This document shows positions 1-64,000 of a stretch of DNA of 64,000 nucleotides, piece by piece. A program made the translations under genes and the position numbers. How positions within the stretch are numbered: position 1 is the first letter of the stretch; each line of letters begins with the position of its first letter. The notes beneath the pieces were generated by a model. It was not told the DNA's origin, searched no databases, and was given only the letters and a program-made list of their open reading frames with translations. The stretch is from an uncultured Ectothiorhodospiraceae bacterium (GTDB lineage Bacteria; Pseudomonadota; Gammaproteobacteria; UBA6429; Thiohalophilaceae). Where the stretch lies: contig CAMYMU010000001.1 in assembly GCA_947259575.1 (NCBI GenBank), positions 186,001 through 250,000 on the forward strand, read 5' to 3'.

Positions 1-959
1 CTCACATCGGCAATGTCGGCACGACGCCTGAAGATGAAGAGTCTGTCTCTGTTTTCTCTGCTGGCTTAATTATCAGAGACTTACCTGCTATCGCGAGTAG
101 CTGGCGTAACCAGGAGTCACTTGGCGATTACCTTAAGCGAAATAATGTCGTTGCCATCTCGGATATTGATACCCGTAAGCTGACGCGCATTCTGCGTGAG
201 AAAGGTGCACAAAATGGCTGCATCATGGCGGGCAACATCGATGAGAAGGCTGCCCTGGCTAAGGCAAAAGACTTCCCTGGTCTAAAAGGCATGGACCTGG
301 CTAAAGAAGTGACCACTGCTAAGCCGTATCCCTGGACTGAGAGCATTTGGGATTTGGAGCAGGGCTATGAGACGCCTTCAAATCCGGCTAAATACAAGGT
401 GGTGGCCTTCGATTTTGGGGTGAAGCGCAATATTTTAAGACTGCTGGTCGACCGTGGTTGTGATGTGACCGTGGTCCCTGCCAACACCCCGGCCAAAGAT
501 GTGCTGGCGATGAATCCTGATGGTGTGTTTTTGTCAAATGGACCCGGCGATCCCGAGCCGTGTGACTACGCTATCGAGGCGATTAAAGAGATCACCGATA
601 AGGCCGTGCCGACTTTTGGTATATGCCTGGGGCATCAGTTGTTGTCATTGGCCAGTGGTGCGAAATCGACAAAGATGAAGTTCGGTCATCATGGTGCCAA
701 CCACCCAGTGCAAGACCTCGAAACTCTACAAGTGTTTATCACCAGTCAAAACCATGGCTTTGCGGTGGATGAAACGAGTTTGCCTGACAACCTGACTGCG
801 ACACATCGTTCGCTGTTTGATAAGTCCTTGCAAGGTGTGCATCGTACTGATGTGCCCGCGTTTAGTTTTCAAGGACACCCGGAAGCAAGCCCCGGCCCAC
901 ATGATATCTGTGGACTGTTTGATCACTTTGTTGAATTAATTGAAGAGCATAAGAAGTAA
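1..959 (+). CDS. carA: carbamoyl-phosphate synthase small subunit, 5'-truncated by window edge
   Basis: The reading frame is open from base 3 and runs to TAA at 957-959, so the N-terminus lies outside the window. The product is the glutamine amidotransferase subunit that supplies ammonia to CarB for carbamoyl phosphate (arginine and pyrimidine synthesis). The class I amidotransferase domain is clear: GVKRN followed by [12 protein letters not shown], the nucleophile motif [10 protein letters not shown] with its Cys, the SQNHGFAV segment, and the catalytic [11 protein letters not shown] near the C-terminus. The visible N-terminal part contains [16 protein letters not shown], typical of the CarA N-terminal domain. 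carB begins 6 bases after the stop, so the two are cotranscribed and make a heterodimer. Confidence 0.97.
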
Positions 960-965
960 AGCAGC

Positions 966-3900
966 ATGCCAAAACGTACAGATATAAATAGTATTTTAAT
1001 TATCGGTGCAGGACCGATTGTCATCGGTCAGGCCTGTGAGTTTGATTACTCTGGTGCGCAGGCGTGTAAGGCATTAAAAGAAGAAGGCTACCGTGTCATC
1101 CTGGTGAACTCTAACCCGGCGACCATCATGACTGACCCAGAGATGGCGGATGCGACTTATATAGAACCCATTACCTGGCAGACCGTTGCCAAGATTATCG
1201 AAAAAGAAAAACCCGATGTACTACTACCCACCATGGGTGGTCAGGTTGCACTGAACTGTGCATTGGATCTGGATCGTGAAGGTGTGTTGGAAAAATTTGG
1301 CGTGGAAATGATCGGCGCTAAAAAAGAGGCAATTGATAAAGCCGAAGATCGCGACCTGTTCCGTAAGGCGATGAAAAAAATCGGTCTTGATATGCCGCGC
1401 TCAGCGATTGCGCATAGCATGGAAGAGGCGCTGCAAGTTCAGGCACAAGTTGGTTTTCCTACTATTATACGTCCGTCGTTTACCATGGGGGGTAGCGGTG
1501 GTGGTATCGCCTATAACAAACAAGAGTTTGTTGAGATCTGTGAGCGTGGTCTGGATCTGTCACCGACCAACGAGCTCTTGATCGAAGAGTCGGCGCTGGG
1601 TTGGAAAGAATATGAAATGGAAGTCGTGCGGGATCATAAAGACAACTGCATTATTATCTGTTCGATTGAAAACCTGGATCCAATGGGGGTCCACACCGGT
1701 GACTCAATTACGGTCGCACCGGCACAGACCTTAACCGATAAAGAATATCAAATTATGCGCAATGCCTCGTTGAAGGTCTTGCGTGAGATCGGTGTCGATA
1801 CCGGCGGTTCTAATGTTCAGTTTGCGATTAATCCAGTAAACGGTCGCATGATCATTATTGAAATGAACCCTCGCGTCTCGCGCTCATCGGCATTGGCATC
1901 AAAGGCCACCGGTTTTCCGATTGCAAAAGTTGCTGCCAAGCTTGCGGTGGGTTTCACTCTGGATGAATTACAGAACGATATTACCGGTGGTGCAACACCC
2001 GCATCGTTTGAACCGACCATCGACTATGTCGTTACCAAGATACCGCGTTTCACTTTTGAAAAATTCCCACAGGCAGAATCCTACTTAACCACCCAAATGA
2101 AATCGGTGGGCGAGGTCATGGCAATTGGTCGTACCCAGCAAGAGTCATTACATAAGGCTCTGCGCGGTTTAGAAATAGGTACCGATGGCTTTAATGAGAT
2201 GGTTAACCTTAATGATCCGGAAGCGAAGAAAATTATTCGTGCAGAGCTACAGGCCGTTGGCCCTGAGCGTCTATGGTATGTGGGTGATGCCTTCCGCGCC
2301 GGTTATACAATAGAAGAAGTTTTTGAATTTACGGCTATCGATCCCTGGTTCCTGACGCTTATCAAAGAATTAATTGACCTGGAAACGGAAATCAAGGCGC
2401 AAGGTCTCAAGGCCATGGACGCGCAACGTGTGCGTAAACTGAAACGGAAGGGCTTCTCAGATTCACGCCTCGCAACCTTATTGAGCAGCACTGAAAAAGA
2501 ATTTCGCGAGCACCGCATCAAGTTAGGTATTCGCCCCGTTTATAAACGCGTGGATACCTGTGCGGCAGAGTTTGCTACAGACACGGCCTATATGTATTCC
2601 ACTTATGAAGAAGAGTGTGAAGCTGAACCCACCAACAAAGAAAAAATAATGGTCCTCGGTGGCGGTCCGAACCGAATCGGACAGGGGATCGAGTTTGATT
2701 ATTGTTGCGTACATGCTGCGATGGCCTGTCGTGAAGAAGGTTATGAGACCATTATGGTTAACTGTAACCCGGAAACCGTCTCAACCGATTACGATACCTC
2801 GGATCGTTTGTATTTCGAACCGTTAACTTACGAAGACGTGATGGAATTGATCGAGCTGGAAAAACCCAAGGGTGTGATCGTTCAATACGGTGGTCAGACG
2901 CCATTAAAGTTAGCGCGTGACCTTGAAGCAGCCGGTGCCCCCATCATCGGCACCTCACCTGATTCGATTGACCTGGCCGAAGACCGTGAGCGTTTCCAGC
3001 AACTCATCGATGAACTAGGTTTACTACAGCCACCAAATCGAACTGCGCGTGCCGAAGAAGAGGCAGTCACACTAGCGGAAGAAATTGGTTATCCATTAGT
3101 CGTGCGTCCTTCCTATGTTTTAGGTGGTCGTGCCATGGAGATCGTCTATAAAGAGGAAGAGCTGCGTCGTTATATGAACGAAGCGGTGAAGGTCTCGAAC
3201 GAATCACCCGTGTTACTGGATCGCTTTTTGGATGCCGCGATCGAAGTGGATGTGGATGCCATTTGTGATGGCGAGAACGTATTGATTGGCGGCATCATGC
3301 AGCACATTGAACAAGCCGGTGTGCACTCCGGTGATTCAGCCTGTTCGCTACCACCGTATAATCTTGATCAGAAACTACAGGACACCATGCGTGAGCAGAT
3401 GGCCAAAATGGCCAAAGGCCTGAATGTGGTGGGTCTGATGAACACCCAGTTTGCAATACAGGGTGACACCGTTTATGTGCTGGAGGTAAACCCTCGCGCT
3501 TCACGTACCGTACCGTTTGTATCAAAAGCAACCGGTGTACCGCTGGCAAAAGTATCGGCCCGTTGTATGATCGGTAAATCGCTAGTCGAGCAGGGACGCA
3601 CAGAAGAACGGATTCCGAACTACTATAATGTTAAAGAAGCCGTGTTCCCATTTTTAAAATTCCCGGGAGTGGACCCCATTCTGGGACCAGAGATGAAATC
3701 CACCGGTGAAGTTATGGGGGTGGGCAAGACCTTTGGTGAAGCCTTTGCTAAGGGGCAACTCGGTGCAGGCGAGACACTACCAACCGGCGGTAAGGCATTT
3801 TTAAGTGTTAGGGATGCAGATAAGGCCAACCTTGTGCCGGTTGCAGAAAAATTGATTAAGTTAGGCTTTGAGCTGGTCGCGACGCGCGCAACCGCAAAGG

Positions 3901-4199
3901 TTCTTATCGATGCCGGTCATGAATGCGCGATGGTAAACAAAGTCGCACAGGGCAGACCACATATTGTCGATATGATTAAGAACGACGAGATCAACTTGAT
4001 CATTAACACCACAGAAGGGCGACGTGCAATTGCCGACTCTTCTGAGATTCGTCGTGAGGCGCTACAACATAAAGTCGCCTACACCACGACCCTGGCAGGT
4101 GGTGATGCAATTTGTATCGCGATCAAGGACAAGGAAAATAATGATGTATTAAGCCTGCAGGAAATACATCGTGATCTTAACAAGGAGAACGCCGCATGA
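966..4199 (+). CDS. carB: carbamoyl-phosphate synthase large subunit
   Basis: 1077 residues, the normal full length. It makes carbamoyl phosphate from bicarbonate, ammonia from CarA and two ATP. Two homologous ATP-grasp halves are visible: the first opens with [21 protein letters not shown], the second near residue 560 with [17 protein letters not shown]. Each half has a glycine-rich ATP loop ([25 protein letters not shown]) and the metal-binding [18 protein letters not shown] / [18 protein letters not shown] motifs. The C-terminal MGS-like allosteric domain ends in the region [15 protein letters not shown]. Its TGA overlaps the greA start by four bases (ATGA), suggesting translational coupling. 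No frameshift or missing key residue is seen. Confidence 0.98.
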
Positions 4200-4678
4200 G
4201 TCGAGCGCCCATCACTATCCAAGGTGCAGAAAAATTACGTGCCGAGTTGGATGAGTTAAAAAGAGTAAAGCGTCCTGCCATCGTTCAGGCTATCGCCGAA
4301 GCGCGTGAGCACGGCGATCTAAAAGAAAACGCCGAATACCATGCCGCCCGTGAACAACAAAGTTTTACCGAAGGTCGCATTCAACAAATCGAAGGTGTTT
4401 TATCAAACGCCGATATCATCGACGTCAAAGAGATTGGCAAAAATGCAGGCAGTAAAATTGTGTTCGGCGCCACCGTTGATCTGTTTGAGGTTGATGAAGA
4501 AAAAGATGTAACTTATCAAATCGTCGGTGAACTCGAAGCCGATATCAAACAAAACCTGATTTCAGTGACTTCACCCATTGCCCGCGCACTCATCGGTAAA
4601 AGCGTTGATGATGTTGCCGTAGTACAGGCCCCCGGCGGTGATCGCGAATACGAAATCGTTGCTGTTCGTTACGAATAG
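4196..4678 (+). CDS. greA: transcription elongation factor GreA
   Basis: 160 residues, the usual GreA length. GreA enters the RNA polymerase secondary channel and stimulates cleavage of backtracked transcripts. The N-terminal coiled coil carries the hallmark [21 protein letters not shown], whose acidic tip (D and E) acts in the polymerase active centre; the C-terminal FKBP-like domain contains [23 protein letters not shown]. The start overlaps the carB stop (ATGA), so it is the last gene of a carA-carB-greA operon, an order common in gammaproteobacteria. A perfect palindrome follows ten bases after the stop and probably ends the operon. Confidence 0.97.
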
Positions 4679-4682
4679 AATA

Positions 4683-4712
4683 AAAGGGGGACAGACTTAA
4701 GTCTGTCCCATT
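4683..4712. repeat. GGGACAG-type perfect palindrome, likely bidirectional terminator
   Basis: Arms GGGACAGACTT (4688-4698) and AAGTCTGTCCC (4699-4709) form a perfect 22-bp palindrome, flanked by AAAA on the left and ATTTCT on the right. It lies between the convergent ends of greA and the HD-GYP gene and could stop transcription both ways. The GGGGACAG...CTGTCCC arm is shared with a larger structured element at 5926-6010, so it is probably a REP-like dispersed repeat used as a terminator. The terminator role is inferred. Confidence 0.6.
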
Positions 4713-4718
4713 TCTATG

Positions 4719-5840
4719 TTACATGCTCTCTTTAAAGCGTTCCTGGATACTAACGACTTCATCCATGTTAGTAACCAGTGCGGTAACGCAGTCCTGATCT
4801 AATTTTTCCCCTGCCAGTTTATTTAGAGTCTCTATGGCCTGTTGATTACTCCAGGCTTGTTTATATGGGCGTACGCTGGTGAGCGCATCAAACACATCGG
4901 CGACGGCGACTATGCGGGCCTCTAACGGGATCTCGTTGCCTTTTTTACCTTCGGGGTAACCGGTGCCGTTTACGGCTTCATGATGTGAGCCGGCGATATT
5001 ACGCAGCAAATCAATATGCTGTATATCTTGCAGGCCAAAGTTTTCTACTAAGTCATCAATCATATCCCTGCCTTTTTCAGCATGCGATTTCATAATGACA
5101 GATTCCTCAGCCTCTAATGGACCGGGTTTGAGCAAAATATTATCCGGGATCGCGATCTTGCCGATATCGTGTAAGGGCGCAAACATAAATACGTGTTGAA
5201 TGTAGTCATCGTTTAAATCGTATTGTTCCGCCAGGTTTCTAGCAATGAGTAAACTATAGCGCGACATACGATCCAGGTGACTACCGGTCTCCGGATCACG
5301 TCGATGTGTAATATGGCTAGTGGTTTTAATCGCAGCAGACAAAGTTTGGATATGACTTAGTTCGTTAATGACCATGAGCGCAATCACATGGCCGAACACA
5401 TCCAGCTGGTTTAGGATGTTCTCGGTGAAAACATCTTTTTCTTTTGCATTATAAAAGATAAATCCAAAAAAGTTGCCATTGTTAAACATGGGTAGGGTAT
5501 AACTGGCAGCATATCCGGTACGACCAATACGTTGGGTATGTTCATTCGTTCCATTTTCGAAGGTGAGCATGTTATTGACCACCCGTGGTAGCCCTTTATT
5601 GAGAATCGCCTTTAGTGAGGGGGCGTTGTCGAGCAGGGTCTGGTAATTCTGTAATGGATTATCGTCGCCGGAACTGTGCAAGTAGGTCTTTAGCACTGTT
5701 GTTTCCGGGTCGTAGATGGCCACCGCGATGCGCGAAATCTCAGGGCATATCATTTTCACTGACTCATGGGCGGCAACGAGTTTTTCCCGCAGTGGTCCCT
5801 GGCTATTTAGGATTTTCAGTAGATCCTGATGTTCGCTCAT
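4719..5840 (-). CDS. GAF-like plus HD-GYP domain protein, probable c-di-GMP phosphodiesterase
   Basis: About 373 residues from the ATG at 5838-5840 (a TTG seven codons upstream at 5861 is the alternative; neither has a strong ribosome site). The N-terminal ~170 residues look like a GAF sensor domain with no signal peptide or membrane segment, so the protein is cytoplasmic. The C-terminal half is HD-GYP: HRRDPETGSHLDRM, the metal motif FAPLHDIGKIAIPD, and HHEAVNGTGYPEG with the GYP signature, followed by ARIVAVADVFDALTS. HD-GYP domains hydrolyse cyclic di-GMP; the preserved HD and GYP residues suggest an active enzyme. The canonical HHExxDG is HHEAVNG here. It could act opposite the GGDEF-EAL gene a little downstream. 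Monocistronic, convergent with greA. Confidence 0.85.
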   Translation of the reverse strand: MSEHQDLLKILNSQGPLREKLVAAHESVKMICPEISRIAVAIYDPETTVLKTYLHSSGDDNPLQNYQTLLDNAPSLKAILNKGLPRVVNNMLTFENGTNEHTQRIGRTGYAASYTLPMFNNGNFFGFIFYNAKEKDVFTENILNQLDVFGHVIALMVINELSHIQTLSAAIKTTSHITHRRDPETGSHLDRMSRYSLLIARNLAEQYDLNDDYIQHVFMFAPLHDIGKIAIPDNILLKPGPLEAEESVIMKSHAEKGRDMIDDLVENFGLQDIQHIDLLRNIAGSHHEAVNGTGYPEGKKGNEIPLEARIVAVADVFDALTSVRPYKQAWSNQQAIETLNKLAGEKLDQDCVTALVTNMDEVVSIQERFKESM

Positions 5841-5925
5841 ATCATCTTTATCGGTAGTCAAAGGGTAAGACTCGAGAAAAATTATTCTACACTTTTATTT
5901 GAGTGTTATTTGAGCAATTACCAAA

Positions 5926-6010
5926 AGGGGACAGCACTTAGAACCTCTTCGAGGTTCATTAAGTATTCCCTGAACCCTATGGGTTCTGGTCGCTGAAGCC
6001 TGTCCCTTTC
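5926..6010. repeat. structured REP-like element with GGGACAG outer stem and two inner hairpins
   Basis: An outer stem GGGACAG (5928-5934) / CTGTCCC (6000-6006) encloses two further hairpins: GAACCTC-TTC-GAGGTTC (5941-5957) and GAACCC-TAT-GGGTTC (5972-5986). The outer arms match the palindrome after greA. The layout resembles a REP/BIME-type extragenic element. It lies between the divergent HD-GYP gene and the small DUF6316-like gene, where it would be in the 5' region of both. No transposase is nearby. Confidence 0.6.
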
Positions 6011-6110
6011 TTTAAAATACTCTAGAACCATAGCACTGTTGATCTGGATCAAGACTTTCTCCGCCTGTATCCATAATGATAGTGCTGTGATTGGAGAGGA
6101 GAGTAATAAT

Positions 6111-6299
6111 ATGTTTTTTGGTAATCGTCGAACCAAAATTATCGAACGTAACGATCTTTGGTATCTAGAGACACAATCTGGATATGAAGGCCCATTTGAT
6201 ACCCGTTCCGAGGCTAAACAATATCAGTCGCTGCAACAGCGGGCAGAAATGGCGAGGGTTGAATTTGCCGGAATAGAGGATAGTCTTTATAAGACATAG
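6111..6299 (+). CDS. small conserved protein resembling DUF6316
   Basis: 62 residues starting at the ATG at 6111, chosen because a strong GGAGAGGAGAG ribosome site sits just upstream; the reading frame is open further back to 6039 but without such a site. The centre reads NDLWYLETQSGYEGPFDTRSEAK, a pattern of aromatic residues followed by GPF and a charged helix that I recognise from short DUF6316-like proteins. No signal peptide, membrane segment or cysteine. It is 30 bases upstream of a zinc-ribbon protein and probably cotranscribed with it. The function is unknown. Confidence 0.65.
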   Translation: MFFGNRRTKIIERNDLWYLETQSGYEGPFDTRSEAKQYQSLQQRAEMARVEFAGIEDSLYKT

Positions 6300-6329
6300 G
6301 CAATATCGCAGCCGACAGAGGCAATTAAC

Positions 6330-6866
6330 GTGACGAAGACCAGCAACAAGCCGGATCAAGCCGGCAAGCATGCCGCTGCATATGGAAATATGCTCGAGCG
6401 CGTCAAACATGGACTGGAAAGCACCGAGGATGATGTTGCTACCCGACTTCATTATGTAGTGGATGCAGCCAAAGAAAAGGCCTATGAACTAGGCGAGCTG
6501 AGCAGGGAAGAGGCTGAGAAAATCGGCGAGTACCTAAAGCGTGATATCGAGGATGCGGCGGGTTATCTCTCTCAAGAAGGCAAACAGCTGGGCGACTGGC
6601 TGAAGTTTGATATCGAGCTGGTCGAAGACCGACTTGCCGATGTGTTTAAGAATACCCTTGAACATGCCACTAATTCAGCAACCCTTGAATTACAGCAGCT
6701 TGCAGAGGAAGCCGCGAGAGAAAACCTCTGGTACACCGGGGAAGTGACGAGCCCTGGGACCCTCATTTGTGATAATTGCGGCCATGAGCTGAACTTCTAC
6801 CACATTCAGGATGTGCCTGGCTGCCCGAAGTGTGATGGCACGATATTCAAGCGGATTTCGAATTAA
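6330..6866 (+). CDS. zinc ribbon-containing protein, DUF1451 (YbeL-like)
   Basis: 178 residues from a GTG start with AGAGG upstream. The first ~130 residues are a highly charged helical region (GELSREEAEKIGEYLKRDIEDAA; GDWLKFDIELVEDRLAD) like E. coli YbeL. The C-terminus carries a zinc ribbon: CDNCGHELNFYHIQDVPGCPKCDGTIFKR, with two CxxC pairs, preceded by the family's WYTGEVTSPGTLICD segment. DUF1451 proteins have no firmly assigned function. It follows the DUF6316-like gene closely, so the two small proteins may be coexpressed. Cytoplasmic by sequence. Confidence 0.85.
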   Translation: MTKTSNKPDQAGKHAAAYGNMLERVKHGLESTEDDVATRLHYVVDAAKEKAYELGELSREEAEKIGEYLKRDIEDAAGYLSQEGKQLGDWLKFDIELVEDRLADVFKNTLEHATNSATLELQQLAEEAARENLWYTGEVTSPGTLICDNCGHELNFYHIQDVPGCPKCDGTIFKRISN

Positions 6867-7036
6867 ATTACTCCTGAATCGAACTTACTCGTTTACATAA
6901 CTATCTGTTTTGTAACAACAAATCAGTAATATCTTTGGCTGAGCCAGCCGATTTTCTATTTTGGGTTTATACTTATTTACAGTACTGTTTAATTAAACCA
7001 TAATAATAATAATGAATTAGCAAGGGTTCATTTGTA

Positions 7037-7978
7037 ATGAGTTGGCTGCCGACGAGTCTACGCAAGCGGTACATTCTTATTGTCGCGGTTACTATGGTCG
7101 TGGCGGTTTCCGTGTTGTTGGCGGTTAAGTATTTCATCAACTCTGCCAGCGATGTCCGGCTTGCGCATAGTAGTCTGCGCCTTTCAGTTGCCAATGATGT
7201 CCACTTAATTCATAAGCACATCGATGATGCCAATCGAATCCTCGACCTCTACCTTCTTTCACCTGATGAGCAATACCGAACACAGTTTTTCACAGAGATA
7301 GAGGCTGCTAAAGATCTCATTTCGGACACGGTAATAAATAGCTGGGTAAAAGAACGTGAGTTGGTCGCCGATCTGACCAGCTTGAGTGCGGAGATACAAA
7401 ATTACAGTGAAAAGATTGCCGGGCTAATGGATATACGTGCTGATCGTGGTGCGATGTTTCCAGCGATTTCACTGGCAGAAGAGACCATGTTACGCACCAA
7501 CGAAACCTTTACCAGTTCGGTCAACAATGCCATTGATGAAATCAGATTAACCCAACCAATTGTCTTCGATGACTATGAAAAGTTTGTCAATCTACGAGAC
7601 AAATGGCGACGGTTGATCATGGCGTATCGAATCTATGTGATAAATCGAACTGCATCGTTGCCGAAAGATAGATTGCCAGGGCTGCTGTCCAATATCAGTC
7701 TGTTCATCGACAATATTATTATTGATATTGAAGATAATTTGTTACCGATGCTTGAGAGTGACGAGATTGGCCTTGAGACGGCGGAGGCGATAGAGATCAC
7801 CTATGAGCAGGCGAAAATATGGCGTGAAACTTTTTCACAGGTGAAAAGCCTTGCTGACTCGGATGTATGGCGAACAGACATTCCTTATACATTAAAAGAA
7901 GTTGCGCCCGCATCAGATAAAAATATATGCGCGATTAGAACAAATAATTCGTGTCCTCAACCTATCTACCTCGGATGA
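7037..7978 (+). CDS. N-terminal part of a frameshifted GGDEF-EAL protein (periplasmic sensor segment)
   Basis: 313 codons from ATG 7037 (AAGGG ribosome site ten bases upstream). A membrane anchor lies at residues 12-32 (YILIVAVTMVVAVSVLLAV), followed by ~260 residues of predicted extracytoplasmic helical sensor. The frame goes wrong at an A5 run at 7919-7923: after PASDK it reads NICAIRTNNSC and stops at 7978. Skipping one A continues as ASDKIYARLEQIIRVLNLSTSD into the following frame, which carries the second membrane segment and the catalytic domains. The intended protein would be about 839 residues over 7037-9557. A real inactivating mutation, a phase-variable tract or a sequencing error are all possible. 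Confidence 0.8.
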   Translation: MSWLPTSLRKRYILIVAVTMVVAVSVLLAVKYFINSASDVRLAHSSLRLSVANDVHLIHKHIDDANRILDLYLLSPDEQYRTQFFTEIEAAKDLISDTVINSWVKERELVADLTSLSAEIQNYSEKIAGLMDIRADRGAMFPAISLAEETMLRTNETFTSSVNNAIDEIRLTQPIVFDDYEKFVNLRDKWRRLIMAYRIYVINRTASLPKDRLPGLLSNISLFIDNIIIDIEDNLLPMLESDEIGLETAEAIEITYEQAKIWRETFSQVKSLADSDVWRTDIPYTLKEVAPASDKNICAIRTNNSCPQPIYLG

Positions 7979-9557
7979 TCTTAAAGCGCAGCGTCAAGCA
8001 AGTGATGATATTTCTATGTTTTTATGGCTATTGATGGCGAGCTTCTCTGTCATCTTTGTATTAGTGTATTTTGTAATTTACTCATCTTTGCTGCAACCCA
8101 TTGCTTTTTTGTCACACAGCATTAAAGATAAAGATGTAAATGATAACAGTCTGTTTAGACCAAGCTTTAACAGCACCGAAATGAAAGACTTTGTGCATGC
8201 GCTAAATGACATGCAACAACAGATTAATTTGCGACAGAACCAACTAGAGCACATGGCGATGCATGATGCATTGACCAAGTTACCCAACCGTAGCCTGTTG
8301 TTAGATCGGATTAATAATGCCATTGCGACCTATAATCGCTATGAAGGTGACTTTGCCGTCATGATTTTAGACCTGGATCGTTTTAAGGAAGTAAACGATA
8401 CGTTGGGTCATCTGGTCGGCGATGAAATATTAATAGAAGTGGCTAACCGCTTGCTGAGGTTGTTAAGAGATTCGGATACTGTTGCGCGTCTTGGTGGCGA
8501 TGAGTTTGCAATAGTGCTGCATAAATTAGAAATCGCCGATATAGAAGAAACTGCACAGAAAATTAATGATGTTTTGGAAGAAGTTTACAGCGTTGGCGAG
8601 CATAACCTCTATCTGGGGGCTAGTATGGGGATAGCTCTATATCCCCAACATGGTGAAGATCCTGACACTTTGTTGCAGCATGCCGATGTGGCCATGTATA
8701 TGGCGAAAAATCAGAATGTAGATTTCGAAATTTATAATCCTGAAGAAGATACCTTTAATGTTAAGCAACTCTCACTTCTGTCTGACTTGCGCAACGCTGT
8801 CTCGAATGATGAACTCTATCTCGAGTATCAGCCTATCTATTCCGCTGATGGAACACAGGTAAATTCTTTTGAGTGTTTGCTGCGCTGGGAACATCCGAAA
8901 TACGGTCGAGTCATGCCTGATCAATTTATTTTTCATGCTGAGAAGACAGGGTTAATCAAAAAGATTACGCAATGGGTTTTTCAGCGTGCGGCAGAGACTG
9001 TTTCTATATTGCATAAGTATGATCCGGATTTACACTTGTCGGTCAATATTACAGCTTGGGATTTACAGGATGAGTCGGTACTAAGTTATGTCGATGACTA
9101 CTTGAGAGAATTTAATCTCGATCCTCAGTGCATTGTCTTTGAGCTGACTGAACGTTCGATGATGAATGACAGTTTACGTGTGCGTACCGTTCTGAATGAA
9201 TTAAATAGTAAAGGTATTCGCTTTTCTGTCGACGACTTTGGTACAGGTTTTTCTTCGTTAATATATCTAACCCAGTTACCTATTAGTATACTCAAGATCG
9301 ATAAATCATTTATTCAATCGATGAACGACAATAAGAATGATGAAATGATCGTTCGGTCGATTATTGATTTGGCACATAACATGAATTTGCAAGTTATTGC
9401 AGAAGGTGTAGAAGATAAGGAAACCCTTTCAGTTATTCGTGATTTAAAATGTGACATGGTTCAGGGCTACATCTTCGGTAAACCTATGACACTTGATAAA
9501 GTAATTAATCTTTATCCCCCATTAAATGGAAAACCCGATATAAAACTGATAACTTAA
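7902..9557 (+). CDS. C-terminal part of the frameshifted GGDEF-EAL protein (diguanylate cyclase/phosphodiesterase domains)
   Basis: Continuation of the preceding gene in the +1 frame; the frame is open from 7902 but has no credible start there. Order of parts: membrane segment (MFLWLLMASFSVIFVLVYFVIY), a HAMP-like linker, GGDEF domain with DALTKLPNR and an intact RLGGDEFAIVL, then EAL domain. An allosteric I-site RxxD (RDSD) sits five residues before GGDEF. The EAL signature is ECLLRW rather than EALLRW, but the other phosphodiesterase motifs are intact: VNITAWDLQD, FELTERSM, DDFGTGFSSL, KIDKSFI and VIAEGVED. Both activities of c-di-GMP turnover are therefore possible on paper. Without a membrane anchor and sensor half it is unlikely to be made correctly unless the frameshift is bypassed. 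Confidence 0.82.
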   Translation: MRPHQIKIYARLEQIIRVLNLSTSDDLKAQRQASDDISMFLWLLMASFSVIFVLVYFVIYSSLLQPIAFLSHSIKDKDVNDNSLFRPSFNSTEMKDFVHALNDMQQQINLRQNQLEHMAMHDALTKLPNRSLLLDRINNAIATYNRYEGDFAVMILDLDRFKEVNDTLGHLVGDEILIEVANRLLRLLRDSDTVARLGGDEFAIVLHKLEIADIEETAQKINDVLEEVYSVGEHNLYLGASMGIALYPQHGEDPDTLLQHADVAMYMAKNQNVDFEIYNPEEDTFNVKQLSLLSDLRNAVSNDELYLEYQPIYSADGTQVNSFECLLRWEHPKYGRVMPDQFIFHAEKTGLIKKITQWVFQRAAETVSILHKYDPDLHLSVNITAWDLQDESVLSYVDDYLREFNLDPQCIVFELTERSMMNDSLRVRTVLNELNSKGIRFSVDDFGTGFSSLIYLTQLPISILKIDKSFIQSMNDNKNDEMIVRSIIDLAHNMNLQVIAEGVEDKETLSVIRDLKCDMVQGYIFGKPMTLDKVINLYPPLNGKPDIKLIT

Positions 9558-9592
9558 AAGAGTGAATCGCAGGGAAGAGGTGCATAGGCTCG

Positions 9593-10363
9593 ATGTGGAA
9601 AAAGATACGAATCGCTATATTACTTTTCATTTTGTTTATCGTTGCTGCCGATACATATATGACCCAGTACCGTGCTGTCAGCTGGGATGAGACATTGTGG
9701 GTAGGCATCTATCCAATTAACCTCAACAATGACCCACAGATCGATCGCTACATCGCGAATCTCACCAATCGCAATTTTAAATCAATCGAAGATTTCTTTA
9801 GTCGCGAGGCCGAGGCACTAGGCGTTGAGATTGATCAGCCATTCAAAATGATGGTGGCCCATTCCGTTCAAGAGTTACCGCCAGTGCCACCTGGTAAAGG
9901 TAGTAACGTGCTTGAGATCGCATGGTGGAGTTTGAAGTTACGCTATTGGGCTTCTAGTCAGGATCAGTCTGATTTTTCTCCGCACATCAAAGTCTTCGTC
10001 ATTTACCATCCCTATACTCAACTCGAGAAGTTGGAACACTCGCTTGGCATGGAAAAGGGCATGATCGGGGTGGTGCATGGTTTTGCTCACCGTGAGATGG
10101 AAGGTAAAAACAATCTTGTGATTGCACATGAAATGCTGCACACAATCGGTGCCACTGATAAATATTCCGAAGAATCAGGCGAGCCAGTATATCCGGACGG
10201 TTACGCTGAGCCCGATCGCCAACCTCTGTATCCACAACGCTATGCAGAGCTCATGGGCGGGCGGACGCCACTGTCTGATTCAGACTCAGTGATGCCGCGC
10301 AGCCTTTTGGGTGCAAAATTAGGCGATAAAACAGTCCAGGAAATCAACTGGGCCGAAGAATAA
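9593..10363 (+). CDS. membrane-anchored protein with HExxH motif, putative zinc metallopeptidase
   Basis: 256 residues. A single N-terminal hydrophobic segment (residues 5-21, RIAILLFILFIVAADTY) is followed by a probable periplasmic domain. Residues 177-189 read IAHEMLHTIGATD, giving the HExxH zinc-binding pattern (H179, E180, H183), with the downstream sequence GATDKYSE offering possible third ligands. Near the C-terminus the protein has MGGRTPLSDSDSVMPRSLLG, which resembles the segment around the Met-turn in some metzincin-like proteins, but I cannot assign a family. It starts 36 bases after the GGDEF-EAL gene and may share its transcript. Substrate unknown. Confidence 0.7.
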   Translation: MWKKIRIAILLFILFIVAADTYMTQYRAVSWDETLWVGIYPINLNNDPQIDRYIANLTNRNFKSIEDFFSREAEALGVEIDQPFKMMVAHSVQELPPVPPGKGSNVLEIAWWSLKLRYWASSQDQSDFSPHIKVFVIYHPYTQLEKLEHSLGMEKGMIGVVHGFAHREMEGKNNLVIAHEMLHTIGATDKYSEESGEPVYPDGYAEPDRQPLYPQRYAELMGGRTPLSDSDSVMPRSLLGAKLGDKTVQEINWAEE

Positions 10364-10481
10364 GCCTAATTTGTTACAAAAGTTATCATTTTGAGTGATT
10401 TAGCAGCCCGCGTCTTTCTCTAACAAACTGATTTTTAAGTCTATTTTTATCTAGTTGGATGACTAATAATTGAGCAAAAAA

Positions 10482-10510
10482 TTGTGACGTGAGTCACATT
10501 TTAGTATAAT
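10482..10510 (+). promoter_or_regulatory. sigma-70 promoter with overlapping CRP/FNR-type palindrome
   Basis: TTGTGA (10482-10487) and TATAAT (10505-10510) are separated by 17 bases. TGTGA-CGTGAG-TCACA (10483-10498) is an exact match to the CRP consensus TGTGA-N6-TCACA and covers the -35 box. With the start site near 10517, the site is centred around -27, a position that normally represses. It serves the DUF5658-like gene starting at 10546. Confidence 0.65.
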
Positions 10511-10545
10511 GCACACATTCAATCTGTGTGCTTTAATTTGGACCT

Positions 10546-11025
10546 ATGGCTGAAATGAGAACTACGTCACAAGAAATCGAGTGTCAGCGCGTTCGGGTTG
10601 AGCGGCGCCAGGCAAACCTGCGTAGCTGCTTTTATGCTCTTGTCATGAACCGTCGCAAAGGCGATCGCCGCTCGGGCCACAGTAACGAAAATACTTATGT
10701 GGATGTCTATGGCCCGAAAATTTTACTTGGCGCCATCGCTGTGATGATCTTTTGTGTCCTTGATGCTTTCTTTACGCTGATACTGCTAGAGCGTGGAGCC
10801 TCTGAGTTGAATCCTTTCCTGGCCTGGATGTTAGAAATCGATGTAATGTGGTTTTATGTCTCTAAGTATGTGATTACCGCCATCTGTGTTTTATGGATCG
10901 TGATCCACAAACAATTCGATTTCTTTGGTTTTAAAGGTCGGCACGTCATGGTTGGTGCGCTCCTGTCGTACATGGTGTTGATTACTTATCAGGTTTCTAT
11001 GTTATTGGAAACGCCTACATTGTAA
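10546..11025 (+). CDS. small membrane protein, DUF5658-like
   Basis: 159 residues. The N-terminal ~50 residues are Arg-rich and soluble (MNRRKGDRRSGH), followed by three hydrophobic segments (ILLGAIAVMIFCVLDAFFTLILL; VSKYVITAICVLWIVI; VMVGALLSYMVLITYQVSML). The pattern 'DAFFTLILLERGASELNPFLAWML' with the conserved E-x-NP is typical of DUF5658 inner-membrane proteins, which have no known function. The promoter upstream carries a CRP-like palindrome over its -35 box. An internal ATG (MNRRKGDRR, codon 34) could be an alternative start. Followed by another small membrane protein on the same strand. Confidence 0.75.
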   Translation: MAEMRTTSQEIECQRVRVERRQANLRSCFYALVMNRRKGDRRSGHSNENTYVDVYGPKILLGAIAVMIFCVLDAFFTLILLERGASELNPFLAWMLEIDVMWFYVSKYVITAICVLWIVIHKQFDFFGFKGRHVMVGALLSYMVLITYQVSMLLETPTL

Positions 11026-11065
11026 ACTCGTCTCCACTGTTTCCAACCATTCAAAGTAAATAACT

Positions 11066-11530
11066 ATGCAGCAGATTTCTGAACGGATTTTGCTGACCCT
11101 GTGGGTCGGCGGAATGTGGGTAGTCGGGCCGGTAGTGACGCCGACCTTATTCAAAATGATCGATGATCGCACCCTTGCAGCCACTATCGCCGGTCAATTG
11201 TTTACCATAATGAGTGTTATTGGTTTGTTCTGCGGGGGCTTATTGCTTATTAGTCATGTCTGGGAGAGTGGTAAGCAGGTTTTTAAGAGCTGGCGTGCCT
11301 GGCTACTACTGGCAATGTTATTGATCATCATTATTGGCGAGTTTGTTTTAGCCCCTGGTATTGTCGAAATACGCGAGGCCGGTATGCCGGACGATGCCCG
11401 GGCTCGTTTTGATATGCTGCACCGCAGCGCATCTACGCTCTATATGATGAGTAGTTTGGCTGGGTTGGTGTTGGTGATCTTTGGGGTGAATAGCCGAATT
11501 GCTTCAGGCAAACAGAACTCTACTGTTTAG
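11066..11530 (+). CDS. DUF4149 domain inner-membrane protein
   Basis: 154 residues with four hydrophobic segments. The N-terminal LLTLWVGGMWVVGPVVTPTLFKMIDDRTLA matches the DUF4149 pattern (W-x-G-x-x-x-x-x-x-x-x-P-x-L-F), and the second loop has FDMLHRSASTLYMM. The family is widespread in proteobacteria and found next to yhbY in many of them; its function is unknown. Its stop overlaps the convergent yhbY stop by three bases, so neither gene can have an intergenic terminator there. Confidence 0.85.
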   Translation: MQQISERILLTLWVGGMWVVGPVVTPTLFKMIDDRTLAATIAGQLFTIMSVIGLFCGGLLLISHVWESGKQVFKSWRAWLLLAMLLIIIIGEFVLAPGIVEIREAGMPDDARARFDMLHRSASTLYMMSSLAGLVLVIFGVNSRIASGKQNSTV

Positions 11531-11814
11531 GGACTTGTCTTTTTCTCTTCAGAAGGACGATAAAACACAGCTACATGGCCAATACGTTGGATGACGTCAC
11601 TGCCGGTCTGTTGGGCGATTTGATCGATGATCTGGTTGCGCTCATCTTTGTCGCCTGCGTTGACGCGTATCTTTAGCAGCTCGTGGATTTCCAGTGCATT
11701 GTCGATCTCATGCATAACATTATCAGTCAAACCGTGTTGACCAATGATAACCACGACCTTGAGGTGATGTGCCAGCTTGCGAAGTTCTTTAACTTGTTTT
11801 TGGGATAAGCTCAT
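11527..11814 (-). CDS. yhbY: ribosome assembly RNA-binding protein YhbY (CRM domain)
   Basis: 95 residues forming a single CRM domain: LSQKQVKELRKLAHHLKVVVIIGQHGLTDNVMHEIDNALEIHELLKIRVNAGDK. The GQHGLT loop corresponds to the GxxG RNA-binding loop of CRM proteins. YhbY associates with pre-50S particles. It is divergent from rlmE, also a 50S-maturation gene, as in E. coli; the 44-base gap must hold both promoters. Convergent and overlapping with the DUF4149 gene. Confidence 0.93.
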   Translation of the reverse strand: MSLSQKQVKELRKLAHHLKVVVIIGQHGLTDNVMHEIDNALEIHELLKIRVNAGDKDERNQIIDQIAQQTGSDVIQRIGHVAVFYRPSEEKKTSP

Positions 11815-11858
11815 TACGCTATTATATATTGAGACGGTTAAAAAAGTTATGAGTATTT

Positions 11859-12479
11859 ATGTCCAGATCTAAAAGCAGCAGCAAATGGCTTAAAGAGCAT
11901 TTCGATGATCCTTATGTCAAACAGGCTCAAGAAGCGGGATATCGCTCGCGTGCGGTGTTTAAGCTCAAGGAGATTGACGATAAAGATCAACTACTGAAGC
12001 CAGGACGAAGTGTCGTTGATCTGGGGGCTGCGCCGGGGGGCTGGACAGAGTACGCGCGCTCGAAATTACCCGATAAAGACCCGGTATTTGCCCTGGATAT
12101 TCTGCCCATGGAGCCGATTGCTGGAGTGGATATTATTGAGGGAGATTTTACTTCTGAGGCGGTTCTCAATGAACTACTCGAGGCCCTGGATGGGGCTAAA
12201 ATTAACCTTGTATTATCGGATATGGCCCCCAATATCAGTGGTATGAAGGCGATCGATCAGCCGAAAGCGATGTATCTTGCTGAATTAGCACTGGATTTTT
12301 GTCAGCAGGCCATGGCTCCCGGAGGCGATTTCCTGGTAAAGGTCTTTCAGGGCGAAGGGTTTGATGACTTTTTACGGGCCATGCGCGATCGATTCCAGAA
12401 GGTTTTGGTGCGTAAACCCAGTGCATCTAGACCCAGATCGCGAGAAGTGTATTTGTTAGGCCGGCATTATAAGGCCTAG
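11859..12479 (+). CDS. rlmE: 23S rRNA (uridine-2'-O)-methyltransferase RlmE
   Basis: 206 residues, the usual length of RlmE/FtsJ. It methylates the 2'-O of U2552 in the 23S rRNA A-loop in an assembled 50S particle. Motif I is VVDLGAAPGGWTEYARSKL; the K-D-K-E catalytic set is present (K near the N-terminus in SRAVFKLKEID, D in VLSDMAPNISG, K in FLVKVFQGEGFD, E in SREVYLLG). The heat-shock linkage to ftsH downstream is conserved in gammaproteobacteria. Start ATG 11859 gives MSRSKSSSKWLKEH, matching family N-termini. Confidence 0.96.
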   Translation: MSRSKSSSKWLKEHFDDPYVKQAQEAGYRSRAVFKLKEIDDKDQLLKPGRSVVDLGAAPGGWTEYARSKLPDKDPVFALDILPMEPIAGVDIIEGDFTSEAVLNELLEALDGAKINLVLSDMAPNISGMKAIDQPKAMYLAELALDFCQQAMAPGGDFLVKVFQGEGFDDFLRAMRDRFQKVLVRKPSASRPRSREVYLLGRHYKA

Positions 12480-12565
12480 AATGAGGTAGGTTTTAGGCAC
12501 TATACCGTTTAAGCTCTATACTGTATGGTAAATATTAAGAATTAAATGTTAGCTAGAGGCACATT

Positions 12566-14485
12566 GTGAACGACATCGCCAAGAATATTATCTTATGGGT
12601 CATCATTGCTTTTATATTGATGATCATCTTCAAGCAAATCAGTGGTACTGGCTCCGATCAGAAAATGGATTACAGTGCATTTCTTGAGCACGTACATACC
12701 AAGAATGTAGAGTCTGTGACATTCAATGGTCGCACGATTACCGGCACACTTCGCAATGATAGCAAGGGTTTTGTGACCTATAGCGCCGAGACAGATAACA
12801 GTGCACTGATTCAAGAACTGCGCGAAAACAATGTTAACTTCAAAGCAGAACAACCCGATCAAGGATTGTTAACCCAAATATTTATTTCATGGTTCCCGAT
12901 CTTTTTGATCGTCGGCATCATGATTTTCCTGATGCGTCAGATGCAAGGTGGTGGCGGTGGCCGTGGTGCCTTGTCGTTCGGTAAGAGCCGTGCGCGTATG
13001 TTGGGCGAAGACCAGGTTAAAATAAACTTTAGTGATGTCGCGGGCGTTGATGAAGCTAAAGAAGAAGTAGGCGAACTGGTTGAGTTCCTACGTGACCCAG
13101 GCAAGTTCCAGAAACTTGGCGGTAAAATTCCACGCGGTGTTTTAATGGTTGGTCCTCCGGGTACCGGTAAAACACTTTTAGCGAAAGCTATTGCCGGAGA
13201 AGCCAAAGTTCCTTTCTTTACTATTTCCGGTTCAGACTTTGTTGAAATGTTTGTCGGTGTCGGTGCCTCACGTGTTCGTGATATGTTTGAACAAGCAAAG
13301 AAACATGCACCTTGTATCATTTTTATTGATGAGATCGATGCAGTTGGTCGTCATCGTGGTGCGGGTGTCGGCGGTGGTCACGATGAACGTGAGCAAACGC
13401 TGAACCAACTCCTGGTTGAGATGGATGGTTTTGAAGGTAATGAAGGCGTAATCGTTATTGCCGCAACTAACCGTCCTGATGTATTGGACCCTGCTTTATT
13501 ACGTCCAGGGCGTTTTGATCGCCAGGTCGTTGTGCCATTACCTGATTTACGCGGTCGCGAACAAATTCTAAAAGTACACATGCGTAAAGTACCCATCTCA
13601 GATGACGTAAGAGCGAAAGTAATTGCACGTGGTACCCCTGGTTTTTCCGGAGCAGATTTGGCTAACCTGGTCAACGAGGCAGCACTGTTTGCAGCACGCT
13701 CAAATAAACGTCTGGTCGATATGGAAGAATTTGAAAAAGCCAAAGACAAGATCATGATGGGTGCTGAACGTAAGTCCATGGTGATGAGCGAGGAAGAGAA
13801 AAAACTTACTGCATATCACGAAGCGGGACATGCGATTGTTGGTTGGCATGTACCTGAGCATGATCCTGTTTATAAAGTTACTATTATTCCGCGTGGTCGT
13901 GCATTGGGCGTTACTATGTATCTGCCTGAAGAGGATCGTTACAGTCATAGTAAACAAATGTTGGAGAGCCGTTTATCCAGTTTGTTTGGCGGTCGTATTG
14001 CCGAAGAACTTATCTTTGGATCTGAGAGTGTCACAACCGGTGCATCCAATGATATTCAACGTGCCACTGAGATTGCACACAACATGGTCACTAAGTGGGG
14101 TCTGTCGGAAAAGCTGGGTCCATTAAGTTATGGTGAAGATGAAGGCGAGGTCTTCCTGGGACACTCGGTAACACAGCACAAGAGTGTATCTGATGGAACA
14201 GCCAATGCGATTGATGAAGAAGTGCGTGCCATAGTCGATCGTAATTATGCACGTGCAGAAAAGATTCTGAACGATGACATGGATAAGCTGCATGCAATGG
14301 CAGAAGCTCTGATGAAGTACGAGACCATTGATGCGAATCAAATTAAAGACATCATGGATGGCAAACCACCTCGTGCACCGAAAGATTGGGACGACCATGA
14401 AATCGACAGCGACAGTGATTCTTCTAGTGAGGGTAGTAGTAGTAAGAAGGGTGGGAAGATAGGCGGTCCGGCCTCAGAACACTAA
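12566..14485 (+). CDS. ftsH: ATP-dependent zinc metalloprotease FtsH
   Basis: 639 residues from a GTG start preceded by AGAGG. A membrane-bound AAA+ protease that degrades misfolded membrane proteins and regulators such as LpxC and sigma-32 in E. coli. Two transmembrane segments (residues ~7-24 and ~100-120) flank a periplasmic domain. AAA module: Walker A GPPGTGKT, Walker [12 protein letters not shown], second region of homology [21 protein letters not shown], pore motif [17 protein letters not shown]. Protease module: zinc site [11 protein letters not shown]. The C-terminal tail is Ser/Asp/Gly-rich and low in complexity ([17 protein letters not shown]). Probably cotranscribed with rlmE. Confidence 0.98.
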
Positions 14486-14620
14486 TTTCAAACAATTTAA
14501 ACAGCGCTGACTTCGTTAAAAGTATGTTCGCCAGTTCGTCACTTACTATATGTAAGCTTCTTATGGCTCACACACTTTTGCCTTGTCATCGTCTGCTTAA
14601 ATAGTCTGAAAAATAATATA

Positions 14621-14646
14621 CGCCCTTGTTAAAGAGGGCGTTTTTA
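14621..14646 (+). terminator. rho-independent terminator between ftsH and folP
   Basis: Stem CGCCCT (14621-14626) / AGGGCG (14635-14640) with an 8-base loop, followed by five T (14641-14645). It sits 136 bases after the ftsH stop and 15 bases before folP. Because folP starts immediately after it, some readthrough or a promoter inside 14486-14620 would be needed for folP. Confidence 0.75.
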
Positions 14647-14660
14647 TTTAAGCAAGAATA

Positions 14661-15482
14661 ATGCAATTCAAAAACAAACAACTCGATCTATCTATTCCAC
14701 AAGTTATGGGGGTGCTGAATGTCACGCCAGATTCTTTTTCTGACGGCGGGCGTTTTACTAATCTTGATGCGGCGCTAAACCAGGCAAAACAGATGGTGGA
14801 AGAGGGGGCGACTATCATTGATATTGGTGGTGAGTCGACACGCCCTGGTGCCGAGGCAGTAACCGAACAGGCTGAACTGGATCGCGTTATCCCGATTATC
14901 GAACGAATCGCAACTGAGCTTGATGTCATTATCTCTATCGACACGTGTAAAGCCACTGTCATGCAGGAGGCGGTCACGGCTGGTGCCCACATGATTAACG
15001 ATGTTGCGGGTCTACGCGCTGAGGGAGCATTGAACACTGCGGCAAGCCTGCAAGTTCCAGTTTGCGTTATGCATATGAAAGGTGAGCCACGTACAATGCA
15101 AGCGTCACCTGAGTATGAAAATGTCGTTGCAGAGGTCAAAGCTTTTCTTGCAGAGCGAAAACAGGCTTGTCTTGATGCAGGTATAAACGAAAATCAGATC
15201 ATCATTGATCCTGGCTTTGGTTTTGGCAAAACCGTGCAGCACAATCTACAAATCATGAAAGGTTTACCTGATTTATTGGAGCTGAATCTGCCTGTATTGC
15301 TAGGTGTATCGCGAAAATCAACAATTGGTGCCATACTTAATAGAGGAGTCGACGATCGATTGCATGGCAGCGTCGCCCTCGCCAGTCTCGCAGTTTGGTC
15401 TGGGGTAAACATTATTCGAGCGCATGACGTTAAGGCAACTGTCGACGCATTGGGAATTATTCAGGCTATTAAGAAAGCATAA
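14661..15482 (+). CDS. folP: dihydropteroate synthase
   Basis: 273 residues. Condenses p-aminobenzoate with 6-hydroxymethyl-dihydropterin pyrophosphate in folate synthesis and is the sulfonamide target. Signatures: [17 protein letters not shown] at the N-terminus, [53 protein letters not shown] and [11 protein letters not shown]. The (beta/alpha)8 motif set is complete. The gene begins just after a terminator-like hairpin and is 20 bases upstream of glmM, the usual folP-glmM pair. Confidence 0.97.
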
Positions 15483-15502
15483 TCGGGGAAAGAAGCGTAA
15501 TT

Positions 15503-16849
15503 ATGTCTAAGAAATATTTTGGCACTGATGGTATTCGAGGAAGAGTGGGCCAGGATCCAATTACACCGGATTTTATGATGCGTCTTGGTTGGGCAGCCGG
15601 CAAAGTGTTTGCAGGAAATAACGGCAATAAAGTGATTATCGGCAAAGATACCCGTATCTCTGGTTACATGTTTGAGTCGGCACTTGAAGCGGGACTCTCA
15701 GCTGCTGGTGCTGACAGCTTGTTACTCGGCCCCATGCCGACCCCTGCGATCGCACACCTTACCCGCACCTTGCATGCGAATGCCGGTATTGTGATTAGTG
15801 CATCGCACAATCCTTATTATGACAATGGCATCAAATTCTTTTCAGCAGAGGGCACCAAGTTGCCAGATGAGGTTGAGCTGAAAATTGAAGACATGCTGGA
15901 TCAGCCCATGCGCAGTAATGATTCTGTGGATTTAGGTAAAGCTTTGCGTATTGATGACGCTGAAGGCCGTTATATTGAATTTTGTAAAAGTGCTGTAGCT
16001 TTTGCCACCAACCTTAAGGATTTAAGAATCGTGATCGACTGCGCCAATGGTGCTACCTATAAAGTTGCTCCCATGGTCTTTGATGAACTGGGTGCGGAGG
16101 TGATTCCCATTGGCACTGATCCTGATGGCCTCAATATCAATGAAGAATGTGGTTCCACCCACCCTGACTGGCTACGCAATACGGTTCTCGAGACCCGTGC
16201 TGATTTGGGTATTGCGCTTGATGGGGACGGAGATCGTTTGATTATGGTCGATCATACTGGCAAGGTCATTGATGGTGATGAGTTGTTATATGTGATTGCG
16301 CATGATCGCGTGCGACGTCAGATTATGAACGGGGGTGTGGTGGGTACCCTGATGAGTAACCTCGGTTTTGAACATGCGCTTGAACGTTTGAATGTGCCCT
16401 TCATTAGAGCCAAGGTGGGTGATCGTTATGTTATGGAGCAGTTGCTGGCTAATAACTGGTACCTGGGGGGCGAGTCCTCAGGGCATATTATATGCCTCGA
16501 TCGGACCACGACGGGTGACGGTATTATTTCTGCACTACAAGTTGTGTCCGCAGTGGTTGAAACCGGTAGAACATTGAACGATCTGGTGAGTGGCACTGGC
16601 ATGACCAAATATCCGCAAACCCTGGTCAATGTGGAAATGTCTGAGCGAATCGATGTTAATCAGATTGATAGTATCCAGGCTGCCGTTCGTGATGCAGAGT
16701 CTACGCTAGCCGATACTGGGCGAGTGTTGTTGAGGCCCTCAGGTACTGAACCACTGGTTCGCGTCATGGTCGAGGGCCAGGATGATAACCAGGTAGAAAA
16801 AGTCGCTAATGAACTGGCTGACGTGGTCAGGCAAGCCGTAAATGGCTAA
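15503..16849 (+). CDS. glmM: phosphoglucosamine mutase
   Basis: 448 residues. Interconverts glucosamine-6-phosphate and glucosamine-1-phosphate for UDP-GlcNAc, and so for peptidoglycan and LPS. Starts [16 protein letters not shown]; the phosphoserine active site is [19 protein letters not shown] (Ser in SASHNP); the Mg2+ loop is [13 protein letters not shown]; the sugar loop is [12 protein letters not shown]; the phosphate-binding C-terminal loop is [23 protein letters not shown] ribosome site upstream. Forms an operon with folP; a 230-base gap separates it from tpiA. Confidence 0.97.
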
Positions 16850-17079
16850 ATAGTAAGCAGCTGGCTGGTTAAGCATAAAGTACTGCAAAATCAGTAGGCT
16901 GCCAGTCGGTCTCACCACCAAATTTACCCCGATTTTAGCTCGATTTGTAAAGGGGATCCCGCCCACTAGATTGATTTATAAGGCTGCTAAAGGTAAGCTT
17001 GCGCGCTATTTGACCCTCAGCAGAAAAGACAGGGTTGGCGAGAACAAACACCTAAATTTAACTAACATCGGGGAAGAAC

Positions 17080-17829
17080 ATGCGCACTATCTTGATTGCC
17101 GGAAACTGGAAAATGAACGGCTCACGGGCCAGCATTAAGGAATTACTGGACGGACTAAAGGCCGGTATTGGCAACGTCAAGAACGCCCAAATGGCAGTTT
17201 GCGCACCTTCAATTTACCTGGCCGATGTGGCTGACCAGCTAGCTGGTACGGCTATCGGCTATGGTGCTCAGGATGTGAGCACAGAAGCCAGCGGCGCCTT
17301 TACGGGGGAAATCTCAGCTTCGATGATTAAGGATTTTAACTGCAAGTACATCATTGTGGGGCACTCAGAACGTCGTACCTATCATGCTGAGACTGATGAA
17401 ATAGTCTCGAAGAAATTTGGCGTGGTCCTCGAAGCGGGTATGACACCTATTTTTTGTATCGGTGAGACACTCGAAGAGCGCGAAAAGGGTATTACAGAAG
17501 AAGTGGTTGCACGCCAGGTCCAGGCAGTTATTGATATGCACGGAGCAGAAGCGTTGGCTAAAGGTGTGATTGCGTATGAGCCAGTGTGGGCAATCGGCAC
17601 GGGTAAGACAGCGTCACCTGAGCAAGCACAAGATGTGCACGCATTTATTCGTAGCGTGATTGCTAAAGCGGATGCCGGTGTTGCGGAGAACATCATTATT
17701 CAATATGGCGGCAGTATGAATGCCGGCAATGCAAAAGACTTATTGGCTCAACCAGACATCGATGGTGGATTGATTGGTGGAGCATCACTCAAGGCGGAAG
17801 ACTTCCTGGCCATCGGTACTTCTGCTTAA
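17080..17829 (+). CDS. tpiA: triosephosphate isomerase
   Basis: 249 residues. Interconverts dihydroxyacetone phosphate and glyceraldehyde-3-phosphate. N-terminal GNWKMNG (catalytic Lys), VGHSERR (His electrophile), AYEPVWAIGTGKTAS (catalytic Glu and flexible loop 6), IIQYGGSMNAGNA and GGLIGGASL phosphate-binding segments are all intact. GGGGAAG ribosome site. The tpiA-secG-tRNA-Leu order is the standard one in gammaproteobacteria. The 230 bases upstream (16850-17079) show no clear terminator or consensus promoter to my reading. Confidence 0.97.
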   Translation: MRTILIAGNWKMNGSRASIKELLDGLKAGIGNVKNAQMAVCAPSIYLADVADQLAGTAIGYGAQDVSTEASGAFTGEISASMIKDFNCKYIIVGHSERRTYHAETDEIVSKKFGVVLEAGMTPIFCIGETLEEREKGITEEVVARQVQAVIDMHGAEALAKGVIAYEPVWAIGTGKTASPEQAQDVHAFIRSVIAKADAGVAENIIIQYGGSMNAGNAKDLLAQPDIDGGLIGGASLKAEDFLAIGTSA

Positions 17830-17847
17830 GGATTTAAGGTATCAAGT

Positions 17848-18240
17848 ATGTTTAATAATATTTTATTGGTTATCCACGTTCTTATTGCGGTTGGCATCGT
17901 AGGTTTGATCCTGTTGCAACAAGGTAAGGGCGCGGATGCTGGTGCTGCCTTTGGCGGTGGTTCATCGGGTACGGTATTTGGCTCGCAAGGATCGGGTACA
18001 TTCCTATCAAGAGCAACGGCCGTATTGGCTGCCATGTTTCTTGTAACTAGTTTGTCGCTTGCTTATCTTGCCAAGAACGCACCAACAGGTGATGACTTCC
18101 AGGAAACTTTTAAAGTAGAAGAGACTCTCCCTGCTGATGGTGCGACAGATGCATCCACATTACCGGTTGAGGATGCATCAACACAACCAGCAGAACAGGC
18201 ACCTGCAGAAGCCCAGCCAGAAACAAGCTTGCCTGAGTAA
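17848..18240 (+). CDS. secG: preprotein translocase subunit SecG
   Basis: 130 residues. Two transmembrane helices (residues ~4-24 and ~52-72) flank the conserved cytoplasmic loop [36 protein letters not shown]. SecG joins SecYE and assists SecA-driven protein export. The C-terminal ~45 residues are an acidic, Ala/Pro-rich low-complexity tail ([24 protein letters not shown]), as often seen in proteobacterial SecG. It is 18 bases downstream of tpiA and 44 bases upstream of tRNA-Leu, so the tRNA may be processed from a shared transcript. Confidence 0.96.
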
Positions 18241-18284
18241 TAAATAGTTTAAACGTGTAATGCGTGGGTATTCTCTCTATACAT

Positions 18285-18369
18285 GCCGATGTGGTGGAAC
18301 TGGTAGACACGCTATCTTGAGGGGGTAGTGGCTTAGGCCGTGCCGGTTCGACTCCGGCCATCGGCACCA
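18285..18369 (+). tRNA. tRNA-Leu (anticodon GAG)
   Basis: 85 bases including an encoded CCA (18367-18369). Acceptor arms GCCGATG (18285-18291) and CATCGGC (18359-18365) pair perfectly; the D arm has GGTAGACAC; the anticodon loop TTGAGGG gives GAG at 18319-18321; a long class II variable arm follows; the T arm is GCCGGTTCGACTCCGGC. It reads CUC/CUU leucine codons. Position after secG is conserved; normally nuoA follows directly. Confidence 0.97.
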
Positions 18370-18399
18370 TTTTTAATCAACAAAAAACCATTAATTTCA

Positions 18400-18452
18400 G
18401 TCCGCGAATTTACGCAAATGAACGCAAACTGTATTCGTGTTTAATTGCGGAC
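18400..18452. repeat. short imperfect inverted repeat downstream of tRNA-Leu
   Basis: Outer arms GTCCGC (18400-18405) / GCGGAC (18447-18452) extend imperfectly inward (GAATTTACG.. and ..CGTGTTTAATT) over a 53-base element. The left arm resembles a GCGTTCATTTGCG-type sequence that I recall being dispersed in many bacterial genomes, but I cannot verify copies here. It lies between tRNA-Leu and the end of the minus-strand SleB-like gene and may act as that gene's terminator. Confidence 0.45.
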
Positions 18453-18462
18453 AATTTTGTTT

Positions 18463-19038
18463 TTAATAAAAAATGTGTTTGCCTATCTTGGCTTTCACTT
18501 TCTTTTTACGCGCCCATTTTGGTTTAACGTAGTTGGCGTGATAAAAGAGTGCACCTTTTACTCTGGGCTTAAACTCACCATTATGAACGTGTTGGGCGAT
18601 TTTCACGGCCTGGTGCCAGGGTTTTGAGTTTAAGTTGATCGCATAGTCTAACTCTGTCCATGAGAATGCGCTTACATAACGTTTGCGCTTTTTATCCCAG
18701 CCTTTTTGATGGACGACTTCGCAAATTGTGTTCGGGTAATGTTTTGATTTCACTCTGTTAAGCGTAACCTCGGCGACGGCATATTGCCCTGCCTTAGGCT
18801 CACCGCGTGCTTCGTGATAAATATTAACGGCAAGGCAGTACAAATCCTGCTTTTTGCGTTCGTAGTCGATGGAATAATGTGCGGTGGCGCCAACGACGGT
18901 TGAAACCAGGACGATAATGGTTCCCACAACAATACGTTCACGCTTGGTTGTATACCACCAATAACGGGCGTGTATAAACCAGCTGCGCAAGGGCGAGTTG
19001 CGACGAGAAGATTTTCTGGGTTTTCTTTTCTTACTCAT
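18463..19038 (-). CDS. SleB-type cell wall hydrolase, membrane anchored
   Basis: 191 residues. A basic N-terminus (MSKKRKPRKSSRRN) precedes one transmembrane segment (IVVGTIIVLVSTVVGATAHY, residues ~41-60), then a catalytic domain on the outside. LYCLAVNIYHEARGEPKAGQYAVAEVTLNRVK contains the catalytic Glu of SleB/CwlJ hydrolases (YHEARGE), and SAFSWTELDYAI, ALFYHANYVKPKW are also family features. Hydrolase_2 enzymes cleave peptidoglycan; in a Gram-negative it would work in the periplasm during wall turnover. It sits between tRNA-Leu and nuoA together with another minus-strand gene, breaking the usual synteny. Confidence 0.88.
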   Translation of the reverse strand: MSKKRKPRKSSRRNSPLRSWFIHARYWWYTTKRERIVVGTIIVLVSTVVGATAHYSIDYERKKQDLYCLAVNIYHEARGEPKAGQYAVAEVTLNRVKSKHYPNTICEVVHQKGWDKKRKRYVSAFSWTELDYAINLNSKPWHQAVKIAQHVHNGEFKPRVKGALFYHANYVKPKWARKKKVKAKIGKHIFY

Positions 19039-19134
19039 GTCAGTTTGTCACTTAAAAAAACGGCAACCTTAATTTACTCATATATATCTTCTAATACAGC
19101 GGCAAAAACGGGCAAAATGCTGACCGATTCTGAC

Positions 19135-19713
19135 TTAATCTTCGTTTATCCCCAGCATGGCTTGTTTTAGCTCGTCATCAGCAGGCGATTCGCCTAACCA
19201 GATAGATAAAACTGCACGTTGAAAATCAGCGCCGTCGATACGAACTTTTTCGCTATTATTGATTGTGATGATGGTTTGCTTATCATTAACGAGATCAATT
19301 AAGACAACATCGCCTTTCAGTGTATCCTTCACAAAAGCGGAGTTAAATTTATCGATACTAGGTTTAAGTGACGCGAATTGTTTGTCAGTTAAATTATCTT
19401 CGAAGGCATCCGTCCAGCCATTCGTCATCTTTTCCTTATCGATGTTGTCATAGAGAAAATGCATGCTGATACGTTTTGAATGGCTGTCACTTAAAATCTG
19501 CTTTTCATCTTTAGAGGCGCTGTTTAAATACAAGGCACCAACATATATATCAAACACGAATTTGGTACGAACACCGGCACCATTTAGGGTTAATGTCTGC
19601 TTGCTGGCTGACTGGGTGATTTGCTGAGGGACTTCAATTCCATTGATCTGGACAGCCAGCGCATTGCTGGATACCAATATTAAAAATACTGTGACCATGG
19701 TTAATTGTTTCAT
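19135..19713 (-). CDS. secreted chalcone isomerase-like protein
   Basis: 192 residues from ATG at 19711-19713, preferred over an upstream ATG (19758) because it begins directly with a signal peptide (MKQLTMVTVFLILVSS, cleavage near NALA) and has AAGGAT upstream. The mature part contains LNGAGVRTKFVFDIYVGALYL and NGWTDAFEDN, features of bacterial chalcone-isomerase-like (CHI_3) proteins. These are periplasmic and lack proven chalcone isomerase activity; the true role is unknown. Downstream on the same strand, after 96 bases, is the SleB-like gene. Confidence 0.85.
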   Translation of the reverse strand: MKQLTMVTVFLILVSSNALAVQINGIEVPQQITQSASKQTLTLNGAGVRTKFVFDIYVGALYLNSASKDEKQILSDSHSKRISMHFLYDNIDKEKMTNGWTDAFEDNLTDKQFASLKPSIDKFNSAFVKDTLKGDVVLIDLVNDKQTIITINNSEKVRIDGADFQRAVLSIWLGESPADDELKQAMLGINED

Positions 19714-19758
19714 TTTCACTGATCCATCCTTAGTTTCTGTTCCCCTGTTATGTGACAA

Positions 19759-20194
19759 TGATATTTGCCGTTAAGATTTTTACTCACGACAAAGTATATT
19801 TTATACGTTGCCACGATAGCTGTGCACAGATCATGGGTTTTAAGAGAAATTCAGCCCGTCTAACCACCTTATTCTTTAATCAGCTGGTTATATACGCTAT
19901 CTAAAAGTATGATTTTTCTAGTGTAATTGATTAACTGCTAGCATTTTGAACAGTCAATAGTGAAATTATTTATACCCCCAAAAATCATTTAACTGGCTGA
20001 TTTATAAAATAAAAATAGAATGTGACAGACTTGACACTTGATCAAACAATCACCTAGACTGACCGACCAGTTTTGGACTGAATGACTAATTAATAAGTCA
20101 CTAATATCAGCGTATAAAAAATAACAAAGTTATTTACTAAGTTAAGTAAACCAATTTAGTAAATTCGCGCTGCAATTGAGGAGAGAGGACAGTA
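19759..20194. other. 436-base gene-free, AT-rich region upstream of nuoA
   Basis: No gene is seen on either strand. It must hold the promoter of the minus-strand chalcone-isomerase-like gene on the left and of the nuo operon on the right. It is markedly AT-rich between 19900 and 20170. I see one good promoter (entry at 20031) and no riboswitch-like structure or tRNA. Confidence 0.7.
20031..20060 (+). promoter_or_regulatory. candidate sigma-70 promoter of the nuo operon
   Basis: A perfect TTGACA (20031-20036) is followed after 18 bases by TAGACT (20055-20060), a four-of-six match to the -10 consensus. Transcription would start near 20067, leaving a leader of about 128 bases before nuoA. Confidence 0.5.
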
Positions 20195-20551
20195 ATGCTA
20201 TCGAATTACTTGCCAGTGTTGATTTTTCTAATCGTTGGCGGCGGTATCGGCGCGGTTATGATTATTGCCGGCTTTGTTCTTGCCCCTCATAAACCTGATA
20301 GTGAGAAGACATCTCCATACGAATGCGGCTTCGAGGCCTTTGAAGACTCGCGCATGAAATTTGACGTGCGTTATTACCTGGTTGCCATCTTATTTATTTT
20401 GTTTGATTTAGAAATCGCCTTCCTGTTCCCCTGGGCCGTTGTGCTCGACAAGATCGGTTATTTTGGCTTCTGGGCCATGGTGATCTTCCTCGGCATTCTG
20501 GTGGTTGGCTTTATATATGAGTGGAAGAAAGGGGCACTAGAATGGGAGTAA
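20195..20551 (+). CDS. nuoA: NADH-quinone oxidoreductase subunit A
   Basis: 118 residues, three transmembrane helices. Membrane subunit of complex I near the quinone site; the loop [42 protein letters not shown] carries the conserved Cys and the D-x-E motif of the family. GAGGAGAGAG ribosome site. First gene of a complete 14-gene operon in canonical order, with 7 bases to nuoB. Confidence 0.97.
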
Positions 20552-20558
20552 CATCGCA

Positions 20559-21038
20559 ATGGGCATAGAAGGTGTATTGCCAAAAGGTTATGCGACCACA
20601 ACGCTTGATGCGTTAATCAACTGGGCGCGTACAGGCTCCATGTGGCCAATGACATTCGGCCTGGCATGTTGTGCGGTTGAAATGATGCATGCTGCGGCAG
20701 CGCGTTATGACCTGGATCGTTTAGGTATGATTTTTCGTCCCAGCCCGCGTCAATCCGATGTGATGATTGTTGCCGGTACGCTTGTTAATAAAATGGCGCC
20801 AGCCTTACGTAAAGTATATGACCAGATGGCTGAACCTCGCTGGGTTATCTCAATGGGTTCATGTGCGAATGGTGGTGGTTATTATCACTATTCATATTCT
20901 GTAGTGCGTGGCTGTGACCGCATTGTCCCAGTTGACGTTTATGTACCTGGTTGCCCACCAACAGCGGAAGCGCTGATATATGGCATTATCCAGCTACAGA
21001 ACAAGATTAAAAGAACGAACACGATTGCGCGTTCATAA
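20559..21038 (+). CDS. nuoB: NADH-quinone oxidoreductase subunit B
   Basis: 159 residues. Carries the N2 [4Fe-4S] cluster, the last electron carrier before quinone. Cluster ligands are visible in [10 protein letters not shown] (tandem Cys), [18 protein letters not shown] and [12 protein letters not shown]. Peripheral arm subunit contacting NuoD. Seven bases after nuoA. Confidence 0.98.
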
Positions 21039-21054
21039 TAAAGATAAAAACTAA

Positions 21055-21696
21055 ATGTCTGACTATTACAATAATTTAGCTGCGCGCGTTCGAGAGCGGT
21101 TTGGAGATCGTATCTCCGATTGCCATGTTGCCTTAGATGAACTTAACGTCACCATTGATAAAGACTGTGTGCTGCCTGTTTGTGAAGCACTACGCGATGA
21201 CGCAGATTTTTCATTTGGCGAATGTATCGACGTTTGTGGTGTAGATTATCTTGAGTATGGCAATGGCGACTGGGAAGGCCCGCGTTTTGCTGTTGTCTAT
21301 CATTTGTTGTCTGTTGAGCATAACCATCGTCTGCGATTAAAAGTCTTTCTCGATGGTGAACCACCAATTATTGATTCTGTTACAGGTATCTGGGCATCAG
21401 CAAATTGGTTTGAGCGCGAGACCTTTGATTTGTTCGGTATTGTCTTTGATGCTCATCCAGATTTGCGCCGCATCCTGACCGACTATGGTTTTGTTGGACA
21501 TCCTTTCCGTAAGGACTTCCCTTTGATTGGTCATGTCGAAATGCGTTACGACGAAGAACAAAAGCGTGTTGTCTACCAACCCGTCAGTATAGAACCACGC
21601 ATTAACCAGCCAAGAATTATTCGCGACGACCACCGCTATGCAGATCGTATGACTGAAGGTGAAAGCGAAGCTGAGGGGGATTCGGCTAATGCCTGA
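21055..21696 (+). CDS. nuoC: NADH-quinone oxidoreductase subunit C (unfused)
   Basis: 213 residues. The 30-kDa subunit signature is [38 protein letters not shown]. Unlike the fused NuoCD of E. coli, C and D are separate genes here, overlapping by 8 bases (nuoD ATG at 21689, nuoC TGA at 21694-21696). The last ~20 residues are acidic and variable ([14 protein letters not shown]). Confidence 0.97.
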
Positions 21697-22942
21697 GATT
21701 AAGAACTACACCCTTAACTTCGGTCCACAACATCCTGCTGCACACGGTGTGTTGCGCCTTGTATTGGAGATGGATGGCGAAGTTATTGAGCGAGCGGATC
21801 CACATGTTGGTTTATTACACCGTGGTACAGAAAAATTAGCTGAGAGCAAACCATACAACCAAAGTATTGGCTACATGGATCGTCTCGATTACGTATCCAT
21901 GATGTGCAATGAGCATGCTTATGTGATGGCGCTTGAAAAAATGCTGGGTATCGAAGCCCCGGTTCGTGCGCAATACATCCGGGTTATGTTTGATGAGATT
22001 ACACGCCTACTTAATCACTTAATGTGGTTAGGCACACACGCGCTGGATGTGGGTGCGATGACCATGTTCTTGTACTGTTTCCGTGAACGCGAAGATCTAA
22101 TGGATATGTATGAGGCGGTGTCTGGCGCACGCATGCACGCTACCTACTATCGTCCAGGTGGCGTCTATCGTGATTTACCTGACGCTATGTCGCAGCATAA
22201 GTATTCTAAATATAAGTCCAAAAAAGAAATTGATAAATTGAATGCTGCCCGTTCAGGCTCATTGCTCGATTATATTGAAGACTTTACCAGTCGCTTCCCA
22301 GGCTATGTTGATGACTATGAAACATTACTGACTGATAACCGTATCTGGAAACAGCGTACTGTTGGGATCGGTGTCGTTTCACCAGAACGTGCCCAACAAC
22401 TTGGCTTTACTGGCCCCATGTTGCGTGGTTCAGGTATCGAATGGGATCTTCGCAAGAAACAGCCTTACGAAGTTTATGACAAGATGGATTTTGATATTCC
22501 AGTGGGCGTGGAAGGTGACTGTTATGATCGTTACCTGGTACGTATTGAAGAAATGCGTCAATCAAACCGGATAATCAAGCAGTGCATTGAATGGTTACGT
22601 GCTAATCCTGGTCCGGTGATGTTAGAGGATCATAAATTGGCTCCGCCAAAGCGTGAAGAAATGAAAGGTGATATGGAATCCCTGATCCATCACTTTAAAC
22701 TATTCACCGAAGGTTATCACTTGCCTGCAGGTGAAGCCTATTCTGCAATCGAGCATCCTAAAGGTGAGTTTGGTATCTATTTAGTATCTGATGGTGCCAA
22801 CAAGCCTTATCGGTTGAAGATTCGTGCGCCCGGTTATGCGCACCTTGCTGCAATGCATGAAATGTCAGAAGGACACATGCTGGCTGACGTGGTTGCCATC
22901 ATTGGTACCATGGATGTTGTATTTGGAGAAATTGATCGATGA
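21689..22942 (+). CDS. nuoD: NADH-quinone oxidoreductase subunit D
   Basis: 417 residues from ATG 21689 (GAGGGGGA ribosome site inside the end of nuoC); the longer frame from 21659 would add ten unrelated residues. The 49-kDa subunit forms the quinone cavity with Nuo[23 protein letters not shown], the conserved [12 protein letters not shown], and the C-terminal [19 protein letters not shown]-type end. Homologous to the large subunit of [NiFe] hydrogenase without the metal cysteines. Overlaps nuoE by four bases. Confidence 0.97.
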
Positions 22943-23454
22943 TGTTTGCACAACGCGATAAGGATCAAGCGAAACTCGATTTGATATCGGCTGAGTCAAA
23001 GGCGGATATCGACAACTGGGTGGCAAAATATCCCGCCGACAAAAAAGAATCAGCAGTTATGGCTGCGTTACGAATTGTGCAGGATCAAAATGCAGGTTTC
23101 TTAACAAACGAATTAATCGATGCAATTGCAGAGTATCTGGATATGCCTGCGATAGCGGTATACGAGGTTGCTACGTTTTACTCCATGTATGAACGCGACC
23201 CGGTTGGTAAACATAAATTATGCATCTGTACCAACATCTCATGCATGTTATGTGGTTCTGATGAAGTCGTTAGTCATTTAGAAAAGAAGTTGGGTATCAA
23301 GCTGGGTGAGACCACAGCAGATGGCAAGTTCACATTAAAAGAAGTTGAATGTCTGGGTGCCTGTGTTAACGCACCTATGTTGCAACTCGGTCGTGAGTAT
23401 CATGAAAAACTTACCCCCGAGAAGCTGGATAAACTAATCGATAGTCTGGATTAA
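22939..23454 (+). CDS. nuoE: NADH-quinone oxidoreductase subunit E
   Basis: 171 residues. The 24-kDa subunit with a thioredoxin-like fold and the N1a [2Fe-2S] cluster: [11 protein letters not shown] and [11 protein letters not shown] supply the four Cys ligands. Two consecutive ATGs (22939 and 22942) are possible starts; the first overlaps the nuoD stop (ATGA) and is chosen. Part of the NADH dehydrogenase module with nuoF and nuoG. Confidence 0.97.
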
Positions 23455-23456
23455 TT

Positions 23457-24722
23457 ATGAGCGAACAGGTTTGTTTCCGCACATTAGAGTTTGATCAGCC
23501 ATGGACCCTGGAGAATTATCGCAAGGTCGGGGGTTATTCTGTGTGGGAAAAAATCTTAAAAGAGAAAACGCCGCCAGAAGAAATTATTGAAGAATTAAAA
23601 ACCTCGGCACTGCGTGGTCGTGGTGGTGCAGGTTTCCCAACTGGGTTGAAGTGGAGTTTTATGCCGCGTCAGGCACCGGGACAAAAATATATTGTCTGCA
23701 ACTCTGACGAAGGTGAGCCTGGTACCTGTAAGGATCGTGACATTTTACGCTACAACCCACACCAATTAATCGAAGGTATGGCGATTGCCGGTTACGTAAT
23801 CGGTGCGACTGCAGGTTACAACTATATTCGTGGCGAGTTCTGGGAGCCGTATGAGCGTTTCGAAGCTGCACTTGAAGAAGCTTATAAGGCAGGCTTGTTA
23901 GGAAAAGATCTAAAAGGTTCCGGTGTTGATTTTGATTTATATAGTCACTTGGGTGCGGGTGCTTATATTTGTGGTGAAGAGACCGCATTACTTGAATCGC
24001 TTGAAGGTAAAAAAGGTCAACCACGCTTCAAGCCACCTTTCCCTGCCGGGTTTGGTTTATATGGCAAACCAACCACAATTAATAATACTGAGAGTCTTGC
24101 CTCCGTCCCCGTCATCCTGGAGAAGGGTGGTCAGTGGTTCCTTGAGCAAGGCAAGCCCAATAATGGCGGTACAAAAATCTTTTGTGTCTCTGGCCACGTC
24201 AACAATCCGGGTAACTTCGAAGTACCGATGGGTACGCCGTTTAAAGACTTGTTAGAAATGGCTGGTGGCATTCGTGATGGACATAAGTTTAAGGCGGTTA
24301 TCCCCGGCGGTTCATCTGTCCCGGTTTTACCTGCTGAGATCGCAATGGACATGGATATGGATTATGACTCAATTGCTAAAGCCGGCAGTATGCTCGGTGC
24401 GGGTTCTGTGATCGTGATGGATGAAACGACTTGTATGGTCAGAGCCTTAGCGCGTTTGTCGCACTTCTATTTCGAAGAGTCGTGTGGACAATGTACGCCT
24501 TGCCGTGAAGGTACCGGTTGGTTAGCACGTATGGTACATCGCATTGAACACGGTCAGGGCCGTCCTGAAGATATGCAATTATTAAATGATGTGGCCAATC
24601 GAATTGGTGGGCGCACAATTTGTGCACTAGGCGATGCAGCCGCTATGCCGGTGCAGAGTTTTCTGAAACATTATGGTCATGAGTTCGAATATCACATCGA
24701 ACATGGCAAGTGCATGGTGTAA
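23457..24722 (+). CDS. nuoF: NADH-quinone oxidoreductase subunit F
   Basis: 421 residues. Binds FMN and NADH and the N3 [4Fe-4S] cluster. FMN site [23 protein letters not shown] site [19 protein letters not shown], cluster ligands in [14 protein letters not shown] plus the later Cys in [15 protein letters not shown]. It is the electron entry point of complex I. Two bases after nuoE. Confidence 0.98.
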
Positions 24723-24730
24723 GTGACGAG

Positions 24731-27100
24731 ATGAGCGATTTACTTAACATAGAAATCAATGGTGTCGCACTGCAAGTGAAGCCGGGCACGATGGTTATCG
24801 AAGCGGCAGATGATGCAGGAATCACTATTCCTCGTTTCTGTTATCACAAGAAATTATCGGTTGCTGCCAACTGTCGCATGTGTCTGGTAGAAGTAGAGAA
24901 AGCACCAAAACCTTTACCGGCATGTGCAACCCCAGTAACCGATGGCATGAAGGTATTAACTAAATCTCCATTAGCACTTGAAGCACAAAAGAGCGTAATG
25001 GAATTTTTATTAATCAACCACCCATTGGACTGTCCTATTTGTGATCAGGGCGGTGAATGTGAGCTGCAAGATGTAGCCATGGGTTATGGCCAGGATATGT
25101 CGCGCTATCACGAGAAAAAGCGCGTTGTAAAAGATAAGTTTCTTGGTTCACTCATATCGACTGATATGACACGCTGTATTCATTGCACACGTTGTGTGCG
25201 CTTCGGCCAGGAAGTTGCTGGCATCATGGAAATGGGTGCACCAGGTCGTGGTGAACACACAGAAATTAGTACTTATATGGAACGTGCGATTGGCTCTGAG
25301 ATGTCTGGAAATGTCATCGACCTTTGTCCAGTTGGTGCACTCACATCGAAACCTTATCGTTACCACGGTCGTCCATGGGAAAACACAACCCATGACAGTA
25401 TTGCTCCACACGACTGTGTTGGTTCAAACGTACATGTGGAAACACGTCGTAATCAAGTTATGCGTGTCTTACCAAAAGAGAATGAAGCGATTAATGAACT
25501 GTGGTTATCAGATCGCGATCGGTTCAGCTATATGGGTTTGACCAGTGGTGATCGTCTATTGCAACCCATGGTGAAACAAGATGGTGAATGGAAGACCACA
25601 GACTGGCAGAATGCACTTAACTATGCGGTTGAAGGTTTGCAGCGAGTAAAAACCGCTAGCGGCGCTGAGACAATAGGTGCATTGGCTTCACCAAGTAGCA
25701 CTACCGAAGAATTATACTTATTACAAAAAGTAATTCGCGGCATGGGTAGTAATAATATCGACCACAGACTGCAACAACTCGATTTTGCCAATCAAGATAC
25801 TATGCCCGCTTATCCATGTATGAATCAATCGATTGCCGATCTCGATAACATTAATGCAGCGTTATTGGTCGGTTCGTTTACGCGCAAGGATCAACCTATA
25901 ATCGCTCATCGTTTGCGTAAGGCAAATAAATCAGGTGCCAAGGTTAGTGTTATTAACAGCGTTGATTACGATTTTAATCTTGACCTGTCGCAAAGTGTCA
26001 TTACTCGCCCGGATGATATCGCATCACAGTTAGCGGGTGTGGTTAAAGCTTTAGCCGAGGTTACGGGTAAATCTATACCTGATGTGCTGGCTAGCAGCAT
26101 AAGTTCCGTTACCGTGACAGATGAACATAAAGCAATTGCTGCAGATCTCAATGATGCTGAGAATGCAACGGTACTGATGGGTATTCATGCGATGTCTAAC
26201 CCAAATTTCTCCGCGATTAGCAGTTTAGCTAACGCGGCAGCCGAACTATCCGGTGCAACACTTGGTTATTTAAGTGCGGGAGCAAACAGTGCGGGAGCCT
26301 GGTTAGCGGGTGCCGTACCGCATCGTGCACCAGGGCAACAGGCAACTGATGGCAAAAATGCCATGCAGATGATCACCGATGACATGAAGGCCTTCGTGCT
26401 ATTAAACATGGAGCCGGAATATGACTGTGCAAATCCAAACGAAGCATTGAGTGCGATGAGCAGTGCAGACTTTGTTGTATGCATGACACCGTTTGCAACC
26501 AGCACTATGCGTAAGTACGCAGATGTCATGTTACCTGTCGCACCATTCACGGAAACTTCGGGTACCTACGTGAATGTAGAAGGTCAGTGGCAGAGTTTCA
26601 CTGGCAGTGTTCCTCCCATGGGTGATGTACGTCCTGGTTGGAAAGTACTACGCGTAATCGGTAACTTCCTTAAGCTCGATGGTTTTGATTATCTTGCCTC
26701 AGAAGATGTGCGTGATGAATTAGATGGTTTAACACGTGAGCTTGAGACGAATTCACGTAGCGAAATTACGGCTGTGAATCTTGATTCTAGCAAGCCTGAA
26801 TTGACTCGCATTGGTCATGTATCACTATATGCCGTTGATTCATTGGTGCGCCGTTCTGAGCCATTACAGCAAACAGATGATGCGCTGGCTGCGATGATAG
26901 CTGTGAACAATGTCACCGCTAAGAAGTTAGGCCTGGATAGTGGCCAAATGGCCGTTGTGATGCAAAGCAACACCCGGGTGAAATTACCTATATATATAGA
27001 AGACGCCATTCCCGATGATTGTGCGTTTATTCCCGCTGGTGTCACCGGCAGTGTCGAACTGGGTCTTAGCTATGGCCCGGTAGAAGTGGCGGGAGGTTAA
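24731..27100 (+). CDS. nuoG: NADH-quinone oxidoreductase subunit G
   Basis: 789 residues from ATG 24731 ([14 protein letters not shown]), preferred to an ATG 21 bases upstream that overlaps nuoF. Fe-S ligands: N-terminal [2Fe-2S] [20 protein letters not shown]...[24 protein letters not shown]; [4Fe-4S] [16 protein letters not shown] with [15 protein letters not shown]. Only one Cys (HDCVGSN) is found where the extra N7 cluster of E. coli NuoG would need four, so N7 is probably absent. The C-terminal two-thirds is a degenerate molybdopterin-oxidoreductase fold. Confidence 0.96.
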
Positions 27101-27102
27101 TT

Positions 27103-28191
27103 ATGTTCGATTTTATTACCGAAACGGCTTTATTCAAAGAATATGAGGTTTACATAATGACCACGATCTACGTGCTGGTGATTATGATTCCTTTGTTTGT
27201 GGCAGTTGCCTATACGACCTGGCTAGAGCGTAAAGTCATTGGTGCCATGCAGGTGCGGATTGGTCCACGTAATGTTGGTTTTCGTGGTTTGTTACAGCCC
27301 TGGGCGGACATGTTCAAACTGATCTTCAAGGAAATTATTCTGCCGAGTGGTGCAAACAAGGTTCTATTCGTGATTGCACCGGTAATTACCCTGGCCTCTG
27401 CAGTAGCGGCCTGGGCAGTGATACCGTTTGATGCTGAAAAAGTATTATCGAAAGTTAATGCAGGCTTGCTCTATGTGTTAGCAGTAACATCAGTCGGCGT
27501 TTATGGCGTCATTATTGCTGGCTGGGCATCTAACTCTAAATATGCGTTATTAGGTGCAATGCGTTCTGCGGCACAGATCGTTGCCTACGAAATTGCGATG
27601 GGCTTTGCACTCGTTGGTGTTTTAATGGCTGCGGGCAGCATGAACTTAGGTGAAATCGTACTGGCGCAAAAAGGTACTAACGGTTTATTGGATTGGTACT
27701 GGTTACCTCTATTACCCTTATTCCTGGTTTACTTTATCTCAGGTGTTGCCGAAACCAACCGTGCACCCTTTGACGTCGCCGAAGGCGAATCGGAGATCGT
27801 GGCAGGCTTCCACGTTGAATATTCGGGTATGACCTTTGCTGTATTCTTCCTGGCAGAATACGCAAATATGATTTTGATCTCGGCCCTGGCATCGATCATG
27901 TTCCTCGGTGGTTGGTTGTCACCTTTTGAAGGGGTACATAACTTCCTGTGGTTAGGTATCGACATGCATGCATTAACAGCATGGGTGCCTGGTATGGCCT
28001 GGTTCTTTGCCAAGATATTTATCTTTATCTTCCTATACCTGTGGTTCCGTGCGACCTTCCCACGCTATCGCTATGATCAAATCATGCGCTTGGGCTGGAA
28101 AGTATTTATTCCAATTACTATCGTCTGGATCCTGGTTGTTGGATTTATGGTGTTAGGCGAAGTCTCACCATGGTGGGGGGCAACAGCATGA
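27103..28191 (+). CDS. nuoH: NADH-quinone oxidoreductase subunit H
   Basis: 362 residues, about eight transmembrane helices. Forms the membrane side of the quinone channel: [40 protein letters not shown] and the conserved loop [27 protein letters not shown] with its acidic residues. Overlaps nuoI by four bases. Confidence 0.97.
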
Positions 28192-28679
28192 TGCAAGGTT
28201 TAAAACAATTCTTTAAGAGTCTCTTCATGTTGGAGTTGATGAAGGGCTTATCGATCACGGGCAAGCATTTATTCGCACGTAAATTCACGCTCTATTACCC
28301 CGAAGAAAAGGCGCCAATATCACCACGCTTTAGAGGTTTGCATGCTTTGCGTCGTTATCCTAATGGTGAAGAACGCTGCATCGCTTGTAAGCTGTGCGAG
28401 GCGGTGTGTCCCGCTCTGGCGATTACGATCGAATCAGAACAGCGTGATGACGGAACGCGTCGTACCACACGATATGATATTGATTTAACGAAATGTATTT
28501 TTTGTGGATTCTGTGAAGAGTCCTGCCCGGTCGATTCGATTGTTGAGACGGGTATCTATGAGTATCACGGTGAAGAACACGGTGATTTGTATATGACAAA
28601 AGAAAAGTTACTGGAAATCGGTGACAAATATGAGAAGGATATCGCCGCCGCGCGTGCAGCAGATGCTTCTTATCGATAA
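28188..28679 (+). CDS. nuoI: NADH-quinone oxidoreductase subunit I
   Basis: 163 residues from ATG 28188, overlapping the nuoH stop and preceded by GGTGGGGGG. Carries the N6a and N6b [4Fe-4S] clusters in two ferredoxin motifs: [13 protein letters not shown] and [16 protein letters not shown]. The N-terminal amphipathic helix ([17 protein letters not shown]) docks to the membrane arm. Length matches the short proteobacterial NuoI. Confidence 0.97.
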
Positions 28680-28707
28680 CAACAAAAAATAGGTTAAGAC
28701 GAAAACA

Positions 28708-29328
28708 ATGACAGGTGTGCAATTTTTATTTTACGCATTTGCAGCGATGATGGTGTTCTGCGCCTTGATGGTGATTACTGTCCGTAACCCTGTGCGCTCT
28801 GCTTTATTTCTGGTTCTAACCTTTGTTTCCTGCTCTGCTATCTGGTTGCTAATGGAAGCTGAATTCCTGGCGATAACCCTGGTGCTGGTTTATGTCGGTG
28901 CTGTTATGGTGCTATTCCTGTTTGTTGTCATGATGCTGGATATTAATATAAACCGACTGAAAGAGGGTTTTGTTAAATATCTTCCTGTCGGGATTGGCGT
29001 CGCAGGTCTGTTCGGAGGTATGTTGACCTGGTTGTTATACAACGTCGAAGCAGCCGACTTAAAAACCAAGATGCGCACAATGTACCCGCCATCCGCAAAA
29101 CCAGCAGACTACAGTAACACCGAAGAGTTGGGTGAAGTGCTGTATACCGTTTATGTGTACCCATTCGAAATTGCCGCAGTTATCTTGTTGGTAGCTATTG
29201 TGGCGGCGATTGCATTGACGTTCCGTCGTAGAACAACAACTAAATACCAGAATCCTGATCAACAAGTATCAGTTAAGCGGGATGATCGCTTACGTGTTGT
29301 GAAAATGGATTCGGAAGAGAAGAAGTAG
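28708..29328 (+). CDS. nuoJ: NADH-quinone oxidoreductase subunit J
   Basis: 206 residues with five hydrophobic segments. Contains the conserved [18 protein letters not shown] helix with the pi-bulge region used in proton coupling, and a charged C-terminal tail of about 30 residues. Membrane arm subunit between NuoH and NuoK. Confidence 0.96.
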
Positions 29329-29339
29329 GGCGCGCCGGT

Positions 29340-29645
29340 ATGATTACATTAACAGAAGTTCTAATCCTTGCCGCTATTATGTTTAGCATTAGTGTTGCGG
29401 GTATATTTCTGAATCGAAAGAATTTAATTATCCTGCTCATGTCGATTGAGTTGATGCTTTTGTCAGTCAATATCAATTTTATTGCCTTCTCCTATTATAT
29501 GGGCGACCTGGCAGGGCAAGTGTTCGTATTCTTTATCCTGACCGTTGCAGCAGCAGAAGCGGCTATCGGTCTGGCTATCTTAGTCGTGCTGTTCAGAAAT
29601 AAACGCACGATCAATGTCGACGATCTCAACGAGATGAAGGGGTAG
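29340..29645 (+). CDS. nuoK: NADH-quinone oxidoreductase subunit K
   Basis: 101 residues, three helices, standard length for this MrpC-like subunit. Membrane glutamates needed for proton transfer are present in [13 protein letters not shown] and [14 protein letters not shown]. Four bases before the GTG of nuoL. Confidence 0.97.
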
Positions 29646-29649
29646 GGCA

Positions 29650-31644
29650 GTGTTTGACGATATGCCAAGTGTTTATCTCTGGATCGTATTAGCGCCATTG
29701 ATCGGTTCTATCATCGCTGGATTATTCGGCAAGGTGATCGGTCGTTCGGGGGCACATTGGGTAACTATTATCGGTGTCGGTATTTCCTGTTTGTTATCTT
29801 TGGTCGTATTCAAACACCATGTTATGGATGGTGGCGCAGTTTACAATGACTCGGTATACATCTGGTTAGAAACAGAAGGTATTAAGTTCCATATTGGATT
29901 CTTAGTCGACAACCTGACCGCAATGATGATGGTAGTGGTCACTTTTGTTTCCTTGATGGTTCACATCTATACCATTGGTTACATGCATGACGACCCTGGT
30001 TACCAGCGCTTTTTTAGTTATATCTCACTGTTTACATTCTCGATGTTGATGTTGGTTATGTCTAACAACTTCTTGCAGCTATTCTTTGGTTGGGAAGCAG
30101 TGGGTCTGGTTTCTTATCTATTGATTGGTTTCTGGTTCAAGAAGAGCACTGCAACCTTTGCTAATTTAAAAGCTTTTCTAATTAACCGTGTCGGTGACTT
30201 TGGATTTATCCTCGGTATCGCTGCTGTTCTGATGTATTTCGGATCACTAGATTACAAAACGGTCTTCGAGAATGTCGACAAGGTCTCTGGGCTACAAATG
30301 GAAGTCATCGAAGGCGTGTCCTGGTCGGTGATGACGTTCATTTGTATTGGATTATTTATTGGCGCGATGGGTAAGTCGGCGCAAGTGCCATTACATGTCT
30401 GGTTGCCAGATTCAATGGAAGGCCCCACGCCTATTTCTGCACTGATTCATGCTGCGACCATGGTGACTGCTGGTATCTTTATGGTGGCACGTATGTCCCC
30501 GCTCTATGAGTTGTCTGAGTCAGCTCTGTTGTTCGTTATGTTTATTGGTGCTACCACGGCCTTATTTATGGGCTTCCTCGGTTTGGTACAAAATGACATC
30601 AAACGCGTTGTCGCGTATTCAACACTCTCGCAATTAGGTTATATGACGGCTGCCCTGGGTGCGTCTGCATATGCTGCGGGTATTTTCCACTTGATGACCC
30701 ATGCTTTCTTCAAAGCGTTATTATTCCTCGGTGCCGGTTCTGTGATCATTGCCATGCATCATGAGCAGGATATGCGCAAGATGGGTGGCCTGCGTAAATA
30801 TATGCCAATCACCTGGATCACATCTTTAATAGGATCGCTTGCATTAATTGGTACGCCATTCTTTGCCGGTTTTTATTCAAAAGACTCAATTATATTAGCG
30901 GTTGGGAATTCAGATCTGAATAGCTGGGTGCAGTCTTATGCGTACTATGCCTTGCTAGCCGGTGTCTTCTTTACCGCACTCTACAGCTTCCGTATGTACT
31001 TCATGGTCTTCCATGGTAAAGAACGGATGGATGAACATACCCGTTCACATCTACATGAAACCCCATGGGTTGTGACGGTGCCACTGATTGCACTGGCGAT
31101 TCCATCTATCTTTATCGGTGCTTACTTTGTAGAAGATATGGTCTTTGGTGATTTCTTTAAGAGTGCAATTTATGTTGCTCCAGCACATGATGTATTAGCT
31201 TCACTGCCGAAGGATGACTGGCTGAGTATGGTCACCCATGCAGTACCGTTCTCTATGCCCTTTATACTTGCATTGGCTGGTGTCGTCGTGGCCTGGTTCT
31301 TCTGGATGAAACGCCCTGACATCCCTGCAATGCTCGAGGAGAAGTTCAAGTGGTTGCACACCCTGTTAGTTGAAAAATATTACGCAGACCATTTGTATAT
31401 TAAGTTGATCGCGCCCTTTGGTCGTTGGCTTGGTGACAAGTTGTGGCGCTGGGGTGATGTGAAAATTATTGATGGCGCCATTGTCAATGGATCCGCAAAG
31501 ACAGTTGGTTTTGTCGCATCAAAGGTTCGTAATATTCAGACCGGTTTCTTATACACCTACGCCTTTACTATGATCGTAGGCCTGGTCGTTCTCATCGCAG
31601 TCTTCGTTTATGGCTGGGACAAAATAATAAGTACATTAGGTTAG
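29650..31644 (+). CDS. nuoL: NADH-quinone oxidoreductase subunit L
   Basis: 664 residues from a GTG start, the largest antiporter-like subunit, at the distal end of the membrane arm. Conserved WEAVGLVSYLLIGFW, KSAQVPLHVWLPDSMEGPTPISALIHAATMV and LSQLGYMTAALG motifs include the lysines and glutamate of the proton channel. The C-terminal extension after ~residue 540 holds the lateral helix and final anchor. Confidence 0.97.
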   Translation: MFDDMPSVYLWIVLAPLIGSIIAGLFGKVIGRSGAHWVTIIGVGISCLLSLVVFKHHVMDGGAVYNDSVYIWLETEGIKFHIGFLVDNLTAMMMVVVTFVSLMVHIYTIGYMHDDPGYQRFFSYISLFTFSMLMLVMSNNFLQLFFGWEAVGLVSYLLIGFWFKKSTATFANLKAFLINRVGDFGFILGIAAVLMYFGSLDYKTVFENVDKVSGLQMEVIEGVSWSVMTFICIGLFIGAMGKSAQVPLHVWLPDSMEGPTPISALIHAATMVTAGIFMVARMSPLYELSESALLFVMFIGATTALFMGFLGLVQNDIKRVVAYSTLSQLGYMTAALGASAYAAGIFHLMTHAFFKALLFLGAGSVIIAMHHEQDMRKMGGLRKYMPITWITSLIGSLALIGTPFFAGFYSKDSIILAVGNSDLNSWVQSYAYYALLAGVFFTALYSFRMYFMVFHGKERMDEHTRSHLHETPWVVTVPLIALAIPSIFIGAYFVEDMVFGDFFKSAIYVAPAHDVLASLPKDDWLSMVTHAVPFSMPFILALAGVVVAWFFWMKRPDIPAMLEEKFKWLHTLLVEKYYADHLYIKLIAPFGRWLGDKLWRWGDVKIIDGAIVNGSAKTVGFVASKVRNIQTGFLYTYAFTMIVGLVVLIAVFVYGWDKIISTLG

Positions 31645-31647
31645 AAC

Positions 31648-33180
31648 ATGTTTGAAACTTGGCCTTTACTCAGTTTAGTTATCTGGACCCCGATTGTCGG
31701 CGGCATGCTAGTGCTTGCAACGGGCGGTGATAAGAACGCAAGCGAAGCACGTGTATTAGCATTGCTCGTTGCTATTATTACCTTTGCTTTATCTATACCG
31801 CTATACACTGAGTTCAATACAGCAAAAGGTAGCATGCAGTTCATTGAACATGCTGAGTGGATGAGCCTTGGTGATCTGCGACTGTATTACCACTTAGGTG
31901 TTGATGGGATTTCCATGCCTCTCATCGTGTTAACTACCTTTATCACAGTGATTGTTGTCATTGCTGGCTGGGAAGTCATTAAGTATAAAGCAGCACAATA
32001 CATGGCAGCCTTCTTGATTATGGAAGGTTTAATGGTGGGAGTCTTTTCCGCTCTGGATGCTGCTTTGTTCTACGTCTTCTGGGAAGCGTTGTTGATCCCC
32101 ATGTTCCTGGTAATCGGTGTCTGGGGTGGTCCTAACCGCGTGTATGCGACTATCAAATTTTTCCTCTACACCTTCCTGGGCTCGGTATTTATGCTGGTGG
32201 CCTTCATTTATATGGCCAACAAAACAGGTAACTTCGAAATACTGCAATTGCATTCATTAAAGCTAACCATGCAAGAGCAGATGTTCATCTTTGTTGCATT
32301 CTTGTTGGCCTTTGCGGTCAAGGTGCCGATGTGGCCAGTGCATACCTGGTTACCCGATGCTCACGTCGAGGCACCAACAGGTGGTTCAGTGGTGCTGGCT
32401 GCAATCATGCTTAAGCTAGGTGCGTATGGCTTCTTACGCTTCTCATTACCTATTACGCCCGATGCCTCTCAGGAACTGGCCTGGTTGATGATTACCTTGT
32501 CACTGATTGCGGTAGTTTATATCGGCTTTGTTGCACTCGTGCAACAAGACATGAAAAAGCTAATTGCCTATTCATCAATCTCGCATATGGGATTTGTTAC
32601 CCTTGGTTTCTTTATTGTCTGGGCTATCTACGACAAAACGACCGAAAACACCGAGATGATAATTACCGGCATCAATGGCGGTGTCGTGCAAATGATTTCG
32701 CACGGATTTATTTCTGGCGCGATGTTCCTGGTGGTTGGTGTCATGTATGACCGGATTCATAGTCGACAAATTGCCGACTACGGTGGTGTTGCCAACACAA
32801 TGCCGACCTTTGCAGCCTTTGCTGTATTGTTTGCAATGGCAAACGCAGGTTTACCCGGTACTTCAGGTTTCGTTGGTGAATTCCTGGTTATCATGGCCGC
32901 GTTTAAAGCTAATCCATGGTTTGCCTTCCTGGCAGCGACAACATTGATTGTCGGCGCGGCCTATACACTGTGGATGGTGAAGCGCGTGTTCTTTGGTGAA
33001 GTTGCCAATGATAAGGTTAAAGCATTGAAGGATATTAATTCACGAGAATTCTTCTTCCTGTCTGTTTTGGCCGTGATGGTTTTATTCTTTGGTTTGTATC
33101 CAGCGCCATTACTCGAGGTTATGGACGAGAGCGTTGAAAACCTTGTTCGCCATATTCTTCAACCGAAAATCCCGCTATAG
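31648..33180 (+). CDS. nuoM: NADH-quinone oxidoreductase subunit M
   Basis: 510 residues, antiporter-like. FYVFWEALLIPMFLVIGVWGG (essential Glu), KVPMWPVHTWLPDAHVEAPTGGSVVLAAIMLKLG and SISHMGFVTLG are the proton-channel motifs. About 14 helices expected. Three bases after nuoL. Confidence 0.97.
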   Translation: MFETWPLLSLVIWTPIVGGMLVLATGGDKNASEARVLALLVAIITFALSIPLYTEFNTAKGSMQFIEHAEWMSLGDLRLYYHLGVDGISMPLIVLTTFITVIVVIAGWEVIKYKAAQYMAAFLIMEGLMVGVFSALDAALFYVFWEALLIPMFLVIGVWGGPNRVYATIKFFLYTFLGSVFMLVAFIYMANKTGNFEILQLHSLKLTMQEQMFIFVAFLLAFAVKVPMWPVHTWLPDAHVEAPTGGSVVLAAIMLKLGAYGFLRFSLPITPDASQELAWLMITLSLIAVVYIGFVALVQQDMKKLIAYSSISHMGFVTLGFFIVWAIYDKTTENTEMIITGINGGVVQMISHGFISGAMFLVVGVMYDRIHSRQIADYGGVANTMPTFAAFAVLFAMANAGLPGTSGFVGEFLVIMAAFKANPWFAFLAATTLIVGAAYTLWMVKRVFFGEVANDKVKALKDINSREFFFLSVLAVMVLFFGLYPAPLLEVMDESVENLVRHILQPKIPL

Positions 33181-33188
33181 GTCACGTT

Positions 33189-34658
33189 ATGGAATTTATT
33201 GCAGCTTATTTACCATCCGCCATGATGAATGACCAGACGATTTCACAACTACCCCTGGCCCTGCCTGAGATAGTAATGTTGTGCATGGCCTCAATCGTTC
33301 TGATTGTCGATCTATTTTTAAATGATAAGACCCGTGGTGGCACTTACATATTGTCACAATTTACGTTGTTAGCGCTGGTTGTGATTACGGTGATGAGTTT
33401 TACTCAACAGAAAAGCATCGCCTTTCATGGAACGTTTGTCCGCGATGGCATGGGTGATTTACTTAAAATATTTGTTTACATCGTGACCTTTACCGTATTT
33501 CTGTATTCGAAGTCATACTTAAAGGCGCGAGATATGTTTAAAGGTGAGTATTACGTGCTCGGTCTGTTTGCAGTGCTGGGTATGATGGTGATGATCTCAG
33601 CACAGAGTTTCCTGACAATATATCTTGGCCTGGAATTGTTATCGCTATGCATGTATGCCCTTGTTGCGTTACAGCGTGATTCGATTATTGCCTCTGAATC
33701 GGCGATGAAATATTTTGTTTTAGGCGCGATCGCATCCGGTATGTTGTTGTATGGCATGTCTATGATCTACGGTGCTACAGGTTCACTCGAACTCGCGACG
33801 ATCAATGCCGAAGTGATGAAGAACACAGACAATATAGTTCTTATTTTTGGCCTGGTATTTGTCTTAGTTGGTGTGGCATTTAAACTAGGTGCCGTGCCAT
33901 TTCATATGTGGTTGCCCGATGTCTATCAAGGTTCACCAACTGCAGTGGCGATTTTCATCGGTAGTGCGCCAAAGATTGCTGCTTTTGCTATGACTATGCG
34001 CCTGCTGGTAGATGGACTACATGGCTTGCATGTACAGTGGCAGGATATGCTGATTATTATGGCGGTTGCATCCCTGGCGATTGGTAATATAGTCGCGATC
34101 GCACAAACCAATATTAAACGCATGTTGGCTTATTCTACGATATCACATGTTGGTTTCATCATGTTGGGTATCATGACAGCCGAAAAGGGTGGTTATACAG
34201 CCTCTATGTTCTACACCATCGTCTATACACTGATGGCACTGGGTGCTTTCGGCATGATTATGTATATGTCACGAATGGGATTCGAATCAGACAAGCTCGA
34301 TGACTTCCGCGGTTTAAATCAACGTAGTCCCTGGTTTGCCTTTATCATGTTGATTTTCATGTTCTCCATGGCTGGCGTGCCACCTTTTGTTGGCTTTTGG
34401 GCCAAGCTATCCATCCTCAAAGCCGTTGTTGCTGTTGATATGACATGGCTCGCTGTGACAGCCGTTGTCTTCTCTATTATCGGTGCATTCTATTATCTAC
34501 GTATAATTAAGTTGATGTACTTTGATACACCACAGGAGACATCTGCAATCGAAGGCGCATCAGATCTTCGGGTCATGCTAAGTCTGAACGGTATTGCTAT
34601 TCTAGGACTTGGTTTATACCCTGAACTGATTATGGGACTGGTTATATCTGTGATGTAA
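33189..34658 (+). CDS. nuoN: NADH-quinone oxidoreductase subunit N
   Basis: 489 residues, third antiporter-like subunit and last gene of the operon. LGLELLSLCMYALVALQRDS, KLGAVPFHMWLPDVYQGSPTAVAIFIGSAPKIAAF and TISHVGFIMLGI are intact. It ends 8 bases before the stop of a convergent minus-strand gene, with a short hairpin (34663-34683) overlapping that end. A DUF2818-like gene, often next to nuoN in betaproteobacteria, is instead found at 43.4 kb. Confidence 0.97.
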   Translation: MEFIAAYLPSAMMNDQTISQLPLALPEIVMLCMASIVLIVDLFLNDKTRGGTYILSQFTLLALVVITVMSFTQQKSIAFHGTFVRDGMGDLLKIFVYIVTFTVFLYSKSYLKARDMFKGEYYVLGLFAVLGMMVMISAQSFLTIYLGLELLSLCMYALVALQRDSIIASESAMKYFVLGAIASGMLLYGMSMIYGATGSLELATINAEVMKNTDNIVLIFGLVFVLVGVAFKLGAVPFHMWLPDVYQGSPTAVAIFIGSAPKIAAFAMTMRLLVDGLHGLHVQWQDMLIIMAVASLAIGNIVAIAQTNIKRMLAYSTISHVGFIMLGIMTAEKGGYTASMFYTIVYTLMALGAFGMIMYMSRMGFESDKLDDFRGLNQRSPWFAFIMLIFMFSMAGVPPFVGFWAKLSILKAVVAVDMTWLAVTAVVFSIIGAFYYLRIIKLMYFDTPQETSAIEGASDLRVMLSLNGIAILGLGLYPELIMGLVISVM

Positions 34659-34662
34659 GGGG

Positions 34663-34683
34663 TATTCTATCCCCGATAGAATA
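34663..34683. terminator. hairpin between convergent nuoN and outer-membrane-type gene
   Basis: Perfect 8-bp stem TATTCTAT / ATAGAATA with a CCCCG loop. No T-run follows on either strand, so it is only a weak terminator candidate; it also overlaps the last codons of the minus-strand gene. Confidence 0.35.
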
Positions 34684-35770
34684 ATTGCAGTCTCAAAAAA
34701 AGATCGAGTCTTCCTTTGAACTCATTTTCGCGTTCAAATAATAGTTGTGGTTGAATGTCGAGAAACAAATAGTCTTTATGGATGTTGTTACGATACAAGG
34801 CATTTACTAAATAAGCAGTCGCATGGGTTGTTGGTTCACTCTTACCGAATACACCAACCTTGTATGTGATAGCGCGCTTTTTGCTCAAAGTGTTAATCAG
34901 GCTAAACGTTTGGCTCATCTCATAGTAATCAAACTCATCGGTGTAGCGAACGAATGAATTGCTACGAAACAATACAGTCTCACTAAGTGGGCGATCCCAA
35001 CGCATGTTGGTGTCTGAGCCGAATCCAGTTGCGTTGTCAAACCAATAGAGTGTTTCATTAAACCCCATAAGCCAGTTTCCAAATTTCTCTTCTCGGTTTG
35101 CTCGCAAACGGAGATATAAAACAAGCGGGGAACGTAATCTCAGGCCAAGCGACGGCCTTATTTTCCAGTTGCTGGAACCGCCGACGGCACCTTCGATCCC
35201 AGTGAAATAGGATTTGTCTTCACCTTCCGGAGTAGATGATGGATCACCAGTTTCTTTGGCCAGTGCACCTTTTTGCTCATCGATGTCGCTGGTAAAAACC
35301 AGTTTTAGTTTCTTTTGCGTCTTGGGCAAACGTAGGCGGAGGCTTATACCACCATCGAATTCAGCACCCTCGCCTTCGGGCCAGTAGGATTCCAGAGTGA
35401 TACGTAGGTAACTTCCGGTACTTTCATCGATGGCAAAACTGTCAGTAAAAAAATTGTCGATACCAAGTACGTAGCCTTTAAGATAGCTGGAAACAACTTG
35501 CTGGTGCGCATCAAGGAAAGAAAAGAATGGGGTAGCCGGTTGTTCGTGAATATTGACGTCTATCTCAGACTCAGTGGTCTCAGTGGTCTCAGTGGTCTCA
35601 GTGGTCTCAGTGGTCTCAGCATCATCTCTCAACATCATTTCAGTGACAGGCACTTCGTCGGGTGCGATTGCTTCAGATTGGTCAGATATGTCTTCAGCCA
35701 TTACCTGCCAGGGAGCAAACAATAAAAAGGGGAGGAGAAGGTGGCCTCGACTAAACAGCTTAGGATTCAT
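34667..35770 (-). CDS. predicted secreted, probably outer-membrane beta-barrel protein with TET repeat
   Basis: 367 residues. A signal peptide (hydrophobic LLLPFLLFAPWQVMA, cleavage after VMA) is followed by an acidic linker with a (TTE)n repeat encoded by five 9-base units (35572-35616), then ~250 residues rich in alternating hydrophobic strands (SLGLRLRSPLVLYLRLRA; LFLRLQLFYRG). It ends in an aromatic-rich strand (LQLFYRG) as barrel proteins often do. I do not recognise the family. Convergent with nuoN, divergent from the thioredoxin-like gene. Confidence 0.65.
   Translation of the reverse strand: MNPKLFSRGHLLLPFLLFAPWQVMAEDISDQSEAIAPDEVPVTEMMLRDDAETTETTETTETTETTESEIDVNIHEQPATPFFSFLDAHQQVVSSYLKGYVLGIDNFFTDSFAIDESTGSYLRITLESYWPEGEGAEFDGGISLRLRLPKTQKKLKLVFTSDIDEQKGALAKETGDPSSTPEGEDKSYFTGIEGAVGGSSNWKIRPSLGLRLRSPLVLYLRLRANREEKFGNWLMGFNETLYWFDNATGFGSDTNMRWDRPLSETVLFRSNSFVRYTDEFDYYEMSQTFSLINTLSKKRAITYKVGVFGKSEPTTHATAYLVNALYRNNIHKDYLFLDIQPQLLFERENEFKGRLDLFLRLQLFYRG
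35572..35616. repeat. tandem array of five 9-base units
   Basis: Five exact copies of CAGTGGTCT in a row. Because the unit is nine bases, copy-number change would keep the reading frame of the minus-strand gene and only lengthen or shorten its Glu-Thr-Thr linker just after the signal peptide. Confidence 0.9.
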
Positions 35771-35823
35771 ACCACTACGATATCGCTATCGACGTGTCGA
35801 TTCAATTCAAATTGGACGCTTAA

Positions 35824-36288
35824 TTGAACAATTTGGCTGGTCGAGTTGAGCATAATATGATTATGCTTAACGAAACAGGTGAGCCAGCAGCAAAGAAGAA
35901 TTTGAGTGAATACCAGGGCGAAGTTGTACTGGTCCAGTTCTGGGCAACATTTTGTGGTTATTGTAAGGCCAATTTCCCGAAACTAAGTGCGATAAGTGAT
36001 CGTTTTGAAGGACAGGGTCTAAATGTGATTGCGGTTAGCACAGACAGTAACGACGGTGTAATGATGGACTGTCTCCAGAGCGAAAACCCTGGTGTGCAAA
36101 TCGCCTGGGATATCTCAGACACGGTCTCTACCGCCTATGAAGTTTCGTCTATCCCTCTCACCTTAATTCTGGATAGTGGTGGCAACATTATCCATGAGCA
36201 AATTGGCGCTTACTCTTCGACAGATGTAGAAGTTCTGGAGCAGAAGATTAGTACTGCAACCATACCAGTAATGGTTGGTTTTATTTAG
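35824..36288 (+). CDS. thioredoxin-like (TlpA/AhpC-TSA type) protein lacking an export signal
   Basis: Up to 154 residues from TTG 35824; ATG 35857 would give 143. The thioredoxin motif is VVLVQFWATFCGYCKANFPKL (CGYC active site), with the cis-Pro segment VSSIPLTLILDSGG. The fold matches TlpA/ResA-type thiol-disulfide reductases, which are usually exported and membrane-anchored, but a stop codon sits directly before the TTG and no signal peptide can be read. The ~15 residues before the strand that enters the CxxC are also short for the family, so the gene may be N-terminally truncated or encode a cytoplasmic form. Divergent from the outer-membrane-type gene with only ~50 bases between. Confidence 0.7.
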   Translation: MNNLAGRVEHNMIMLNETGEPAAKKNLSEYQGEVVLVQFWATFCGYCKANFPKLSAISDRFEGQGLNVIAVSTDSNDGVMMDCLQSENPGVQIAWDISDTVSTAYEVSSIPLTLILDSGGNIIHEQIGAYSSTDVEVLEQKISTATIPVMVGFI

Positions 36289-36359
36289 CGGAAGAAAGTT
36301 CGACTAACACGTTAGAGCTGTTAAAGTATGATGTACGTTTGTCAGAGGAGCTGGCGCCG

Positions 36360-36926
36360 ATGCATATACCTGTTGAAGGTATGCAAAATGAAGAAATCTT
36401 TCGGGTGCAAATGCGTGGTGTGACTATACTGCTACGGGGCTTTTCACGTTTCAAAACAGAGAATGCAGCACTCGAAGAACCGGCACTACAAGACTTTGCT
36501 GATGCGCTAGCCGATTTTCAAGCCATCCGTATGAATAACGAGCTAACCTGGATGACGGGTGCATTCTTGTTTATTAAGCAGGGGGAAACTGAAAAGGCTA
36601 TGTCGAATATTGAAAAACTCGAAGGCAGCAAGTACGCCGGGCGCCATGAGAAGAAAATGCTCGCCGAAACTAAGGCGAACTTAAAATCTCGCAATCCAGA
36701 TGCTGCCTTGGCAACCATTACAGACAAGGTTGTGATGTTCAATATTGGTATTGGTTATGCAAAATCGTATTTACTGGAGATTGAATGGGCCAGATTCCTG
36801 GAAAAGTCAGAAGTCGGACGCCGCTTATTGAATATATTTCCTGAATTAGAACGTAGTTATGATAAGGCGAAAAAATATTTAGATCTTGAAATGATATCAG
36901 AGGAAGCCAGACAATTGTTGGAATAG
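36360..36926 (+). CDS. hypothetical protein
   Basis: 188 residues from ATG 36360, chosen for the AGAGGAG ribosome site nine bases upstream (the frame also opens at TTG 36339). Predominantly helical and charged, no signal peptide, membrane helix or cysteine. Segments such as GAFLFIKQGETEKAMSNIEKLEGS and SYLLEIEWARFLEKSEVGRRLLNIF suggest helical hairpins, perhaps TPR-like, but I do not recognise a family. It follows the thioredoxin-like gene by 71 bases and precedes a reductase operon. Confidence 0.6.
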   Translation: MHIPVEGMQNEEIFRVQMRGVTILLRGFSRFKTENAALEEPALQDFADALADFQAIRMNNELTWMTGAFLFIKQGETEKAMSNIEKLEGSKYAGRHEKKMLAETKANLKSRNPDAALATITDKVVMFNIGIGYAKSYLLEIEWARFLEKSEVGRRLLNIFPELERSYDKAKKYLDLEMISEEARQLLE

Positions 36927-37059
36927 TAATTAGGTTGGTCTGACATATATCGTGCCTGTGAGCTTGAAAATTCGACAGTTTCCGCCATTATTGATTTACA
37001 GTGATAGTGTTTATCACTTCTTTGGTCTGATTTAATCAACCACCGAATGAGGAATAAAT

Positions 37060-37179
37060 ATGATCGCAGATACCTTGAATAAATTTAATGTGCCTGAGGG
37101 TCTAGCTAAGGAAGCGATAAAGATTACCGCAAGCATCATGACAGTTCATCTGTATCTGTATATTAATCTAAACCGATGA
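37060..37179 (+). CDS. small ORF (39 residues) coupled to the ferredoxin reductase
   Basis: ATG 37060 with a GAGG ribosome site (37049-37053 region), ending in TGA that overlaps the next ATG (ATGA at 37176-37179). The peptide begins MIADTLNKFNVPEGLAKEA and ends in a hydrophobic ITASIMTVHLYLYINLNR, so it could be a membrane-associated helix. The overlap and ribosome site suggest it is translated and coupled. No family recognised. Confidence 0.45.
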   Translation: MIADTLNKFNVPEGLAKEAIKITASIMTVHLYLYINLNR

Positions 37180-38174
37180 GTATTATTAAAATAGGTGAGG
37201 ATACCATTGAGTGTATCGATGGCGAATCGCTCTTAAAATGTCTACTTAGGAATAAAATTGATATTCCTTATTCTTGTCGAGTGGGGACATGTCAAAGTTG
37301 TTTATTGCAAATGCCGGAAGGGGAGGTACCTCCGGCAATACAAGTTGGTCTCAATCCCACCTTGCGCACACAAAATTATTTCCTGGCGTGTCAATATTAC
37401 CCAGATAAGGATATTACTGTAACCTCACTCGATGCATCTAATCCTACAGAGATATGTCATGAGGCGATAATTCTCGCTAAACAGGAACTTGCAGAAACTG
37501 TTTTACAAATCAAGCTGCGTCCTTCTGATCCAATAGAATTCAAAGCAGGTCAGTTCATTAATATTCGACGAGCAGATGGGTTGGTGCGTAGTTATTCGAT
37601 TGCAAATACACCAGATCGATCAGGTGTTATAGAGTTACACATAAAGCGCATGAGCAATGGAGAAATGAGCAACTGGTTATTTGATTCGGTAAAGGTAGGT
37701 GAAGTTATTAATGTTTACGGGCCGATGGGGTCATGTTTCTACATCGGGGAAAACCAGGCACAAAAACTTTTATTGATTGCCACTGGGACTGGCATGGCGC
37801 CTTTGCTCGGTATTTTGAATGACGCTATTAAGTCAAAACACCAGGGTGAGATAGCGGTATACCATGGTTCTCGTCATGCTGATGGTTTTTATATGCATGA
37901 CTATTTACGCGATCTATCGAACAATAATGAAAATGTAATTTATCAGGGCTGCTTATCAGGGAGCGTTGTGCCGGCTGATTTCGTGCCAGGACGGGCAAAT
38001 GACGTGGCTTTACAGCAACACACGAATCTAAAAGATTACCGTGTCTACCTCTGCGGACTTCCTGATATGGTTCGGCAGACTCAAAAACGTGCACATCTGG
38101 CTGGTGCAGCAATGAACGATATTCATGCAGATCCGTTCGACATGAAAGACCTCAGACAAGTACCACGTTTATAA
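37176..38174 (+). CDS. 2Fe-2S ferredoxin / FAD-NAD(P)H oxidoreductase fusion
   Basis: 332 residues. The N-terminal plant-type ferredoxin domain has CRVGTCQSC (residues ~35-43) and a fourth Cys in YFLACQYYP. The C-terminal ferredoxin-NADP reductase-like part has the FAD motif RSYSIANTP and the NAD(P) motif LIATGTGMAPLLGIL, with YLCGLPDMV near the end. This is the electron-supply architecture of oxygenase reductases and CDP-glucoseen reductases. No oxygenase or other partner gene is adjacent, so its electron acceptor is unknown. Preceded by and overlapping a 39-residue ORF. Confidence 0.88.
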   Translation: MSIIKIGEDTIECIDGESLLKCLLRNKIDIPYSCRVGTCQSCLLQMPEGEVPPAIQVGLNPTLRTQNYFLACQYYPDKDITVTSLDASNPTEICHEAIILAKQELAETVLQIKLRPSDPIEFKAGQFINIRRADGLVRSYSIANTPDRSGVIELHIKRMSNGEMSNWLFDSVKVGEVINVYGPMGSCFYIGENQAQKLLLIATGTGMAPLLGILNDAIKSKHQGEIAVYHGSRHADGFYMHDYLRDLSNNNENVIYQGCLSGSVVPADFVPGRANDVALQQHTNLKDYRVYLCGLPDMVRQTQKRAHLAGAAMNDIHADPFDMKDLRQVPRL

Positions 38175-38177
38175 ATT

Positions 38178-38225
38178 AACCACTCGCGGCCTGTCCCGGA
38201 TTCTGAATCTTTGTGGTTTTTTTAT
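38178..38225 (+). terminator. weak terminator after the ferredoxin reductase gene
   Basis: AACCAC (38178-38183) / GTGGTT (38213-38218) followed by a run of T. The loop is long (29 bases) though it contains a small GATTC-T-GAATC hairpin. The rest of 38226-38456 up to hppA holds only AT-rich sequence with a lone TATAAT (38285-38290) and no convincing -35 box. Confidence 0.4.
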
Positions 38226-38456
38226 TTGCTATGAAGATTGTATGACACTTTCTAGTTGGTTAAATAAAACACAATTGTTTGCACTATAATTGATGGTAAG
38301 CCTGTTACTGCTTAATGCTTAAATATTAGCATTCATGAATATTAAACGTGGTTATGCGACATAAATGAATTGAATGGTGATGCATTTCGATTTCAGGCAC
38401 AGTTGGCAGGTGAATAATTATTACTAAAAACCACTAACAATAATAAGGGGTTCAGG

Positions 38457-40484
38457 ATGGATTACGCATTAATGTTTGCGATCGGGTGTGCGGTCGTTGC
38501 AATTATTTATGGCGTCTTTGCGATAACGTCGATTTTAAAGTTATCCGAAGGTAACGAGGACATGCGCCGAATTTCTAAGGCGATCCAGGAAGGGGCCTCG
38601 GCGTATCTAAAACGTCAGTACGTCACAATCTCTATCGTGGGCGTCATACTATTTATATTACTCTTCATCTTATACGATTCTTCAGCGACCGCATTTGGTT
38701 TTCTGATTGGCGCGGTATTGTCTGGAGCAACAGGCTTTATCGGTATGCACGTATCGGTGCGAGCCAACGCACGTACCGCTGAAGCGGCACGAGGTGGTTT
38801 GAATAAGGCATTGAGTGTTGCGTTTAAAGGAGGCGCGATTACCGGCATGTTGGTAGTGGGCCTTGGCTTGCTTGGCGTAGCTGGTTTCTATGCGGTATTA
38901 CTCCAGATGAATGTCGAAGACCCAATCCATCCTTTAATCGGGTTGGCCTTTGGTGGCTCACTAATTTCTATCTTTGCGCGACTAGGTGGCGGCATCTTTA
39001 CCAAGGGTGCAGACGTGGGTGCAGACATTGTCGGTAAAGTGGAAGCGGGTATTCCCGAAGATGATCCGCGCAACCCAGCCGTGATCGCAGATAACGTGGG
39101 TGACAATGTGGGTGACTGTGCAGGTATGGCTGCTGACTTGTTCGAGACCTATGCGGTTACCGTGATCGCTACTATGTTACTGGGTAGCTTATTATTTGCG
39201 AACCTGGGTCAACAGGCAATCTTATATCCACTCGTTCTGGGTGGTGCATCCATCGTGGCCTCTGTGATTGGCACCTTCTTTGTTAAGGCATATGACGGAG
39301 GCAAAATCATGAATGCGCTTTATCGTGGTTTAGCTGTATCGGGTATCTTAGCTGCGATTGCCTTTTACTTTATCACCAAAGATATGATGGCTGGTTTTGA
39401 AGGCGGTTATATTAACTTATTTTATTGTGCATTGATCGGTTTAGGTCTGACCGCCGCGATGGTGGTGATAACCGAGTACTACACGGCGACAGAATATAGC
39501 CCTGTGCGTCATATTGCGGAAGCCTCAACAACAGGTGATGGTACCAATGTGATCGCCGGACTCGGTGTTTCTATGAAATCAACCGCGGCCCCTGTGATTG
39601 CTGTCTGCGCTTCTATCTATTGGGCGCATGACTTTGCAGGTTTATATGGGATTGCGATTGCAGCAACATCGATGTTATCCATGACGGGTATTATCGTAGC
39701 GCTAGATGCTTATGGCCCGATTACCGATAACGCAGGTGGCATTGCTGAGATGGCTGAGCTAGATGAGTCGGTTCGCAATATTACCGATCCATTGGATGCT
39801 GTTGGTAACACAACTAAAGCTGTAACCAAAGGTTATGCAATTGGATCGGCCGCGTTGGCTGCTCTGGTTTTGTTTGCCGACTTTACCCATGGTCTGGAAA
39901 AGGCAGGTATCACTATTAATTTCGATTTATCCGACCATGAAGTCATTATCGGTTTATTTATTGGTGGTCTGGTGCCGTATCTATTCGGAGCGATGGCGAT
40001 GGAGGCCGTTGGACGGGCTGCCGGTGGTATTGTGAATGAAGTGCGTCGCCAATTTAAGGAGATGCCGGGCATTATGAATCGCTCTGAGAAGCCAGACTAT
40101 TCACGTGCGGTTGATATGTTAACTCGATCGGCGATTAAAGAAATGATCATACCTTCTTTGTTACCGATTGCAGTGCCAATTCTCGTCGGCTGGTTGCTTG
40201 GACCTAAAGCATTAGGTGGTCTATTGCTGGGAACAATTATCACTGGTCTGTTTGTTGCCATCTCAATGACGACAGGTGGTGGTGCCTGGGATAATGCCAA
40301 GAAATATATCGAGGACGGTAACTGTGGTGGTAAGGGATCCGATGCGCACAAAGCGGCGGTGACCGGTGATACTGTAGGCGATCCATACAAAGACACAGCT
40401 GGTCCAGCCATTAACCCATTGATCAAGATCATTAATATCGTGGCGTTACTCATCATTCCGATATTGTTCGTGGCCGACAAATAA
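38457..40484 (+). CDS. hppA: membrane-bound H+-translocating pyrophosphatase, K+-independent type
   Basis: 675 residues, about 16 transmembrane helices. Couples hydrolysis of pyrophosphate to proton pumping. Core motifs: [45 protein letters not shown] (pyrophosphate and Mg sites) and the late [21 protein letters not shown]. At [16 protein letters not shown] the position that separates K+-dependent (Ala) from K+-independent (Lys) enzymes is Lys454, so I assign the K+-independent, proton-pumping class. Ribosome site AGGGG upstream. Single-gene unit with a strong terminator. In sulfur oxidisers it may recover energy from biosynthetic pyrophosphate; that is inference. Confidence 0.96.
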
Positions 40485-40503
40485 AGTGATGGCTTAAGTC
40501 ACT

Positions 40504-40537
40504 AACCCGGTTGAAGTAATTCAACCGGGTTTTTTTT
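40504..40537 (+). terminator. strong rho-independent terminator after hppA
   Basis: Perfect 12-bp stem AACCCGGTTGAA (40504-40515) / TTCAACCGGGTT (40520-40531) with a GTAA loop and eight T (40530-40537). Confidence 0.93.
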
Positions 40538-40540
40538 GCA

Positions 40541-40586
40541 CACGGAAGTGCTTATGTCGCGAGAGGCCAGGGAAGGCCGGAGCGAC
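40541..40586 (-). repeat. dispersed GTCGCTCC...GCGACATAAG repeat, copy 1
   Basis: Read on the minus strand it begins GTCGCTCCGGCC, has inner arms GGCC/GGCC within outer arms GTCGC/GCGAC, and continues GCGACATAAGCACTTCCGTG. A second copy in the other orientation is at 58540-58587. Both are placed right behind a highly expressed gene and next to its terminator. Confidence 0.75.
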
Positions 40587-40653
40587 GAGTATCGGCATTT
40601 TCCGTTGTTCGGTACAATACAGTACTTGTCGCAAAAACAAATTTGGTATTTAT

Positions 40654-42642
40654 ATGAAAAGCTTATGGAACGACAAAGAGGCGCAACACTGTAAAGATGA
40701 ACTCGCGCTTCGGGTCTATAGTTCAAGGTTGCTTGGCAGTAATCCTGAACTCGTTTTACACGGTGGTGGTAATACATCAGTAAAAATTAGCGAAAAAAAT
40801 ATTCTAGGTGAGGAACAAGAACTACTCTATGTGAAGGGTAGTGGCTGGGATCTGGCGACTATCGAGGCGGCAGGTTTTCCAGCGGTCAATCTACAACACC
40901 TTATTGCCCTAGCGGGGCTGAAGTCGTTAAGCGATCCTCAAATGGTCAATGAGCTAAAAACGCATATGACAAGTGCCTCTGCTCCAACACCATCTGTAGA
41001 GGCTATTTTACATGCCATCCTACCTTATAAGTATGTCGATCATACTCATGCCGATGCAGTCGTGACGGTAACCAATACACCCGACGGTCTTGCGCGCATC
41101 CAGGAAATTTATCGCGATTCCGTTGTTATCGTCCCCTATGTTATGCCAGGTTTTGATCTCGCTCGAGTCTGTGCAAAAGAATTTGAAAGGCAGCGGAATG
41201 ATAATACACGAGGCATGGTGCTAATGAATCATGGCATTTTCAGCTTTGCTGATGATGCCAGGACATCCTATGAAACGATGATCGAGTTAGTCACGCAGGC
41301 AGAAGAGTATCTTAAAGTTAAAAAAGCCTGGAGCATTGATACAAAAAAGTCCAGTAAGAAATTACCAGCCGATAAACTATTAAAAATTTCCGCGTTACGT
41401 AAACAGCTTTGCGATATAAAACAAAGTCCAATGATTCTAACGACTACCTGTAATGATGCAGTCTATTCTTTTATAGAGCGCGATGATTTGGCTGTCATAT
41501 CTCAACAGGGACCCGCAACCCCCGATCATGTTATTCGTACAAAACAACTGCCGATGTTGGGGAACACAATTGATCAGTACGTAGCCAACTATAAAAAATA
41601 CTTTGATACTTACTCATCAAAGGTAAAGTCACCTGCCTCGACATCGATAGAGATGCTGGATCCTGTGCCACGGGTGATTCTCGATCAGGAACTCGGTATG
41701 TGTACTTTGGGTCAAAGTATAAAAGATGCAAATATAGTCCGTGATATTTATCAGCATACTATCGATATCATTCAACGTTCTACTATGTTGGATGAGTTTC
41801 AGGCTTTACCGGCAAAGAGAATTTTTGAAGTTGAGTATTGGGATCTAGAACAGGACAAGTTGAGGAGTGCTGGCTCAAAACCTGAATTCAGTGGTGAAGT
41901 AGCCTTAGTCACTGGTGCGGCATCCGGGATTGGTAAGGCCTGTGTGGATTCTCTGTTAGCGCGAGGTGCAGCTGTTATAGGTTTAGATATTAATAAAGCA
42001 ATAGGCAGCTTGTACGATTCAGCGAATTTTTGTGGCGTACAATGTGATATCACCGATAGTGACGCGATTGCTGCGGCTTTGGAGCAGGGGATTATGCTGT
42101 ATGGTGGTCTCGATATACTCATTCTAAATGCCGGGATTTTTCCAGCATCACTCACAATTGAAAAAATGGATCAACAGACCTGGAATAAAACACTGGATGT
42201 GAATTTAAGCGCCAACCTTAAGCTCATGCAGCAGGCTTATCTTTTTTTAAAACAAGCCCCACGTTATGGACGCGTTGTCATGATTGGCTCTAAAAATGTA
42301 CATGCTCCTGGGCCTGGTGCCAGTGCCTATTCAGTTTCAAAAGCAGCATTAAATCAACTCATGCGCGTGGCGAGTTTGGAATGGGGTAGCGATAATATTC
42401 GCATAAACACCCTGCACCCTAATGCCGTCTTTGATACAGGTATCTGGACCGATGAGATTCTGAAGGCGCGCGCGGCGTCATATGGCATGAGTGTGGATGA
42501 ATACAAAACGCGTAACATTTTAAAAACAGAAGTGGCTAGTCATGATGTTGCAGAACTTGCGGCCGAATTGTGTGGCCCCTTGTTTGCAAAAACCACGGCA
42601 GCACAAATCCCCATTGATGGTGGAGATCAGCGGGTAATTTAA
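40654..42642 (+). CDS. bifunctional class II aldolase / short-chain dehydrogenase
   Basis: 662 residues. N-terminal ~400 residues are a class II aldolase-epimerase: LHGGGNTSVKI, the metal site YVDHTHADAV (two His), and MNHGIFSFADDAR (third His). C-terminal ~245 residues are a Rossmann short-chain dehydrogenase: VTGAASGIGKACVDSLLARG, ILNAGIFP, catalytic SAYSVSKAALNQL (Tyr and Lys). This is the architecture of RhaD/YuxG-type fusions that cleave a sugar phosphate and oxidise the lactaldehyde product. No sugar kinase, isomerase or transporter is nearby, so the true substrate is open. Starts after the hppA terminator as its own unit. Confidence 0.9.
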   Translation: MKSLWNDKEAQHCKDELALRVYSSRLLGSNPELVLHGGGNTSVKISEKNILGEEQELLYVKGSGWDLATIEAAGFPAVNLQHLIALAGLKSLSDPQMVNELKTHMTSASAPTPSVEAILHAILPYKYVDHTHADAVVTVTNTPDGLARIQEIYRDSVVIVPYVMPGFDLARVCAKEFERQRNDNTRGMVLMNHGIFSFADDARTSYETMIELVTQAEEYLKVKKAWSIDTKKSSKKLPADKLLKISALRKQLCDIKQSPMILTTTCNDAVYSFIERDDLAVISQQGPATPDHVIRTKQLPMLGNTIDQYVANYKKYFDTYSSKVKSPASTSIEMLDPVPRVILDQELGMCTLGQSIKDANIVRDIYQHTIDIIQRSTMLDEFQALPAKRIFEVEYWDLEQDKLRSAGSKPEFSGEVALVTGAASGIGKACVDSLLARGAAVIGLDINKAIGSLYDSANFCGVQCDITDSDAIAAALEQGIMLYGGLDILILNAGIFPASLTIEKMDQQTWNKTLDVNLSANLKLMQQAYLFLKQAPRYGRVVMIGSKNVHAPGPGASAYSVSKAALNQLMRVASLEWGSDNIRINTLHPNAVFDTGIWTDEILKARAASYGMSVDEYKTRNILKTEVASHDVAELAAELCGPLFAKTTAAQIPIDGGDQRVI

Positions 42643-42828
42643 AATACCAGTCATAGACATTTATGTAAAAACGCGTTACAACTTTTTACATCGGCAAGTG
42701 AAAAAATATAATGAAATCGATTATGATATTACCCGAATTAAGGTAGTCCTGATTAACTAAGTATTTCGTAGTTTCGTAATAGGTTAACCGGACAACCAGG
42801 TAAAACTAAAAATAGTGAGGAACGTAAT

Positions 42829-43266
42829 ATGAGGACCTATATTGCAATCGTGACAGGGTGTTTAATGCTAGCCTTGAGTCAAACCGGAATGGCGCGAAAT
42901 GATGTTGGTGATTACTCGGTGAGCAATGTGCTACAAACTGAAAAAGCCAAGGGCAAACTCGGTGATATGAAATTTTATTTTGGTAACCAGAAACATGGAA
43001 AAGTAAAAAAAAGCCATGGTATTTTTCATACAAATAAAAAAACAAATGCATTTGGTAAGTCTGACCAGGAAGCATGTGAGCATGTCTTTTTGTCCGCATT
43101 GATCCAGTTGAAGAAGCGCGCAAATCAATTAGGGGGCAATGCTGTAATTAACATTAAATCGAACTATAAAAATAACCTCACCACCAGTGATACCACGTTC
43201 AAATGTGGCGCAGGTCATGTAGTGGCGGGGGTCGCCCTACAGGGCGAAATCGTTACTATTAAGTAA
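42829..43266 (+). CDS. secreted protein of a conserved uncharacterised family
   Basis: 145 residues. Signal peptide (TYIAIVTGCLMLALSQTGMA, cleavage after GMA). Mature part includes KFYFGNQ, THTNK-like 'FHTNKKTNAFGKSDQEACEHVFLSAL', GGNAVINIKSNYKNN and FKCGAGHVVAGVALQGEIV, with two Cys that may pair in the periplasm. I recognise the pattern from small proteobacterial proteins often labelled 'excinuclease ATPase subunit' in databases, a label with no support in the sequence. AGTGAGG ribosome site. Upstream, ATGTAAAAA/TTTTTACAT (42663-42691) is a 9-bp inverted repeat of unknown role. Confidence 0.75.
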   Translation: MRTYIAIVTGCLMLALSQTGMARNDVGDYSVSNVLQTEKAKGKLGDMKFYFGNQKHGKVKKSHGIFHTNKKTNAFGKSDQEACEHVFLSALIQLKKRANQLGGNAVINIKSNYKNNLTTSDTTFKCGAGHVVAGVALQGEIVTIK

Positions 43267-43273
43267 ATCGGTA

Positions 43274-43313
43274 AAAAAGGGCCCAGGAACCAATGTCCTG
43301 AGGCCCTTTTTCT
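43274..43313 (+). terminator. rho-independent terminator after the secreted protein
   Basis: AAAAAGGGCC (43274-43283) pairs with GGCCCTTTTT (43302-43311), extended by CAGGA / TCCTG across a one-base bulge. T-rich tail; may work in both directions. Confidence 0.85.
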
Positions 43314-43351
43314 ATGGTGCTGATGGGGGGGAATTCGTATAATGCTGCGCT

Positions 43352-43690
43352 ATGTCTACCCTTGAAACAGCCACTATTGCCTTGATTATCATCTCGATGC
43401 TAGCCGCCAATTTGCCGTGGCTGAGTGAACGATTTTTCCTGTTTTTTAGCCCGCCAGGGAACCAGGGAAAGACGCTCTGGATGCGTCTGGTCGAATGGCT
43501 CGTGCTATTGTGCTTGTTTCTACTGGCCTCTGCCGGCCTTGAAAAGAAGCTCATGGGTGAAGTGTACAAGCAAGATTGGGAGTTCTATGCAGTTATCGTC
43601 TGCCTGTTTGTTGTCTTTGCCCTGCCTGGTTTCATTTATCGCCATGATCTTCGCCCTCATTTTGAAAAACGGAAACGCCGCAGCAAATAA
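43352..43690 (+). CDS. DUF2818 family small membrane protein
   Basis: 112 residues, three hydrophobic segments (TIALIIISMLAANLPWL; VEWLVLLCLFLLASAGL; FYAVIVCLFVVFALPGFIY). The motifs ANLPWLSERF and LVEWLVLLCL...GLEKKLMGEVYKQDWEFYAV fit DUF2818. In betaproteobacteria this gene often directly follows nuoN, suggesting a tie to complex I; here it is 8.7 kb away. Basic C-terminal tail (EKRKRRSK). Function unknown. Confidence 0.85.
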   Translation: MSTLETATIALIIISMLAANLPWLSERFFLFFSPPGNQGKTLWMRLVEWLVLLCLFLLASAGLEKKLMGEVYKQDWEFYAVIVCLFVVFALPGFIYRHDLRPHFEKRKRRSK

Positions 43691-43693
43691 AGC

Positions 43694-43704
43694 TGCATAA
43701 TGCA
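43694..43704. promoter_or_regulatory. TGCA-N3-TGCA palindrome upstream of the sensor kinase gene
   Basis: TGCATAATGCA, an odd perfect palindrome, about 104 bases before the inferred kinase-gene start site. The 12-mer CTGCATAATGCA here also occurs (as its complement) upstream of soxY at 49617-49628. Candidate binding site for the NtrC-type regulator encoded downstream. Confidence 0.5.
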
Positions 43705-43774
43705 TTATTTATGGTGTCTTGCATCATGAATCACTAATATTACCCCTTCCTTATATACTGTTAATTAGTTTTGA

Positions 43775-43809
43775 TCTTGTTTTGAACTGCTATAATTATG
43801 CATATTGCA
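43775..43809 (+). promoter_or_regulatory. sigma-70-like promoter of the two-component operon with a second TGCA-N3-TGCA site
   Basis: A consensus TATAAT lies at 43791-43796 with a weak TTTTGA-like -35 box about 16 bases upstream. TGCATATTGCA (43799-43809) covers the expected start site near 43803, a position that would allow autorepression. The placement also argues that translation starts at ATG 43832 and not at the TTG at 43805. Confidence 0.5.
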
Positions 43810-43831
43810 GAAAACATGGCATTTCACAGAT

Positions 43832-45796
43832 ATGCAGCTTCGCCAAAAATTCTTTTTAGTCCTTACTTTGCTTACAGCAGTACCGCTGCTGATCTTGCTG
43901 TTCGGGGTCGTTGATCGGATTGAATCAGAGGTCAGGGCCCAGACCGAGAAAGAACTGCATATCTCATTGGACAAGATGGCCGATGAGATAAATCTTATTC
44001 TTGAGAACCAGAAATCTATAGCGCGGGGATTAGCACACGTCCCGGCAGTAAGACAGTTTGCTGCATATGTGAACAAGCCCATTGGTGGTGAATTCAGTGC
44101 AGAGGAGTATCAGCGCCGGGCCGAAGAGCTGGAGCAGTTTTTCCTCAATTATGCCCATGTTGTGGGTACCATCCAGGCCCTGCGCTTTATCGATCCGCAA
44201 GGTAAAACGCTAGTCAAGGTCAAGGAAGGCAAACCCATCGAGCCCAAGCAGTTCGATCCAAAATACAAGCGTTTTTACGTAGCTGACCAATCCAGTAAGA
44301 ATTTTTTCAAGTATACAGTCGAAGCTGAGCAAGACGTAGTGATGTCCGATTTTGAGCTGGGGCAGGTAACCGGTCAGCCGGATTTTTGTCCCGCAATGGT
44401 CCGCTATGCGGCTTCGGTTAGAGACGAGGTAGACCGGGAGGAAGGTTTATTAGTAGTTAATATGTGGGGTACAAGACTTGATTCGACGGTTGAGGCCTCA
44501 TTAGGTGGTTATCCAGGTAACGCCTTTGTGGTTGAGATGAATGATGGCACCGTGCGTGATGGTATTTATCTCTATCACCGTGAAACTAACAAGCGCTTTG
44601 GTAATCAGCTCAAATCACAATACCGTTTTACCAGCGAAATTTCGCCACAAGAGTGGCAACACATCCGCGCCAATCAGGAACGTGGTTCTTTATACCTGGA
44701 TGATGGCCGCATGTTCTTTTTTCGAACATTGGCTCCCTTTGAATCCAGACCTCTGACTAGTTGGTTATTGCTTATAGAAGCGGATAGCAAAACAGTGTTT
44801 GCGCCTATCGAAAATATGCGGCGTTCTATCTGGCTGCTGTTAGGGCTACTGCTGGTCATCAGTCTGCTTATTTCGATCTGGGCAGCCTGGAAACTTGCTC
44901 AACCTGTACATGAACTGGCAGATGTGATTACCCGTTATGCAGATGGTGATCATGGCATTCGTTACGAAGATAAACGCAGCGATGAGATTGGTATTGCTGG
45001 CAAGGCCTTTAATTATCTTACCTCAAGCCTGGAGAAGGCTGAGCGAGGACGTGATACCGCACAACAGCAAGCGCGCCAGTCAGAACGTTTAGCCTCGGTT
45101 GGACAATTAGCAGCAGGGATTGGCCATGAGATCAACAACCCTCTGATGAATATCATGTCTCTGGCGGCATTGGTGGAAACCTCGGTAAAAGATGATGAGC
45201 AGGCCTTAAGTGACTTGCAGCTGTTACAAAAAGAAGGTCAACGCTGTGCGCGCATTGTGCAGGGTATCTTAAGTTTTGCGCGTGAAAACAAGCCTGACTT
45301 TCACGAATTCAACATGACTGAATTAGTAGAAGAAACGCTAAATTTATTGCAGCACCGTGTCGAATCAGCGGAGATAACCGTTGTGGTTGAACAGGAACAT
45401 GATCTTTATATGGTAGGTGACATGAATCAGCTACAACAGGTTCTCGTCAATATTATTCTGAACGCGGTACAGGCCTCTGAGGCCGGTGGCACGATACATA
45501 TTAAATCATACAAAGATATTGATTACGTCGCGGTTGAAATCATTGATAGCGGTGCAGGTATTCGCCCTGATGCGGCCGCGAAGGTTTTTGATCCTTTCTT
45601 TACTACTAAGAAAGAAGGTGAGGGGACCGGCCTGGGCTTGTCGGTGAGTTACGGCATTGTTAAACACCATGGCGGTACCATTCACATAGAAAATAACCAG
45701 GAGTCTGGCTTGCGCGTTGTTATTTTACTGCCGTTCAAGGCTTTGCTTGAAGATAATCCCGATGACACCCTATTGGAGGCAACTAATGCCATCTAG
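43832..45796 (+). CDS. sensor histidine kinase with periplasmic domain, partner of a sigma-54 activator
   Basis: 654 residues from ATG 43832. Transmembrane segment 1 (residues ~7-25, FFLVLTLLTAVPLLILLFG), a large periplasmic sensor of ~310 residues (Cache-like, single Cys in PDFCPAM), transmembrane segment 2 (SIWLLLGLLLVISLLISIWAAW), HAMP, short coiled coil, then HisKA with GQLAAGIGHEINNPLMN (phospho-acceptor His432) and HATPase_c with NIILNAVQAS, DSGAGIRPD, FFTTKKEGEGTGLGLS. NtrB/AtoS-type transmitter. The regulator gene overlaps its end by 11 bases. Its likely targets are the neighbouring DsrE-like and soxYZ genes, so a sulfur compound in the periplasm is a plausible signal; that is inference. 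Confidence 0.92.
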   Translation: MQLRQKFFLVLTLLTAVPLLILLFGVVDRIESEVRAQTEKELHISLDKMADEINLILENQKSIARGLAHVPAVRQFAAYVNKPIGGEFSAEEYQRRAEELEQFFLNYAHVVGTIQALRFIDPQGKTLVKVKEGKPIEPKQFDPKYKRFYVADQSSKNFFKYTVEAEQDVVMSDFELGQVTGQPDFCPAMVRYAASVRDEVDREEGLLVVNMWGTRLDSTVEASLGGYPGNAFVVEMNDGTVRDGIYLYHRETNKRFGNQLKSQYRFTSEISPQEWQHIRANQERGSLYLDDGRMFFFRTLAPFESRPLTSWLLLIEADSKTVFAPIENMRRSIWLLLGLLLVISLLISIWAAWKLAQPVHELADVITRYADGDHGIRYEDKRSDEIGIAGKAFNYLTSSLEKAERGRDTAQQQARQSERLASVGQLAAGIGHEINNPLMNIMSLAALVETSVKDDEQALSDLQLLQKEGQRCARIVQGILSFARENKPDFHEFNMTELVEETLNLLQHRVESAEITVVVEQEHDLYMVGDMNQLQQVLVNIILNAVQASEAGGTIHIKSYKDIDYVAVEIIDSGAGIRPDAAAKVFDPFFTTKKEGEGTGLGLSVSYGIVKHHGGTIHIENNQESGLRVVILLPFKALLEDNPDDTLLEATNAI

Positions 45797-47156
45797 TCCA
45801 ACTCGTATTATGTTTATCGATGATGACGCGGTGACGTGTCGAGTAATGAAACGCAACTGTGACAACGCAAATTATGTCTGCGAGGTTTTTCAGGATGCCA
45901 AGGCTTGCTTGAATGGATTTAAGAAAGATGGTGCTGACATTGTTATTACTGATTTGCGCATGCCGGGAATGAGTGGTTTTGAATTACTGAGTGAATTACG
46001 CGCTGTAGATGAAGATGTACCTGTCGTGGTTATGACGGGTTACTCATCAGTTGAAAATGCCGTAGAAGCAATGAAACGCGGTGCCAGTGACTTCATTAAA
46101 AAGCCTTTTGATTTTGAAGAGCTCAAAATCATGCTTGAGCGGACATTGAAGTCACGAAGCTTGCGTAACGAAAATAAATTACTAAAACGCCGCATCGGTC
46201 AAAAGCGAAATCGCTTTGGTATGATTGGTGATACCCCGGTAATGCGGACTCTGTTTAATACGATTGAGAAAATTGCTGAAGTGAGTTGTAGCGCAATCTT
46301 AACGGGTGAATCAGGTACTGGAAAGGAGCTGGTTGCCCGTGCGCTACACGATTTCAGCCCGCGTAGCGAAAAACCATTTGTCGCCATCGATTGTGGTGCA
46401 CTTAGCGATACTCTTTTAGAGAGTGAGTTATTTGGTCACGAAAAAGGTGCGTTTACTGGTGCAACCCAGCGTAAATATGGATTAATGGAGCAGGCTGATG
46501 GAGGCACTTTGTTCCTGGACGAGATATGTAACATCTCCGACACTATGCAAATAAAATTAATGCGTGCGATTGAAGACCGCCGCATTATTCGCGTAGGTGG
46601 GACCACGCCTATACCCGTTGATGTGCGTGTTGTTGCCGCAAGTAACCAAGACCTGGAGAAAATGGTCGAAGAAGGGCGACTCCGCCATGACTTCTATCAT
46701 CGTTTAAATGTCGTTACCGTGCGTGTACCTTCTTTGAGAGAACGTCGTGAAGACATTCCTGCCCTGGTTGACTATTACATTAAAGAATTTTCAGAGCGTT
46801 ACCAGCGCAGCGTAAAAGGTTTTGACAGTATCTCTTTGCAGCGTATGTGTGAGGCGGACTGGAAAGGCAATGTACGGGAGTTAAAGAATACAGTTGAGCG
46901 CTGTGTCATCCTGACTGAGAGCCCAATAATGACTTGGGAGAACGATGGTCAGATTAGTGATGAAGAACTGTTATCGGCGGCGAGATTTTCCGAGAGTGAA
47001 TTCGTTTCACTAGAGGGTTTGGAGCAGGAATATATTAAACATGTACTTAAATGTTGCCGAGGTAAAAAGACAAAAGCAGCACAGGTTTTAGGTATCGATA
47101 AGACAACTTTGTGGAGAAAATTACGCCGTTATGAAAATGAATCAGAAACGGTGTAA
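45786..47156 (+). CDS. sigma-54-dependent response regulator, NtrC family
   Basis: 456 residues from ATG 45786 (GGAGG ribosome site inside the kinase gene). Receiver domain with acidic IDDDA and phospho-acceptor Asp56 in VITDLRMPGMSG, Thr in VVVMTGYSS and Lys in DFIKKPFDF. AAA+ domain: Walker A GESGTGKELVAR, sigma-54-contact loop GAFTGA, Walker B GGTLFLDEI, arginine-finger region. C-terminal Fis-type helix-turn-helix: KTKAAQVLGIDKTTLWRKLRRY. Activates sigma-54 RNA polymerase from upstream sites. Sigma-54 promoters are readable at 47284 and, on the other strand, at 49551, each with a TGCA-N3-TGCA site upstream. Confidence 0.95.
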   Translation: MPSSPTRIMFIDDDAVTCRVMKRNCDNANYVCEVFQDAKACLNGFKKDGADIVITDLRMPGMSGFELLSELRAVDEDVPVVVMTGYSSVENAVEAMKRGASDFIKKPFDFEELKIMLERTLKSRSLRNENKLLKRRIGQKRNRFGMIGDTPVMRTLFNTIEKIAEVSCSAILTGESGTGKELVARALHDFSPRSEKPFVAIDCGALSDTLLESELFGHEKGAFTGATQRKYGLMEQADGGTLFLDEICNISDTMQIKLMRAIEDRRIIRVGGTTPIPVDVRVVAASNQDLEKMVEEGRLRHDFYHRLNVVTVRVPSLRERREDIPALVDYYIKEFSERYQRSVKGFDSISLQRMCEADWKGNVRELKNTVERCVILTESPIMTWENDGQISDEELLSAARFSESEFVSLEGLEQEYIKHVLKCCRGKKTKAAQVLGIDKTTLWRKLRRYENESETV

Positions 47157-47173
47157 TTTACAATATGACAGCT

Positions 47174-47195
47174 ATACTGTTTGGTGCACATTGCA
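47174..47195 (+). promoter_or_regulatory. candidate enhancer: ATACTGTTTGGTG plus TGCA-N3-TGCA
   Basis: TGCACATTGCA (47185-47195) is centred about 120 bases before the inferred start of the DsrE-like transcript. It overlaps the 13-mer ATACTGTTTGGTG (47174-47186), which recurs exactly at 49673-49685 upstream of soxY. Position is typical of an NtrC-type upstream activating site. Confidence 0.5.
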
Positions 47196-47283
47196 ATAAA
47201 AAAACCTATTAGAGTGTGCTAATTTTGACGAAAAAACCGTCTAACCTATTGATTATAAATGTAAATAAAAAAAACCTAGACAC

Positions 47284-47299
47284 TGGAATGTATATTGCT
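47284..47299 (+). promoter_or_regulatory. sigma-54 (-24/-12) promoter of the DsrE-like gene
   Basis: TGGAATGTATATTGCT fits the TGGCACG-N4-TTGCW consensus: the invariant GG and GC are present with ten bases between them and the whole -12 block TTGCT is exact. Start site would be near 47310, leaving a ~77-base leader that contains an inverted repeat GTACT/AGTAC (47314-47330). Confidence 0.7.
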
Positions 47300-47386
47300 G
47301 TATCTATGTATATGTACTCACGAGTAGTACTATTCGTAAATATAAAGTTATAAGTAGTAAGCCTAATTATTAGGAGGAGATTGAAA

Positions 47387-47857
47387 ATGAAATTAGTAAG
47401 TAAAATTGCATTAGTAGCTGCAGGTGTTGCGATGGCTGCTTCAGCCCAGGCTGTAGACCCATCAAAGAAAGCTAAGAACGGTTATAACCAACAGCGCGTT
47501 GTTTATCATGTAAACAACATCCATACAGCTAAAGGTGCTCTTCGTAATGTTAAGAATCACTTGAACGCTTTAGGTGATGACAACATCGAAGTTATCGTTG
47601 TAACTCACAGCTCTGGTGCTTTCGCCATGGTTGACGGTTCAATGGGTAAGAAAAATAAAAAAGGTAAGGTCTATAACTTCAATGATCAAATTGCTGGTCT
47701 AGCTAACCGCGGTGTTAAATTCACAATCTGTGCAAACACCATCCGTGGTAAGAAGATCCCTAAAGGTAAGATCAACGAAAACGCTGAAGTCATTCCATCA
47801 GGCGTAGCTCACGTTGCTCACCTTCAGCAAAAAGGTTACCTGTACGTTAAGCCATAA
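47387..47857 (+). CDS. secreted DsrE-family protein
   Basis: 156 residues from ATG 47387, six bases inside the open frame and after a TAGGAGGAG ribosome site. Signal peptide (LVSKIALVAAGVAMAASAQA). The mature domain follows the COG1416/DsrE-like pattern: VVYHVNNIHTAKGALRNVKNHLNAL, NIEVIVVTHSSG, LANRGVKFTICANTIRG with the conserved single Cys115, IPSGVAHVAHLQQKGYLYVKP. DsrE proteins are sulfur-trafficking relatives; the Cys could carry persulfide, but that is unproven for periplasmic members. It sits behind a sigma-54 promoter and just after a sigma-54 activator gene. Strong terminator downstream. Highly expressed codon and ribosome-site features are consistent with an abundant protein. Confidence 0.87.
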   Translation: MKLVSKIALVAAGVAMAASAQAVDPSKKAKNGYNQQRVVYHVNNIHTAKGALRNVKNHLNALGDDNIEVIVVTHSSGAFAMVDGSMGKKNKKGKVYNFNDQIAGLANRGVKFTICANTIRGKKIPKGKINENAEVIPSGVAHVAHLQQKGYLYVKP

Positions 47858-47882
47858 GGTTTAATTATCAGTAATCATAAAG

Positions 47883-47919
47883 ACGGGTGCCCCAGTTAAA
47901 TGGGGCACCCGTTTTTTTT
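47883..47919 (+). terminator. strong rho-independent terminator after the DsrE-like gene
   Basis: Perfect 12-bp stem ACGGGTGCCCCA (47883-47894) / TGGGGCACCCGT (47901-47912), loop GTTAAA, then a T8 run. Confidence 0.95.
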
Positions 47920-47938
47920 GCCTTCGTCTTTTGATTTT

Positions 47939-48513
47939 ATTTCTTTTCGTCCCAGTGGGACGAGATACTTTTCTTTTTACTTGTCATGATGTGTTTTTCG
48001 CAGCACTACTGCGACCTACTTTCTTGTATCGACAAGAAAGTAGGCAAAGAAACTCTTCCCCTGCGCTTGCCAAACATTCGTGGCTTATTGGCTTACTCAG
48101 TGAAACTTTGTGATTCGCCTTCCTTGGCTCATCACAAAGGCTCGGCCTCCATGCCTCGCCCCGCTGGGTTTCACTTGCGTGTAGCCAAACGCCTCTCACA
48201 GCTGCGCAAGGGGATTGTCCACTAAGCGAGTACGGTGCGATGTTCTAATGTGATACCCCTCAGTTTAACGTGCGAGCAAATACTCCCCCCATGTGAGGGT
48301 GTGTGAGTTTTAGAGTTTCTTGGAGAAATAAAATAGAGCGAGCCATGGATGGTGAGCCCGGTTTTGCTGAGCATGGATGCGAATCAAAACCGGACAGGGC
48401 AATAAACACTAAAACTCACTGCTTACACCCTGAACGGGGGTGTCATTTCTTTTGTGTACTTTTCTTTGGACAAGCAAAGAAAAGTACCTCGTTCCAGTGG
48501 AACGAAAAAAAAT
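47939..48513. mobile_element. non-autonomous MITE-like element with terminal inverted repeats and nested hairpins
   Basis: The ends are imperfect inverted repeats of ~45 bases: left ATTTCTTTTCG then CGTCCCAGTGGGACG and AGATACTTTTC; right, as complement, ATTTTTTTTCG then CGTTCCACTGGAACG and AGGTACTTTTC. Inside are further hairpins: CCTACTTTCTTGT-ATCG-ACAAGAAAGTAGG (48015-48044); AGTGAAAC/GTTTCACT around CTTTGTGAT/ATCACAAAG (48099-48177 region); a GTGAGTTTTAGAGTTT (48303-48318) / AAACACTAAAACTCAC (48404-48419) pair enclosing CCGGTTTTG/CAAAACCGG (48358-48393); and GTACTTTTCTTTG-GACAAG-CAAAGAAAAGTAC (48456-48487). No transposase or credible protein is encoded, and I see no clear target-site duplication. 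Short open frames inside are not supported as genes. Confidence 0.65.
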
Positions 48514-48573
48514 AAGTTCATTAAAGAAAGGATTCCGGCCCGTAGGCCGAAATGATAAGAAACATCAGAGAAT

Positions 48574-48602
48574 AAAAAAAGGCATACCATCTCTGGTATA
48601 CC
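48574..48602 (-). terminator. rho-independent terminator of soxYZ
   Basis: Read on the minus strand: GGTATACC (48602-48595), loop AGAGAT, GGTATGCC (48588-48581), then seven T. One T-G pair in an 8-bp stem. Between it and soxZ there is another hairpin, TTTCGCAC/GTGCGAAA (48611-48638). Confidence 0.8.
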
Positions 48603-48644
48603 CCTTTCTATTTCGCACGGGAGAAAGTCTGTGCGAAAGCGCTA

Positions 48645-48968
48645 TTATTTAATCTGAGCTTCTGCTACATCCTTTTCGCCCTGATTATCGACCCAGCTCA
48701 GTTTGAGTGTGTCGCCTTTTTTGGCATTCTTTAAGCGGAATGATAAAAATGGGTTTTTGGACACGCCGGGTCCCCACAAGCAAGTCAGAACTGTTTTGCC
48801 GTTGTGCTCGCAGGTTAGCTCTTCGATGTAATGGGCGGGTATTTTCTTACCAGTTGCCTTGTCTTTACGTAGACCGGTTTCCATCTGGTGGAAGACGATC
48901 GCTTTTACAGTAGCAGCGCCATTGTCGGCCCATGCTCTGATCTTCATCTTTTTTCTTTTCTTTGCCAT
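48645..48968 (-). CDS. soxZ: thiosulfate oxidation carrier complex protein SoxZ
   Basis: 107 residues, the usual SoxZ length, no signal peptide. KKRKKMKIRAWADNGAATVKAIVFHQMETGLRKDKATGKKIPAHYIEELTCEHNGKTVL and the family block WGPGVSKNPFLSFRLKNAKKGDTLKLSWVDNQG. It pairs with SoxY, probably exported with it through the Tat system, to form the SoxYZ carrier that holds sulfur intermediates in the periplasm. Lies 33 bases after soxY with an AGAGGT ribosome site. soxA, soxX, soxB and soxCD are not in the window. Confidence 0.95.
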   Translation of the reverse strand: MAKKRKKMKIRAWADNGAATVKAIVFHQMETGLRKDKATGKKIPAHYIEELTCEHNGKTVLTCLWGPGVSKNPFLSFRLKNAKKGDTLKLSWVDNQGEKDVAEAQIK

Positions 48969-49001
48969 TGTTTTATACCTCTAGAATCTCGTTACTATCC
49001 A

Positions 49002-49472
49002 TTAACCGCCACAGCCGCCCAGGGTTACCTTCACTGGCTTTTTAGCGGTGAGTAATTTGCCATCGGCTTTGACCAGGGCAATAACATCAGATGTTTTACG
49101 CATCTTGATGCGGCCTGTAACAAAACCATCGACTGCACTAGTGGTGATATAACTTGAGCAAAGCGGGTTGGCATTTTCAGGTACAAGAACAGAAATTTGC
49201 TCAGTATTGGCTGCTTTACTCTTAACAGTAACAGAGACAACAGCACCGTTTTCTGCAATATCAGGTGCTTCAACAGAAATTTCCTTGCTATCGGCTGCCT
49301 TGGTGCTGCCGGCAATTGCTTTCATAGCATCTTCTACTGTTGTTGCATTAAATGCGCTTTTTGGCCAAGCAGCGAGGACGGTACGAGGGCTGAGCAAACC
49401 TGCACTGGTTGCTACTGCAATTGTACCGGCCGCCATTGTGGCCTGTAAAAATGTTCTACGAGTCTGGTTCAT
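49002..49472 (-). CDS. soxY: thiosulfate oxidation carrier protein SoxY
   Basis: 156 residues. A Tat-type signal (TRRTFLQA at residues 4-11, then a hydrophobic stretch and AWP cleavage region) targets the folded protein to the periplasm. The C-terminus is KVTLGGCGG: the Cys154 in the GGCGG tail is the swinging-arm attachment point for thiosulfate sulfur. The middle domain has AENGAVVSVTVKSKA. AAGGAG ribosome site eight bases before the ATG. A sigma-54 promoter can be read on the same strand ~64 bases upstream. Cotranscribed with soxZ. Confidence 0.96.
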   Translation of the reverse strand: MNQTRRTFLQATMAAGTIAVATSAGLLSPRTVLAAWPKSAFNATTVEDAMKAIAGSTKAADSKEISVEAPDIAENGAVVSVTVKSKAANTEQISVLVPENANPLCSSYITTSAVDGFVTGRIKMRKTSDVIALVKADGKLLTAKKPVKVTLGGCGG

Positions 49473-49535
49473 CGAACGGCTCCTTCAATATTTCGTTCTG
49501 ACTTAATAAGTATTTCTCTCCCGTACAATCTATAC

Positions 49536-49551
49536 AGCAATTTTTGTACCA
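49536..49551 (-). promoter_or_regulatory. sigma-54 (-24/-12) promoter of soxYZ
   Basis: On the minus strand TGGTACAAAAATTGCT, matching TGGCACG-N4-TTGCW with the invariant GG and GC ten bases apart and an exact TTGCT. The inferred start is near 49525, ~53 bases before the soxY ATG. Confidence 0.7.
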
Positions 49552-49609
49552 GCTGGAAATTACATTAAATAACATTAAGTTACAGCATTGTAAAGCAGAG
49601 TATGCTGCT

Positions 49610-49628
49610 CAAACAGTGCATTATGCAG
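49610..49628 (-). promoter_or_regulatory. candidate enhancer upstream of soxYZ: TGCA-N3-TGCA
   Basis: TGCATTATGCA (49617-49627) is centred ~97 bases before the inferred soxY start. On the minus strand it is followed by ACTGTTTG (49617-49610), part of the 13-mer shared between this region (49673-49685) and the DsrE-like gene upstream region (47174-47186). Confidence 0.5.
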
Positions 49629-49790
49629 TTAGTGATGCTGCAAAAGTCCCTGGTAATACCCCCAGGCTTTGAATACTGTTTGGTGTCTCTGACCCTATAT
49701 CGTCCATCTTAGTATGTATCTACAATTTTTCTTCATCACAATGTCTCGCGAGTAGGGCAAAAATTAAGAAACAATATTAATTTTGATTTC

Positions 49791-49818
49791 TTGTAATACT
49801 ACGATCACGTGTTAGAAT
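49791..49818 (+). promoter_or_regulatory. promoter of tRNA-fMet
   Basis: TTGTAA (49791-49796), 16 bases, TAGAAT (49813-49818); start expected near 49825, a few bases before the tRNA. Confidence 0.5.
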
Positions 49819-49830
49819 GCGCGCCACGAG

Positions 49831-49907
<77 letters not shown>

Positions 49908-49997
49908 ATTTTGATCTTTGGCTTGGTTAAGAAATATCCTCCAAGCTGGTGAATTTGCTATGGCATGCTATAATGCCTTGCAATTTAAAGTGTTACA

Positions 49998-50025
49998 TCA
50001 AGTGGGCCTCGAGGCCCACTTTTCG
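49998..50025 (+). terminator. palindromic hairpin with T-tail upstream of rimP
   Basis: AGTGGGCCTC (50001-50010) / GAGGCCCACT (50011-50020), a perfect 20-base palindrome followed by TTTTCG. It would end the tRNA transcript or attenuate readthrough into rimP-nusA-infB, 17 bases before the rimP ribosome site. Confidence 0.7.
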
Positions 50026-50041
50026 TTTACGGGGAAAGATT

Positions 50042-50500
50042 ATGGGACCGATGGAAGAACGCGTTCAGCGCCTGTTGGAACCCACAATTAGCTCGTTAGG
50101 TTATGAACTACTTGGGGTTGAATACCTTAGCCAGGGCAAACATAGCCGATTACGAATATATATAGATGGGCCGAATGGTATTGGCCTGGAAGATTGTACA
50201 AAAGTTAGCCATCAGGCCAGTGGTGTACTGGATGTGGAAGATCCCATCAAAGGCCAGTATGCCCTAGAAGTGTCATCACCTGGGCTGGATAGGCCATTGT
50301 TTAAACCAGAGCATTATGCTGCTTACGTGGGAGAGCAGGTGAAGCTAAGAACCCGGCTGCCAGTGAATGGACAAAGGAATTTTACCGGCAAGATAACCGC
50401 CGTGGAGCAGGACGACATATATATAGGTATGGAAAATGGTGAGGAACTTAAAATCGCCTGTGACGAAATTGAACAGGCAAATTTAATTCCGGAAATCTAA
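50042..50500 (+). CDS. rimP: ribosome maturation factor RimP
   Basis: 152 residues from ATG 50042 (ACGGGGAAAG upstream), chosen over an open frame extending 31 codons back through the hairpin. Matches RimP: VQRLLEPTISSLGYELLGVEYLSQG, RIYIDGPNGIGLEDCTKVSHQASGVLDVEDPI, YALEVSSPGLDRPLFKPEHY. Needed for 30S subunit maturation. First protein gene of the nusA-infB operon. Confidence 0.95.
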   Translation: MGPMEERVQRLLEPTISSLGYELLGVEYLSQGKHSRLRIYIDGPNGIGLEDCTKVSHQASGVLDVEDPIKGQYALEVSSPGLDRPLFKPEHYAAYVGEQVKLRTRLPVNGQRNFTGKITAVEQDDIYIGMENGEELKIACDEIEQANLIPEI

Positions 50501-50545
50501 ACCTGCCGCTCAAACACAGCGGATGCAAATGAGGCAAGTAAGAAA

Positions 50546-52063
50546 ATGAACAAGGAAATTTTACTGGTTGTAGATGCCGTCTCCAACGAGAAAGGCGTCG
50601 ATAAAGAGGTAATCTTTGGTGCGATAGAAGCGGCACTGGAGATGGCAACCAAAAAACGTTACAACACTGACGTCGCAGTGAGGGTTAGCATTGATCGTGA
50701 AAGTGGCAATTACGATACCTTCCGTCGTTGGGAAGTTGTTGAAGACGAAGAAATGGAATTCCCGGAACGTCAGACAACCATTAGTGCCGCACAGTATGAA
50801 GATGCTGAAGCGCAGGTTGGTGATTTTACTGAAGAGCAGATTGAATCAGTTGCATTTGGCCGGATTGCCGCACAAACTGCTAAACAAGTGATTGTACAAA
50901 AAGTTCGCGAAGCTGAGCGCGCTAAGGTCTTTAATGAATATAAAGACAAAGAAGGCGAGCTGGTCATGGGCGTGGTCAAGCGTGTTGAGCGTGGCAACGT
51001 CTATCTTGATCTTGGCAGCAATGCTGACGCGATTGTGCCGCGTGAAGAAATGATTCCCCGTGAGTCTGTTCGCAGCGGTGATCGTATTCGCGGATTATTA
51101 AAAGAAGTGAAGGAAGAGGCGCGCGGACCACAGCTATTGGTTAGCCGTACCGATCCTCGTTTCGTCATCGAATTATTCATGATTGAAGTCCCTGAAATTG
51201 GTGAAGGCCTGATTGAAATTATTAATGCCTCACGTGATCCCGGTTCGCGGGCCAAGATTGCTGTACAAAGCCATGATGATCGAATTGATCCGGTCGGCGC
51301 TTGTGTGGGTATGCGTGGTTCACGCGTACAGGCAGTTTCAAATGAGCTGGCTGGTGAGCGTATTGATATTGTGCTTTGGGATGAGAACGCCGCGCAATAT
51401 GTGATCAATGCAATGTCACCTGCGGAAGTTGAATCGATTGTCGTTGATGAAGAATCAATGAGCATGGATATCGCAGTAAGCGAAGATCAACTATCGCAAG
51501 CAATTGGTCGTGGTGGACAGAACGTCAAGCTAGCAAGCGACCTGACCGGTTGGGTGTTGAATGTGATGTCAGAGTCCGATGCTGATGCTAAATCAGAAGC
51601 CGAGAATGAGAAGGTTGTTAAAAGCTTCATGGATGCACTCGATGTCGATGAAGAGATTGCACTGATTCTCGTTCAGGAAGGATTTTCCACCATTGATGAA
51701 ATTGCATATGTGCCGAAATCTGAGATGCTCGAGATTGAAGAATTTGATGAAGATATGGTTGAAGAAATCCGTGGTCGCGCCAAAGACATTTTGTTGACCA
51801 AGGCGATCACCAGTGAAGAAGAATTATCTGAGAGTCCACCTGCAGAAGATTTGTTAAACATGGATGGCATGAACGAAGCGCTTGCCAATAAGCTAGCGAA
51901 AAATGGTATTGTGTCCATGGAAGACCTGGCGGAACAGTCAGTTGATGATTTGATCGAAATCGAAGCAATGGATGAAGAAACAGCGGGTGCATTAATCATG
52001 ACCGCACGTGCTCCCTGGTTCGAAGAACAGGGTTCTGAAGAACAGCAACAGGCAAGTGAGTAA
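50546..52063 (+). CDS. nusA: transcription termination/antitermination protein NusA
   Basis: 505 residues. N-terminal RNA polymerase-binding domain, S1 domain ([33 protein letters not shown]), KH1-KH2 ([49 protein letters not shown]), and two C-terminal acidic helix-hairpin repeats ([35 protein letters not shown]). Length matches the gammaproteobacterial form with both acidic repeats. Modulates pausing and termination. Confidence 0.98.
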
Positions 52064-52102
52064 ACCGAAAAGGTTACTACCAAGAAGGGTTAATATAGTT
52101 AT

Positions 52103-54622
52103 ATGGCTGAAGTCACCGTTAAACAATTTGCAGAAGTCGTTGGAATTTCAATTGACCGTCTGATGGAACAGCTTAAGGAAGCAGGCGTATCTGTGGCTGA
52201 TCCTGATGCGATGATTTCTGATGACGAGAAGATGGAACTGTTGGGACATCTTCGACGCAAGCATGGTGATGACGCTAAAGATGCTTCAGGTGGTAAAAAA
52301 ATCACCCTCAAACGAAAATCTTCTTCCGAGTTAAGAGTCTCGGGCGCGCAAGGTAAGCAGAAGTCTGTGACAGTAGAGGTTCGCAAAAAGCGAACTTATG
52401 TTAAGCGTAGTGTAATTGTCGAAGAAGAAACAAAGCGCCAGGAAGAAGTGCAGGCCCAGCGCCAGGAAGAACAAGCTAAACAAACTGAGCTTGACGAAAA
52501 AGCCAAGCGCAACCTTGAAGCGAAAGAAGCAGAAAAGGTAGCCGAAGAAGAAGCACGCAAAAAAGCGCTTGAAGAAGCTAAAGCTGAGAAAGAAAAGGCC
52601 GAGGAAGCAGCTAAGCTGGCCGCCCAGGAAGAGCTCACCAAGAAACAAGCTGAAGTAGAGAAAGAAGCACGTGGTGCTGGTGGTCGTAATAAGAAAAAGA
52701 AAAAAGAACAGCCTGGTGGTGCAGGTGATGATAATCGCAAGACGCGTTATGGCCGTAAGGAATTACATGTTAGCGCTGAAATGTCTGGGCGTCGAAAGAA
52801 AAAGCGACCCAAGAAGGCTGCTGCTGACTCATCTGAAGAGCACGGTTTTACCCTGCCGACTGCGCCTGTGGTACGCGAAGTCGCACTTCCCGAGACAATT
52901 ACCGTAGCTGAATTAGCCCAGAAAATGTCAATCAAGGCCGCTGAAGTCATCAAGGTGATGATGAATCTGGGCTCAATGGTTACGATTAATCAGATGCTCG
53001 ACCAGGAGACGGCACAAGTTGTTGTTGAGGAGCTAGGGCATACTGCAGTTCTTATAAAAGATGACGCCATCGAGGATTCGATTGTAACTGACGCCGAAGA
53101 TGACAGTAGCGCGACTGCGCGTGCACCTGTTGTCACTATTATGGGTCATGTTGATCATGGTAAAACTTCTTTACTTGATTACATTCGTGAAAGTCGCGTC
53201 GCATCAGGCGAGGCGGGTGGTATCACCCAGCACATTGGTGCGTATCACGTTAAAACCCCGAACGGTGCATTGACCTTCCTGGATACACCTGGCCATGCTG
53301 CATTTACCGCAATGCGCGCACGTGGTGCGGATGTTACTGATGTGGTCGTGTTGGTTGTCGCAGCCGATGACGGAGTGATGCCGCAAACTAAAGAAGCTGT
53401 GCAACATGCGAAAGCAGCTGGTGTGCCGCTAATTATTGCGGTGAACAAAATTGATAAGCCTGAAGCTGATCCGGATCGAGTCAAAAACGAATTAGCCCAG
53501 GAAGAAGTTATCCCGGAAGACTGGGGTGGCGAGACAATGTTTATTAATGTCTCTGCACATACAGGTGAGGGCGTCGATGATCTGCTTGAGGCCATCTTGC
53601 TGGTAACAGAAGTGCTGGAACTCAAAGCGGTACATGAAGGCCCTGCACGTGGCATCATTATTGAGTCACGCCTGGATAAAGGACGTGGTCCAGTGGCTTC
53701 GGTACTAGTCCAACGCGGTACTCTAAATAAAGGTGACATGCTGCTGGCAGGTTTTGAATACGGACGTGTTCGTGCATTGATGAATGAGCATGGTCAACAA
53801 GTTGAATCAGCGGGTCCATCTATGCCAGTAGAAGTGCTTGGTTTATCTGGTGTGCCCAGTGCTGGTGATGAAGCAACAGTTGTTCAAGATGAACGTAAAG
53901 CACGTGAAGTAGCCACATTCCGTCAGGGTAAATACCGTGACGTGAAACTTGCTCGTCAACAAGCTGCGAAACTGGAAAATATGTTTAACAAGATGACAGA
54001 AGGTGATGTCAGCGTGTTAAATGTTGTTTTGAAAGCGGACGTACAAGGGTCGATTGAAGCCATTAGTGATGCATTGGTTAATCTGTCAACGGATGAAGTC
54101 AAAGTGAATATCGTCGCCAGCGGTGTGGGTGGTATCTCTGAGTCAGATGTTAACCTCGCGGTTGCATCAGGTGCGATTATGATCGGCTTTAATGTTCGCG
54201 CCGAAGCTTCTGCCAAACGTATGATTGATGAAGAAGGTATTGACCTTCACTACTACAGCATCATTTATGAACTCATTGATGAAGTTAAATCAGCAATGAC
54301 AGGTATGCTTGCACCAGAATTCAAAGAAGACATTATTGGTCTTGCCGAAGTCCGTGATGTTTTCCGCTCACCCAAGTTAGGTAGCATCGCCGGTTGCATG
54401 GTGATCGATGGCACCGTTAAACGTAGCAACCCAATTCGTGTGTTACGCGACAATGTCGTGATTTATGAGGGTGAACTCGAATCATTACGTCGTTTCAAGG
54501 ACGACGCCAATGAAGTCAAGATGGGAACCGAATGTGGTATTGGCGTTAAGAACTACAATGACGTCAAGGTTGGCGATCAAATCGAGGTGTATGAACGCGT
54601 CGAAGTGAAACGCACGCTCTAA
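52103..54622 (+). CDS. infB: translation initiation factor IF-2
   Basis: 839 residues. Recruits initiator tRNA to the 30S subunit. N-terminal IF2N domain ([26 protein letters not shown]), a long Lys/Glu/Ala-rich helical linker (~residues 110-215), second IF2N domain, then the GTPase: G1 [13 protein letters not shown]3 DTPGHAAF, G4 NKIDKP, and domains II-IV ending in [11 protein letters not shown]. Cotranscribed with nusA (39-base gap). Internal starts giving IF2-beta/gamma forms are possible but not evident by reading. Confidence 0.98.
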
Positions 54623-54697
54623 TTGTTAACGGTTACCCGACTATCGGTCACTGACAACTAAGACATCAGCCAAAGACACCATTAATTAGCTCAGCAC

Positions 54698-55060
54698 ATG
54701 CCTAAAGATTTCGAACGCAAACGACGCGTCGCCGAACAACTTCAGCGAGAGTTGGCGACGCTTATCCAACAGGAAATTCAAGATCCCCGTGTCGGTATGA
54801 TTACGGTATCCGCAGCTGAAGTCAGCAAAGACTTTGCTCACGCAAAAATTTTTATTACCGCGTTAGACGAGGAGCACGGACATCAGGAAACGATTGATGC
54901 GCTGCAACATGCGGCAGGCTTTCTGCAGCATGAACTAGGCAAACGCCTTAAGCTGAGAACCATTCCCCGACTAAAATTTGTTTACGATGAATCGATTGAG
55001 CGCGGCTCCAGTTTATCTGCGCTGATTGATTCCGCGGTTAAACAGGACCAGAAAGACTAA
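54698..55060 (+). CDS. rbfA: 30S ribosome-binding factor A
   Basis: 120 residues. Single KH-like domain: RVAEQLQRELATLIQQEIQDPRVGMITVSAAEVSKDFAHAKIFIT, HELGKRLKLRTIPRLKFVYDESIERGSSLSALID. Assists late 30S maturation. Conserved place between infB and truB. Confidence 0.96.
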   Translation: MPKDFERKRRVAEQLQRELATLIQQEIQDPRVGMITVSAAEVSKDFAHAKIFITALDEEHGHQETIDALQHAAGFLQHELGKRLKLRTIPRLKFVYDESIERGSSLSALIDSAVKQDQKD

Positions 55061-55107
55061 TTTTAGAAAACCAAATCAGCAATAGAGCCAGAGGAAATAG
55101 AATAGAA

Positions 55108-56028
55108 ATGGGACGTAAGCGTCAAAGAGGTCGGAATGTGAATGGCATTCTATTACTTGATAAAGCAGTAGGTATGAGCTCGAATGCGGCCCTGCAGGAA
55201 GTAAAGAAGCTGTTTTTTGCCAAGAAGGCAGGCCACACCGGTTCACTGGATCCCCTGGCTAGCGGTTTGTTGCCACTTTGTATGGGGGAAGCGACCAAGC
55301 TTTCGCAATTTTTACTGGACTCAGACAAGGTTTACGAAGGCGTATGCCAGTTAGGTAGTAAGACCACCACCGGTGATGCCGAAGGCGACGTGATTGAGAC
55401 AAAACCGGTCCCTAAGTTTGATGAAAAATCATTGAAAAAGGTCTTTAGTCAGTTCATGGGAGATATCGAGCAGATTCCACCCATGCATTCGGCAATCAAA
55501 CAGAATGGTCAGCCCCTCTATAAGCTGGCCCATCAGGGGATCGAGGTGGAGCGCGAGCCACGACCAGTCCATATCTACGAATTAGACTGCCTGGAGATCC
55601 ATGAGGCTAGTTTCAAGTTCCGCCTACGCTGCTCCAAAGGCACTTATGTGCGCACCCTGGTGGAAGATATTGGTGAAGCCATGGGTTGTGGCGCTCATTT
55701 AACGGATTTACGCCGAACCCAGGTAGGTCCATTTGCGCTTGAAGCGGCCACTACACCCGAGGAATTGGCCCATATTGCAGCTGATGAGGGTTACGAAGGG
55801 CTAGATAAGTTAATGATTCCTATGGATAAAGCTCTGGAGAACTGGCCAGCCGTGCACTTGACCGAGAACTCGACCTACTACGTCAAGCAGGGACAGCCGG
55901 TACAGGTCGCTAAGGCGCCCACCAGTGGCTGGGTAAGACTATTTGCCAACAACGACCATTTTATCGGTGTTGGGCAGATAATGGATGATGGCCGGGTAGC
56001 CCCAAAGCGGCTTTTAAACCTGGGCTAA
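55108..56028 (+). CDS. truB: tRNA pseudouridine(55) synthase TruB
   Basis: 306 residues. Makes pseudouridine 55 in the T loop of tRNAs. Catalytic Asp in HTGSLDPLASGLLPLCMGEATKL; other family blocks GILLLDKAVGMSSNAALQEVKKLF, IEQIPPMHSAIKQNGQPLYKLAHQG, CSKGTYVRTLVEDIG. Basic N-terminus GRKRQRGRNVNG. Conserved order rbfA-truB-rpsO. Confidence 0.97.
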   Translation: MGRKRQRGRNVNGILLLDKAVGMSSNAALQEVKKLFFAKKAGHTGSLDPLASGLLPLCMGEATKLSQFLLDSDKVYEGVCQLGSKTTTGDAEGDVIETKPVPKFDEKSLKKVFSQFMGDIEQIPPMHSAIKQNGQPLYKLAHQGIEVEREPRPVHIYELDCLEIHEASFKFRLRCSKGTYVRTLVEDIGEAMGCGAHLTDLRRTQVGPFALEAATTPEELAHIAADEGYEGLDKLMIPMDKALENWPAVHLTENSTYYVKQGQPVQVAKAPTSGWVRLFANNDHFIGVGQIMDDGRVAPKRLLNLG

Positions 56029-56054
56029 GAGCATGATTTTCAACAAATGAGATG

Positions 56055-56083
56055 TTGTGCCTATGGGAATGCGCGGGTAAAAT
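56055..56083 (+). promoter_or_regulatory. promoter of rpsO-pnp
   Basis: TTGTGC (56055-56060), 17 bases, TAAAAT (56078-56083) in the truB-rpsO gap, followed by a GC-rich start region (ACGCGCTC). A promoter at this place is known in E. coli. Confidence 0.55.
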
Positions 56084-56126
56084 ACGCGCTCATTTTTGAC
56101 CGATATCTGTATAACAGGAGAATGTA

Positions 56127-56396
56127 ATGTCACTGAGCACCGAGCAAACGGCTCAGATAGTAAAAGATTATGCGCGTGAGCCAAATGATACTGGTTCAGC
56201 CGAAGTGCAGATCGCTTTATTATCCGCACGTATTAACGATCTTTCTGATCACTTTAAAAAGCATATTCATGACCATCACTCACGCCAGGGGCTGTTGAGA
56301 ATGGTGAGTCAGCGCCGCAAGTTACTTGATTACCTCAAGAACAAAGACGTGCAACGCTATCGCGATTTAATCGGAAGTCTTGGACTTCGTAAATAA
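56127..56396 (+). CDS. rpsO: 30S ribosomal protein S15
   Basis: 89 residues, full length. [49 protein letters not shown] matches S15, which binds the central domain of 16S rRNA. In E. coli S15 represses its own mRNA through a leader pseudoknot; I cannot establish that here. ACAGGAG ribosome site. Confidence 0.98.
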
Positions 56397-56414
56397 AAAG
56401 GCAAAAGGCCATCT

Positions 56415-58508
56415 ATGTCATTACCCGATCCTGTAGTCAAAGAATTTCAATACGGTAAACACACAGTAAGATTAGAAACAGGGCAAGTTGCCCGTCAGGC
56501 CGATGGTGCGGTCATGGTCCACATGGGTGAGACCGTGGTCATGGTCACCGCGGTTGTTGAGAAGAAAGCTGCGCCAGGTCGCGATTTCTTCCCGCTGACT
56601 GTGAATTATCAGGAAAAAACTTATGCCGCCGGACGTATTCCTGGCGGTTTTTTACGTCGTGAAGGACGTCCATCTGAAAGCGAGACACTGATTTGTCGTT
56701 TGATCGACCGTCCAATTCGTCCGCTTTTCCCAGATGGTTTCACGAATGAGACACAGGTGATTGCTACCGTCATGTCTCTGGATCCGGAAGTAACCCCAGA
56801 CATTCCTGCTCTTATTGGTACCTCGGCTGCGCTTGCGATTAGTGGTGCGCCGTTTAGCGGTCCAATTGGTGCGGCGCGCGTCGGTTACAAAGATGGCGAA
56901 TATTTACTGAACCCTAGCATGACAGAACTGGAAGACTCGGATCTGGATCTGGTCGTTGCGGGTACCAGTCACGCGGTATTGATGGTTGAGTCAGAAGCCA
57001 AACTACTTTCTGAAGAGGTTATGCTAGGTGCGGTTGTCTATGGCCATGACCAGCAACAAGCGGTTATTAATGCCATCACAGAACTGGCGAAAGAAGTCGG
57101 TACAACCCAGATGGAATGGACGGCTCCTGAGAAGGATACTGCGTTAATCGAAGCGGTTGAGAAGGAAGCAGAGGGTGATGTTCGTGGTGCCTACCAGATC
57201 CATGAGAAACTGTCTCGCTATGGCCGCATTGATGAAATCAAGGCGGGTCTGAAAGAGAAGCTGTTGGCCGAAGATGGTTCCAATGAAGCTGACCTGATGG
57301 GTGCGCTGGACTCACTGAAGAAGAAGGTTGTTCGTGGGCAAATTATTGCCGGTGAAGCCCGTATCGACGGTCGCGATACCCGTACCGTTCGCCCAATTAC
57401 AGTCAAAACAGGCATTTTACCTCGTGTACATGGTTCTGCCCTGTTTACTCGCGGTGAGACACAGGCCATTGTTGTCGCTACCCTGGGTACGGAAAAAGAC
57501 TCACAAATTATTGACGCTCTGGAAGGCTCTTATCGTGATCCTTTCATGCTGCACTATAACTTCCCTCCATTCTCAGTTGGTGAGACAGGACGCACCGGTA
57601 GCCCGGGTCGTCGTGAGGTAGGTCATGGTCGTCTGGCTCGCCGTGGTATCGCGGGTGTGATGCCAAATATGGATGATTTCCCATACAGCATTCGTGTTGT
57701 TTCAGAGATTACTGAGTCTAATGGTTCAAGCTCGATGGCCAGTGTCTGTGGTAGCTCGTTAGCCATGATGGATGCAGGTGTACCGACTGCCGCACCGGTT
57801 GCGGGTATTGCCATGGGTCTCATCAAAGAAGGCGACAAGTTTGCCGTTCTATCTGACATCCTGGGTGATGAAGATCACCTCGGTGACATGGACTTTAAAG
57901 TGGCGGGTAGTGCCGATGGTATTACGGCCCTGCAAATGGACATCAAGATCGACGGTATTACTAAAGAAATCATGGAGATAGCCCTGGATCAAGCCAAAGA
58001 AGGACGTATGTTCATCCTTGGCGAAATGAATAAGGTTATCGACAAGCCGCGTGAAGAGATGTCTGCTTATGCGCCACGCTATGTCACCATGAAGATCAAT
58101 CCCGATAAGATTCGTGATGTGATTGGTAAAGGTGGCGCAACCATCCGTTCAATAACGGAAGAGACGGGTTGTAGCGTCGACATCAATGATGAAGGCATGG
58201 TCAAGATCGCCTCAAACGATTCTTCTGCCGCTGAAAAAGCACGCAAAATGATTGAGCAACTCACTGCAGATGTGGAAGTTGGCAAGATCTACGAAGGTCG
58301 GGTCGCCAAACTGATGGATTTCGGTGCTTTTGTGAACATCCTGCCTGGCAAAGACGGCCTGGTACACGTTTCTCAAATCTCAGAAGAGCGTGTTGAGAAG
58401 GTCAGTGACGAGCTGAGCGAAGGTCAAGTTGTGAAGGTGAAGGTCCTGGAAATCGATAAACAGGGTCGTATTCGCCTCTCGATGAAAGCCGTCATCGAAG
58501 CTGCTTAA
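56415..58508 (+). CDS. pnp: polynucleotide phosphorylase
   Basis: 697 residues. 3'-5' phosphorolytic exoribonuclease, degradosome component. Two RNase PH cores (N-terminal [16 protein letters not shown]; second with [23 protein letters not shown] and the catalytic [31 protein letters not shown]), a KH domain ([20 protein letters not shown]) and an S1 domain ([34 protein letters not shown]). Standard rpsO-pnp pair. Confidence 0.98.
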
Positions 58509-58539
58509 TTGACCAACTTTTGATTATTTGTACTGAGAG

Positions 58540-58587
58540 TCGCTCCCGGCCGTCCATGGCCTCCGCGACATAAGTACATCCCTGTAC
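58540..58587 (+). repeat. dispersed GTCGCTCC...GCGACATAAG repeat, copy 2
   Basis: GTCGCTCCCGGCC, inner GGCC/GGCC arms inside GTCGC/GCGAC, then GCGACATAAGTACATCC with a GTAC/GTAC end. Same element as 40541-40586 in the opposite orientation, with near-identical core. It lies 31 bases after pnp and just before the pnp terminator. Confidence 0.75.
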
Positions 58588-58591
58588 AAAA

Positions 58592-58623
58592 GGTCTCACT
58601 TTTTATTAAGTGGGGCTTTTTTT
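58592..58623 (+). terminator. rho-independent terminator after pnp
   Basis: CTCACTT (58595-58601) / AAGTGGG (58608-58614) extended by G-C and T-G pairs, followed by a run of T (58617-58623). Confidence 0.75.
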
Positions 58624-58689
58624 GTGCACGCAAATTGCATCTTTCACACTAAATTCACCTATTCCAGTGGAAAGACTAAGGGGTTTGCT

Positions 58690-59247
58690 ATGCAGAGAGT
58701 ATTTGTTCAGACGGGTATTGTCCTCAGTGCCTGGCTGTTAATGAGTTGTGCCATCGTATCTGGAAAGGCGCCCCCGGAAGATGCCAAGTCCATCGATTCT
58801 GCCATTGTCTATGGCTATGTAGAGGCCGTGGGTGACGTGATAGAGCGGGTCGACCTGGTTGAATTTGGCAAGGTGTATATCCCACCGTTTCGCAAACCCC
58901 CTCGGGTGCTAGTGTTTGATAATGGCATGTTCATGGCGGAAAACATCAAACCGGGTAAATATGTCATCGCCGGCTTTCGCTCTGATCGAAATCATTACAA
59001 TATGGTCAGTAGTCGCCGTCAGGCCTATCAGCGTGTCTTTCATATCGAGGCGGGGGAAATGGAGTACATTGGCTCGTTTAATCTACGCGCGGATAAAGGT
59101 GAAAAACGCCGTTCAAGTGATGTCAGCATTACACCTATCCAACGCCCTGGTGAACGAGATGTGCTCAAACACCTCTATGATATCGCCGAAGGCACCGCCT
59201 GGCAGGATAAGATTGCGAAGCGACTAAAACAACTCCGACAGTACTAA
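58690..59247 (+). CDS. predicted lipoprotein of unknown function
   Basis: 185 residues from ATG 58690 (TAAGGGG upstream). A lipoprotein signal (IVLSAWLLMSCAIVSG) puts the acylated Cys after LLMS. The mature region has VYGYVEAVGDVIERVDLVEFGKVYIPPFRKPPRV and MFMAENIKPGKYVIAGFRSD, suggesting a beta-rich domain like those with carboxypeptidase-regulatory-type folds, though I cannot name a family. Envelope-located. Stand-alone gene between the pnp terminator and a hairpin at 59321-59355. Confidence 0.75.
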   Translation: MQRVFVQTGIVLSAWLLMSCAIVSGKAPPEDAKSIDSAIVYGYVEAVGDVIERVDLVEFGKVYIPPFRKPPRVLVFDNGMFMAENIKPGKYVIAGFRSDRNHYNMVSSRRQAYQRVFHIEAGEMEYIGSFNLRADKGEKRRSSDVSITPIQRPGERDVLKHLYDIAEGTAWQDKIAKRLKQLRQY

Positions 59248-59320
59248 CCTATTGATTCAATATGAGAATCTAACGCAAAGACTAAGTTAACAAGTCCGTT
59301 ACTCTTCTGATACATATCTA

Positions 59321-59361
59321 ACCTGGAAATTTGCTCTCTCGGAGTAAATCCAGGTCATTTT
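59321..59361 (+). terminator. long hairpin after the lipoprotein gene
   Basis: ACCTGGA (59321-59327) / TCCAGGT (59349-59355) with an inner TTTGCTC/GAGTAAA stem (one G-T pair), followed by CATTTTG. Stable but with a short T-run. Confidence 0.6.
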
Positions 59362-59465
59362 GACATCTGTTGATCTATTGCAATAACTATCTGCACTTAT
59401 GGGGCTAGACTCATAGTGTGAGGGCTAGCTAACGCCCATTATATTGACAAGGAACAAGCTGACGG

Positions 59466-60899
59466 ATGGTGACGCATATTTCAAAATCCCGCCGTACCAG
59501 TGGGTTACTGATAATAGGCATACTGCTACTGATCAATGTATTGCTAAGTCATGACATTGCCAAAGCTAATAACCCTGGTGTCGCCATACAAATCACTATC
59601 GATGGTGCGATAGGCCCAGCCACCGCTGACTATGTCGAACGTGCACTCGCTACTGCGGCAGAGCAAAGAGTTGAACTCGTTGTCATTAGAATGGATACCC
59701 CGGGCGGGCTTGATAGCTCCATGCGCGACATTATCAAAGCCATTAGTGGTTCGAGAGTACCCGTTGTTAGTTATGTGTCTCCAACTGGGGCGCGAGCAGC
59801 CAGCGCCGGGACATACATTATGTATGCCAGCCACATTGCGGCAATGGCACCCGGTACCAACCTCGGGGCCGCAACACCCGTTTCGCTGGGTGGAATATCG
59901 CCTGCTGAGAGAGAAGATCGAAAAAAGAAACCCGTAAAAGAGAAAGACAGCAGCCAGGAAACACCGAAAGTACCTGACAACAAACAGGCAATGCGGAATA
60001 AAGTTGTGAATGATGCCGTGGCTTACATTCGCGGGCTTGCAGAGCTGCATGGCCGGAATCAGGAATGGGCAGAAAAGGCGGTTAGGGAAGGGGCGAGTCT
60101 TCAAGCAACAGAAGCCTTGAAGTTAAATGTGATTGATGTTGTGGCCACTGGTGTGGTGGATCTTTTAAACCAAATTGATGGCAGGGAAGTCATCTTACAG
60201 GGTCGTAAACATAAGATACTAACAGCTGGTCTGACGTTAGAAATACGTGAAATGGATTGGCGCAGTCGCCTGCTTAGTGTACTAACCGATCCGAATGTCG
60301 CATATATCCTGTTGTTAATCGGCATCTATGGTTTGATTTTTGAATTTGCAAACCCAGGGGCCATTGTTCCCGGCACGGTCGGCGCGATTTGTTTATTGCT
60401 TGCCTTGTATTCTCTGCAACTGCTACCAATCAATTATGCCGGAATGGGTTTAATCCTGTTAGGGGTGGCGCTCATGGTAGCCGAAGCCTATGAACCGAGT
60501 TTTGGTATTCTGGGCATTGGAGGAATAATTTCCTTTGCCATTGGATCGATCATCCTGATGGATACAGACGTACCTGGATTTGGTATTAACATATCCGTCA
60601 TTATTACGTTTACGTTAATTAGTGCGTTGATGTTCATTTTCGTTGTCGGCATGGCCATCAAGGCCCGACGCCGACCTGTGGTGAGCGGTATGGAACAACT
60701 TATAGGCGGCGAAGCGATCGCACAGGAAGATTTTAATCGAAACGGTCAGGTGACTATTCACAGTGAAACCTGGCAGGCGAAAACTGACACTCCACTACAA
60801 AAAGATCAAGTAGTCGATGTCGTCGGCATCAAGGGTTTAACCCTGCAAGTCAAACCCAAAGGAATGAGTGAAAGCAAAACAGAGGAGAAGTCATCATGA
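59466..60899 (+). CDS. NfeD-like membrane serine protease (long form)
   Basis: 477 residues. Signal/anchor at the N-terminus, a ClpP-like protease domain ([56 protein letters not shown]; Ser in AASAGTYI), an acidic-basic insert ([25 protein letters not shown]), four or five transmembrane helices (~280-400), and a C-terminal OB-fold NfeD domain ([29 protein letters not shown]). In characterised homologues the protease cleaves the C-terminus of the partner stomatin; the partner is the next gene, overlapping by four bases. Confidence 0.92.
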
Positions 60900-61651
60900 C
60901 GTCCTATATCTTATATAGTGTAATTATCCTTGTGGTAATGTTTTTTGCCAGCGCCATACGTATTCTGCGTGAATATGAGCGTGGTGTTGTGTTTCTTTTA
61001 GGGCGTTTTTGGCGCGTTAAAGGGCCTGGTTTCATTATCATTATCCCATTGATTCAACAAATGGTACGCGTTGATTTACGTACTGTTGTGATGGATGTAC
61101 CCAGTCAGGATGTCATCTCACGTGATAACGTATCGGTAAAAGTCAATGCGGTCGTATATTTTCGAGTTATTGAACCAGACAAAGCAATCATCCAGGTAGA
61201 AAACTTTTATGATGCGACGAGCCAGTTAGCCCAGACAACACTACGTTCAGTGTTAGGTCAGCATGAACTGGATGAAATGTTAGCCGAACGTGAACGATTA
61301 AATGCAGATGTTCAGACGATCCTGGATCAGCAAACAGATGCCTGGGGAATAAAAGTAGCGAATGTCGAGATAAAACATGTTGACCTTGATGAAAGTATGG
61401 TGCGCGCGATTGCAAAACAGGCTGAAGCCGAGCGGGTAAGGCGGGCCAAAGTTATTCATGCCGAAGGTGAAATGCAGGCATCAGAAAAGTTATTAGAAGC
61501 AGCAAAAACATTGTCACAGCAATCTCAAGCATTACAGTTGCGTTATCTGCAAACACTGACTGAAATTGCTAACGAAAAATCAAATACCATTGTTTTCCCC
61601 TTACCGATGGATCTAGTGGAATCATTAATTCACAAGGGAAAGGATGCTTGA
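60896..61651 (+). CDS. slipin family protein (stomatin/prohibitin-like)
   Basis: 251 residues. N-terminal membrane segment ([21 protein letters not shown]), then the SPFH domain: [67 protein letters not shown], followed by a charged helical region ([38 protein letters not shown]). Forms membrane microdomain scaffolds. Paired with the NfeD protease upstream (ATGA overlap). Confidence 0.94.
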
Positions 61652-61684
61652 TATTCGTGAATCAGGATTAGTCGTTTAGTTTAA

Positions 61685-63247
61685 ATGTCTCTGATAGACA
61701 ACTTGCAGAACGCGACGCTATACGATCATCCGGTTACGGAGTTTGAGCTGATTGAGACCCATATCTCCTGGGTTCTTCTTACGGGTCCCTTTGTCTACAA
61801 GATAAAAAAACCGGTTGATTTTGGCTTTCTGAATTTTTCAACGCTCGAGAAGCGGCATTTTTACTGTAAAGAAGAGCTTAGATTAAATCGACGATTAGCT
61901 GCGGATATTTACACAGAGGTGGTAAGCATCCACGGCACAGAAGAACACCCAGAGTTTAATGGGGATAGACCGGTTATCGAATATGCTGTCAAGATGAAGC
62001 AGTTCCCTCAGTCAGCCCAACTTGACCGTTTGTTAGAGGAGCAGGGACTAGACAATACGGTGATGGAAAAATTAGCAGTAAAAGTGGCCGAATTCCATAT
62101 GTCAATCGAGACAGTTCCAATCGAAAGTGAATTTGGTGATCTCGAACATGTGCAGCAACCGGTATTGGAAAACTTTGAGCAGATACACGCCAGTATCAAT
62201 GATATAGCCGTAACCCCTCGTCTTAATCAACTAGAAAATTGGAGTAAACATCAGCTGGAGGAATTAGCTGAGGTTATCCGTCAACGCAAAGCGCAGAGTT
62301 TTGTACGAGAATGTCATGGGGATATGCACCTGAGAAATATTGCGCTTTGGAATGAGCAGGTCATAATTTTTGATTGTATCGAGTTTAATAAGAACCTATA
62401 CAGTATTGATGTTACTAGTGACCTTGCTTTTCTGGTAATGGATCTTGAAAGCCGACAGAAAGTGGCACTCGCGCAATATTTTTTAAATCGTTATCTTGAG
62501 ATTACCGGTGACTATGAGGGGCTGCAACTACTCAATTTTTATAAAGTATATCGGGCCATGGTGCGAGCAAAAGTCAGCGCATTACGTACAAAGCAAGAGG
62601 AGCCTGGCTCACCCGATTATAATGAAACATTCAAGGAGTTTTTACAATATCTAACCCTGGCGGAACACTATATTAACCCCAGCGCACCATGCCTTATGAT
62701 TAATCATGGCTTATCGGGATCGGGGAAATCGTTTACTACTAATCTGATTCTAGAAAAGTATCCCGCAATAAAAATTCGATCGGATGTGGAGAGGAAGCGA
62801 TTATTTGAAATCGATGCAAGTGTCGACAGCACTGCTAAAATTGAACAAGGAATTTATAATAAGAAGGCGACCCAAAAGACATATGCGCGGTTATTATATT
62901 TAGCTAAATGTTTACTGTCTGCAGGATTCTCGGTAATTATTGATGCGGCTAATCTAAAGTATGAGCAACGAATAGATTTTATTGAGTTGGCAAAATTAAT
63001 CCATGTCCCATATTTTATTCTTGACTTTCAGGCGTCAGTAGAAACATTAACGCAACGTGTGAAGGAGCGTGCGCAACAAGGTAATGATATCTCGGATGCA
63101 ACACTAGATGTTTTACGAAATCAACTTGATAATAACGAACAGCTTTCAGACGATGAAAAGCCGTTTGCAATTGTGATTGACACGGAAAACGACATCGATG
63201 TCGATAAGATTGTTGAACGAATCCACGCTTCCAATATCAAGTTTTGA
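61685..63247 (+). CDS. aminoglycoside phosphotransferase-like / AAA ATPase bifunctional protein
   Basis: 520 residues. N-terminal ~320 residues are a protein-kinase-like phosphotransferase (COG2187 type): ETHISWVLLTGPFVYKIKKPVDFGFLNFSTLEKRHFYC, catalytic loop CHGDMHLRNIALW and FDCIEFN metal segment. C-terminal ~190 residues are a P-loop nucleotide kinase/ATPase: NHGLSGSGKSFTTNLILEKY (Walker A), VIIDAANLK. This fusion is common and often found beside unrelated genes; it need not confer antibiotic resistance, and its substrate is unknown. Starts 33 bases after the slipin gene. Confidence 0.88.
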   Translation: MSLIDNLQNATLYDHPVTEFELIETHISWVLLTGPFVYKIKKPVDFGFLNFSTLEKRHFYCKEELRLNRRLAADIYTEVVSIHGTEEHPEFNGDRPVIEYAVKMKQFPQSAQLDRLLEEQGLDNTVMEKLAVKVAEFHMSIETVPIESEFGDLEHVQQPVLENFEQIHASINDIAVTPRLNQLENWSKHQLEELAEVIRQRKAQSFVRECHGDMHLRNIALWNEQVIIFDCIEFNKNLYSIDVTSDLAFLVMDLESRQKVALAQYFLNRYLEITGDYEGLQLLNFYKVYRAMVRAKVSALRTKQEEPGSPDYNETFKEFLQYLTLAEHYINPSAPCLMINHGLSGSGKSFTTNLILEKYPAIKIRSDVERKRLFEIDASVDSTAKIEQGIYNKKATQKTYARLLYLAKCLLSAGFSVIIDAANLKYEQRIDFIELAKLIHVPYFILDFQASVETLTQRVKERAQQGNDISDATLDVLRNQLDNNEQLSDDEKPFAIVIDTENDIDVDKIVERIHASNIKF

Positions 63248-63250
63248 TAG

Positions 63251-64000
<750 letters not shown>

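Follow-up and report, generated by a model that had tools for sequence, protein, structure and literature searches.

The soxYZ locus and its neighbours

In the genome studied here (3.45 Mb, 70 contigs), the soxYZ genes, with which bacteria gain energy from sulfur compounds, face a gene of the DsrE family, which lies after the genes of a sensor histidine kinase and a response regulator. All positions refer to the window, that is, the whole stretch of 64,000 nucleotides that was analysed (C1:186001-250000). The features of the locus are as follows.

43694..43704: second palindrome upstream of the kinase gene, TGCATAATGCA, conserved in the genus
43799..43809: palindrome TGCATATTGCA, immediately following TGCTATAAT; possibly a site of autorepression
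43832..45796, plus strand: sensor histidine kinase (HisKA, HATPase_c, HAMP, HK_sensor_dom_bact)
45786..47156, plus strand: NtrC-type response regulator (Response_reg, Sigma54_activat, HTH_8; GAFTGA and Walker motifs)
47185..47195: putative activator palindrome TGCACATTGCA; the -24 element of the DsrE-family gene follows 99 nt downstream
47242..47254, plus strand: IHF-like site TAACCTATTGATT, by consensus
47284..47299, plus strand: predicted -24/-12 promoter of the DsrE-family gene, TGGAATGTATATTGCT; sites scoring 11 bits or more occur in 36/53 DsrE upstream regions
47387..47857, plus strand: DsrE-family gene (Pfam DsrE, 36.9 bits; alignment A1)
48645..48968, minus strand: soxZ (TIGR04490, 131 bits; Pfam SoxZ)
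49002..49472, minus strand: soxY (TIGR04488, 155 bits; Pfam SoxY)
49551-49536, minus strand: predicted -24/-12 promoter of soxYZ, TGGTACAAAAATTGCT, by letter match and conservation upstream of soxY
49617..49627: putative activator palindrome, which reads TGCATAATGCA on the minus strand; the soxY -24 element lies 76 nt downstream
49639..49642: extra TGCA half-site, at a spacer of 11 upstream of the soxY palindrome

The regulator has the composition of an NtrC-type activator: a receiver domain, an AAA+ domain with the GAFTGA motif and a Fis-type HTH. The ATG of the kinase gene is at 43832; the open reading frame as listed is longer, opening farther upstream at a TTG that lies within the palindrome. 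The DsrE-family protein has an N-terminus that resembles a signal peptide when read by eye and a cysteine, Cys115, that is invariant in alignment A1; its solved relatives comprise three matches (1l1s, 2pd2 and 8uja). Judging from its N-terminus and Cys115, the protein may function as a periplasmic sulfur carrier. Between the DsrE-family gene and soxZ, positions 47940-48520 contain several inverted repeats and resemble a repetitive non-coding element. On the other side, a tRNA-Met (CAT) gene on the plus strand (49831-49907) diverges from the soxYZ operon.

The -24/-12 element and the TGCA-N3-TGCA palindrome

The first-pass annotation had proposed a sigma-54 promoter on the minus strand in front of soxYZ. 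The 16-mer at 49536-49551 agrees with it letter for letter, and the distance of 64 bases to soxY turned out to be right within one, since 63 nt separate the 3' end of TGGTACAAAAATTGCT from the soxY ATG (49472). The site has the GG-N10-GC spacing of a sigma-54 (-24/-12) promoter, and the position of the -12 GC predicts a transcription start near 49525. The proposed pair of promoters within 2.3 kb was also found: the partner, before the DsrE-family gene, is 2.25 kb away. The sigma-54 activator expected close by corresponds to the NtrC-type regulator, whose gene ends at 47156 (Sigma54_activat, 222 bits). The genome contains the sigma-54 gene rpoN (G000; Sigma54_DBD, 236 bits). The same annotation overlooked the operator of the activator, the site before the kinase gene, a second module elsewhere in the genome and the lineages that have lost the element.

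The motif by itself is weak evidence. No other stretch of the window matches TGGYACN5TTGCW exactly, but allowing up to two mismatches yields 73 matches there, where 62 are expected, and across the whole genome the exact pattern matches 11 times against 7 for the pattern read backwards. The bare 16-mer was thus rejected as evidence, and it is conservation that raises the element above chance. Through the DsrE-family protein (alignment A1) we found 54 orthologous loci (L083-L136), and together with the window these gave 30 soxY, 53 DsrE and 40 kinase upstream regions. We scored the last 130 nt of each region with an untrained sigma-54 matrix at a threshold of 11 bits. The element is kept in 22 of the 30 soxY upstream regions, with an average of 0.08 in mononucleotide shuffles, so that the conservation of GG and GC, which the first-pass annotation had named as its test, bears the promoter out. 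The regions without a site of at least 11 bits are those of L087, L088, L090, L091, L094, L102, L107 and L113. For the DsrE upstream regions, the 36 sites are to be compared with 0.2 in mononucleotide shuffles.

Along with the -24/-12 element, the upstream regions share a palindrome, TGCA-N3-TGCA. In a first set, which overlaps the second, it is present in 23/29 soxY and 26/29 DsrE upstream regions (0.2 in shuffles); in the second set the counts are 27/30 and 44/53. Among the other spacers between two TGCA halves (0 to 12), none is found in more than 4 of 29 upstream regions, except for the spacer of 11 before soxY, where TGCA-N11-TGCA, found in 14/29, represents the extra half-site. All 20 loci carrying both elements have the palindrome 74-77 nt from the soxY -24. 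Before the DsrE-family gene the distance is 95-101 nt in 26 of 35 loci and 84-120 nt in the remaining 9, several of which would be about one or two helical turns away. A palindrome at a fixed distance is consistent with the upstream activator site of a sigma-54 promoter. As evidence on its own the palindrome was rejected, since the window has 5 copies where 2.4 are expected. Within the window's genus (4 genomes), 7/8 letters of the -24/-12 element and 8/8 of the palindrome upstream of soxY are invariant, compared with 95/214 of the other positions. Upstream of the DsrE-family gene (the same 4 genomes and one of another genus), both are invariant in 8/8 letters, compared with 74/214 elsewhere. 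Thus the sigma-54 reading of the first-pass annotation is supported by conservation, by a second element at a fixed distance and by the presence of rpoN. Several loci count against it, as they have a sigma-54-like site and no exact palindrome: L097 and L104 before soxY, and L097 and L131 before the DsrE-family gene.

A different polymerase could be considered. Activator-dependent sigma-70 promoters can stray far from the consensus, and some lineages seemingly do without the -24/-12 element, so soxYZ might be driven by a sigma-70 promoter invisible to the scan, the -24/-12 element being a remnant or of minor importance. A simple sigma-70 scan of the minus strand listed no site from the palindrome to soxY; the nearest match, at 49449-49420, is within the soxY gene. 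We consider this explanation very improbable, given that in the genus the -24/-12 element is as invariant as the palindrome and that the spacing between them is held in every locus with both.

The spacer between palindrome and promoter was also scanned for IHF sites, using a consensus with at most one mismatch. It turned out that 26/35 DsrE spacers contain such a site, compared with 21% of shuffles; before soxY the signal is weaker (8/20, compared with 11%).

The palindrome is linked to the regulator gene. This count covers the 50 DsrE loci whose upstream sequence extends over 2 kb or more; the shorter L093, L111 and L126 were left out. The palindrome is present in 41 of the 44 loci with a regulator within 2.5 kb, and in none of the 6 without a regulator. 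One locus without a regulator, L129, has a sigma-54-like site of 9.8 bits, which counts against the proposed sigma-54 control by the neighbouring regulator.

Palindromes are located before the kinase gene as well. In 35 of 40 loci a palindrome lies 28-36 nt before the kinase ATG, and in three genomes of the genus 16/16 letters of the two kinase-upstream palindromes are invariant. In the window, TGCTATAAT at 43788-43796 directly precedes the palindrome at 43799-43809, which would therefore cover the start of the kinase-regulator message. This suggests that the regulator represses its own operon, but such a -10-like hexamer beside the palindrome is only moderately enriched (26/35, compared with 34% at random positions).

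Further composite sites and a second module

The strict composite (palindrome, 50-110 nt, TGGN8TTGCW) occurs twice in the genome, at the predicted soxYZ and DsrE promoters, and its reversed form does not occur. The relaxed composite (45-105 nt, TGGN8YTGCN) occurs four times, each time before a gene of the SoxY or DsrE family, again with no reversed match. The third of these sites, with a spacing of 64 nt, is at the start of a second soxYZ, on a contig with a paralogous kinase-regulator pair, which we call module B (L190). The fourth (L235, G000:C25:48103-48205) is directly before an open reading frame that joins SoxY and VIT domains. Across ten genomes, 29 of the 41 composite matches lie before SoxY-family or DsrE genes, and the reversed pattern gave 4. 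The 30th, L237 (G021:C3:1110082-1110164), consists of a palindrome and TGGCATGTAACCTGCA before TusA-like and Sulf_transp genes; in this relative, the pair may also belong to the regulon. The other 11 matches include G010:C45.

All 15 copies of the module-B regulator that were read have an intact GAFTGA, including five from genomes of the genera g13 and g14. In the g13 and g14 genomes, the soxY gene of module B also keeps a palindrome and a -24/-12 element, 76-77 nt apart. The palindrome before the module-B soxY is related, often inside a longer TCGTGCA-N3-TGCACGA. Among the module-B loci (L190-L207), some soxY promoters have 64-65 nt between the palindrome and the -24 and others 75-78 nt, a difference of about one helical turn. 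Each genome has two further copies of soxY, one beside module B and one after a cytochrome-like frame, perhaps soxX. Within each genome these copies share their first SoxY residues, and contigs often end inside them (for example L190/L189, at the ends of contigs G000:C36 and C63, L197/L198 and L204/L205). Gene conversion between soxYZ copies is possible, with the soxY of the window staying distinct.

Loss of the promoter elements together with the GAFTGA loop

At seven loci, the -24/-12 element before the DsrE-family gene is absent, and the regulator is adjacent and the palindrome kept. These are L087 and L088 of genus g14, L090, L091, L094 and L095 of g13, and L118, which the trees place with g13. 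The soxY element is also gone where it can be read (L087, L088, L090, L091 and L094). The GAFTGA loop of the regulator is degenerate in 7/7 of these loci: it reads NAFSGA in g13 and HGVNDA or KGVNDA in g14, where Walker A is also altered, to GEPGTGKE. With the DsrE promoter scored at a threshold of 9 bits, loop and promoter occur together in 34 of 43 loci and are both missing in 7; 2 (L107 and L130) have only the loop, and none has only the promoter. L107 and L130, with an intact loop and a lost promoter, count against our explanation. Loss of rpoN was rejected as the cause of the lost promoters for G008, G015, G016, G026, G031, G034 and G036, which keep the gene; in the loop-less lineages this check covers six genomes, the genome of L118 not among them. 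Module B is intact in the same genomes, so the loss has affected this regulator and its two targets specifically. The joint loss is the strongest sequence evidence that sigma-54 and the neighbouring regulator would act at soxYZ.

By parsimony, the loop was lost twice and the promoter four times. A single loop-less clade is compatible with the kinase data taken alone (AU test, p 0.348) and is only weakly rejected by five concatenated proteins (p 0.041), for a group that was named after the tree had been seen. With these values, two independent losses of GAFTGA are likely, not established. Two pairs are too few for a sign test.

Either change alone would be unexpected, yet the loop and the promoters are both lost and the operators are kept. 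On balance we lean towards a change of sigma factor in the g13 and g14 circuit: having lost the loop and both -24/-12 elements, it would now work with sigma-70, and this would probably have happened twice. Alternatively, the module in these lineages may simply be decaying, with no switch to sigma-70. Decay would yield loss of the loop, the Walker A of g14 is changed, and reading the g13 and g14 upstream regions by eye identified no replacement for the -24/-12 element. The loop-less regulators, however, have open frames, a receiver and a nearly unchanged DNA-binding helix, and the palindromes before the DsrE-family and kinase genes are kept in 7/7 of their loci; we regard decay as possible but rather doubtful. 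The lineages with the joint loss are a natural experiment on how a circuit may leave sigma-54, with the paralogous module as a built-in control. In L107 (G008), the loop reads GSFTGA and is intact, the -24/-12 elements of both the DsrE-family gene and soxY have decayed, and GG-N10-GT is found before the DsrE-family gene. This locus may show the loss just beginning, or it may use a different promoter.

The soxYZ site could also be a real sigma-54 promoter whose main activator is a different enhancer-binding protein, for instance the module-B regulator, which is encoded in the same genome beside the second soxYZ, where the related palindrome makes cross-binding possible. This is unlikely, as the palindrome tracks the neighbouring regulator gene and the promoters decay with the loop of this regulator, although GAFTGA is intact in the module-B copies of those genomes. 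The soxYZ site is very probably a sigma-54 (RpoN) promoter that would be activated by the adjacent two-component system. The kinase would phosphorylate the NtrC-type regulator under a signal of reduced sulfur, possibly thiosulfate, as proposed for TspS. The regulator would bind TGCA-N3-TGCA 76 nt (soxY) and 99 nt (DsrE) upstream of the -24 elements and contact the sigma-54 polymerase via looped DNA, perhaps with the help of IHF. Its AAA+ domain with the GAFTGA loop would then open the promoter at soxYZ and at the DsrE-family gene, and regulator bound at the start site of its own operon may limit its own synthesis.

Control of sox genes by sigma-54 two-component systems is already known (PMC6335251, also PMC12194929, as far as the accessible parts of these papers go). 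In Acidithiobacillus caldus, TspS/TspR is the sigma-54 two-component system of the sox-II cluster, with the upstream activator site TGTCCCAAATGGGACA (PMC6335251). According to the parts of that report available to us, both systems have the genes of a kinase and of an NtrC-type regulator next to sox genes, and they share a palindromic upstream site and sigma-54 dependence, which is predicted here. They differ in the targets, a soxXYZA-soxB cluster there and soxYZ with a convergent DsrE-family gene here, and in the operator, TGTCCCAAATGGGACA there and TGCA-N3-TGCA here. The window contains no match to TGTCCCAAATGGGACA with up to three mismatches. The soxYZ locus of Thiohalomonadales symbionts, with a sigma-54 regulator and a kinase (PMC11237559, in the portion available), has a similar gene neighbourhood, and by this comparison of neighbourhoods it is probably the same type of locus. 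NtrC relatives that have no GAFTGA and act with sigma-70 are described in the accessible text of two papers (PMC10274813, PMC3162934): NtrC and HupR of Rhodobacter capsulatus and NtrC of Caulobacter. The g13 and g14 regulators resemble them in that the loop is degenerate or deleted and the DNA-binding domain is conserved. What differs is that here the loss can be traced within one family together with both target promoters and beside an intact paralogue; in this case sigma-70 may be used. In the literature searched, which included few subscription papers and some papers in part, neither a TGCA-N3-TGCA operator nor a partner promoter at a DsrE gene was described, and no sox circuit was reported to have lost loop and promoter jointly; these three may be new.

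The operator, spacing, targets and regulator together define a testable sigma-54 sulfur regulon in a group of sulfur oxidisers that is mostly known through metagenomes. The family (Thiohalophilaceae) has a cultured member, Thiohalophilus thiocyanatoxydans DSM 16326 (L092).
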